36,768 bases of DNA from Anaerolineales bacterium. Lineage in GTDB: Bacteria > Chloroflexota > Anaerolineae > E26-bin7. The notes under the pieces were generated by a model. It searched no databases. It was not told where the DNA came from and worked only from the letters and a program-made list of their open reading frames with translations. The stretch spans positions 1 to 36,768 of the forward strand of contig SOHZ01000292.1 of the NCBI GenBank assembly GCA_004377365.1, written 5' to 3'. The stretch's first letter is position 1, and the number at the start of each line of letters is the position of its first letter. This document shows, one piece after another, positions 1-36,768 of the stretch. The position numbers and the translations under genes were made by a program.

Positions 1-108
1 AATCCCCCAGCCCCAGATGGGCAAGCCGCCCCGGACGGCAGGTTTTGTTTCCCTGACTTTCTCCCTATGTTCAAGGCTGATCTTGCTATCATTTTGATTT
101 TTTTTCAT
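1..108 (-). CDS. 5' end of an unknown gene running off the left edge
   Basis: An ATG at 108 on the minus strand is preceded by a strong ribosome binding site (GGAGG, 7 nt before the ATG) and the frame stays open for 36 codons to the window edge. The visible N-terminus starts MKKNQNDSK, is hydrophilic and charged up to about residue 27, then turns to Gly/Trp-rich residues (RGGLPIWGWGI), which could lead into a membrane segment. The family is not recognisable from so short a piece. The call rests on the ribosome site and the open frame only. Confidence 0.55.
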   Translation of the reverse strand, partial: MKKNQNDSKISLEHREKVRETKPAVRGGLPIWGWGI

Positions 109-239
109 GGTGCTTCCTCCAATTCCGAGCGCGTTAGACCGGGCCTCTCTGGCCACTCATGGGACCTCGTGGGAACTCACGTACCACCGAAGCCTGCGGG
201 CGGGTTCACGGATAGAAATTCTCAACTACCGAGTATTAC

Positions 240-372
240 GACAATGTCACATTCTGTCATTGCGAGCGACCGAAGGGAGCGAAGCAATCTCAACCTGGCT
301 TGCTTGACTGAGATTGCTTCGTCGCTCCGCTCCTCGCAATGACACCGATCCTGATCGAAATGTGACATTGTC
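240..372. repeat. Nested palindromic repeat (MITE/REP-like)
   Basis: The outer arms GACAATGTCACATT (240-253) and AATGTGACATTGTC (359-372) are perfect reverse complements. Inside them a second inverted pair, TGTCATTGCGAG (255-266) and CTCGCAATGACA (333-344), encloses GAAGCAATCTC / GAGATTGCTTC arms. The inner part belongs to a widespread type of intergenic palindrome with the core ATTGCGAG...GAAGCAATCTC. The extra outer arms give it a box-in-box structure with no ORF. Confidence 0.8.
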
Positions 373-534
373 AAGGTATGAGAGTATGAGAAACCGTTAC
401 TACTCCCCTTGAACACTCAAAAGAGGGGCAAAAGGTTCATTCCCAATCAGTACTTGAGAAAAGCTTCGGTCTGCAATAAGAGTAGCCCTATCCTTCCTGG
501 GGCCTACTCCCCTGGTCTCGAAAGATACTCCCCG

Positions 535-563
535 AACATCCTCCCCAGGGAGGATGTTTTTTT
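535..563 (+). terminator. Intrinsic terminator
   Basis: A GC-rich stem (AACATCCTCCC at 535-545 against GGGAGGATGTT at 548-558; the tip will be open) is followed at once by a run of seven T. No gene ends just upstream on the plus strand, so it may terminate read-through or an unrecognised short transcript. Confidence 0.7.
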
Positions 564-790
564 GTGTCTGATGAGTTAGAATGTAGGAGTGACACGGACC
601 CAACCTTACTTTGCTGGCTGGCCTATCTTCAACCGAAGCGAGCGCCGCTGAGAGGGGGATGTGCTCAAGTGAGACAAACACCCCGATCAAAGAATCGTGC
701 TGACTTGATTAACTGTGTTGGGGAAGCAGCCCTTGGCGTTCATGAGATGTAGAACGCGCCGTTTGCCAATCTTACTCAAGGAGGAAAAGC

Positions 791-1297
791 GTGGTTAAAT
801 GTCCGGTTTGTCAGGCGGAACATCCAGAGAACACTCCCTTCTGCGACGAGTGCGGGTCCTATCTTCTAGGAGGCGATGGGAAAGAAACGGATCTCCTGCC
901 CGCCGGTGGGGTAACCTGGATGAACAGAGAGGAAACGAGCGGGGCTCCTGGAGTGGATGTCACCTCCCCCCTGAGTCTCAAGTTGACGATACCAGAAAGT
1001 GGCCGCGAGGTGGAAGTGCCTCTTACAGAAGAGGTGAACATCGGACGCCTGGATGTGGTTAGCGCTACCTTTCCAGACGTTGACCTGACCAGAGATGATG
1101 CTCTGGACAAAGGGGTCTCCCGCCACCACGCCAAGATCACCCGGCGCAGACGCGAGGTCTTTATCGAAGACTTGGGCAGCATGAATGGAACTTTCGTAAA
1201 TAGCAAAAAGCTCACGCCCTATCTCCCTGAGGCGCTAAGGAACGGTGACCAGTTACAACTAGGTAAGCTCATGCTGCGAGTTAGCTTCACCAAGTAG
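791..1297 (+). CDS. Zinc-ribbon/FHA domain protein
   Basis: The start is GTG at 791, with AAGGAGG about 6 nt upstream. The 168-residue protein opens with a C4 zinc ribbon (C4, C7, C18, C21), followed by a linker and a C-terminal FHA domain from about residue 62. FHA hallmarks are GR at 85-86, SRHH at 110-113 and the GSMNGTFVN loop at 129-137. FHA domains bind phosphothreonine peptides, so the protein probably reads Ser/Thr kinase output in the cytoplasm. It has no signal peptide or membrane segment. No kinase gene is visible in the window. It is a single-gene unit: a terminator follows 86 nt after the stop. Confidence 0.9.
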   Translation: MVKCPVCQAEHPENTPFCDECGSYLLGGDGKETDLLPAGGVTWMNREETSGAPGVDVTSPLSLKLTIPESGREVEVPLTEEVNIGRLDVVSATFPDVDLTRDDALDKGVSRHHAKITRRRREVFIEDLGSMNGTFVNSKKLTPYLPEALRNGDQLQLGKLMLRVSFTK

Positions 1298-1382
1298 AGG
1301 CATCAACGATCCGCATAACGCTTAAACAAGCTTTTGAGCCCCTGGCCAGCCAGCATCAGGCTCTACATAGGAAAGCCCTCGC

Positions 1383-1417
1383 GCCCCTTCACCCCTTTGT
1401 GAAGGGGCTTTCTTTTT
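1383..1417 (+). terminator. Intrinsic terminator of the FHA gene
   Basis: A perfect 10-bp stem (GCCCCTTCAC at 1383-1392 against GTGAAGGGGC at 1399-1408) is followed by a T-rich tail (TTTCTTTTT). Confidence 0.85.
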
Positions 1418-1482
1418 GCCCGAAACGGGCGAAGGTGCTAAAGTTGGTAAGATTCTCGACACCGTCCCGGAATTTACCTTTT

Positions 1483-1535
1483 TCTAACCAATCTCTGACC
1501 AATCTCTAACCGGATTCTAACCCTTTTATGATAAT
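1483..1535 (+). promoter_or_regulatory. Four heptamers at 11-bp spacing plus a -10 box
   Basis: TCTAACC, TCTGACC, TCTAACC and TCTAACC start at 1483, 1494, 1505 and 1516, each exactly 11 bp after the previous one. A -10-like GATAAT lies at 1530-1535, 7 nt after the last heptamer, and no good -35 box is present. This geometry is that of binding arrays for OmpR/PhoB-family activators, whose dimers sit on 11-bp direct repeats that replace the -35 region. The inferred transcript would start near 1542 and lead into the response regulator at 1712. The remainder of the 1298-1711 gap carries only the terminator above and this leader. Confidence 0.6.
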
Positions 1536-1711
1536 ATACAGGGGGGTTTTATTCGGATCAGGAGGAAGTTGGCTTTTGTTGTTCTTCCGTAGAGAGCTAG
1601 CGAGAGCCCAAATAGTTCCGAGAGTTCGGATTAACGTCCATCGAGTATACCAGTTGCAACAGAGAGCAGTCGAAGAACAGTAACGATGCCTGATGGAGAG
1701 GAGGACCACTG

Positions 1712-2125
1712 ATGGCAAAGATTCTGTATGTCGAAGACTATGAAGCCCAACGCGATTTTATGGTATGGCTACTAGAGCTATGTGGTGGATACGAAGTTGA
1801 TGTGGCCTGCAACGGAGAGGAGGGGGTGAAGAAGGTGCGGGAGTGGCATCCCGATGTCGTATTGATGGATATACGTATGCCCGGCCAGATAGATGGCATC
1901 GCAGCCATCCGTCAATTGCGCAATGGCCCTGACACAGTGGATATCCCCATCATCGCTATCTCAGCCTGGGGCGGTTTCGAATACAAGGCCTTGAAGGCCG
2001 GGGCTGACTTGTACCTCGCCAAGCCTGTGCCTGTAGACGAGCTGTTTGCAGCCATCAATCGCCATTTGAGGCAGCCATCTTTATCACAGGGCGCCTTTCT
2101 TGGCTCGGCGGTCGAGAGAGCGTGA
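1712..2125 (+). CDS. Single-domain response regulator (receiver only)
   Basis: This 137-residue CheY-like protein has all receiver landmarks: acidic pair E8/D9, phosphoacceptor D53 in LMDIRMP, S84, and K104 in AKP. It has no output domain, so it would act by protein contact or as a phosphorelay step. The ATG at 1712 has GGAGAGGAGG upstream. A mini-frame of eight codons (ATG at 1686) ends in a TGATG overlap with this start, which could couple translation, though this may be chance. Transcription is probably controlled by the 11-bp heptamer array at 1483-1522. The cognate kinase is not in the window. Confidence 0.9.
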   Translation: MAKILYVEDYEAQRDFMVWLLELCGGYEVDVACNGEEGVKKVREWHPDVVLMDIRMPGQIDGIAAIRQLRNGPDTVDIPIIAISAWGGFEYKALKAGADLYLAKPVPVDELFAAINRHLRQPSLSQGAFLGSAVERA

Positions 2126-2164
2126 AGGTGCACTTATTCGATTAGTAAGATTCTGCTTATGGCG

Positions 2165-2535
2165 CTAAGCGGAAGCTTGAGCGGCTAGCATCGCCTCCAG
2201 ATACCGCGCCGGATTCTCAGTCATCTTGTCCACGATGCGGGCGTAGATGCGCGTTGTGTCTGTGCTGGCGCGGCCTAGTTGGTCCGCTATAGCGTCTAGC
2301 TTTGCGCCCCCGGCCCTCGCCCACGTCGCCGCCGAATGTCTCAGCGAATGGCAAGAGATACCTTTCGCCTTCAGTCAAGTCCGACAGGTAGGAATCTATC
2401 AAATAGCAAATGGCCCGCGCCGACATTCCCCCACCCCTGTGAGCCCGGTCCAGGGAGACGAACAAGGCAGCTCCCCCCTTGCATGATTGCGCTTTATCGA
2501 GTACAATACGGGCAGTGAGAGCAAACGGTAACGCT
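2165..2535 (-). pseudogene. C-terminal relic of a tyrosine recombinase (XerC/D-type)
   Basis: Read on the minus strand, two frames joined near 2370-2378 give the C-terminal half of a phage-integrase-family catalytic domain. The first part contains LFVSLDRAHRG and MSARAICYLIDSYL. The second part contains SCHSLRHSAATWARAGG (the RHxxAT box with catalytic Arg and His), LGR, and TTRIYARIVDKM with the nucleophile Tyr, ending at TAG 2165-2167. A frameshift and an in-frame stop separate the parts, and the N-terminal half is missing. It is a dead integrase left by a past mobile element. No att site could be defined. The stretch 2536-2591 holds only the leader of the next gene. Confidence 0.8.
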
Positions 2536-2591
2536 TGTCTATTGTGTCTACTATTATGAGCTATTCAAGCTCTGACAGGGAATGAGAGACA

Positions 2592-3560
2592 ATGGAAACT
2601 GAATTCAGCGCAAGCAGGCGCGGGCGAGTGATCGAACGTATCAACCAGCATTTACAGGACCTCGATTATCAGACCCTCTTAAAGCTCGACGAGTTCACGG
2701 AGCAGGTAGAGGCTGACAGGGAAGTACTCGCCGCAGAGGGGATGACCCGGCGACGCTTCCTACAGGGTGCTCTGGTCGGGGGAGTGGCCGGCCTGGCTGT
2801 GGGCGCTGGTGGGGGCTTGGTGATCTGGGAGACGGGCACAGCAGTGAGACGCACGGCGGCCGAGTTGAAAGCAGCCGCGGAAGCCCTCAAGGAGTTGCTG
2901 GCGCTTTACGAGAACCTGGAGAAGATCGGGCTGGACGCCATCGTGAGCACCGGCGTGGCGGCTGTGGGTTTGCTGCTCGAGGGGGTAGAGAGTGGGAGCT
3001 TGGCCATCAAAGCCGGTCTGGACACAGTTGAGAGGCTTCTCCTGAACTTTGAGGAAGCCTTCCCAACCATTCGGGCTGGCATCGAGTGGACAGAAAGGGT
3101 GGTCTCGGCCTTCGCCGACAAGTTGCAGGCCCTGGAAGATGCCATAGAGGGGGTGCTGGAAAAGGCCCAGCCCATCACCAAGGCCCTGGGTAGCTTTTTC
3201 AACCTTGTGCTGGATTTGCTGCCTTTCGGCTACGGTGATAAGGTCAGGGCCATCCTCGACCGCATTGATGACATCGTGACCAGCATCCCCCAGGCCGTAG
3301 AGGGCATCAACACCAAACTGCTGGAACCTTTGCGCCGTGACTGGTTCTCCGAAGAGGAGGGCAAGGGCCTCAAAGGTGGTTTGATAGACCCCATCGTGAC
3401 CGGACTCCTGGACCCCCTGGAGGCTTTCCTGGGCAAATTGGCCGAACTGGTGGGCAGTTGGGAGGAAAAGCTGTCCGGTCCAATCCAGAAGGCCATCAGT
3501 GAGCGCGACGACATCCGGGAGCAAATCGCCCATTATAAAGCGGAAGAGGGCCTGGCTTGA
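2592..3560 (+). CDS. Unknown protein with internal Tat-like motif
   Basis: The family of this 322-residue protein is not recognised. The first 50 residues are charged and helical. They are followed by TRRRFLQGALVGGVAGLAVGA (from about residue 51), which combines a twin-arginine motif with a Gly/Ala/Val-rich hydrophobic stretch. The rest is almost entirely amphipathic helix with many Leu/Glu/Lys and no Cys, reminiscent of elongated coiled or pore-like helical proteins. The long segment before the twin arginine is unusual for an export signal, so it may be a membrane anchor instead. The ATG at 2592 is the first in frame. The gene converges on the von Willebrand A gene with 34 nt between stops. 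Confidence 0.7.
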   Translation: METEFSASRRGRVIERINQHLQDLDYQTLLKLDEFTEQVEADREVLAAEGMTRRRFLQGALVGGVAGLAVGAGGGLVIWETGTAVRRTAAELKAAAEALKELLALYENLEKIGLDAIVSTGVAAVGLLLEGVESGSLAIKAGLDTVERLLLNFEEAFPTIRAGIEWTERVVSAFADKLQALEDAIEGVLEKAQPITKALGSFFNLVLDLLPFGYGDKVRAILDRIDDIVTSIPQAVEGINTKLLEPLRRDWFSEEEGKGLKGGLIDPIVTGLLDPLEAFLGKLAELVGSWEEKLSGPIQKAISERDDIREQIAHYKAEEGLA

Positions 3561-3594
3561 GGATATAAGTGCCATTGAACAATGCCCCACCGCC

Positions 3595-5841
3595 CTATGT
3601 CCAATTGCCTCGCCCCAACTCTCTCTCGAGTCTGGCAACCTCTTTCTTGACCAAGTCAATCTCATTCAGCAATTCGAGCGGTGGGTTTGGCCCATACCTG
3701 GCCTTCCTTTCCTCCAACCTCCAAAGGTTCTTGCGTTCGAGCTCGTGCAGGCGCTTCAGGTGGTCATGATACTCTGATTCTTGTTGCCTCTCTTTCTTCC
3801 TCCTCAGCACCACCCACAGGATGAACAAAAGCAAGGCGATGGCAGCCAACCCGCACAGTGAGCATTGAAGAGGATTGGATAATGCCGCCACAGCCAGCGC
3901 CTCCGGCAGGGTTGGCGTGGCGGTAGGGGGGGGCGTAGGCAGCGGGGTGGGAGTGTCGGTAGGAGTTGCCGTCGGCGGTGGGGCAGGAACGGCGGTGGGC
4001 GTCTCAGTTGCAGTCGGCGTGGGTGGGACTGGAGTCAGGGTAGGAACTGGAGTAGCCGTCGGAGAGGGCGACACGATGGCAATGGCAACCGTTGAATGGT
4101 CATGAACGGGTATCCCCGGCGGCAGAGCAGCATCCAAGATCACGTTGACCACATAAGCCCCAGCGTCATAGCCAGGCTGGAACTGTCCACTACAGACCAG
4201 CACGTTGCTCTCGCCCGTCCCCGTGCAATCCAGACCCGTTTCCTCGGCAACCCCACCGCTCTTCAAGAGCGCCGCTTTCAGTTCGACATCTACCAGGGAA
4301 GCACCCCCAGCAAGGTGGACCTTGGCCTCTAAGGGGATGGGCTCGTCAGATTCATAGGCTGAGCCCTCCACAGGTTTCAGACACTCCAGCCAGGGCGACG
4401 GAAAGATTTCGACCTTTGCAAACTCGTACACCTTCGTCCCATCCCGCAACGTGGCGTTAAAAGTCAACCCGTATTCGCCCTCCTGGTCCGTATCGTCAAA
4501 ACGGCCCACATAGACCCCATCCCGCTCTTCAAGGCTGAGCTGCTTTTCTGTGCCATCCGGCTTGGTGATCGAGACCTTGAAATCTCGTACCGTGACAGCA
4601 GTGGGTTGTTCGCCTTTCCGGATGACCTGAGCCCTTATCTTTATCGGTTTGTCTGTGGGCAAAGCAGCTCCGTGAGATGGCTGTTGAACCTCTATCAAAT
4701 ATAAGGAGAAAAGGACGTAGCTGAAGTAGGTGCTGCCCTTCCCCTCGAACACGACCCGCCAGGTGCCAGCCCAGGGTTCGCTGCGCTCGACGCTCCATAC
4801 TTCATAGTCCACGTCCTCTCTCCATTCCACGCCCTCGTCCCCTGGCTGAATAGGTTCCTCCTGGCCAGGCCTGAACACCTTGGCCTTGATAGCGGGACTG
4901 TCCTTGCCAGAAATGGTGAAGAAGATCTGGAAATACTCCTCTTCAACGGTGTACTCGAATTCCTGGACCTCCTCGATTTCGAGCCTTTTCGAGTGGACCA
5001 CACCGCACAGCAACCTGGCGAACACCCCCGTGACCGCAGAGCCGATTTCATCAAGGGGAGTAACCGTTTCGTAGTAACCTTTCGTCGAATCGGCTGACGC
5101 TTGCCAGAACCTTTTGTATAATTCGACGAACTTTGGGGTTGACCTGCCTGTCTGTAGCAAGACATCGGTGCCCACAGTCAGGGTATACAGGGGCGTACCG
5201 CCGTCGGCCGGGCACAGGTCACCGCTGTATGATACGGCTTTGAACTCGTCCATGAGCCTTTGCGTCTCCAGCAGATAGGCGTAAACCACGTCCCATCCCT
5301 GCTCTTCATTCACCGGGGGAGAAGGACGGGTTGGCTGGCCATCGGAAATCAGTATTAGAGAGGGCTTGCGATCCGGGTCATGTTCCGCTTTCATGATCTC
5401 CAGAGCCTTAGCCAGGGCTTTGTTGATGTCAGTGTACTCAGAGTTGCCTATGGTATCGTGGACTGTCTGGTATTCCCGCTTGATTCTCTCGGCGTCATCC
5501 TTGCCGTCCAGAAAAGTCCAGGGGATGACCCTTGGCTCTGTGCCAAAAGCGATGATGCCCACCCGATGTCTGACCCCTGGCTGGGTCGAAGCACTCAACT
5601 GGTCAATGAACAGATTCACCGCCTGAACTCTCTTGTCTGCTGTGTCAGTATGATTCCACATAGTCTCGGACTCATCCACCAATATAAGCACATCCAGGCT
5701 GGGCACTGGAACCTGTCTGGCCAGGGTGTCACCAGGTTGTCCATATGCGGATAGCCCGTACCCATATATGGGTAGAATATAGAGGCAAATTACTGAAAGA
5801 ACTGAGATGCAGATTGTTTTAGCAGATAAGGATTTGTTCAC
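3595..5841 (-). CDS. Surface protein with von Willebrand factor A domain
   Basis: I chose GTG at 5841 because a GGGAG ribosome site lies 8-9 nt upstream and a signal peptide follows directly (hydrophobic core about residues 8-30). This gives 748 residues. The VWA domain begins near residue 48, with a MIDAS-like DESET at 56-60 and a later ISDGQP loop. Two beta-rich, Ig-like stretches follow, then a Pro/Thr-rich spacer, one transmembrane helix (LCGLAAIALLLFILWVVL) and a short cytoplasmic coiled coil rich in Arg/Glu. It is probably anchored in the membrane with the VWA domain outside and a Pro/Thr stalk. The frame is open upstream to a TTG at 6057, but that extension has no signal character. A good promoter lies at 6089-6117. 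Confidence 0.85.
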   Translation of the reverse strand: MNKSLSAKTICISVLSVICLYILPIYGYGLSAYGQPGDTLARQVPVPSLDVLILVDESETMWNHTDTADKRVQAVNLFIDQLSASTQPGVRHRVGIIAFGTEPRVIPWTFLDGKDDAERIKREYQTVHDTIGNSEYTDINKALAKALEIMKAEHDPDRKPSLILISDGQPTRPSPPVNEEQGWDVVYAYLLETQRLMDEFKAVSYSGDLCPADGGTPLYTLTVGTDVLLQTGRSTPKFVELYKRFWQASADSTKGYYETVTPLDEIGSAVTGVFARLLCGVVHSKRLEIEEVQEFEYTVEEEYFQIFFTISGKDSPAIKAKVFRPGQEEPIQPGDEGVEWREDVDYEVWSVERSEPWAGTWRVVFEGKGSTYFSYVLFSLYLIEVQQPSHGAALPTDKPIKIRAQVIRKGEQPTAVTVRDFKVSITKPDGTEKQLSLEERDGVYVGRFDDTDQEGEYGLTFNATLRDGTKVYEFAKVEIFPSPWLECLKPVEGSAYESDEPIPLEAKVHLAGGASLVDVELKAALLKSGGVAEETGLDCTGTGESNVLVCSGQFQPGYDAGAYVVNVILDAALPPGIPVHDHSTVAIAIVSPSPTATPVPTLTPVPPTPTATETPTAVPAPPPTATPTDTPTPLPTPPPTATPTLPEALAVAALSNPLQCSLCGLAAIALLLFILWVVLRRKKERQQESEYHDHLKRLHELERKNLWRLEERKARYGPNPPLELLNEIDLVKKEVARLERELGRGNWT

Positions 5842-6088
5842 TAGTCTTCTCCCGCCAGTATAGCACGCTGTTGCTATAGATGTATAGCTAACATAATACG
5901 AGAAAAAGCCGCTTCCCTTTGTTTTGTTTGCACAGGAAACAGCCTTCTGGTAGTCCTCATAGGCATCGTCTTCCTGAGCAAACAAGAGAGCGACGTTTGG
6001 GATCTCACATAACAGCAGCCGACAATCCCTTTTCATTAAGAGAAGAGACCATGCCAAAAATCTAGTAGCTTATCAAGCTGGTGATATT
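5842..6088 (-). other. Probable 5' leader of the VWA gene
   Basis: If transcription begins just below the -10 box at 6089-6094 and translation at 5841, about 240 nt are untranslated. The frame is open through most of this leader (TTG at 6057), so a longer protein cannot be excluded. No riboswitch motif was recognised. Confidence 0.4.
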
Positions 6089-6117
6089 ATAATACACTTC
6101 TTCTACTCAAAAGTCAA
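6089..6117 (-). promoter_or_regulatory. Sigma-70-type promoter of the VWA gene
   Basis: On the minus strand, TTGACT (6112-6117) and TATTAT (6089-6094) are separated by 17 bp. A TATAAT overlaps three bases further on. This is close to the housekeeping consensus. Confidence 0.65.
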
Positions 6118-6197
6118 GAGGATTAAAGTACTAACCCGACTTGACATTGCATTCAAAAGCAAGTCGCCGCTGCTTTAGCTCAGGGGCGCCATCAATA

Positions 6198-6229
6198 AAA
6201 AGCCGCCCCTTGATTGGGACGGTTTTCTT
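6198..6229. terminator. Terminator, likely bidirectional
   Basis: The stem AAAGCCGCCCC (6198-6208) pairs with GGGACGGTTTT (6216-6226) with one mismatch and one wobble. T-rich runs follow it on both strands. It lies 23 nt past the stop of the minus-strand response regulator at 6249 and probably ends that transcript. Confidence 0.65.
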
Positions 6230-6248
6230 TCGTGTGTGGAGTGTTTCT

Positions 6249-6617
6249 TCAGCGAGACTTTTGCTCTCGCAGAACCCGCTTCACCGCTGCAGTCAGAGCA
6301 GTAATGGGAAAGGGTTTCCTCAAGAATGCGAGACCTTCCAGGCGCGAGATCGTTTCCATCTCGTTCTCACTCAAATAGCCACTGATGAGGATGGTGGGTA
6401 TGTCCTGTTCCAGAGAGTGCAACAAGTCCAATCCGCTAATGTCAGGCAGGGCGAAATCCACGATGAGGACATCGTAGTCGCCCTTTTCTTTCAACATGCT
6501 GAGTGCCTGGCGACCCCGATGGGCTACATCCACTTCGAACCCTTCGTCGCCCAGAATCTGAGCACAGACCCGGGTGACATCTGGGCTATCGTCTACCAGG
6601 AGTATTCTCTCACCCAT
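6249..6617 (-). CDS. Single-domain response regulator
   Basis: This 122-residue receiver domain starts at ATG 6617 (MGERILLVDD); an in-frame ATG at 6650 has no ribosome site. Landmarks are D9/D10, phosphoacceptor D54 in LIVDFALPD, the SGY switch Ser, and Lys in FLRKPFP. There is no output domain. It is about 30% like the receiver at 1712 by eye, so it is not a recent duplicate. It stands alone between the radical SAM gene upstream and a terminator downstream, and no histidine kinase is nearby. It probably works in a phosphorelay or by binding a partner. Confidence 0.88.
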   Translation of the reverse strand: MGERILLVDDSPDVTRVCAQILGDEGFEVDVAHRGRQALSMLKEKGDYDVLIVDFALPDISGLDLLHSLEQDIPTILISGYLSENEMETISRLEGLAFLRKPFPITALTAAVKRVLREQKSR

Positions 6618-6819
6618 CCCACGTGTCCCTTTTCCGGCTAGTCGGAACATCCGTAGTAATGACTTCAGTCGTTCCTAAAGCGGCTTCTGTACCACAACAG
6701 TGGTAAAAGCCACCACTACGAAGGCCTTTCGATAGGCGCTAATAGAGGTCCCTGTCACGTCAGAGTTTTGTCAGGTTGTGTCCTACGTATTCCCCCTGTC
6801 AGGTTGAACCCACTAAACT

Positions 6820-8181
6820 TTACCATAAAACGCTCAAAATTTCAAGTCGGGGTGGTGAATTGGGCTGCCCCCTCTGGAATGGGCAGTGAGGGTCGCTGTC
6901 GGCAAAATCGCCGCCAAAGGCCATCACCACCGCCCGGCAGCCCTTGCACAGCTCCAGGTAGGGGCAGGCGCGGCAAAGCCCTCGCATCATCTCTTCCTGC
7001 TCTCTGAACCAGGCGAAGACCTCCGACTGCCACCAGGCATGCATAAAATCGCCCTCGCCTACATCGGACCAGCGCACGTGGCTACACGGCAGCACCGCTC
7101 CATCTTGAGTGACAGTGACGAACTTGCGAGCGGCGCAGCAGCCCCAGACCCCACTGCGATACAGATGGTCAGGCGGCTGATCGGTGAGCAGAAAGGAAAG
7201 CGAGGCGTCGAGGGTAAGGCGGGTTTGGGATTGGGGATTCGAGGTTTCAGGGGCTCGGTCGGGAGACCTTCGCCCATCAAGGAACTTGTGCAACACCTTT
7301 TGCATGGCTCGATACCCGGTCCTGTCCAACGATTCCCTCTCCAGCCAAACCCCTGTGGTGGTCGGTGGCTTGGGGCGCAGGATATTGACCGAGGCCGCGC
7401 CCAGGCGACGCCCCAGCGCTACCACCGTCTCCAGTGCAGCGAGGTTGCTCCGGGTCACCAGGAAATTCAGGCCCCAGCGCAGCCCTGCCGCTCGACAGTT
7501 CTCAATGGCCTGCATCGTGGCGGCAAAATTGGGGCGGGTCCGGGCATTGACGGCCTCGTCGGCCCCGTTAAGAGAGATTTGAGCCTGGCCCAGCCCGGCC
7601 TCCTTCAACGCGTGGGCCATCTCCCGCGTGAGGAGGTTGCCATTGGTGGTCAGGTTGGGCACGACGCTGTGCTCACGGGCCAGGCGTACCATGTCTACCA
7701 GGCGGGGATGCAGCAGGGGCTCACCGCCGCCCAGAGCGATCTGCAAAACCCGCGCCTGCTCCGCTTCCAGGATCACCCTCTCGAACAGAGGCCAAGGGGC
7801 GTCCTGGGCCGCTACTGCCGAGCCCGGCCGGGCAGAGTAAAAACAGCCAGTACAAGCCTGGTCACAGCGGCCGGTGACCGAGAAGTGAATGGTCTCCGGC
7901 GCGGCCAGAGAGCGGGGCGGGGCGGTGGTCTGCCGGGCCACGTCGCGCACCCGTTCCACCGTCTCCAGGGCTCCGTCAGATGGACCGGGCACAACGAACT
8001 GCTGATCGCGCAGGTACTTGACGAAAAGAACGGGATACTCCCGCAAGCCACCCTCGAGCAGAAAGTAGAGCGCGTCCAGACCCTCCAGGTCCAGCAATGC
8101 CGTCTCGGCCGTCTCCTGTTGGAAGAGCAACGCGCCATCCGGTTCGGGACGGATAATAGTATATGGGGACAGGGTGGTCAT
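6820..8181 (-). CDS. Radical SAM/SPASM protein with PqqD-like N-terminus
   Basis: Of the two adjacent starts (GTG 8184, ATG 8181), ATG fits the TGATG overlap with the upstream stop. The first 70 residues resemble a small peptide-binding PqqD/RRE-like domain. The radical SAM core follows, with the CX3CX2C cluster motif CDQACTGC near residue 110 and GGGEPLLHP. The C-terminal SPASM region carries CCAARKFVTVTQDGAVLPC, then CRACPYLELCKGC and a final DPHC, enough Cys for two auxiliary Fe-S clusters. Such enzymes modify peptides or proteins, but no obvious short precursor peptide was found. The coupled 270-residue gene is the best partner candidate. Confidence 0.88.
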   Translation of the reverse strand: MTTLSPYTIIRPEPDGALLFQQETAETALLDLEGLDALYFLLEGGLREYPVLFVKYLRDQQFVVPGPSDGALETVERVRDVARQTTAPPRSLAAPETIHFSVTGRCDQACTGCFYSARPGSAVAAQDAPWPLFERVILEAEQARVLQIALGGGEPLLHPRLVDMVRLAREHSVVPNLTTNGNLLTREMAHALKEAGLGQAQISLNGADEAVNARTRPNFAATMQAIENCRAAGLRWGLNFLVTRSNLAALETVVALGRRLGAASVNILRPKPPTTTGVWLERESLDRTGYRAMQKVLHKFLDGRRSPDRAPETSNPQSQTRLTLDASLSFLLTDQPPDHLYRSGVWGCCAARKFVTVTQDGAVLPCSHVRWSDVGEGDFMHAWWQSEVFAWFREQEEMMRGLCRACPYLELCKGCRAVVMAFGGDFADSDPHCPFQRGQPNSPPRLEILSVLW

Positions 8182-8996
8182 CACAGAACGTATGTGCCAA
8201 TCTCGGCCCCGGCCTTTTCAGCAGCCTGGTCAAGCATGTAGGCGTAATAATCGTGAAGAAACTGCCCATCTTCCATCCAGCGGCCGGTGATGCTGAGAGT
8301 GGCGTCAGGGTTCAGGCGCACCCGCAGGGTAACATTCATCGAACTCTCCAGGTCGCTTGCGAGCATATCGGCCCAACTCTCCCCAAACATACCCGGCCCA
8401 CCGAACTCGTCCATCCTCTTCCCTGCCCCTCGGGCAATTCGCCGGGCCTTCTTCTGCTCCGCCGGCGTCAGTTTGCTGGCTTTCACCAGATCGCAACCCA
8501 GATAGATGACCGTCCCGTCAAAAGGAATCTCGGTCCCAGAGTAAAAGCTCGCCTCGTCAATCTTCTGGCCCACCTCGAACTCGTAATCGTAATCCTCGTA
8601 CATCTCTTTCTGCTCGTCCGTCAGTTCGAAGCGAAAGACCTGGGCCTCGAGGAGTTCCTGGCGATGCGCGCCCACATAGTTGAGGATGGGCTCAATGGTC
8701 CGTACACCGGTGCGTGGGGCCCGCCAACTGCTGGGATCGAATTTGGCAATCTGCTTGTCCAGTTGCTCCAGAGCTTTGGCCGTCAGTTTGTCTTTCGGAT
8801 CGCCGTGCTCTTTGATAAAGTCACGCAGGCGTTCCAGGGGTTCCTCGAAGAGGGAGTAGTAAGACTTGACGAAGTAGCCCGAGGTAAGGAAATTGCGAAC
8901 CAGGGTGCCCAGTTCCTCAGGCCGGTGAACTTGCGCCTCGTAGGCAGCCTCCGAGGAATCAATCTCGTAGCCGCTCCACCTTGCTCTTAACATCAT
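8181..8996 (-). CDS. Unknown protein coupled to the radical SAM enzyme
   Basis: This 271-residue protein belongs to no family I recognise. Two ATGs stand side by side (8996 and 8993); AAAGGAGG lies just upstream and the second ATG has the better spacing. The protein is acidic, has no signal peptide or membrane helix, and ends GAEIGTYVL. An acidic Tyr/Asp/Glu stretch occurs near residue 130 (EMYEDYDYEFE). The segment FGGPGMFGESWADMLA is Gly-rich. Its stop overlaps the start of the radical SAM gene, so the two are made together. It could be a substrate or scaffold of that enzyme, but this is inference from position only. Confidence 0.75.
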   Translation of the reverse strand: MMLRARWSGYEIDSSEAAYEAQVHRPEELGTLVRNFLTSGYFVKSYYSLFEEPLERLRDFIKEHGDPKDKLTAKALEQLDKQIAKFDPSSWRAPRTGVRTIEPILNYVGAHRQELLEAQVFRFELTDEQKEMYEDYDYEFEVGQKIDEASFYSGTEIPFDGTVIYLGCDLVKASKLTPAEQKKARRIARGAGKRMDEFGGPGMFGESWADMLASDLESSMNVTLRVRLNPDATLSITGRWMEDGQFLHDYYAYMLDQAAEKAGAEIGTYVL

Positions 8997-9191
8997 TTGC
9001 CTCCTTTGCTATCCCTGCTTTCTGCTCGCCTAATACACGACAGCCTAAATCCGTCACCAGTTGTGTGCTCGCCAGGGATCGCCAGATCCCAGCCTTATGC
9101 GGCAAAAGTCTGCCGTGAATGGCAAAATCGGCGCTTCAGACGGGGGTCTATATCCCCTTCGAGCAAATAACCGGCGGCCTATTTTCGCCGG

Positions 9192-9220
9192 GCTATACTA
9201 ATAGGCACAATCATTGTAAA
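9192..9220 (-). promoter_or_regulatory. Candidate promoter of the radical SAM pair
   Basis: On the minus strand, TTTACA (9215-9220) and TATAGC (9192-9197) are 17 bp apart, about 190 nt before the start at 8996. The match is moderate. Confidence 0.4.
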
Positions 9221-9237
9221 CCAAGGGGTAGCGATTG

Positions 9238-9420
9238 TCAAGTGGCGCCTGTATCCCGCCGGATCAAGGCCACGCCACCCAGCACCAGCGCAGCACCGAT
9301 GGCTGTCTGAAAGGCGAAAGGCTTGTGGAGGGTGATGATGCCCCGCGGGGTGGAGATGATGGGGGTGAAAGCCCGAAAGACGTGGCTTTGGCAGGCAAGG
9401 GCAGTCTCAGTAGATCACAA
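9238..9420 (-). pseudogene. C-terminal relic of a DMT/EamA transporter
   Basis: Translated on the minus strand, the stretch ends FQTAIGAALVLGGVALIRRD and a TGA at 9238-9240, the typical last helix and tail of EamA-family drug/metabolite exporters. It is preceded by a piece like the penultimate loop (PIISTPRGIITLHKP). Further upstream a second frame gives LPAKATSFGLSP, suggesting a frameshift near 9370. The rest of the gene is absent. The 9000-9237 stretch holds only the candidate promoter and leader of the radical SAM pair. Confidence 0.45.
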
Positions 9421-9423
9421 AAG

Positions 9424-9450
9424 CTCGCAGCGGATCTGGCGATCCGCTGC
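9424..9450 (-). terminator. Hairpin terminator after ridA, inside a palindromic patch
   Basis: A perfect 10-bp stem (GCAGCGGATC at 9427-9436, GATCCGCTGC at 9441-9450) is followed on the minus strand by GAGCTTTT. It lies about 50 nt past the ridA stop and can end the aldehyde oxidoreductase operon. Looser inverted arms around 9405-9417 and 9490-9502 extend the palindrome. Confidence 0.5.
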
Positions 9451-9502
9451 CCAGCTACTGGAACTGGCGATCTAGCAGGAGCAAGTTGGGATCTACCGAG
9501 TC

Positions 9503-9892
9503 TCATTCCTGGGATATATAAGCGATGACATCCACCTCCAGCATGATGTCAAAGGGCAGGCGCGCTACCTCTACTGTGGTGCGAACGGGTGGATCCGTCT
9601 CGAAATACTCGCCGTAGATGGCATTCATCGCGGCAAAGTTGTCCATATCGCTCAAAAAGACGGTCACCTTGAGGGCGTGGTCCAGCGAGGAACCGGCTTC
9701 CTCCAAAATCACACGCACATTCTCAAAGGTGACCCGGGCCTGCTCCTCGAAACCTCCCTTCACGATTTCGCCCGTATCAGGATAAGCAGGCCCCTGCCCG
9801 GAAATGAAAAGCAGGTGATCCAGGGTCAAAGCCACCGAGTACGGCCCTTTGGGCTCGGGCCAGCGGTCACTGTGCAGGATTTTCTTTTTCAT
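9503..9892 (-). CDS. ridA: RidA/YjgF-family enamine/imine deaminase
   Basis: The ATG at 9892 (MKKKIL) follows a GGGGGAG ribosome site; an upstream in-frame ATG lacks one. The 129-residue protein matches the RidA fold length. It has the diagnostic Arg in PPVRTTVEV (R104) and the late Glu in MLEVDVIA (E119), which in RidA bind the carboxylate and activate water. RidA proteins hydrolyse reactive 2-aminoacrylate and related imines to keto acids in the cytoplasm. It is the last gene of the run ferredoxin - aldehyde oxidoreductase - two TIGR04076 genes, 22 nt after the previous stop, which suggests a role in amino-acid or 2-keto-acid breakdown there. Confidence 0.88.
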   Translation of the reverse strand: MKKKILHSDRWPEPKGPYSVALTLDHLLFISGQGPAYPDTGEIVKGGFEEQARVTFENVRVILEEAGSSLDHALKVTVFLSDMDNFAAMNAIYGEYFETDPPVRTTVEVARLPFDIMLEVDVIAYISQE

Positions 9893-9914
9893 TTGCTCCC
9901 CCCTTTTTCTGCTT

Positions 9915-10193
9915 CTAATCAACTGACTCGATTCTTTCAACACGCATCACGACATTTCCAGCCGGATCAGGACAGATGACGTGGTTATCCCTTTTCAACC
10001 AATCGCCGTCTTCCAGAGGCCGCTGTTTGGCTGGCAGTAAGGGCAAGACAGCGTGCAGAGCATACAGGCAAAAGTGGCGGTCGGCCGGGATGTAGAGGCG
10101 ACCGCTGCGCAAAATGAAATAATCGCCGGGCTTCAGGCCTGAGGTGCACTTTCCCCGTACCTCTTCAACGGTGACTTTCAGATCATGCAACAT
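9915..10193 (-). CDS. TIGR04076 family protein (second copy)
   Basis: Started at ATG 10193 (MLHDLKVTV), with GGGAG upstream, it has 92 residues and overlaps the previous gene by 11 nt. It shows the family pattern: an early Cys (GKC), a KPGDYF segment, CLYALHAVLPLLPAKQRP, then the nearly invariant CPDP followed by a beta strand (VVMRVERI). The biochemical role of this family is unknown. Members are often found in anaerobes beside Fe-S or aldehyde oxidoreductase genes. It is clearly a divergent sister of the gene next to it. Confidence 0.8.
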   Translation of the reverse strand: MLHDLKVTVEEVRGKCTSGLKPGDYFILRSGRLYIPADRHFCLYALHAVLPLLPAKQRPLEDGDWLKRDNHVICPDPAGNVVMRVERIESVD

Positions 10194-10509
10194 CTTTCTC
10201 GCTCCCCACACTGGCTTCCTTTTTCAGTTCGCCCACCCTCTCGATTTTAAAGACCACCCGTCCGTCCGGGTCGGGGCACTGGGCATGGTGTACCCGCCAC
10301 ATCCAATCGTCTTCTTGAGCTTCGATGATGTTGCGCTCCTTGGCCGGCAGCAGTGGCAGGATGCTTTGCAACGCCCACAGACAGATGTACCCACCTTCTG
10401 GGATGCGGATGTCCCCGTCGCGCACGGTGAAATAGTCGCCCGGCTTCATCGGCGGGTCAGCAGTGCAGGTGCCGAGCACTTTGGTGACCGTGACCTTTAA
10501 CTCGTACAC
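10183..10509 (-). CDS. TIGR04076 family protein (first copy)
   Basis: The GTG at 10509 has GGAG 5 nt upstream and lies 11 nt after the aldehyde oxidoreductase stop. The 108-residue protein has the same layout as its neighbour: KVTVTKVLGTC, KPGDYFTV, CLWALQSILPLLPAKERN, DDWMW, and CPDPDGRVVFKIERV. The two Cys and the CPD motif are shared, so metal or Fe-S handling is conceivable but not shown. A tandem pair in one operon suggests a heteromeric partner or accessory of the oxidoreductase. Confidence 0.82.
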   Translation of the reverse strand: MYELKVTVTKVLGTCTADPPMKPGDYFTVRDGDIRIPEGGYICLWALQSILPLLPAKERNIIEAQEDDWMWRVHHAQCPDPDGRVVFKIERVGELKKEASVGSEKDVA

Positions 10510-10520
10510 AAGGACTCCTT

Positions 10521-12404
10521 TCAGCCAGTCAGTTCTTCAGCAGCGTCGTTCAGCCCCAGTTCTTCCAGTTTGGCCCGGGTCGGCAGCCCTGTCTCCACAT
10601 CCCATCCCCGCGCTCGGTAGTACTCGTCCAGCATGGTGTCAAGCTCGACCACCGCTCCAGCCGAAGGGCTGGTCGGCGGACCGAGGGGCTCTTCGAGGAA
10701 GCGACGGGGCAAGGTGTCGTCGGCGCGGGTGATGCCCTCACGAGCGATAAAAGCCCGCTCCAGGTTGACGATGCGCTCGCCGATACGCCGCACATCCTCA
10801 CCGCTCAACTCCCAGCCAGTAGCCGCGTTGAGCAACTCGGCTGTCTCGTCCCAGTTGAGCACTTCCATGTTGTTGTAAGTGTTCTTGCAGACCCCGGCGG
10901 CATCAGAGATGGCGGCCATCTCCTCAAAGTGCTTGACCACCAACCCCTTGCCTTTATATTCCAGGCGGAAGGCTGTCTCTGGGATGCCGTAGCGGCGGAT
11001 GCCTTCCTCAGGGTCTTCGGAGAACTCGAACCACGGCTCCGACCGCAAATGATCCGCTCCACGACTGGCCACGGCGTTACCCAAGGCATAGCCTTTGATG
11101 CTGCGGAGATCGGCCTGGAACACCTCCAGCCCTTTGCCATGCATGGCCAGTTCTTCGGAACCGCGCCCGATACGCTCGGCGGCCTTTTTGACGCCGTCGG
11201 CCAACAAGTCGCCGAAGCCCTGGCGATGGGCGACTTTCTCGATAAGGGCCATGATGGTCTCTCCGTTCCCCCAGGTCAGGTCCAGGCCGTCGGCCTCTTC
11301 ACGAGACAGGATACCCAGTTCATAACATTCCATCGCCCAGGCGATGCACTCGCTTAAAGCGATAGCGTCCAGGCCGTAACGGTTGGCCATATCAATGAAT
11401 TTCAAACCCAAAGCCAGGTCGCCGTTGCCGATGCGGGAGGTGAACCCGGCCAGTGACTCGTACTCGGGACCTTCCAGACGCAGACCAGGAAAACGTGGGT
11501 CTTTCACGACCAGAAAGCGGCTGCAGGGAATGGTGCAGGCGAAGCAGGCCTTGCTCTTGATTTTGTACTGGGCCTCGATGGCCTCGCCGCTGACCTGGTC
11601 GGCGTACTCGAACTGACCAGTCTGGAAGTGGCGGGTAGCTATGCCGCCGATCTTGTTCAGGGCGGTGATCAGCTTGGTAGTGCCCAACCGCACGCGGATG
11701 TCGTACTCGGCGTGATTGTAAATGACCTCGTCCAACTGTTCGATCATCTCGGTGAAACGGGCCATGTCGGCCACCGGTACGAGTTGCGTGCCGCGCACGG
11801 CTACGGCCTTGAGGTTTTTCGAGGCCATAACGGTGCCCATGCCCGTCCGCGCCGCGGCCCGCACCAGGTTGGCGAACACCCCGGCAAAGCGCACTCCATT
11901 TTCTGCCCCCTGGCCGATGGTTGCCACTTGAATATCCCGGTCTCCCAGTTCCTCCAGGATAGCTTCGGTGGTCTCCCAAGTATCCCGGCCCCACAAGTGG
12001 CGGGCGTCGCGCAACTCTACCTCTGCATCTCTGATCCACAAGTAGACGGGGTGCTCCGCTTTACCCTCAATGATGACCTGATCGTAGCCCGCGAACTTTA
12101 GCTCCGGGCCAAAGAAACCACCGGCATTGGAATCGCCCAGGATGCCGGTCTGCGGTGACATGGCCGTCACGTTGAACCGAGCACCCCCTGGGAACAGAGT
12201 CCCCACCAGGGGGCCTACACCAAAGATCAACTTGTTCTCCGGCGAGAGGCCATCGGTGTGGGCGGGCACCTCATCCCAAAGGCGTTTGACATTGAGCCCT
12301 CGTCCTCCCAGGAAGAAGCGGGCCAGGTTTTCCTCGGTGGCCTGACGGTGGATACTGCCGTCGCTGAGATTCACACGCAAAATGGTGCCGCCGTAACCGT
12401 TCAT
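10521..12404 (-). CDS. aor: Aldehyde ferredoxin oxidoreductase, tungsten type
   Basis: The 627-residue protein matches the family length. It has the N-terminal pterin domain (GYGGTILRVNLSDG, FFLGGRGLNVK), the ARTGMGTVMASKNLKA segment at about 185-200, a Cys triad CX2CX3C (C287, C290, C294) and a fourth ligand in AGVCKN (C506) for the [4Fe-4S] cluster. Such enzymes oxidise aldehydes to acids (or reduce acids) with ferredoxin as electron partner in anaerobes. Its ATG overlaps the stop of the upstream ferredoxin gene by ATGA, so the two are translationally coupled and the ferredoxin is the likely electron partner. The true aldehyde substrate cannot be read from sequence. Confidence 0.92.
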   Translation of the reverse strand: MNGYGGTILRVNLSDGSIHRQATEENLARFFLGGRGLNVKRLWDEVPAHTDGLSPENKLIFGVGPLVGTLFPGGARFNVTAMSPQTGILGDSNAGGFFGPELKFAGYDQVIIEGKAEHPVYLWIRDAEVELRDARHLWGRDTWETTEAILEELGDRDIQVATIGQGAENGVRFAGVFANLVRAAARTGMGTVMASKNLKAVAVRGTQLVPVADMARFTEMIEQLDEVIYNHAEYDIRVRLGTTKLITALNKIGGIATRHFQTGQFEYADQVSGEAIEAQYKIKSKACFACTIPCSRFLVVKDPRFPGLRLEGPEYESLAGFTSRIGNGDLALGLKFIDMANRYGLDAIALSECIAWAMECYELGILSREEADGLDLTWGNGETIMALIEKVAHRQGFGDLLADGVKKAAERIGRGSEELAMHGKGLEVFQADLRSIKGYALGNAVASRGADHLRSEPWFEFSEDPEEGIRRYGIPETAFRLEYKGKGLVVKHFEEMAAISDAAGVCKNTYNNMEVLNWDETAELLNAATGWELSGEDVRRIGERIVNLERAFIAREGITRADDTLPRRFLEEPLGPPTSPSAGAVVELDTMLDEYYRARGWDVETGLPTRAKLEELGLNDAAEELTG

Positions 12405-12880
12405 AGTGCGCCCCTCTCATCAAGCGACTGCCCCGCCATAGCTGATTTCTCCCGTTTCTCGCGGGCGATGGTATCGTTATCGGCGTAGATAATAGCCTCG
12501 GTGGCGCATCGCTTCACACAGGCTGGGTCCCCGTCGCACAGATCGCAGATCAGCGGCAGCTCTGTCTCTGGATGCAACACTACCATCCCGAAGGGACACT
12601 CATCCACGCAGGCTGAGCAGCCGATGCAGTCCTCGGCCTTGATCCAGACCACGCCCGTGACCTCGTCTCGGTACAGGGCCTCCGTCGGGCAGGCGGCCAC
12701 GCAAGCCGGTCGCCGACACAGGCGGCAGACGTTGGGAACGTCCAACCCCACCGGTTCGATCTTGGTCACTTTGATGCGGGCCGTGGCCGTACCAAACTGG
12801 CCGTCATGGCGGGCCACGCAAGCCACTTCACAGGCCCGGCAGCCGCTGCACACCTCTCTTCGCGTCAGAAGTCGTTTCAA
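12401..12880 (-). CDS. Four-cluster [4Fe-4S] ferredoxin subunit
   Basis: I chose TTG 12880 (MKRLLTRREVCSGC), with GGAGG exactly 7 nt upstream. The frame is open much further up, but that part is Arg/Ser-rich and unlike the family. The 159-residue protein has 16 Cys in four sets: C11/14/17/21, C52/55/60/64, C85/88/91/95 and C112/115/121/125, as in DmsB/HycB-type electron-transfer subunits. It probably passes electrons between the coupled aldehyde oxidoreductase and a cellular carrier. It is the first gene of the operon. The 278-bp gap upstream shows no clear promoter. Confidence 0.88.
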   Translation of the reverse strand: MKRLLTRREVCSGCRACEVACVARHDGQFGTATARIKVTKIEPVGLDVPNVCRLCRRPACVAACPTEALYRDEVTGVVWIKAEDCIGCSACVDECPFGMVVLHPETELPLICDLCDGDPACVKRCATEAIIYADNDTIAREKREKSAMAGQSLDERGAL

Positions 12881-13158
12881 TGTTTTTCCTCCCTCATCAC
12901 CCCTGAACTCTCGAAGGGCCGACCCAGAGCTCCGCTGCCGACCGGGACACGATGAATTTGCGCGCACGGCTAGGGCGGTCGGCCCTGAGAGCCTGCTACG
13001 TGACCTCCTGGCAGTTACCACGACTGAACTCTCACCGGCTAGCAGACGATGGCTTGCGAGGCACACCAGCGACCTGTTATGCGGCAACGGATATCTGCCA
13101 CTTCCTACAGCACCCCGCTCTTTAGAAACGCAAAGAACGTATCGGATGCAGACGCATG

Positions 13159-13668
13159 TCAGGCCTCGTTCAACAGTTGTTCAACCCTCGCTTCAGAGAA
13201 GCGCCAATTCTTGGGTATCCTTTCAACTGTGCCAGCCGCGTATGCTCTCGCACTCCACCTGTGCTCCTCGTATAAGATTGTATCGCCTCTTCCCTTTGCT
13301 GTGTCCTTTAGGCGTTGCGTGACTTCAGCAGGGGTAGCCAAATACACTCGTGGAAGGCTGTCCAGGGGTACGCCCTTGAACTGAACAAAACACAAGATAG
13401 TCTTTGGTTTGTGTCGGCGTAACCAGGTATCAATCGCACCATGGTAATCTGCATTCTTCAGGTATGATTGAGTCAACCCCCAACTTCCGTCTTGGCTACC
13501 CTTGACGGATACCTTTAGCAGCCTTTCCCCCTTTGCGACAATAAGATCGTACTCGGGCTGGTCTGCTCCATACTGCACCGAGACATCAAGGCCGCAACGT
13601 GCAAATAGGCCAGCTGCGAATGCCTCGGCAGCGACCTTGACATGCCACGAGCTAACTCGGTTTCGCAT
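13159..13668 (-). CDS. PDDEXK-like nuclease, orphan
   Basis: ATG 13668 has GGAGG 4 nt upstream; the frame continues upstream, but without a site. The 169-residue protein begins with a helix (VKVAAEAFAAGLFARCGLDV). It then has PEYDLIVAKGERLLKVSVKGS, a strand pair with the Asp and Lys expected of a PDDEXK nuclease core. The middle acidic residue (ExK) reads Ser here (VSVK), as in Q/S variants of intron-endonuclease-like families. A basic Trp/Arg-rich C-terminus follows. No methyltransferase is beside it. A promoter lies in the upstream repeat (13784-13813). Function beyond the fold is uncertain. Confidence 0.65.
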   Translation of the reverse strand: MRNRVSSWHVKVAAEAFAAGLFARCGLDVSVQYGADQPEYDLIVAKGERLLKVSVKGSQDGSWGLTQSYLKNADYHGAIDTWLRRHKPKTILCFVQFKGVPLDSLPRVYLATPAEVTQRLKDTAKGRGDTILYEEHRWSARAYAAGTVERIPKNWRFSEARVEQLLNEA

Positions 13669-13776
13669 CACACCTCCGAGACTTGAATTTACCTCGCCAT
13701 AACATTGATTACGCAGGTGTACAAGAGCTGCCTGCCCACAACACCGCTCCACATACCAAGGGTCAAGTTGCCGCCC

Positions 13777-13862
13777 AACGGCCATTATACGGAAATGTCG
13801 GCCCTCTGCTCAAGGCTGCCCTTGTGATGCTATAAGTCTACGCCACAGTCAACGTCGCCTCC
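13777..13862 (-). repeat. 86-bp repeat, copy 1, carrying a promoter
   Basis: It matches 21825-21910 at 78 of 86 positions, same orientation, no gaps. On the minus strand it carries TTGAGC and TATAAT boxes. Confidence 0.85.
13784..13813 (-). promoter_or_regulatory. Promoter within repeat copy 1
   Basis: TTGAGC (13808-13813) and TATAAT (13784-13789) on the minus strand are 18 bp apart and point at the PDDEXK gene, about 115 nt before its start. Confidence 0.5.
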
Positions 13863-14215
13863 AGCGCTGCCTGTCCTGAGCGTAGTCGAAGGGCCGGTGC
13901 GCACATCAGTGCTGCCGTGGGTGGTGGCTTGCCCCGATTATAGCCCAAAGGCGGCGTTCGCACAGACAACAACCCTTCGGCACCCTTCGACCCTGCTCAG
14001 GCCAGGCGCTCAGGGCACTACGCCCGCCGCCCCTAAAAACAGGGCAGGCACGACAACGCGCCTCCTGGCCGCCGTGCCCACCATCGGCGCTGCCCTCTCT
14101 GCGCCGGATCATCGCCGATGATTTGACCAATTGTCGCCGATGATTGTGTCTCGCGCCGGGATGAGGCCCGGGTCCGGCACCTGCCCAACCCAGGCCCTCC
14201 CCGCTGAGCATCCTG

Positions 14216-14440
14216 CTACTCCACCGGGTCGTCGGGATGCTCCTCGTTCCAGCGGGCGACCAGTTCATCCGCCGTCTTGCCGATCATATCCCGGTTCCCG
14301 ATCTCACCCCGGAAGTCGCCGGGGGCGTTGAGCCGGTTGGGGAACTGGCCGCCTTCAAGCAGGGCTATCCCTGCTGCCTCTCTAGGCCAAAACAACCAAA
14401 GCCAATCCTTCCTCGACCTGCGGAAAAGATTGGCTCTCAA
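14216..14440 (-). CDS. Doubtful small ORF downstream of repeat promoter
   Basis: This is a 74-codon frame starting at a TTG and ending DELVARWNEEHPDDPVE. The only Shine-Dalgarno-like sequence (GGAGGTGAG) is about 15 nt before the TTG, which is too far. Its C-terminal third looks protein-like and acidic, but I do not recognise a family. It lies downstream of a near-consensus promoter in repeat A (14522-14550), which is the main argument that it is expressed. It could also be the tail of a decayed gene. Confidence 0.35.
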   Translation of the reverse strand: MRANLFRRSRKDWLWLFWPREAAGIALLEGGQFPNRLNAPGDFRGEIGNRDMIGKTADELVARWNEEHPDDPVE

Positions 14441-14497
14441 TGTCTCACGTTCTCACCTCCAACCTTGACTATCGGCTGTGATCAGGCAACGATGGTG

Positions 14498-14565
14498 AAG
14501 TACCGGTTAATCCTGGGTGCTATTATATCACACAGCCAGTCAAACGGCAATGCCTGGTTCGGCAG
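14498..14565 (-). repeat. Repeat A next to the toxin-antitoxin module
   Basis: This 68-bp stretch is similar to 15202-15268 (about two thirds of positions, best at the promoter boxes and GCCTGGTTCGGCAG end), in the same orientation. The pair brackets the toxin-antitoxin genes. Confidence 0.75.
14522..14550 (-). promoter_or_regulatory. Promoter in repeat A
   Basis: TTGCCG (14545-14550), 17 bp, TATAAT (14522-14527) on the minus strand. It points away from the antitoxin towards the small ORF at 14440. Confidence 0.6.
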
Positions 14566-14578
14566 GCTGTTCGGCTTC

Positions 14579-14863
14579 TCACAATTCCTTGTAGCCAGCG
14601 TCGTCCAGGCCCAAACGATGTCTCATTTCATCGCTGGAAATCCCGCCTTCACTCTCCTGACGGACCCGGGAACGTTGAATTAGGGCCAAGAACTGCGGAT
14701 TGGTACTCAACGACATTGTCTCCAAGTCTGCGTTCTCAATGGCAATCACAGCCACTATCGGTCGGCCCTGAGCGGTCACTACAATTGGCCCTGTGTCTAC
14801 CTGTCGGGCGTATTCGGATAACGGCTGGGTTGCCTCTGTGATGTCCAAAGTTCGAATACTCAT
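14579..14863 (-). CDS. Phd/YefM-type antitoxin
   Basis: The 94-residue protein opens MSIRTLDITEATQPLSEYARQV and continues GPIVVTAQGRPIVAVIAIENAD, the Phd/YefM DNA-binding fold. It ends in a tail with EGGISSDEMRHRLGL, as in antitoxins of this type. Its ATG overlaps the toxin stop by ATGA. The gene order is toxin first, the reverse of most relBE/phd-doc modules. It should bind both the toxin and its own promoter. The nearest operator would be in the promoter repeat at 15202-15268. Confidence 0.88.
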   Translation of the reverse strand: MSIRTLDITEATQPLSEYARQVDTGPIVVTAQGRPIVAVIAIENADLETMSLSTNPQFLALIQRSRVRQESEGGISSDEMRHRLGLDDAGYKEL

Positions 14864-15159
14864 AGCTCTATCACCTCGCCACCGATGCGCACTTGGTTGC
14901 GCTCTTTGATGCCCACTGCTCGAATAAACACAGTGGGTTCAGGATCATTCTCTACGTCATAGTATACACGCAAATTGCCGATGCGGAGTTCCCACGGGGC
15001 TAATGGATTGGGGCGCATTGGTTTGCGGTTTCGTGTTTCCACAGTCGGTTGGTGTTTCAGTTGCTTGTCAACCGTGTCCAAGACGATAGACCGCTGACGA
15101 GCCGTCAAAGCCCGCAGATGGTCTACTGTTTCTGGTGAGTACTCTATCTCGTACGGCAA
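14860..15159 (-). CDS. RelE/ParE-superfamily toxin
   Basis: The 99-residue protein has the RelE-fold pattern: YEIEYSPETVDHLRALTARQR helix pair, a basic middle (ETRNRKPMRPN), then LRIGNLRVYYDVE and a final strand VFIRAVGIKERNQV. RelE-type toxins cut mRNA at the ribosome; ParE-type relatives poison gyrase. The subclass cannot be settled here. It is the first gene of a two-gene operon with its antitoxin, transcribed from the near-consensus promoter at 15225-15253. Confidence 0.85.
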   Translation of the reverse strand: MPYEIEYSPETVDHLRALTARQRSIVLDTVDKQLKHQPTVETRNRKPMRPNPLAPWELRIGNLRVYYDVENDPEPTVFIRAVGIKERNQVRIGGEVIEL

Positions 15160-15201
15160 CTCGAAAGTCCTTTTGCTTGACGTTAGTCAATACCCATCAG
15201 A

Positions 15202-15268
15202 AAGTACTGGTTCATCCTTACGATATTATACCACACAGCAATCCAGGTGGCAAAGCCTGGTTCGGCAG
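15202..15268 (-). repeat. Repeat B next to the toxin-antitoxin module
   Basis: The counterpart of 14498-14565, with one single-base length difference. It ends with the same CCTGGTTCGGCAG. Confidence 0.75.
15225..15253 (-). promoter_or_regulatory. Promoter of the toxin-antitoxin operon (in repeat B)
   Basis: TTGCCA (15248-15253), 17 bp, TATAAT (15225-15230) on the minus strand, about 65 nt before the toxin start. Confidence 0.7.
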
Positions 15269-15283
15269 ACCCGAAGGGTTTCC

Positions 15284-16021
15284 TCAGGTCCCCAGATAGG
15301 CCTTCTTCATCATCTCGTTTTGCAGCAGGTTCTGAGCCGTGTCGGCCAGGACAATGCGACCGGTCTGGAGCACATAGCCCCGGTCGGCGATGGATAAAGC
15401 CATATTGGCGTTCTGCTCCACCATGAAGATCGAAGTCCCCTGCCGGTTGATCTCCTGAATCAATTCGAAAATACGTTCCACCAGGATAGGAGCCAATCCC
15501 ATCGAGGGTTCGTCCATCAGCAACAACTGGGGGCGAGACATCAACGCCCGGGCGATGGCCAGCATCTGTTGCTCCCCACCCGAAAGGGTGCCGCCCAGTT
15601 GCGAGAGCCGCTCTCTGAGGTGGGGAAAAAGGGCCAGGGCCCGTTCCATGTCCTCTTGGATCCCTTCCTTATCATGGCGGAGATAGGCTCCCATTTCCAG
15701 GTTCTCCAACACCGTCATCTCGGGGAAGATGCGCCGGTTCTCGGGCACGATGGCCAGCCCCCTGGTCACGATGTGCCCGGTGGGCAGCCCGTCAATGCGC
15801 TCTCCCCGGAACTCGATGGTGCCGCGAGCGGGTTTGACCAGCCCCAAGATAGTCTTGAGGGTGGTGGACTTGCCAGAGGCATTGCCGCCCAGCAAGCAGA
15901 CCATTTCCCCTTCGTGGATCTTCACGTTGACGTCCTTGAGGATCTGGATGGGGCCATAGTAGGTGTCAACGTGGCTGAGCTTTAGCAAGGGGCCGGTCGA
16001 GGGGCTGTCATCTGGGCGCAT
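15284..16021 (-). CDS. livF: Amino-acid ABC transporter ATPase LivF
   Basis: I chose ATG 16021 (MRPDDSP), with a GGGGGG site upstream, giving 245 residues and a 14-nt overlap with livG. It carries Walker A GGNASGKST (45-53), signature LSGGEQQ (146-152), Walker B LLLMDE (166-171) and the LivF-typical PSMGLAP and EQNANMAL. It pairs with LivG to power the LivHM permease on the cytoplasmic face. It is the last gene of the livKHMGF order. No clear terminator follows before repeat B. Confidence 0.93.
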   Translation of the reverse strand: MRPDDSPSTGPLLKLSHVDTYYGPIQILKDVNVKIHEGEMVCLLGGNASGKSTTLKTILGLVKPARGTIEFRGERIDGLPTGHIVTRGLAIVPENRRIFPEMTVLENLEMGAYLRHDKEGIQEDMERALALFPHLRERLSQLGGTLSGGEQQMLAIARALMSRPQLLLMDEPSMGLAPILVERIFELIQEINRQGTSIFMVEQNANMALSIADRGYVLQTGRIVLADTAQNLLQNEMMKKAYLGT

Positions 16022-16805
16022 CTTCCCCCCTTTTCGCTTTCCGACCCAGGTAGGCCTCGATGACTCGCTCGTTGTCCGCCACCTCGTCATGCGGTCCTTC
16101 AGCGATTTTTTGGCCATAGTCCAGAGCCACCACCCGGTCGGATATGCCCTGCACTACTTTCATGTCGTGTTCGATGCAGAGGATGGTACAACCGGCCTCA
16201 TCGCGCAGGCGGCCAATCAGCCCGGTCATCTCCTGGGTTTCATGGGGGTTCATCCCGGCCGTCGGCTCATCTAGCAGGAGCAACTTGGGGTCGGTGGCCA
16301 TGGCCCGGGCCACTTCCAGGCGACGCCGGTTGGCGAAGGAAAGGCTGTAGGCCAACTGGTCGAAGCGGTAGCCCACCAGGCGGGTGCCGAAGAAAGAAAG
16401 CCGCTCGATGGCCTTTTGCCGGATCTTTTTCTCCTCACGCCGGAAACCGGGCAGGCGGAAAATTGCCGGCCACATCCCGGCCTTGGTCCGGCAATGCTGG
16501 GCCACCATCACGTTTTCCAGGACGGTCATGTTGGTGAAGATGCGCAAGGTCTGAAAGGTGCGGGCGACGCCCAGGGTTGTAATCTCGTGAGGCTGAAGCC
16601 CCACCAGGTTGCGCCCCTCGAATAGGATGTCCCCCTTGTCAGGCCGGTAAAGGCCGGTGACCAGGTTGAAGACAGTGGTCTTGCCTGCCCCGTTGGGACC
16701 GATGAGGCTGACGATCTCCCCTTCTTCGACCTGCAGGTCCAAATCAAACACAGCCATCAAGCCGCCAAAGTTTTTGGTCAGGCCTCGTGTCTCAAACAGC
16801 GGCAT
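16008..16805 (-). CDS. livG: Amino-acid ABC transporter ATPase LivG
   Basis: ATG 16805 has GGAG 6 nt upstream. The 265-residue protein has Walker A GPNGAGKTT (36-44), the LivG-type signature LSFANRRRLEVARAMA, Walker B LLLLDEPTAGM and the H-loop CIEHDMKV. It contains the LivG-specific insert around residues 95-130 (AQHCRTKAGMWPAIFRLPGFRREEKK). It lies 33 nt after livM in the operon. It forms the second ATPase of the importer. Confidence 0.93.
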   Translation of the reverse strand: MPLFETRGLTKNFGGLMAVFDLDLQVEEGEIVSLIGPNGAGKTTVFNLVTGLYRPDKGDILFEGRNLVGLQPHEITTLGVARTFQTLRIFTNMTVLENVMVAQHCRTKAGMWPAIFRLPGFRREEKKIRQKAIERLSFFGTRLVGYRFDQLAYSLSFANRRRLEVARAMATDPKLLLLDEPTAGMNPHETQEMTGLIGRLRDEAGCTILCIEHDMKVVQGISDRVVALDYGQKIAEGPHDEVADNERVIEAYLGRKAKRGEDAPR

Positions 16806-16838
16806 CTACTACTCCGATTCGTGATTCGCTGATTCGCC

Positions 16839-18323
16839 TCATTGCCTCTGTACTATCCTCTGCCCAAACAGGCCCTGAGGACGGTAGTTCATCATCAGCA
16901 CCAGCAGAGCGCCAAAGATCAACATACGGGTGATGCTGGGTTCTTGCACCAGGCGGGTTTCCCAGACAAAGGTCAAGGCATACAGAGCGGGTACCCACAG
17001 AACATATCCGAACCGAGCCTTGAACCGATAGGCCAACAGGAGCAAGCCCATAGCCAGCACAAAAGCTACGCTTCCCACAGCCCGGCTGTTTTGGGGATGG
17101 ACCATCCACCAGTTGAGAGCCTTGATCAGCGGTGCATAGAATGACCGCGCTATGCTGGTTGGGATTTCCGGTTGGGTCAACCATTCGGGCCGCAGCCAGG
17201 TCAGCAGAGTCTTAACTGCCAGCCCCAATAGTATCACCCCGCCCAGCAAAGTCAGGCCGCTCAGTTTCCGCCGTCGAAAGACCAGCAGGAGCCCCAGGCT
17301 CAAGGCCCCGTAGAAAATGAAACGGGCCATCTCGGGGTTGCGCAGCAGTTCCGGCAGGATCGAAAGGATCAGGGCCCCGCTCACAGCTCCCCAGATGGTG
17401 CCCACTCCGCCCAGAACGACCATAGAGTAGAGGATGATGAGAATGGTCACGTCGAAATTGGAGGGAAAGACCGCTCCCTGCCAGGCGGCAAAGATCGCCC
17501 CCGTGGCCCCGGCCACACTGGCTCCCACTGAGAAAGCCAGCAACTTGAGACGCCGGACGTCCACACCCATGGTCTGGGCGGCCAGCTCGTCCTCGCGGAT
17601 GGCTCGCCAGGCCCGCCCGATACGCGAACGATCCAGGTGGTAGATGGCAATAAGGATCAAGGCTGTGAAAACGAGGATCAGATAATAATAGCGGGTGACG
17701 TTGTCAAAGGTATAGCCCAACACTGTGATGTCGTCAATCTTGATGATGCCGTTAGGTCCACCAGTGATGTTCAAAGGCTTGTCCAGATGCAGGAAAGGCA
17801 GGTTGACCCTGTCCAGGTTCAGAAAAAGGATGCCCGCAATCTGGCCAAAGCCCAGGGTGACGATGGCCAGGTAATCTCCCCGCAGGCGCAGCGAAGGGGA
17901 GCCCAACAAAAGCCCAAAGAGAGCGCTGACGAGGGCCACCAGGGGCAGCACCAACCAGAAAGGCCAGTGCTGGTTAAAGTGAGGAGAGGCCAGCAGGGCG
18001 TAGCCGTAGGCTCCGATACCGTAAAAGGCCACGTAGCCCAGGTCGAGCAGGCCGGCAAACCCAGCTACCACATTCAATCCCAGGGACAGGCTGATGAACA
18101 GCCCGGTGATACCCGCTACCCGGAGGTGATAGTTGTTATGCACGACGAGGGGAACCAGAGCAGCCAAGGCCAGCCCGGCCAGCAATCTGAGGCGGGGGTC
18201 TATCCGATCCCAGGCACGCCGTAGGCGGAAGGTCAGGCGACCAGCAGCTTCAGCCTCTCTCTGACGGGCCTCCTCCTGCACCACCCATTCGTCTGTGCCA
18301 AAGTGATTGAAATCTGAGCTCAT
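16839..18323 (-). CDS. livM: Amino-acid ABC permease LivM, C-terminally enlarged
   Basis: This 494-residue membrane protein has the LivM core: [43 protein letters not shown] and the coupling segment [19 protein letters not shown]. After LPELLRN the usual short end is delayed: about 120 extra residues with three or four more hydrophobic segments come before the normal tail [16 protein letters not shown]. The N-terminus also has a charged soluble lead of about 40 residues. It forms the translocation path with LivH. A 286-bp gap with two palindromic repeats separates it from livH. Confidence 0.9.
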   Translation of the reverse strand: [494 protein letters not shown]

Positions 18324-18363
18324 GACGTTCCCGCCAATTCGGGGTTGAACCTAACCCGTTGGT

Positions 18364-18418
18364 GGAGTAGCAGAACTTGTTCTGCGTCAGCCGAACGCGA
18401 AACAAGTTTCGCTACTCC
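18364..18418. repeat. Palindromic repeat between livH and livM
   Basis: The outer arms GGAGTAGC (18364-18371) and GCTACTCC (18411-18418) enclose two small hairpins, AGAACTTGTTCT and GAAACAAGTTTC. It is a REP-like structure with no ORF. Confidence 0.7.
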
Positions 18419-18523
18419 AAAAGAAAACCTCTATAGTATCAAGTCACCTGCTTTGAGTTAAGTGCTGGACAAACTAAACTCCTTGACGCCACAAATTCTT
18501 CACAAATGAGACAAGATTTTACC

Positions 18524-18620
18524 TGTCATGCTGAGCCCTTCGACTGCGCTCAGGATAAACTCCGCGAAGCATCCCGTTCTTGGTTTGTGGAACGAGATTC
18601 TTCGCTCGCTCAGAATGACA
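18524..18620. repeat. Palindromic repeat overlapping the livH 3' end
   Basis: The arms TGTCATGCTGAGC (18524-18536) and GCTCAGAATGACA (18608-18620) differ at one position. The interior contains a CCCTTCGACTGCGCTCAGGA motif, a common dispersed type. The right arm reaches into livH. Confidence 0.75.
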
Positions 18621-19584
18621 CACTTGTCGGTTTGAGGCGAAGCTTCGCTGTAAGCTCATACCTTCTGTGGGGCCTTGGCCCCAACAAGCCACGAGGGCGG
18701 AAAACCAAGATCAGGATCAAGAGAGAGAAGGCAATCAGGTCCTTGTAGGTCGGAGAGATGAAACCCCCTCCAATGCTCTCGATGAGGCCCAGCAGCAGTC
18801 CTCCCAGCATGGCTCCGGGGATGTTGCCGATCCCGCCGAACACGGCTGCGGTGAAACCCTTCAGACCGGCAGTGAAACCCATGAAGTGATAGGCCTGGGT
18901 GAACAGCAGGCCGACTAGGACTCCGGCCGCGCCACCCAGGGCAGAACCGATGAAGAAAGTGACCACGATAATCTGGTCCACGTCAATGCCCATCATGGCC
19001 GCCGCCTCACGGTCCTGGGCTGTGGCCCGCATGGCCTTACCCAGCCTGGTTCGCTGCACCAGGTAGTGCAAACCTACCATCAGCAACAAGGCAACGACGA
19101 TGACCAGAACCTTGGTCATAGAGATGGTGGCTCCAAAGGCGGACACCCGCCAGGTACGGGGGATCAGCAGGCCGGTGCGATAGGTCCTGTAGCGGGCACT
19201 CATAGTCAGCAGTACGGCATTCTGGAGAAAAAACGAAACGCCCAGTGCGCTGATCAGGGGCGCGATACGCGGCGCCTCGCGGAGAGGGCGGTAAGCGAAC
19301 CACTCAATGATGATGCCCAGAAAGCCGCAGCTCAGCATGGCCAGGACTAGCATAAGCAGGATGATAACGACGGCGGGGAGGAACAGAGTCTCTTGGGGGA
19401 CCAGCAAGGCGAAGACGCCCCATCCGATAAAGGCTCCGATCATGTACACTTCGCCGTGAGCAAAGTTGAGGAGTTGCAAGATGCCGTAGACCATAGAGTA
19501 GCCCAGGGCGATGAGCGCGTAAACGCTGCCCAGGGTGATGCCATTCACCAATTGTTGGGGCAACTGTTTGAGAATGGCTTCCAT
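18610..19584 (-). CDS. livH: Amino-acid ABC permease LivH
   Basis: ATG 19584 has AGGAG upstream and gives 324 residues. The protein starts MEAILKQLPQQLVNGITLGSVYALIALGYSMVYGILQLLNFAHGEVYMIGAF, the LivH signature. Later it has GKAMRATAQDREAAAMMGID, the coupling loop, and ends with the LVFRPRGLLG tail. It is an inner-membrane permease, partner of LivM. The last two codons and the stop lie inside a palindromic repeat, so the native end may have been replaced. It is the second gene of the operon, after livK. Confidence 0.93.
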   Translation of the reverse strand: MEAILKQLPQQLVNGITLGSVYALIALGYSMVYGILQLLNFAHGEVYMIGAFIGWGVFALLVPQETLFLPAVVIILLMLVLAMLSCGFLGIIIEWFAYRPLREAPRIAPLISALGVSFFLQNAVLLTMSARYRTYRTGLLIPRTWRVSAFGATISMTKVLVIVVALLLMVGLHYLVQRTRLGKAMRATAQDREAAAMMGIDVDQIIVVTFFIGSALGGAAGVLVGLLFTQAYHFMGFTAGLKGFTAAVFGGIGNIPGAMLGGLLLGLIESIGGGFISPTYKDLIAFSLLILILVFRPRGLLGPRPHRRYELTAKLRLKPTSVSF

Positions 19585-19605
19585 CCATTTCTCCTGACAT
19601 GAATT

Positions 19606-19634
19606 TGCGGGGCGCAGCCAAGCCACGCCCCGCA
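19606..19634 (-). other. Intercistronic hairpin between livK and livH
   Basis: The 9-bp stem TGCGGGGCG (19606-19614) / CGCCCCGCA (19626-19634) has no T-run after it. Such hairpins after a binding-protein gene usually protect its mRNA and set its excess over the permease. Confidence 0.5.
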
Positions 19635-19649
19635 AAACCGCTTGTCACA

Positions 19650-20909
19650 CTATTCCATCTCCACCTTCTTGACCAGCTCAAAGTGATCACCGACTACCTG
19701 GAAGATGTAGAAGGCGGCTCCTACGGCGTCACCTTTTTCATCAAAGGAGACGTCAAAGCCCAGGATGCCAGGCCGATCCTTGGTGGTCGCTACCTCGCGC
19801 ACTACCCCCTCACGGGTGACCTCGCCATCCTTCTCGTAGGCCCGCTTGATGGCATCCAGCAGGACAGCCATGGACTCGTAAGACGGCGGACCGTAGGCCC
19901 CGAAGGAACCATACTCATCCTCGTAGGCCTTCCAGGCCGACTCGGCCTCAGGAAGGTAGTGCACGTCCGGCGCAAACTGCGAGACGTAGGCTCCCTCGGT
20001 GGCCCCCTCCGCCCCGGCGATGAAATCGTCGGGCGAGAACTGCCCATCGCTGCCCACAATCTTGGCCTCTACCCCCAACTCTTGCATCTGCTTGGCGATC
20101 TGAGCACCTTGAGCCGCCAACTGGATGGGGATAAAGATCACGTCCGGCTCGGCAGCCTTGACCCGCGTCAGCAGGGCCGAAAAGTCGCTGTCATCCTGGG
20201 TAATGGATTCGCGCTCGACCTCCACCACGCCCAACTCTTGCAGCTTCTTCTCGGCCTCGTCGGCGATCCCCACGCTGTAGACCGTCTGGTCGTCAATGAT
20301 GTAGACTGATTTGGCTTCCAGGTCCTTGGCGATAAAGATCGCGTCGGCTGGGGCTTGGACGTCGTCACGAGGCACCACCCGGAAGAAGGTCTTGTAACCC
20401 TGCTCCGAAAGGTCAGGCTTGGTGCAAGAAGGGCTGATGTAAGCCAGACTGTTCTGCTCAAAGATCTCAGCGGTAGCGGCGCAGTTCTGGCTGCTCTCGG
20501 GACCGACCAGGCCGTACACGTCAGTATCGGCGGCCAGTTGCTCTGCCACCAGCACGCTCTTGGCCGGGTCGAACTCGGTGTCTCCCTCGATCATCTCCAC
20601 TTTGACGCCACCTACCCCACCGGCCTCGTTGAACTGATCCATAGCCAACTTGGCCCAGTTGCGCTGCTCCATGCCCACCGAAGCCGCCGGACCGGTCATC
20701 ACCGTCATCATCCCTACTTTGATGACCGCCTCGGCCTTGGGTGCTTCCGTCAGCGTAGGAGCCTCGGTGGGTTTGGGTGCTTCAGTCGGTTTGGGTGTGT
20801 CGGTCGGCTTGGGTGCTTCGGTCGGTGCAGGAGTGGGTCCGCAGGCTCCCAGGACCAAAGACACCAGCACTAGCACTGAAAGCGCAATTCCCAATCTCTT
20901 ATGTGACAT
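19650..20909 (-). CDS. livK: Amino-acid ABC transporter binding lipoprotein
   Basis: I chose ATG 20909 (MSHKRLGIAL), with AGGAGGAG upstream, giving 419 residues. A lipoprotein signal with lipobox LGAC (C23) is followed by a Thr/Pro/Glu/Lys spacer of about 40 residues, then a periplasmic-binding-protein type 1 fold of the LivK/HAAT group (IKVGMMTVMTGPAASVGMEQRNWAKLAMDQFNEAGG, IFIPIQLAAQGAQIAKQMQELG). It is membrane-anchored and delivers the amino acid to LivHM. The T-box upstream reads Trp, so tryptophan or another aromatic amino acid is the predicted ligand rather than Leu/Ile/Val. This follows from regulation only. Confidence 0.92.
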   Translation of the reverse strand: MSHKRLGIALSVLVLVSLVLGACGPTPAPTEAPKPTDTPKPTEAPKPTEAPTLTEAPKAEAVIKVGMMTVMTGPAASVGMEQRNWAKLAMDQFNEAGGVGGVKVEMIEGDTEFDPAKSVLVAEQLAADTDVYGLVGPESSQNCAATAEIFEQNSLAYISPSCTKPDLSEQGYKTFFRVVPRDDVQAPADAIFIAKDLEAKSVYIIDDQTVYSVGIADEAEKKLQELGVVEVERESITQDDSDFSALLTRVKAAEPDVIFIPIQLAAQGAQIAKQMQELGVEAKIVGSDGQFSPDDFIAGAEGATEGAYVSQFAPDVHYLPEAESAWKAYEDEYGSFGAYGPPSYESMAVLLDAIKRAYEKDGEVTREGVVREVATTKDRPGILGFDVSFDEKGDAVGAAFYIFQVVGDHFELVKKVEME

Positions 20910-21041
20910 TTTTCTCCTCCTTGGCAAATCTTCAAGTAACGGATTGGCGGATAAAGTCAGGTTGCTTTCCTTCCTCACCCCCTTTCTATTCCCACAAGCC
21001 TCTAGCGAGCGGACTTGCCGATTCGTGTCCACTAGGTGATC

Positions 21042-21224
21042 TTAAGGTTCTTCAATCTTCGGCAGGGCTTCGACCACGCCTTCGATGTGATGGAGCACAG
21101 CCGCTTCAGCGTCATCCTTCAGGATTGGTGGGAGGTCGGCAGGTCTGGAGATTCGCCGCAAACCTTCTCCCACACCCTTCTGCTGGCGTTGGAGCAGAGC
21201 TCCAGCATTAGCGCCCTCCTTCAC
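21042..21224 (-). CDS. Small ORF between the T-box and livK, uncertain
   Basis: From a GTG at 21224 a 60-codon frame reads to TAA, with a protein-like C-terminal half (PPILKDDAEAAVLHHIEG, VVEALPKIEEP). The best ribosome site in the area (AAGGAGG, 6 nt spacing), however, serves an ATG at 21210 in another frame, which gives only 29 codons (MLELCSNASRRVWEK...). Either a short peptide is made or a former gene has lost its frame. I do not recognise the family; a decayed tryptophan-related gene would fit the T-box but cannot be shown. Confidence 0.35.
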   Translation of the reverse strand: MKEGANAGALLQRQQKGVGEGLRRISRPADLPPILKDDAEAAVLHHIEGVVEALPKIEEP

Positions 21225-21264
21225 GCCCCCCTTTCGGGGGAGGTTTCACTGCATGATAGATAGT

Positions 21265-21681
21265 TATGAAACGAAAAGCCCCCGTCCCGGTAAGGGACGA
21301 GGGCTCCGTAGCCAGGAGCACCCGCGGTGCCACCCTTCTTAGGCCAGCTTCCAGGCTAGACGCGCTCCTCTCCCGCCAGAGATAATGGCCCGACGGGTAG
21401 GCAGATGCAAGAAATCCCTGCCGTGATGGCAGGGAATGCCTGTGAACCAGCCTCACTTGTTGCAGAGACGGGAAACGCGGCAATGCGTTCCGATCCCCTC
21501 AACCCTGATAACGGTGGCGTCTCCGGCGCAGCATATTCGTCGGCTAGCCGACTTTCCGCCTGCAACTCCCAGGTCCATTCAGCCTCCGCGCCGGCGTCGG
21601 GCTCCCACCTACCCCAACTCTCTGGGGCCTCGCTTTAAGGCTTACTAGTCCTGTTCCCAGTCTTTGGCGATGTTTGATTTG
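21265..21681 (-). promoter_or_regulatory. T-box leader, tRNA-Trp specificity predicted
   Basis: On the minus strand the canonical T-box AGGGTGGCACCGCG (21323-21336) precedes a terminator. Upstream lie the Stem I elements CCAGAGAGTTGGGGTAGGTGGGAGC (about 21597-21621, the AGAGAG and GGTGGGAG motifs) and a specifier loop reading GAA-TGG-ACC, with TGG at 21575-21577. By the usual spacing the specifier is UGG, Trp. The bulge UGGC would pair with a GCCA end, and bacterial tRNA-Trp has discriminator G, which agrees. About 240 nt with further hairpins lie between specifier and antiterminator, which is longer than usual. Uncharged tRNA-Trp should allow read-through into livKHMGF. Confidence 0.85.
21271..21305 (-). 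terminator. T-box terminator
   Basis: A 12-bp stem (AGCCCCCGTCCC at 21277-21288, GGGACGAGGGCT at 21294-21305; one wobble) is followed by TTTT on the minus strand. It competes with the antiterminator that contains the T-box motif. Confidence 0.85.
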
Positions 21682-21687
21682 TTATAA

Positions 21688-21716
21688 AGTATACCACACT
21701 AAGATCAAAACGTCAA
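21688..21716 (-). promoter_or_regulatory. Promoter of the T-box leader
   Basis: TTGACG (21711-21716), 17 bp, TATACT (21688-21693) on the minus strand, with the start of the leader expected near 21681. Confidence 0.75.
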
Positions 21717-21824
21717 ACCCAGTTTCCTCCCCCGGCCAATTTGCTCCCCAACCTCAAACCGTTGCATAAGATGCGACGCAACTCTAGGCAGTGTTGCTCA
21801 AATTTCAAACAAGCCGAGCCGCGT

Positions 21825-21910
21825 AACGGCCATTATACGGAAATGACGGTCCTCTGCCCAAGGCTGCCCTTGTGATACCACAAGTCTACACCACAATCAA
21901 CGTCGCCTCC
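21825..21910 (-). repeat. 86-bp repeat, copy 2
   Basis: The second copy of the repeat at 13777-13862. It keeps promoter-like TTGGGC (21856-21861) and TATAAT (21832-21837) 18 bp apart on the minus strand, pointing into the T-box promoter region. No gene starts directly after it. Confidence 0.85.
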
Positions 21911-21973
21911 CCTCGCTTGGGGGGCGTCTTTGCTTTTCGGAGGCAACAGGGCGAACCATGCTTGTAGATAGGC

Positions 21974-24900
21974 TTAAGTTGCGACCGGCTCTCCCTCCAG
22001 CTTGAGGGAAATCACCTTCGACACGCTGTCCTCTCCCATGGACACGCCATAGATAGTGTTGGCGGCTTCAATGGTTCCGCGGTTGTGGGTGATGACCACG
22101 AACTGGGTGCGATCCGCCAGCTCTTGCAGCATCTTGCGGAAACGGCCAACGTTGACCTCATCCAGCATGGCGTCTACCTCATCCAGGATGCAGAAAGGGG
22201 TGGGACTGGCTTTGAGGATGGCAAAGATGAGTGCCACGGCAGTGAGGGATCTCTCTCCTCCAGAGAGCAGGGCCAGGCTCTGCTGCCTTTTACCGGGCGG
22301 GCGGACGACGATGTCAATGCCGGTCTCCATCAGATTCTCAGGGTCGGTCAGAACCAGCTTGGCCGCCCCCCCACCGAACAAGGTCGTAAAGCACTCTTTG
22401 AACTCGGCAGCTACGGCCTCGAAAGTCTCCCTGAAATCGGCCTCCATCAATTGGTCTAACTCGGCGATGACCTGACGCAAGGAACTGGAGGCCTGTTCCA
22501 AATCCTCAACCTGGGTAGTCAGGAAAGTGTGTCTCTCCAAAGCCTCGGCGTATTCGGTAGGAGCATTAGGATTGATAGAGCCAGCCCGTTTTAACTGGAT
22601 CTTCAGACGTTGGATCTCATCCTCCAGACCTTCCGGCAACTCATCAATGGAGGGCAGGGTCGAGACCAGGGGTTTGAGGGGCAGGGGAGGCTGTCCGGGC
22701 ATTAGATCTGTCATCTCTAACTCTACCAGGCCCAGGTCATTCTGAATCTGTTGGCGTAGGCTGAGCAGGTCATCTCGGCGGCGTTCCATGTCCAACGCGG
22801 CCTGGCTATAGATGGTCTCGTACCGCTGGAGGCGCGAGCGGAAGTCGCTTTCCTCACTCTCCAACGCGACTTGCTGGCCTTCCAATTCGACCAACTCGAC
22901 TTCAGTGGGCTCGATAAGTTCGGCCAGAGCTTGTATCTGCCCTGAAAGCTCCTCCTCGCGGGCCTGCAATTCCTCTATCTGGATAGCCAGGGCTTTACCC
23001 TCCTGAGCCAATTCATCAGCCCGTTCCTGCTTGGCTGCGATTTGTCCTTCCAGATGCTGCAAATTGGCCTGGTGGCTGCGCAGGATGGTCCTCCGGTCTT
23101 CACAGCTCTGCTCAGTCACGGCCAAAGCCGTCTTTAACTGGGTCAACTGCTCGTAGAGGTCGTCGCCGGTCATGGTCTCCAATTGCTCCTCCAAAGCAGC
23201 GCCCTCTTCCTGGATCGAGGCCTGGTCAGCTTTCAAACTCTCCATTTCCTGACCAATATCAGTTTCCTTCTCGTCCAGAGCAGCCATTTCATCGTCGAGT
23301 TGTCTCTCAAGTCCTCGCCGCCATTCGATCTCCTGAGCCAGGCGCTCGATCTGCCGCTCTGCGGCGTCCGCTTCCGCTGCCCTAGCCTCACTGGCAGCCC
23401 TCAATTCGCTCCCCCGATCCTCCAAATTGGCCAGCATTGCCAGCAATTGCTGGTACGCCTCCGCCGCACGCTGCCCTTGCTCTTCCAGTTCCTGTCGCTT
23501 CTGCCCGACATCTGCAAGTCGGTCGGGCAGTTCACGCCATTCCCGCTCGTGGGCCAAAAGCCCCCCGCCCTGTTCCTCGGTCGCGCCACCGGTGATGGTC
23601 CCATTGGAATGGACCATCTCGCCAGCCAGGGTGACGATCTGATAGGGGTAACTGTCACGGGTCACCTGGCCCAGGATCCGACGGGCGGTCCCCAAATCCT
23701 CGACCACGATAGCGCGGCCTAGGAGCACATTCAAAGCCGGACAAAGTTGGGTTTCGCAGCCAATCAGTTCCACGGCCAAACCGAGGACGCCCGTTTCTTG
23801 AGGCAGGCTGATCGGCTCAGGCGACCGCACGGTGTCCAGGGGGAGGAAGGTAGCTCGCCCTCTGCCGGTCTGCTTCAGGAAACCGATGGCGGCCTCGGCA
23901 TCGGCCCAGGTTTCGATCACGATGTCCTGCCCGTGGGTGCCGAGGGCCATCTCAATGGCCGCTTCCAGTTCGGCTGGGACCTCGATGAGGCTCACCACTG
24001 TCCCCACGATGCCCGACAGTTGGCCTGTGCCCGCTGCCTGCATGACTCTTCTCACGCCTGACTGGTAGCCAGCCATCTCCTCGCGCATCCTGGCCAGCAG
24101 CTCCTGGCGGGCCAGCAAGCGCTCTTCTTGTCGCTGGATTTCGGCCAAACTGGCCTGGAGCTGAGCCTGGCGCTCCTGTCCAGCCTCGATTTCTCTTTCC
24201 TTATCTTCCCTTTGGGCAACCAAGGCCTGGACCTGAGCCTGCAAAGCATCCAACTGCCCCTTGACAGCCTGAAGATGCTCTTCGGCGATTGCCTTTTGCG
24301 CCTCCTGCCCGGCGATGGCCTGCTGGTGCCCTTCCCTTTCCCCGCGCAATTCCTCCCGGCGCTCATCCAGTTGGATCAGGCGGTTTTGCCGGTCAGCCAA
24401 TCCTGTGGATAGCTCAAAAGCCTGCTGGCGCAAAGCCGCCAGTCTCTCTACCAAGGCCTGGCGCTGGCCTTCGTGATGGTCCAGTTGCTTTTGCACCTCC
24501 TGGATTTGAGCAGCGCTTTCCTTAAGCTGGCCCTCAATGCGGCTCAACTCTTCCTCGATCTGAGCGATCCTCTCCTGTTGGGCCTCCCGGTTGACTTCCA
24601 AAGGGGTGATCTCGTGCAGGATTTCCTCGCGCTGTTGGCTCAGCAGGCGCTTCCTCTCCTGGCACACGGCCAATCCCCGTTGTAGCTTTTCCGCTTCAGC
24701 ATGCAAGGTACTGCTCTCCCGGTGCCATTGGCTCAACTGCTCCCGCTTCTCGGCCTGTTGCGCCCGCACCTGGGCTATCCTCTGCTCCAATTCGGCCAAC
24801 TCTTTCCTCCGCCCCTCCAACTGGGTGCGTTGCTCCCTGGCCTTGGATCGAGACTGGCGCAGGGCCTTTTGCCCTTGCCGCCATTGATAGCCATACCAAA

Positions 24901-25582
24901 GTCGCAAGAGCCCTTCCAGTTCCTGGGAGAGTTGGGCGTATTCCTGGGCACGCTCCGCTTGCCTCTTTAGACGCTCCAGGCGGGGGCCGATCTCGCTGAT
25001 AATGTCGTTGACCCGCAGCAGGTTTTGCTGGGTGGCCTCCAGTTTGGCAATGGCATTGTCGCGCTTGGCCTGGTGGACGGTGACCCCAGCCGCCTCCTCA
25101 AAGAGGGCACGCCGCTCTTCGGGTCGCAAGGAGAGGGCCGTGTCCACCAGACCCTGCCCGATGACGGTGTAGGTACGCCGGCTCAGGCCACCCGTGGCCA
25201 GGAGCTCGGTGATGTCTCTGAGACGTACCCGGTTGCCATTCAACAGATATTCGTTCTCGCCAGAGCGATAGGCGCGGCGGGCGATGGTCACCTCGCTGAA
25301 CTCTACCGGCAGCCATCCGTCGCTGTTGTCCAGGGTCAGGGCAGCTTGAGCCATCCCCATGCGAGGTCGGGATTCACTCCCCGAGAAGATCATGTCCACG
25401 GTGGACTTGCCGCGCAGCGTCTTGTAGCTCTGCTCACCCAGCACCCAGCGCACGGCATCGGCAATGTTCGATTTCCCGCTCCCGTTGGGCCCTACGATAG
25501 CCGTGATGCCTTCACCGAAGACAAACTCCGTTTTGAAGGCAAAAGTCTTATAGCCTTGCAGTTCCAAATCTTTTACCCGCAT
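21974..25582 (-). CDS. smc: Chromosome segregation protein SMC
   Basis: The full-length 1202-residue protein starts at ATG 25582 with GGAG upstream. It has Walker [10 protein letters not shown] (31-39), the SMC-typical VRWVLGEQS, two long coiled coils rich in Glu/Gln/Arg, a hinge around 510-680 ([17 protein letters not shown] near [10 protein letters not shown]), the ABC signature LSGGERS (1106-1112) and Walker B CILDEVDA (1131-1138). It forms the condensin-like ring with ScpA/ScpB that organises and segregates the chromosome. scpA, scpB and ftsY, often near, are not in the window. Confidence 0.96.
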
Positions 25583-25611
25583 CTACACTCCGCACTTTCA
25601 ACTAACGCACC

Positions 25612-25636
25612 GTTGCCGCTCCTTGCGAGCGGCAAC
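25612..25636 (-). other. Hairpin after the small gene at 25703
   Basis: A perfect 9-bp stem, GTTGCCGCT (25612-25620) / AGCGGCAAC (25628-25636), lies between the 25703 stop and the smc start. It has no T-run and may act as a weak terminator or mRNA end. Confidence 0.4.
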
Positions 25637-25702
25637 TATTTGCAATCACCATAACCAGGGGCTTGCCAACACGCTGTTGTTATTGTGAGGGGCACGCAAA
25701 TC

Positions 25703-26020
25703 TTAAAGAAGGCCCCTTGGTGAGAAGCCTTGTTGGATGAGCCGGGGAACAAATCCATCCACGAAACTCGTAAAGATAGCTTGCTCTGACAAGAAGGTGA
25801 GCAACACCCTGTCATACCGCAGCTTCTGGGCGCTGACCTTGCCTGCTGGTTTGTACCGACCTCTTTCATCCTTGAGACGGACAGTCAGCGAAAAAAAGTT
25901 GGGGTTCTCTCCCTTATCGAGGCGTCCGGAGAGACGGGCGCCTTCGTCTTCGCAAAAGGCCTTTAAGGCCGAACGCAATTCCGAGATTGACCCCTTCACA
26001 GTGATTTGCACCTTTCTCAT
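25703..26020 (-). CDS. Unknown 105-residue protein
   Basis: This is a basic, soluble protein starting MRKVQITVKGSISELRSALKAFC and containing FSLTVRLKDERGRYKPAGKV and a C-terminal helix FVDGFVPRLIQQGF. The beta-alpha-beta order hints at a small ferredoxin-like fold. I do not recognise a family. A perfect consensus promoter lies upstream at 26075-26103, divergent from the next gene, which makes it a real and probably well expressed gene. It runs in the direction of smc with about 120 nt between. Confidence 0.65.
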   Translation of the reverse strand: MRKVQITVKGSISELRSALKAFCEDEGARLSGRLDKGENPNFFSLTVRLKDERGRYKPAGKVSAQKLRYDRVLLTFLSEQAIFTSFVDGFVPRLIQQGFSPRGLL

Positions 26021-26074
26021 CGCTCACTGCTCCCTTACCCCCTTCGGTGACCAGCCTGGCTCACGGACAATATC

Positions 26075-26103
26075 ATTATATCGTCTTTTGAGATTGATGT
26101 CAA
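26075..26103 (-). promoter_or_regulatory. Perfect-consensus promoter (leftward)
   Basis: TTGACA (26098-26103), 17 bp, TATAAT (26075-26080) on the minus strand, about 55 nt before ATG 26020. Confidence 0.75.
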
Positions 26104-26111
26104 CAAGCCTA

Positions 26112-26140
26112 TTGAACAATGGAATGAAATGTGGTACAAT
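26112..26140 (+). promoter_or_regulatory. Promoter (rightward)
   Basis: TTGAAC (26112-26117), 17 bp, TACAAT (26135-26140), about 30 nt before ATG 26171. Its -35 box is 8 bp from that of the leftward promoter. Confidence 0.65.
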
Positions 26141-26170
26141 TGTCTCATACACTTACAAGGAGGCAACCTA

Positions 26171-26545
26171 ATGTCAGCAGGAAAAATCGTCGGCTATGTC
26201 ATTAGCGGTATTCTCATCTTCTTTGGGGTGCTCTTCCTTTTGTCGGCTTTCGCGCCCGACACTGGCGTCAACCCCGTCGAACGGCTGGTGGTAGGTGTGA
26301 TTTTGATCGGGATCGGCCTGGCCATCATCGTCATCATCAAGATGCGGGAGCCCAAGCCGGAGCAAAAGGTCGTCGTCGAGCAGAAGATAGACTTCTCAGG
26401 CGACATCGAGCTGGAGAAGCTGCAATGCAAGAACTGTGGTGCTGAACTGGACAAGAAAAGCATCACCCTGGCCCAGGGGGCAGTGGTCGTCTCCTGTCCC
26501 TATTGCGGCACGTCCTACCAGATGGTCGAGGAACCGAAGTGGTAG
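26171..26545 (+). CDS. Small membrane protein with C-terminal zinc ribbon
   Basis: ATG 26171 follows AAGGAGG at 7-8 nt. The 124-residue protein has two transmembrane helices (about 5-27 and 38-58) and a cytoplasmic tail ending in a zinc ribbon, CKNCGAEL ... VVSCPYCGTSY. Such proteins are common but uncharacterised; the ribbon may bind nucleic acid or a partner. It lies 48 nt before the DUF2207-like gene and is probably in the same operon, driven by 26112-26140. The gap holds short GTTGGAAGTTAGAA tandem repeats. Confidence 0.8.
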   Translation: MSAGKIVGYVISGILIFFGVLFLLSAFAPDTGVNPVERLVVGVILIGIGLAIIVIIKMREPKPEQKVVVEQKIDFSGDIELEKLQCKNCGAELDKKSITLAQGAVVVSCPYCGTSYQMVEEPKW

Positions 26546-26593
26546 GTTGGAAGTTAGAAGTTGGAAATTAGAAGTTATATGAGGAGGAGGCTG

Positions 26594-28243
26594 ATGGTCA
26601 AGCGAATAGTTTGTGGAACAGTGCTGGCTCTGATCGCGCTGCTGGTGGGGCTGTGGGTAGTACCGGTTGGAGCTCAGGAATACCGCTTCAGCGTGGACAA
26701 GAACATCTCCCACGTCTACGTCAATAAGGATGGCTCGGTGGACGTGGAGTATTGGCTCACTTTTACCTGCCAACCGGGCGCTCACGCTATTGACATCGTG
26801 GACATCGGCATGCCCAACGAGGACTATGACCTCAGCAGCGTGCAAGCCGACATCGGCGGCGCCAAGCTGACCGACGTCCGGCCCTCAGAGTACGTCAAGC
26901 CGGGCGTGGAGATCCACCTGGGCTCTAAGGCTATTGGTGGAGGGCAAACGGATACCCTCCACGTGCGTTTCAACGTACCCAAAATGGTCTACCCTGATGA
27001 CGAGGACGAGAGCTACGCCAGCGTAGAGTTCGTGCCCACCTGGTTCGATAAGAAGTTCGTGACGGGGACGACCTATCTGGAAGCCAACTTTCACTTCCCA
27101 CCTGGGGTGAGCGGAGACCAGACCAAATGGCACTATCAAGAATTCACCTCTACCAGCTTGGTGGATGATCGTTTGGTTTTCACCTGGGTGAACGAGAAAT
27201 CTTCGGGAGCAAAGCCCTACCAGTTTGGTGTCTCCTTCCCCAACCAATATGTGGATGTGGTCTACGAGGCCCCCTCCATTGGTTTTGCCGCGCTGGGCAA
27301 AAAGTTGTCCAATGTCCTGGGGATCCCGATCTGCTGGGTCGCTGGCGTTTTGGGTCTCTTCTGGTTGATAGTCTGGGCTAGCAACGCATCTCAGAAACGT
27401 CGCCGCATGAAATACCTGCCGCCATCCCTTTCCGTGGAGGGAGTCGGGGTCAAAAGGGGATTGATGGCTGTGGAAGCGGCCATCCTGTTGGAGACCCCCC
27501 TCAACACGGCGCTGACCATGATCCTTTTCGGCTTGCTCAAGAAGGGCGCGGTCACCGTCCTGTCCGACGACCCGCTGCGGCTGGAAGTGGCAGACCCTCG
27601 GCCCCAGGGTCTGCGTGACTACGAGGAAGGCTTCTTGGATTGCGTCTCCAGCCGTGGCAAAATCTCGGAGCAGCCTTTACGAAAAGTGGTCGTCAAACTG
27701 GTCCAAGACGTCAACAAGAAAGTGAAGGGCTTCAGCCGTAAGGACACCATAGCCTATTATCGGGACATCGTGTCCAGGGCCTGGCAGCAGGTGGAGGGCG
27801 ACGAGACGCCCGAGGTCAAATCTCAGCGCTTTGACGAGAGTCTGGAGTGGATGATGCTGGACGAGGAATTCGAGGATAAGACAGAGCGGACCTTCCGGAC
27901 AGGGCCGGTCTTTGTGCCTGTGTGGTGGCACCGCTACCGGCCCTGGGCGACCTCTGCGCCTTCGCCCAAGTCGTCAACAGCGGCGCCGACGAGCAAGCGC
28001 GGCCCCGTGAGCCTGCCCACTTTGCCGGGCGCGGCCTTTGCCAGCACCATCGTCACCGGGATGCAAAAGACCGCCGACAAGGTGGTGAGAAGCGTGGAGA
28101 GCTTTACCGGTGGGGTGACCAAAGTCACCAACCCACCGCCGGTGCGCGCTAGCTCTGGCCGCAGTGGGGGCGGTGGCTACAGTTGCGCCTGTGCCTGTGC
28201 CTGCGCGGGATGCGCCTGCGCCTGCGCGGGTGGGGGGAGATGA
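26594..28243 (+). CDS. DUF2207-like membrane protein with Cys-Ala tail
   Basis: I chose ATG 26594, after GGAGGAGG, because the signal peptide begins there (MVKRIVCGTVLALIALLVGLW). This gives 549 residues. A beta-rich outer domain follows (about 30-230), then a transmembrane helix (ICWVAGVLGLFWLIVWA, about 250), a cytoplasmic winged-helix-like part (AILLETPLNTALTMILFGLLKKGAVTVL) and a low-complexity tail. The last 20 residues alternate Cys and Ala after a Gly stretch and end CACACAGGGR. The overall plan is that of DUF2207 proteins, whose job is unknown. The Cys tail may bind metal or be modified; that is a guess. Confidence 0.7.
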   Translation: MVKRIVCGTVLALIALLVGLWVVPVGAQEYRFSVDKNISHVYVNKDGSVDVEYWLTFTCQPGAHAIDIVDIGMPNEDYDLSSVQADIGGAKLTDVRPSEYVKPGVEIHLGSKAIGGGQTDTLHVRFNVPKMVYPDDEDESYASVEFVPTWFDKKFVTGTTYLEANFHFPPGVSGDQTKWHYQEFTSTSLVDDRLVFTWVNEKSSGAKPYQFGVSFPNQYVDVVYEAPSIGFAALGKKLSNVLGIPICWVAGVLGLFWLIVWASNASQKRRRMKYLPPSLSVEGVGVKRGLMAVEAAILLETPLNTALTMILFGLLKKGAVTVLSDDPLRLEVADPRPQGLRDYEEGFLDCVSSRGKISEQPLRKVVVKLVQDVNKKVKGFSRKDTIAYYRDIVSRAWQQVEGDETPEVKSQRFDESLEWMMLDEEFEDKTERTFRTGPVFVPVWWHRYRPWATSAPSPKSSTAAPTSKRGPVSLPTLPGAAFASTIVTGMQKTADKVVRSVESFTGGVTKVTNPPPVRASSGRSGGGGYSCACACACAGCACACAGGGR

Positions 28244-28260
28244 GTTTTTGAGAGGGCGTT

Positions 28261-28346
28261 TGAAACACGAATGACGCGAAGGGAGACGAAGGACACGAAA
28301 AGGGAGTTTCACGTTTTTCGCGCCTTTTCGTGGTTTTCGTGTTTCA
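28261..28346. repeat. Palindromic repeat with CACGAA arms
   Basis: TGAAACACGAA (28261-28271) and TTCGTGTTTCA (28336-28346) are perfect inverted arms around internal GACACGAAAAGG / CCTTTTCGTG pieces. It lies 18 nt after the previous stop and may end that transcript. Confidence 0.75.
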
Positions 28347-28362
28347 GAATCCCCGCCTACAG

Positions 28363-28477
28363 GGAACTCTACCAGCGGCAGACCTGGCGTGAGCTTGTCG
28401 AACGCTCGAGGCCACCGACCGGCAAATTGACGCGCTTGTGTATGAGTTGTATGGGTCGAGGAGGGAGGAGATTGGAA
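28363..28477 (+). pseudogene. Relic of an Eco57I/PglX-type methyltransferase C-terminus, copy 1
   Basis: Frames here give ELYQRQ and, after a 23-nt insertion (CCTGGCGTGAGCTTGTCGAAC...), EATDRQIDALVYELYGS, the tail of type IIG restriction-methylase families. 113 bp are 88% identical to 29849-29961 and share the insertion. The M24 gene starts directly behind it. Confidence 0.65.
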
Positions 28478-29671
28478 ATGTACCCGTCTATTCAAATTCC
28501 CAAGGCAGAATTCGAGGCACGTGCACAAAAGCTGGTTGACTATCTCGGCATAGAGGGTTTGTCGGGCGCTGTCCTGTTCGACAACTATTACGTGAGCTAT
28601 TTTACTGACTTTGCCTTCATCCCCACGGAACGCCCTGTCGCTTTTGCCGTCAACGCGCAGGGCGGGCGCGCGCTCTTTGTGCCGCGCCTGGAACTCGAAC
28701 ATGCCCAGGCTGAGGCGCTGCTGGATCGCGTGGATCACTACCCCGAATATCCCGATGATCCGCACCCGATGGTCATTCTCAAAACCGTTCTGGAGGACAT
28801 GGGGATCGCCTGCCGGATCGGCGCCGACACCGACGGCTATCCCTGGATCCTGGGCTACCAGGGACCGAGTCTGTCTGAACTGACCGGCGCTGAAGTGGCC
28901 CGGATCGGCACCTTTGTGGAAGCGCAGATGGCGGTCAAGAGCGCCACCGAACTGGCCCTCATCCGCGAGAGCGCCAAGTGGGGCAACCTGGCCCATCGGC
29001 TGCTGCAACGGTACACTCGGGTCGGCGCGACGGAGACGGAGGTGAGTCTGCGGGCCAGCCAGGAGGCGACGCTGGCGCTGGTGGATACCCTCGGGCCACT
29101 CTATCGTGCGCGGAGTATGTTTTCTCAGGGTGCAGAGGCGGGCTATCGTGGCCAGATCGGGCGCAAGGCGGCCATTCCCCACGCCCTGGCCATGAACGCC
29201 ACCTTCATGACCGGCGACGTGCTGGTCACCGGCGCGTCGGCGGCGATGTGGGGCTATCAGTCGGAACTGGAACGTACCATGATCATCGGTTCGCCCAGCG
29301 ACGAGCAGCGGCGCTTCTTTGCACACATGCTAGCCGCTCAGGAAGCTGCCTTCGAGGCATTGAGGCCAGAGGCCAAGTGCAGCGACGTAGATCAGGCCGT
29401 GCGGCGCTATTACGAAGCGCACGACCTAATGCCCTACTGGAAGCACCACACAGGTCACGGCATCGGCCTGCGCTATCACGAAGGGCCGTTTCTCGACAGC
29501 GGCGATCACACAGTGCTGCAGCCGGGCATGGTCCTCACCATCGAGCCGGGTCTCTACATCGCTGAGCTAGGCGGCTTTCGCCACTCCGACACGGTTGTCA
29601 TCACTGAGGACGGCCTGGAATTGATCACCTACTACCCCCGCGACATGGAGAGTCTGACGATCCCGGTTTGA
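28478..29671 (+). CDS. M24-fold (creatinase/aminopeptidase P) hydrolase with altered site
   Basis: ATG 28478 (MYPSIQIP), preceded by GGAGGGAGGAG, is chosen because the upstream open frame is relic and repeat DNA. The 397-residue protein has the N-terminal creatinase-type domain and the pita-bread C-domain with HHTGHGIGLRYHEGP (H327) and LTIEPGLYI (E356). The other metal ligands of aminopeptidases are replaced: Asp by Thr251, Asp by Glu263 (YQSELERT) and the last Glu by Ser370 (FRHSDTVV). That is closer to metal-free creatinase-like members, so it may split a C-N bond of a small molecule rather than Xaa-Pro peptides. The substrate is unknown. Confidence 0.85.
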   Translation: MYPSIQIPKAEFEARAQKLVDYLGIEGLSGAVLFDNYYVSYFTDFAFIPTERPVAFAVNAQGGRALFVPRLELEHAQAEALLDRVDHYPEYPDDPHPMVILKTVLEDMGIACRIGADTDGYPWILGYQGPSLSELTGAEVARIGTFVEAQMAVKSATELALIRESAKWGNLAHRLLQRYTRVGATETEVSLRASQEATLALVDTLGPLYRARSMFSQGAEAGYRGQIGRKAAIPHALAMNATFMTGDVLVTGASAAMWGYQSELERTMIIGSPSDEQRRFFAHMLAAQEAAFEALRPEAKCSDVDQAVRRYYEAHDLMPYWKHHTGHGIGLRYHEGPFLDSGDHTVLQPGMVLTIEPGLYIAELGGFRHSDTVVITEDGLELITYYPRDMESLTIPV

Positions 29672-29728
29672 AGCCAGGTCGCAACCATATGTATCAGGGG
29701 AAAAGACAGGTTGTTTTCATCGAGCCCC

Positions 29729-29983
29729 CCCATCTGCACCATCAACTTTCCCAGAAAACGCCGCCCGCCACGACGAGATGGTCGCGCTGGTGGAGCGGAT
29801 GTTGGCGCTGCACAAAAAGCTGGCCGTCGCCACCATCCCCGCCAGCAAGGAACTCTACCAGCGGCAGACCTGGCGTGAGCTTGTCGGACGCTCGAGGCCA
29901 CCGATCGGCAGTTTGATACGCTGGTGTACGAGTTGTATGGGTTGACGGACGAGGAGATTGGTATAGTGGAGAGGCAAAGTTGA
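29729..29983 (+). pseudogene. Relic of an Eco57I/PglX-type methyltransferase C-terminus, copy 2
   Basis: Three frames in series read PICTINF, then AARHDEMVALVERMLALHKK ... KELYQRQ, then EATDRQFDTLVYELYGLTDEEIGIVERQS and a TGA at 29981-29983. This is the typical tail of type IIG/BREX PglX-like methyltransferases. A one-base shift near 29755 and the same 23-nt insertion as in copy 1 break it. The stop abuts the ATG of the next gene. Confidence 0.75.
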
Positions 29984-30850
29984 ATGAACAATCGTTACCT
30001 GGTTTCTCTACCCGAGCGGATCGTACGCGCCGTAGCGGCTGGCGTCGGCGGCCTGATCTACGAGACGACAGAGGTGTTGCTGCCGGGATGGCTCCGCCAG
30101 TCACGCCTCTACCAGGCTATCGTCGCCGCGTTGCTGCGGATCGCGGTCGAACTCGTCGGCGGTGTCACCGACGTCTTACCGCCCGACGACATCGGTGTGG
30201 AGGAGCTGGCGGTACGCAAGACGGCCGGCGGCGTGATCGAACTCGCCAGCTTTATGGCGGTAGGCTGGTCGCCTCTCTGGCTGCTGGCGGCCGCTGCCGA
30301 TCTGACCGGAGGCACGCGCATCTATCTGCGTGCACTAGTCTCAGAACTCCAGCGTGACGGGGTGTTGCCAAAAGACACAGAGTTCACCTCGGTCGAGGAA
30401 CTGCTCAACACCCTGGAGGGGACCTCCAGCCTGATGGCAGAGACGATTGACGTGCCACCTCTGAATGTCCATGATATGCGCAGCTCTTGGCAGTCGCTGC
30501 AGCAGAATGTGGCCGAGTTGCCAGATGCCAGTCGTCTGGCCAGCATCTATGCCCAACTGCAGCAAGTGACAAAGCAGGAGGGCCGCTCGCTGAAGTCCAT
30601 GTCATCGTTGATCGCCGCTGGCGCCGTGCGAGCGGGTGTTCAGATGGGCCATACTTACATCTTTGATTACTACCGCGATGCGCTGCGTACCATCACCACA
30701 GAAGGCTTGCCTGCCTACGCGCAGCGTGTGGCCAAACCCTATCTTACAGTGGCGGCGAGCCACCTTGACCCCAAACGGACAACTCTTACTGAACGTCTGT
30801 TGCAGCGTGTCCGCCGGCGTGCGAAGACGTCGGATGGCGAGGCATCGTAA
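29984..30850 (+). CDS. Unknown 288-residue protein
   Basis: The protein starts MNNRYLVSLPERIVRAVAAGVGGLIYETTEVLLPGW and has several moderately hydrophobic helices in the first 130 residues (IVAALLRIAVELVGGV, FMAVGWSPLWLLAAAADL), then a soluble helical half ending in a basic tail (LLQRVRRRAKTSDGEAS). It may be a peripheral or integral membrane protein. No family is recognised. ATG 29984 follows the relic's stop directly, with GAGAGG about 8 nt upstream. Only about 100 nt separate it from the acylase gene downstream, so they may be co-transcribed. Confidence 0.7.
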   Translation: MNNRYLVSLPERIVRAVAAGVGGLIYETTEVLLPGWLRQSRLYQAIVAALLRIAVELVGGVTDVLPPDDIGVEELAVRKTAGGVIELASFMAVGWSPLWLLAAAADLTGGTRIYLRALVSELQRDGVLPKDTEFTSVEELLNTLEGTSSLMAETIDVPPLNVHDMRSSWQSLQQNVAELPDASRLASIYAQLQQVTKQEGRSLKSMSSLIAAGAVRAGVQMGHTYIFDYYRDALRTITTEGLPAYAQRVAKPYLTVAASHLDPKRTTLTERLLQRVRRRAKTSDGEAS

Positions 30851-30949
30851 GAATAACAGGGACAGAGTTACCCCGCCCCTACTACGCAGCCGACCCCCGT
30901 CGTGCATGCTGATGGGGAATCTAGTACATTCATACGCGAAAGGATCTAC

Positions 30950-33277
30950 TTGAACATACCACGTCTGCTCTTTCGCTTGCTGCTTGGTCGCCGCTTTCCT
31001 ATCACCAGCGGGATCCTGGAGGTTCCTAATATCACCCGGCCGGTCTTGATCCGACGCGATGGCTACGGCATCCCCTACATTGAAGCGGAAGGGGACGAGG
31101 ACGCCTGGTACGGTCTCGGATTCTGTCAAGGGCAGGATCGTGCTTTCCAGATCGAAACGTTGCTCCGCGTCGCGCGCGGCACGCTTGCAGAGTTGGTCGG
31201 CCCTGAAGCCCTTCCCATAGATCGTCTTTCCCGACGGATTGGCTTCCGACACGCTGCCGAGCAGCAATTGAAAGCCCTAGACGATGAGACGAGCCCGCTA
31301 CTCGAGGCCTATGCTCAAGGTGTCACCGATGGTGCGAGGATAGGATGCCACCGGCTGGCCCACGAATTCTCTCTGCTGAGAGCCAGGCCTACCCCATACC
31401 TGGCCGCTGATGTCCTTGGGGTAGCCAAGCTCACATCTTTCACCTTGCCCTCCAATTGGGACGTTGAACTGGCACGCCTCAAGATCCTCACAGAGGACGG
31501 TGCGGAGGCATTGGCTGCCCTCGACCCTACCTACCCAGAATGGCTTCCCGTCACAGCCCCGCCTGGCGCTCTCGCTGGCAGTGCAGTGGACCGGCTGGCC
31601 GAGGATTTGGCGGTATTCACTGCGACCATCGGCCAGGGTGGCGGATCGAATAACTGGGCGATTGCCCCCACCCGCACCACCACAAGGCGGGCCATCCTGG
31701 CCAACGACCCCCACCTTCCCTCATCCCTTCCCCCTTATTGGTACTTGGCCCACGTTCGTACCCCCGACTGGACCGTCGCTGGTGCCTCCCTCGCCGGACT
31801 TCCGGATTTCTTAGTGGGGCACAACGACATCGCTGCCTGGGGAATGACGGCTGGGTTTGTAGATAACACCGACCTCTTCATCGAAGAGATCGGCCCCGAC
31901 GGGCGGAGTGTCCGAGAGGGCAACCAATTTGTCTCCTGTGAGGTTCGCCTGGAAGTCATCCAGGTCAAGGGTGAGGCACCCGTGGAAGAGGAGGTTTTGG
32001 TAACCCCTAGAGGGCCTATCATCAGCCCGGCGCTGGAAGGCGAAGCCGGGGCGATTTCCCTGTGCGCTACATGGCTGGCCCCCCAGCCGGTAAACCAAGT
32101 TCGCCAAGTCCACCGCGCTCGCACCTTTGAAGAGTTCCGGCGCGCCTTCGAGCAATGGCCATTTCTGTCGCTCAACATGGTCTACGCAGACACTTCCGGC
32201 ACCATCGGCTGGCAACTGGTAGGCGAGACACCCCGGCGTCGCAAAGGTTGGGGCACCATCCCACTTCCGGGGTGGAACCCGGAGGTCGGATGGGAAGACG
32301 ATCCAGTCCCCTTCAACGAAATGCCGCACCTGGTCGATCCAGAAATAGGTTTTGTCGCGACTGCCAACAACCAGCCGACCTCGGAAGACGCAGTCCCCTT
32401 CCTGGGAGCAGATTGGATTGATGGCTATCGCCAGGACCGCATCGTGGAAGCGCTCGCCGCCCGACACGACTGGGACTTGCCCAGCGTACAGGCGCTTCAG
32501 ACGGATCAAAAATCCATCCCCTGGCGTGAACTGCGCGACATCGTCCTGGCCATACCGGCCGAGACCGACCAGGCCCACCAATCGCTCGCCTTGCTGGAAG
32601 CGTGGGACGGTATGGTAGCAGCCGACTCCCCTGCCGCCACCGTCTTTGAGTTCTTTGTGGCCGAGATGATCCAGCGAGTGGTGGCGGCCAAGGCCCCTCG
32701 TGCCGCGCAGTGGGCCCTCGGTGAGGGCTTTACCTCTCTCATCCCCCATACCGTCTTCTACGTGCGGCGCGTCGGCCACCTGGTCCGCCTTCTCCAGGAG
32801 CAACCGGAAGGATGGTTTGAACGGTCCTGGCCTCAAGAAATGGCAGACGCTCTGACAACAGTGATCGGGAGCTTGCGGAAACACTACGGTGACGAACCTG
32901 ACGGGTGGGCCTGGGGACACATTCGACCGCTGACCCTGCGCCACCCGGTAGGAGAGCGAGCGCCCCTCGACCAGGTGTTCAATCTGGGGCCTTTCCCCTG
33001 GGGTGGTGATGCCAACACGGTGGGGGCAGCATCAGCTCCCCCCTCCAACCCCACGACGAACCCTCTCACCATCGCCTCACTGCGGATGGTCGTTGACGTG
33101 GGGAACTGGGAGGAGAACCGGTTCGCTCTGCCTGGTGGTCAGTCTGGCAACCCGCTTTCGCCCCATTACGCTGACCTCTTGCCCTTGTGGCAGCGTGGTG
33201 AGGGCGTGCCCATCGCCTGGTCGCCGGAAGAGGTAGCCCGTGTTGCCAGGTCTACCTTACGCCTGGTGCCGGGATAG
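30950..33277 (+). CDS. Penicillin-acylase-family Ntn hydrolase
   Basis: I chose TTG 30950 (AAAGGA 5-6 nt upstream; MNIPRLLFRLL), giving 775 residues. The family layout is clear: N-terminal A-chain (RDGYGIPYIEAEGDEDAWYGLGFCQGQDRAFQIE), spacer, then the self-processing site GG/SNNWAI with nucleophile Ser233, and the B-chain with ANDPHL, VGHNDIAAWGMT and ATANNQP. Such enzymes cut amides of penicillins, acyl-homoserine lactones or other N-acyl compounds. The substrate is not readable. There is no clear signal peptide, so it may be cytoplasmic or membrane-associated. The neighbouring SDR and decarboxylase suggest use of a released amine. Confidence 0.9.
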   Translation: MNIPRLLFRLLLGRRFPITSGILEVPNITRPVLIRRDGYGIPYIEAEGDEDAWYGLGFCQGQDRAFQIETLLRVARGTLAELVGPEALPIDRLSRRIGFRHAAEQQLKALDDETSPLLEAYAQGVTDGARIGCHRLAHEFSLLRARPTPYLAADVLGVAKLTSFTLPSNWDVELARLKILTEDGAEALAALDPTYPEWLPVTAPPGALAGSAVDRLAEDLAVFTATIGQGGGSNNWAIAPTRTTTRRAILANDPHLPSSLPPYWYLAHVRTPDWTVAGASLAGLPDFLVGHNDIAAWGMTAGFVDNTDLFIEEIGPDGRSVREGNQFVSCEVRLEVIQVKGEAPVEEEVLVTPRGPIISPALEGEAGAISLCATWLAPQPVNQVRQVHRARTFEEFRRAFEQWPFLSLNMVYADTSGTIGWQLVGETPRRRKGWGTIPLPGWNPEVGWEDDPVPFNEMPHLVDPEIGFVATANNQPTSEDAVPFLGADWIDGYRQDRIVEALAARHDWDLPSVQALQTDQKSIPWRELRDIVLAIPAETDQAHQSLALLEAWDGMVAADSPAATVFEFFVAEMIQRVVAAKAPRAAQWALGEGFTSLIPHTVFYVRRVGHLVRLLQEQPEGWFERSWPQEMADALTTVIGSLRKHYGDEPDGWAWGHIRPLTLRHPVGERAPLDQVFNLGPFPWGGDANTVGAASAPPSNPTTNPLTIASLRMVVDVGNWEENRFALPGGQSGNPLSPHYADLLPLWQRGEGVPIAWSPEEVARVARSTLRLVPG

Positions 33278-33297
33278 GATTACCAAGGGAGTTCTAT

Positions 33298-34086
33298 ATG
33301 AAAATCATTGTGATCACTGGCAGCACTCGTGGCATTGGCTACGGCCTTGCTGATTCGTTCCTGGCCCTCGGTTGTGCCGTCACAATCAGTGGGCGCACTC
33401 TGCCAAGCGTTGAAAAAGCCGTCGCAGAACTGGCCGCCCAACACGAACCCAATCGTGTGTTGGGTCAGCCCTGCGATGTGACCGATCTTGAGCAAGTGCA
33501 AGCACTGTGGGACGCGGCCAAAGCCCACTTTGGCAAGATTGACATCTGGATCAATAACGCCGGGATCGGTCACCCTCAGATGGACTCTTGGGAACTTTCG
33601 CCGGAACAGATCAAGGCCGTGGTGGATACCAACCTGGTGGGTGCGATGTACGGCGCCAAAGTTGCCTTGCGCGGTATGCTGGATCAGGGCTTTGGGAGCT
33701 TTTACAACATGGAGGGCCTGGGCAGTGATGATCGCATGGTGAGAGGCTTGGCGCTCTACGGCTGCACCAAAGCCGGCCTGCGGTATCTCACCCAATCCTG
33801 GGTGCAGGAGACGCAGGAAACGCCTGTGCTGGTGGGTGCCCTCAGGCCGGGTATGATTATGACCGACTTGGTAACCAAGCAATATGAAGAACGCCCAGAA
33901 GATTGGGAGCGTGACAAACGCATGATCAACATTTTGGCCGACCGTGTGGAAACGGTCACGCCTTGGTTGGCCCAGAAAGTACTTGCCAACGACAAAACCG
34001 GCGTCCGGTTCACCTGGCTGACCAGACGCAAGGTCATAGCCCGTTTTCTCGCTGCACCCTTTCGCAAACGCAACTTGTGTGAGTAG
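33298..34086 (+). CDS. Short-chain dehydrogenase resembling chlorophyll b reductases
   Basis: The 262-residue SDR begins 20 nt after the acylase gene. It has the cofactor motif TGSTRGIG (7-14), NNAG (86-89) and the active site YGCTK (Y154, K158). The segment FYNMEGLGSDD (136-145, S143) replaces the usual ISS and matches the FNMDGAGS pattern of NYC1/NOL chlorophyll b reductases. The early Arg in SGRT suggests NADPH use. It is soluble. Because no chlorophyll genes are in the window, the resemblance likely marks a related bacterial subfamily with another carbonyl substrate. Confidence 0.88.
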   Translation: MKIIVITGSTRGIGYGLADSFLALGCAVTISGRTLPSVEKAVAELAAQHEPNRVLGQPCDVTDLEQVQALWDAAKAHFGKIDIWINNAGIGHPQMDSWELSPEQIKAVVDTNLVGAMYGAKVALRGMLDQGFGSFYNMEGLGSDDRMVRGLALYGCTKAGLRYLTQSWVQETQETPVLVGALRPGMIMTDLVTKQYEERPEDWERDKRMINILADRVETVTPWLAQKVLANDKTGVRFTWLTRRKVIARFLAAPFRKRNLCE

Positions 34087-34130
34087 CCAGGGTGCCGGAT
34101 GGTAACACTGAAACAGATGGAGGTAGTTCT

Positions 34131-34535
34131 ATGAAAGATTCCATTCCAGAGATTGGGCTCCAACAGATCGACGCCATCCTCAAGTATCTGTCCGTCTTTG
34201 AGAAACAAGATTACCAATTTGGTCAGTGGGTGGAACAAGAAGGTCAATTCCCTTACTTCTCATTTAGCCCTGAGGTAAATCAATTTATCGGCACGTTACG
34301 CAAGCAGAACATGATCATTCCGTTCGATTGGAGGAGCTGGAGCGCAGAAGCGAAACGTTATCAATCGGATCCTGACGCTCTCGAAGCAGTTGATCTTCTG
34401 ACACTCCGCAAATTGCTCACTGCGCATGTTCGCGCCGATCGTTTTGTAGAGGGGCACTTGGCAAGGGTCTTTGAGAGCGGACATATTACAGCCATACTCC
34501 GTCGCCTCAAGCAGATACGTGACGAAATGACATAG
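34131..34535 (+). CDS. DUF6508-type protein
   Basis: ATG 34131 follows GGAGG at 7 nt. The 134-residue protein contains YQFGQWV, FPYFSFSPEVNQFI, IIPFDWRSW, DLLTLRKLLTAHVRADRFVEGHLARVFESGHI and AILRRLKQIR, the conserved blocks of the DUF6508 family. Its biochemical role is unknown. It is 44 nt after the SDR gene and probably in the same operon. The 192 nt that follow contain a possible 27-codon frame from ATG 34627 but nothing that can be supported. Confidence 0.75.
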   Translation: MKDSIPEIGLQQIDAILKYLSVFEKQDYQFGQWVEQEGQFPYFSFSPEVNQFIGTLRKQNMIIPFDWRSWSAEAKRYQSDPDALEAVDLLTLRKLLTAHVRADRFVEGHLARVFESGHITAILRRLKQIRDEMT

Positions 34536-34727
34536 AAACCTACCTGATAGAAACATCCGGGATGGGCTGAGTGAAGCGGTCCGTGGGGAGCAAGACAATA
34601 AGAGGTCCGTTGGCACGTTGCCCAAATGTTCCCCCGTCTAGAGTTGAGCAAGGAAGAACAGGCAGCACGGCAATGCAAAGTCAGGGACGAAAGCTGCTGG
34701 AAAAATTGAACCGATAAGGAGCTTGTC

Positions 34728-36143
34728 ATGCCATCTACATTGAACTTGTCGCGTGAAGACATGCGTGCTTTGGGCTATCGCGTTATTGACATGCTCGTGG
34801 AACACTTTGAGGAGTTGCCAGAAAAGCCAGTTACGCGCAAAGCGAATCGTCCAACTCTTGAAACACGGCTGCGCGAGGCAATCCCAGAGCACGGGTCGAA
34901 TGCCCTGGAGGTACTCGATCAGTTACGGCAGAATGTCTTCAGCAACATCATGCATACCGATCATCCCCGGTTTTTTGCCTTTGTTCCCAGCCCCAGCAAT
35001 TTCGTCAGTGTCATGGCCGATGCGCTCGCTTCGGGGTTCAACGTGTTTGCCGGCACGTGGCTGGAAGCATCTGGCCCGACGCAGATCGAACTGGTCACTA
35101 TTGATTGGCTCCGGCAAGCTTGCGGGTTGCCTGATTCAGCCGGTGGCCTATTCGTCAGCGGCGGTTCCATGGCCAACATGACTGCCTTGGCGGTGGCCAG
35201 ACACGTAAAACTTGGGAATCGGATCGAAGGCGCAGTGGTCTACTTCTCAGATCAAACCCACTCGTCCATCGAACGCGGGTTGCGGGTGCTAGGCTTCCAA
35301 GACCATCAAATGCGTAAGATTGAATCCGACGACTGTTTCCGTCTCGATATCTCGGCACTTGAGCGCGCAATCGAAGCGGACCGCGCCGCCGGCCGTGTTC
35401 CGTTCTGCGTCGTCGCCAACGCAGGCACGACCAACGCGGGGGCCATAGATCCCCTCTTGGCGCTGGCGGACTATTGTCATCAGGAAGAATTGTGGCTGCA
35501 CGTAGATGGTGCATACGGTGCGGCGGCTGTCTTCTGTGAGCGAGGGCAGGCTTTGTTAGACGGTTTGGGGCGAGTTGATTCTTTGTCGTTAGACCCCCAC
35601 AAGTGGCTTTTCCAGCCTTATGAAATCGCTTGCGTCCTGGTACGCGAGGAGCGCTGGTTGAAAGAGACCTTTCACATCCTGCCCGAGTACCTGGAAGACA
35701 TCGAGGGCAAAGAAGGGGAAGTCAACTTTTGCGATCATGGCATTCAACTGACACGAGGATTTCGGGCGCTCAAGCTATGGATGTCGCTTCAAGTCTTTGG
35801 ACGGTCAGGTTTTCAGGAGGCAGTGAACCAAGGATTCGAGATGGCCGAAGTAGCTGAGACCGCCGTGCGCGAGTTGTCGAACTGGGAGGTGGTGACCCCC
35901 GCCCAGATGGGCATTATGACCTTTCGTTGTATCCCAAAAGACCTGTCGCCGGAGAAGGTGAACTGGCTGAACCGAGAACTGGTTGAAGAGATGATTGCCG
36001 ATGGCTTCGCCATGATCAGTTCGACCGTATTACGGGGACAGACCGTGTTGCGCATGTGTACCATCAACCCGCGCACTACAGAAGCCGACGTGAGAGAAAC
36101 GATCAACAGGCTGGACGATATGAGCAAGGGACTGCTGCAATGA
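34728..36143 (+). CDS. PLP-dependent group II decarboxylase (aromatic-amino-acid type)
   Basis: ATG 34728 has AAGGAG upstream. The 471-residue protein has the fold-type I group II pattern: HPRFFAFVPSPSN, SGGSMANMTALAVAR, H178 in SDQTHSS (ring-stacking His), D260 in LHVDGAYG (pyridine N) and the PLP Lys K292 in DPHKWLFQP. Relatives decarboxylate Trp, Tyr, Dopa, Glu or Asp, and some act on other substrates. The motif set is nearest to aromatic-L-amino-acid decarboxylases, but the substrate cannot be fixed. It is the last full gene of the plus-strand cluster; its stop overlaps the next small ORF by ATGA. Confidence 0.88.
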   Translation: MPSTLNLSREDMRALGYRVIDMLVEHFEELPEKPVTRKANRPTLETRLREAIPEHGSNALEVLDQLRQNVFSNIMHTDHPRFFAFVPSPSNFVSVMADALASGFNVFAGTWLEASGPTQIELVTIDWLRQACGLPDSAGGLFVSGGSMANMTALAVARHVKLGNRIEGAVVYFSDQTHSSIERGLRVLGFQDHQMRKIESDDCFRLDISALERAIEADRAAGRVPFCVVANAGTTNAGAIDPLLALADYCHQEELWLHVDGAYGAAAVFCERGQALLDGLGRVDSLSLDPHKWLFQPYEIACVLVREERWLKETFHILPEYLEDIEGKEGEVNFCDHGIQLTRGFRALKLWMSLQVFGRSGFQEAVNQGFEMAEVAETAVRELSNWEVVTPAQMGIMTFRCIPKDLSPEKVNWLNRELVEEMIADGFAMISSTVLRGQTVLRMCTINPRTTEADVRETINRLDDMSKGLLQ

Positions 36144-36292
36144 ACGATGTTTTGAAAAAGCTAGAGGGTGGTGATCGGCGTTCCATCGGAAGAGCTAACA
36201 AAGTCGTTGCAGACGTGTTAAATGATCCCTCTCTTTTTGGATACTCTCTCATAGCACCTCTATTCAAGGTATGGAAGTTCTTCAGGTGGTAA
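36140..36292 (+). pseudogene. Truncated HEAT-repeat protein, N-terminus only
   Basis: The 50-codon frame starts in an ATGA overlap with the decarboxylase stop. It reads VLKKLEGGDRRSIGRANKVV and ADVLNDPSLF, the recurrent start of a family of small HEAT-repeat proteins of over 100 residues. After LFGYSLI the homology stops and the frame ends within 20 codons. The end overlaps the tail of the opposing LexA-like gene, so the junction near 36235 looks like a rearrangement that cut off the rest. Confidence 0.5.
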
Positions 36293-36496
36293 CAACACCC
36301 TGATTGTACGAGCCTTTCCTGGTGCCCTCGTAATGAATCCCCGCTTCTCCAGCGTAAGCACCATTTGATGAACGGTGGGAGGGGTCACTCGGAAGTAACG
36401 CTGCATGTCGGCTTCTGCTGGAGGGCGACCATTGATTTTGGTGTAGTTGTAGATGAAAGCAAGATACTGACCTTGCTTCTTTGTGTATTCGGGCAT
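36260..36496 (-). CDS. LexA-type winged-helix DNA-binding protein, no protease part
   Basis: ATG 36496 (MPEYTKKQGQYL) gives 78 residues. The protein is only the LexA N-terminal domain: KKQGQYLAFIYNYTKINGRPPAEADMQRYF, VTPPTVHQMVLTLEKRGFI, TRAPGKARTIRVLLPPEELP. The Ser/Lys autoproteolysis domain is absent, so it cannot be an SOS repressor of the normal kind. Small proteins like this recur in multiple copies in some genomes near mobile DNA. The longer open frame upstream (to 36664) is Arg/Pro-rich and not used here. Confidence 0.8.
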   Translation of the reverse strand: MPEYTKKQGQYLAFIYNYTKINGRPPAEADMQRYFRVTPPTVHQMVLTLEKRGFITRAPGKARTIRVLLPPEELPYLE

Positions 36497-36636
36497 CCTC
36501 GGCCACCTACCCGTGTGGGTTTGCACCAATACCTCACTGGACAACATCAACTGCAATACCAAAGCGCCGCCCATACAACGCCGCGCAAAGCGCGGGTCGG
36601 GTGCAGGCGCGGGTTGGGCGCGCCTGCCCTGGGCAT

Positions 36637-36768
36637 TCAATAGCCTATTTCTCTGAAAAACCACTTTCTCACAGCACTCATCTCAAGCGGCCCACCATGA
36701 CCAACGTATACCCTCGATAGTGACAAACCCATCAATCTTTTGATACTTGACCTGACCATACTGACATC
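36637..36768 (-). CDS. C-terminus of a metallo-beta-lactamase-fold protein (cut by the right edge)
   Basis: The minus strand is open from the window edge to TGA 36637-36639, 43 codons. They read SIKRLMGLSLSRVYVGHGGPLEMSAVRKWFFREIGY at the end, the closing strand and the last metal-site loop (VYxGHGGPL) of MBL-fold hydrolases. The rest lies outside the window. It runs towards the LexA-like gene with about 140 nt between. Confidence 0.65.
   Translation of the reverse strand, partial: DVSMVRSSIKRLMGLSLSRVYVGHGGPLEMSAVRKWFFREIGY

Follow-up and report, generated by a model that had tools for sequence, protein, structure and literature searches.

A predicted tRNA-Trp T-box in front of a Liv-type ABC importer operon of Chloroflexota

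The stretch of Anaerolineales DNA analysed here (36,768 nucleotides, the window) carries a livKHMGF operon that most likely encodes a tryptophan importer. We put at about three in four the probability that the locus is a transcriptional tRNA-Trp T-box which controls a five-gene Liv-type (HAAT) ABC importer, is induced by Trp starvation and serves the uptake of Trp, perhaps with other aromatics. The names of Liv-type importers often reflect the family rather than the substrate, and databases would label the window importer a branched-chain amino acid transporter. A tRNA-sensing leader tells independently which shortage calls for the importer, and thereby gives a substrate that can be tested. 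How would the switch work? When Trp is short, the UGG specifier would pair with the CCA anticodon of uncharged tRNA-Trp, and the UGGC bulge with the GCCA end of this tRNA. In the leader thus bound the antiterminator would form, with predicted read-through into livK and transcription of livKHMGF; with charged tRNA the terminator would form. The importer would supply Trp to a cell that is apparently unable to make it. The features of the locus, and those of the other leaders that are discussed, are collected in Table 1.

Table 1. Coordinates of the features discussed (positions in the window, unless a locus is named)
Feature	Position	Strand	Basis
Sigma-70-type promoter, TTGACG-17-TATACT, TG before the -10 box	21688..21716	-	Consensus scan, 10/12 matches
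T-box leader: Stem I, Stem II, IIA/B pseudoknot, Stem III, antiterminator	21290..21667	-	RF00230, full length; conserved before orthologous livK in two other genomes
Specifier codon UGG (Trp) in GAA-UGG-ACC	21575..21577	-	Covariance alignment, specifier column; UGG kept in both orthologues and in class trpE/trpB2/trpS leaders
5' part of Stem III: GUGAGGC segment (21456-21450) and inserted terminator-like hairpin UCCCUGCCAUCACGGCAGGGA (21435-21415), U-rich tail	21409..21456	-	Terminator scan, survey, complementarity
T-box sequence AGGGUGGCACCGCG; UGGC bulge (21332-21329), can pair with tRNA 3' end GCCA	21323..21336	-	Direct reading and covariance alignment
Intrinsic terminator GCCCUCGUCCC...GGGACGGGGGC and UUUUCGUUU, U-run; hairpin 21304-21278	21269..21304	-	Terminator scan and direct reading
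60-codon ORF in the terminator-livK gap (probably not a gene)	21042..21224	-	No Pfam match at E 0.1
livK, lipoprotein-type substrate-binding protein, 419 aa	19650..20909	-	Peripla_BP_6, Pfam 3.4e-51
livH, permease	18610..19584	-	BPD_transp_2, 3.6e-48
livM, permease	16839..18323	-	BPD_transp_2, 6.6e-42
livG, ATPase	16008..16805	-	ABC_tran and BCA_ABC_TP_C
livF, ATPase	15284..16117	-	ABC_tran
T-box of an independent liv operon, another class	L247:14204-14486	-	UGG T-box
tRNA-Ala(GGC) in Leu leader, G000 leuS	L007:1742-1817		
tRNA-Ala(GGC) in Leu leader, G024 leuS	L060:1552-1625		
tRNA-Ala(GGC) in Leu leader, J4, before ilvE-like gene	L064:1695-1769		

The leader lies on the minus strand downstream of an smc gene and runs from its promoter to its terminator. 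The RF00230 covariance model fits it from first to last position (1-219 of 219) with 78.7 bits and an E-value of 2e-17. As this score is below the curated Rfam gathering cut-off of 93 bits, a default scan is silent on the leader and a permissive search was needed. Three of the seven T-boxes found in the window's genome (G000) reach the cut-off, and clear T-boxes in related genomes likewise miss it. An earlier note, made by reading the letters, had described a promoter, Stem I, a GAA-UGG-ACC specifier loop, a T-box sequence and a terminator, and the model fit together with promoter and terminator scans confirms all of them. The fit puts UGG, and no other codon, in the specifier column, flanked as usual by GAA on the 5' side and by RCC (here ACC) on the 3' side. 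A specifier in the Stem I internal loop, a UGGN bulge and a terminator, the features by which a T-box is recognised, are all present. So is the purine string, which reads CAACAAGUG-Stem III-AAGA before AGGGUGG in the alignment; this 5'-RRRxG-Stem III-AA-3' motif of T-boxes has been described (PMC7583486). The leader folds better than all but one of 100 shuffles (z -2.6), and near-identical terminators occur in the related loci L038 and L069. A simple pattern search for a tRNA-Trp gene, with anticodon CCA and discriminator G (G73), found none.

Is the arrangement conserved? Close orthologues of LivK (77-82% identity) were found in two other genomes, the Chloroflexota MAG G024 and Caldilineae bacterium J4, and in both a T-box with GAA-UGG-ACC or GAA-UGG-GCC and a UGGC bulge stands directly before livK. 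The UGG/UGGC leader is linked to liv in every genome in which such a LivK was found (the window's, G024 and J4), and this linkage is conserved across three families. Upstream of three LivK homologues with 43-51% identity no T-box was found, which confines the linkage to the close orthologues.

Why would these cells import Trp? Gene searches found neither IGPS (trpC) nor TrpA in G000, its congener G001 or G024, whereas J4 has both; G000, G024 and J4 all have chorismate synthase. Since trpC and trpA are both missing from the window's genome and from G024 while chorismate synthase is kept, Trp synthesis looks lost, and the two are probable Trp auxotrophs. Part of this absence could be missing sequence, the draft assemblies of G000, G024 and J4 being 88.8%, 79% and 92% complete, with 7.1%, 1% and 6% contamination. 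The lack of trpC and trpA in two of the three genomes would give a reason for a Trp importer. Among the leaders read in G000 and in G024, no Trp T-box other than that of liv was found. The other T-boxes of G000 precede alaX-like, serS, valS, pheS and leuS genes (a sixth leader, L003, is unread), and the other leaders read in G024, as in G000, belong to aminoacyl-tRNA synthetases and an alaX-like gene. J4 has two further UGG T-boxes, on trpE and trpB2. A second match to the UGG pattern in G000 (contig C276) was discarded, there being no T-box there.

What does LivK bind? Among proteins of known structure, its closest relatives go by names that indicate binding of Leu/Ile/Val or other small amino acids, not of Trp, and the identity of LivK to LivJ/LivK and Atu2422 (PDB 1usg, 1z15, 3ip5) is not above about a third. 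It has the protein family in common with them, together with an alpha-amino-acid signature: in the alignment it keeps Ser140, Thr163, Tyr211 and Asp288, with Tyr339, which we take, by LivJ/LivK and Atu2422, to be the positions holding the alpha-amino and carboxyl groups. Because these residues are kept, the ligand is likely an amino acid. The side-chain pocket, in contrast, differs in the alignment from that of Leu/Ile/Val binders at positions 18, 77, 100, 101 and 202. Val78 stands at position 18, the site of the Tyr or Trp that closes over the ligand in LivJ/LivK; Leu264 is at or beside position 202, and Glu138 takes the place of Leu77 of LivJ and Phe77 of Atu2422. By the same alignment, the branched-chain set of Leu77, Tyr/Trp18 and Tyr202 is absent. 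Glu138 is found in the three T-box-linked orthologues only; the position holds Ala in the three homologues without a T-box, and 28 further Liv-type proteins from related genomes all lack Glu there. An attractive supposition is a widened pocket in which the indole NH donates a hydrogen bond to Glu138, and such a Glu might also suit a basic ligand; either way, it is a pocket residue open to testing. The AlphaFold model of LivK is poor (mean pLDDT 62.5, pocket region below 50).

Could this be a broad or branched-chain amino acid transporter that was merely captured by a Trp T-box, as LIVCS carriers were in Bacillus? Wels et al. argued that a transporter under the T-box of a single amino acid may still have a wide substrate range (PMC2494555), and the nearest named family model for LivK is that of a high-affinity branched-chain binding protein, which it matches below the cut-off. 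We nevertheless consider such a capture unlikely, given a pocket that is unlike those of Leu/Ile/Val binders at five positions and carries Glu138, and a genome that apparently needs to import Trp. The earlier note had predicted an aromatic or Trp importer hidden under a Liv label and had proposed comparing the LivK pocket with aromatic and aliphatic binders. The prediction has gained support from the T-box, its conservation and the missing trpC and trpA. By alignment the pocket is not of the branched-chain kind; that the substrate is Trp itself, and not another aromatic or a Trp precursor, is what we infer.

A little less probable than capture is a substrate that is a precursor or derivative of Trp or a Trp-like compound, such as indole, anthranilate or kynurenine. 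The homologous liv operons without a T-box (L070, L071 and L072, with LivK at 43-51% identity) adjoin a gene for a kynureninase-like class V PLP enzyme, and two of them (L070 and L071) also have genes for an arylformamidase-like cyclase, as well as threonine-synthase-like genes; the kynureninase-like and arylformamidase-like matches are below curated NCBIfam cut-offs. The kynureninase-like neighbours lend weak support to a Trp-related substrate in the wider clade, and these neighbourhoods are possibly an uncharacterised catabolic cluster. Against indole and anthranilate stand the alpha-amino-acid binding residues that LivK keeps. Moreover, anthranilate would not help a cell without trpC and trpA, and the use of indole would require TrpB (the searches of G000 covered trpC, trpA and chorismate synthase). 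Import of Trp itself remains the preferred reading.

The genes behind the leader are livK, livH, livM, livG and livF, as the earlier note had it and as Pfam matches bear out. A Peripla_BP_6 binding protein, two BPD_transp_2 permeases and two ABC ATPases in one operon make this an importer of the Liv/HAAT class. The true start of livF is probably near 16000, where homology begins, and distant homologues align from about residue 34-43. Between the terminator and livK lie about 360 bases in the window, with a 60-codon ORF that has no family and for which the J4 orthologue has no room. Is livK expressed from a promoter of its own in this gap, which would make the T-box irrelevant to it? The length of the gap and its ORF would allow this. 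However, apart from the leader promoter, a consensus scan found no minus-strand promoter match between 20880 and 21760, the gap included; in J4 the start codon of livK follows the terminator within tens of bases, and the linkage is kept in three families. An independent promoter, which the earlier note had named, together with a terminator, as grounds for giving up its reading, is accordingly very improbable. Further downstream of livF the window holds genes for an aldehyde:ferredoxin oxidoreductase and an Fe-S partner (10521-13087), and a homologue of the Fe-S partner directly follows livF in J4 (L069:4182-4748). These genes were left out of the importer system, as they are more than 1 kb from livF in the window.

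Does GAAUGGRCC stand for Trp in these bacteria? A pattern taken from the liv leaders (GCGCN6YGAATGGRCC), and so biased to leaders resembling them, was searched for in 396 genomes of the class. It yielded 61 further leaders with a T-box motif, one spurious match having been set aside. The downstream gene could be read for 57 leaders and is trpE in 29, a trpB2 gene or operon in 25, trpS in two and an AAA gene in one, which in a relative precedes trpB2. As 56 of these 57 leaders precede trpE, trpB2 or trpS, GAAUGGRCC is taken to mean Trp here. No other importer stands behind the 57. In two loci, L081 and L128, the Trp T-box is directly upstream of an AAA-type ATPase gene, followed in L081 by trpB2. 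UGG leaders in other classes of the phylum precede trpE in five cases and trpB2 in another five. The bulge agrees with the specifier, as had been claimed for the window: UGGC is found in most Trp leaders and in all three liv orthologue leaders, UGGU in Val, Leu and Phe leaders and UGGA in Thr leaders. The stretch GAAUGGACC also holds AUG and GGA in other frames, but the notion that the leader reads one of these, and with it another amino acid, is the least credible of all, given the covariance alignment, the trp genes behind GAAUGGRCC leaders and the correct reading of other specifiers of the same genomes at the same position, such as Leu CUC before leuS.

A second liv operon behind a UGG T-box was found in another Chloroflexota class (genome G475). 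Its T-box scores 93.9 bits and precedes a complete operon of livK, livH, a livM-livG fusion and livF. The LivK of G475 is 24% identical to that of the window, is non-orthologous and is without the amino-acid signature. In this second liv case (L202) the bulge is UGGU; among Trp T-boxes such a U is often combined with a G discriminator (46% in TBDB, PMC7778990). Judged from gene content and leaders, recruitment of Liv systems to Trp T-boxes has apparently happened at least twice in Chloroflexota.

Control of a Trp importer by a T-box has precedents, and the differences here are the Liv importer class, the lineage and a hairpin in Stem III. The trpXYZ operon of Streptococcus suis, a Trp auxotroph, likewise has a UGG/UGGC Trp T-box before an ABC importer, and its induction by Trp limitation has been shown (PMC9382623). 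TrpXYZ consists of one binding protein, one permease and one ATPase, whereas the Chloroflexota operon of the window is of the Liv/HAAT kind and encodes two permeases and two ATPases. In the Bacillus cereus group, Trp T-boxes are also found on transporter genes for NSS carriers (Trp, Phe; PMC2494555), which are sodium symporters and not ABC systems. Closest in phylum and amino acid are the Trp T-boxes of the trpE/trpB-like kind in Chloroflexota (Dehalococcoides, PMC2494555), and the surveyed trpE and trpB2 leaders belong to this kind of regulon. Unlike those leaders, that of the window controls an importer, and most leaders surveyed in the class have the Stem III hairpin. The literature searched, which took in earlier T-box surveys only in part, yielded no description of a Liv operon under a Trp T-box.

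The hairpin itself is terminator-like and occurs in the Stem III region of 49 of the 66 Trp T-boxes of the class, where dinucleotide shuffles give an expectation of about 1.6. It is found in two of 43 other T-boxes of the class, one of these itself a UGG leader, and in none of 11 Trp T-boxes outside the class. UCA occurs in nearly all of the hairpins (47/49), where the loop mostly has it as UCAC or UCAU. At its 5' foot Stem III has a segment, GUGARRC, that is complementary to the loop and 5' arm of the hairpin, usually over 6-7 pairs, and own pairs of GUGARRC and hairpin fit better than swapped ones (p 0.008, kinship uncorrected). The purine string, including the GUGARRC segment, reads the tRNA end (PMC7583486), and pausing at Stem III has been reported for glyQS (PMC6197855). 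Possible roles of the hairpin are those of a programmed pause, a second terminator or a switch working through the purine string. Since the J4 liv leader and several trpB2 leaders lack it, it is not essential. A tentative and rather doubtful extension is that the Trp T-boxes of the class are two-stage switches in which Stem III was rebuilt as a conditional pause or terminator. GUGARRC would then either serve the tRNA-sensing discriminator or break the early hairpin (loop UCAC/UCAU, U-run) by pairing with its 5' arm and loop, and the Liv operon would be one output of a new T-box subtype. Whatever its function, the conserved hairpin offers a natural system for the question of the role of Stem III in T-box transcription.

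Another class of leader in these genomes has an insertion of its own. Three Leu T-box leaders (specifier CUC) contain a tRNA-Ala(GGC) gene between the Stem I part and the T-box sequence, and two of the three have a tRNA-Ala(CGC) just upstream. Processing of the internal tRNA-Ala would cut the Leu riboswitch in two.
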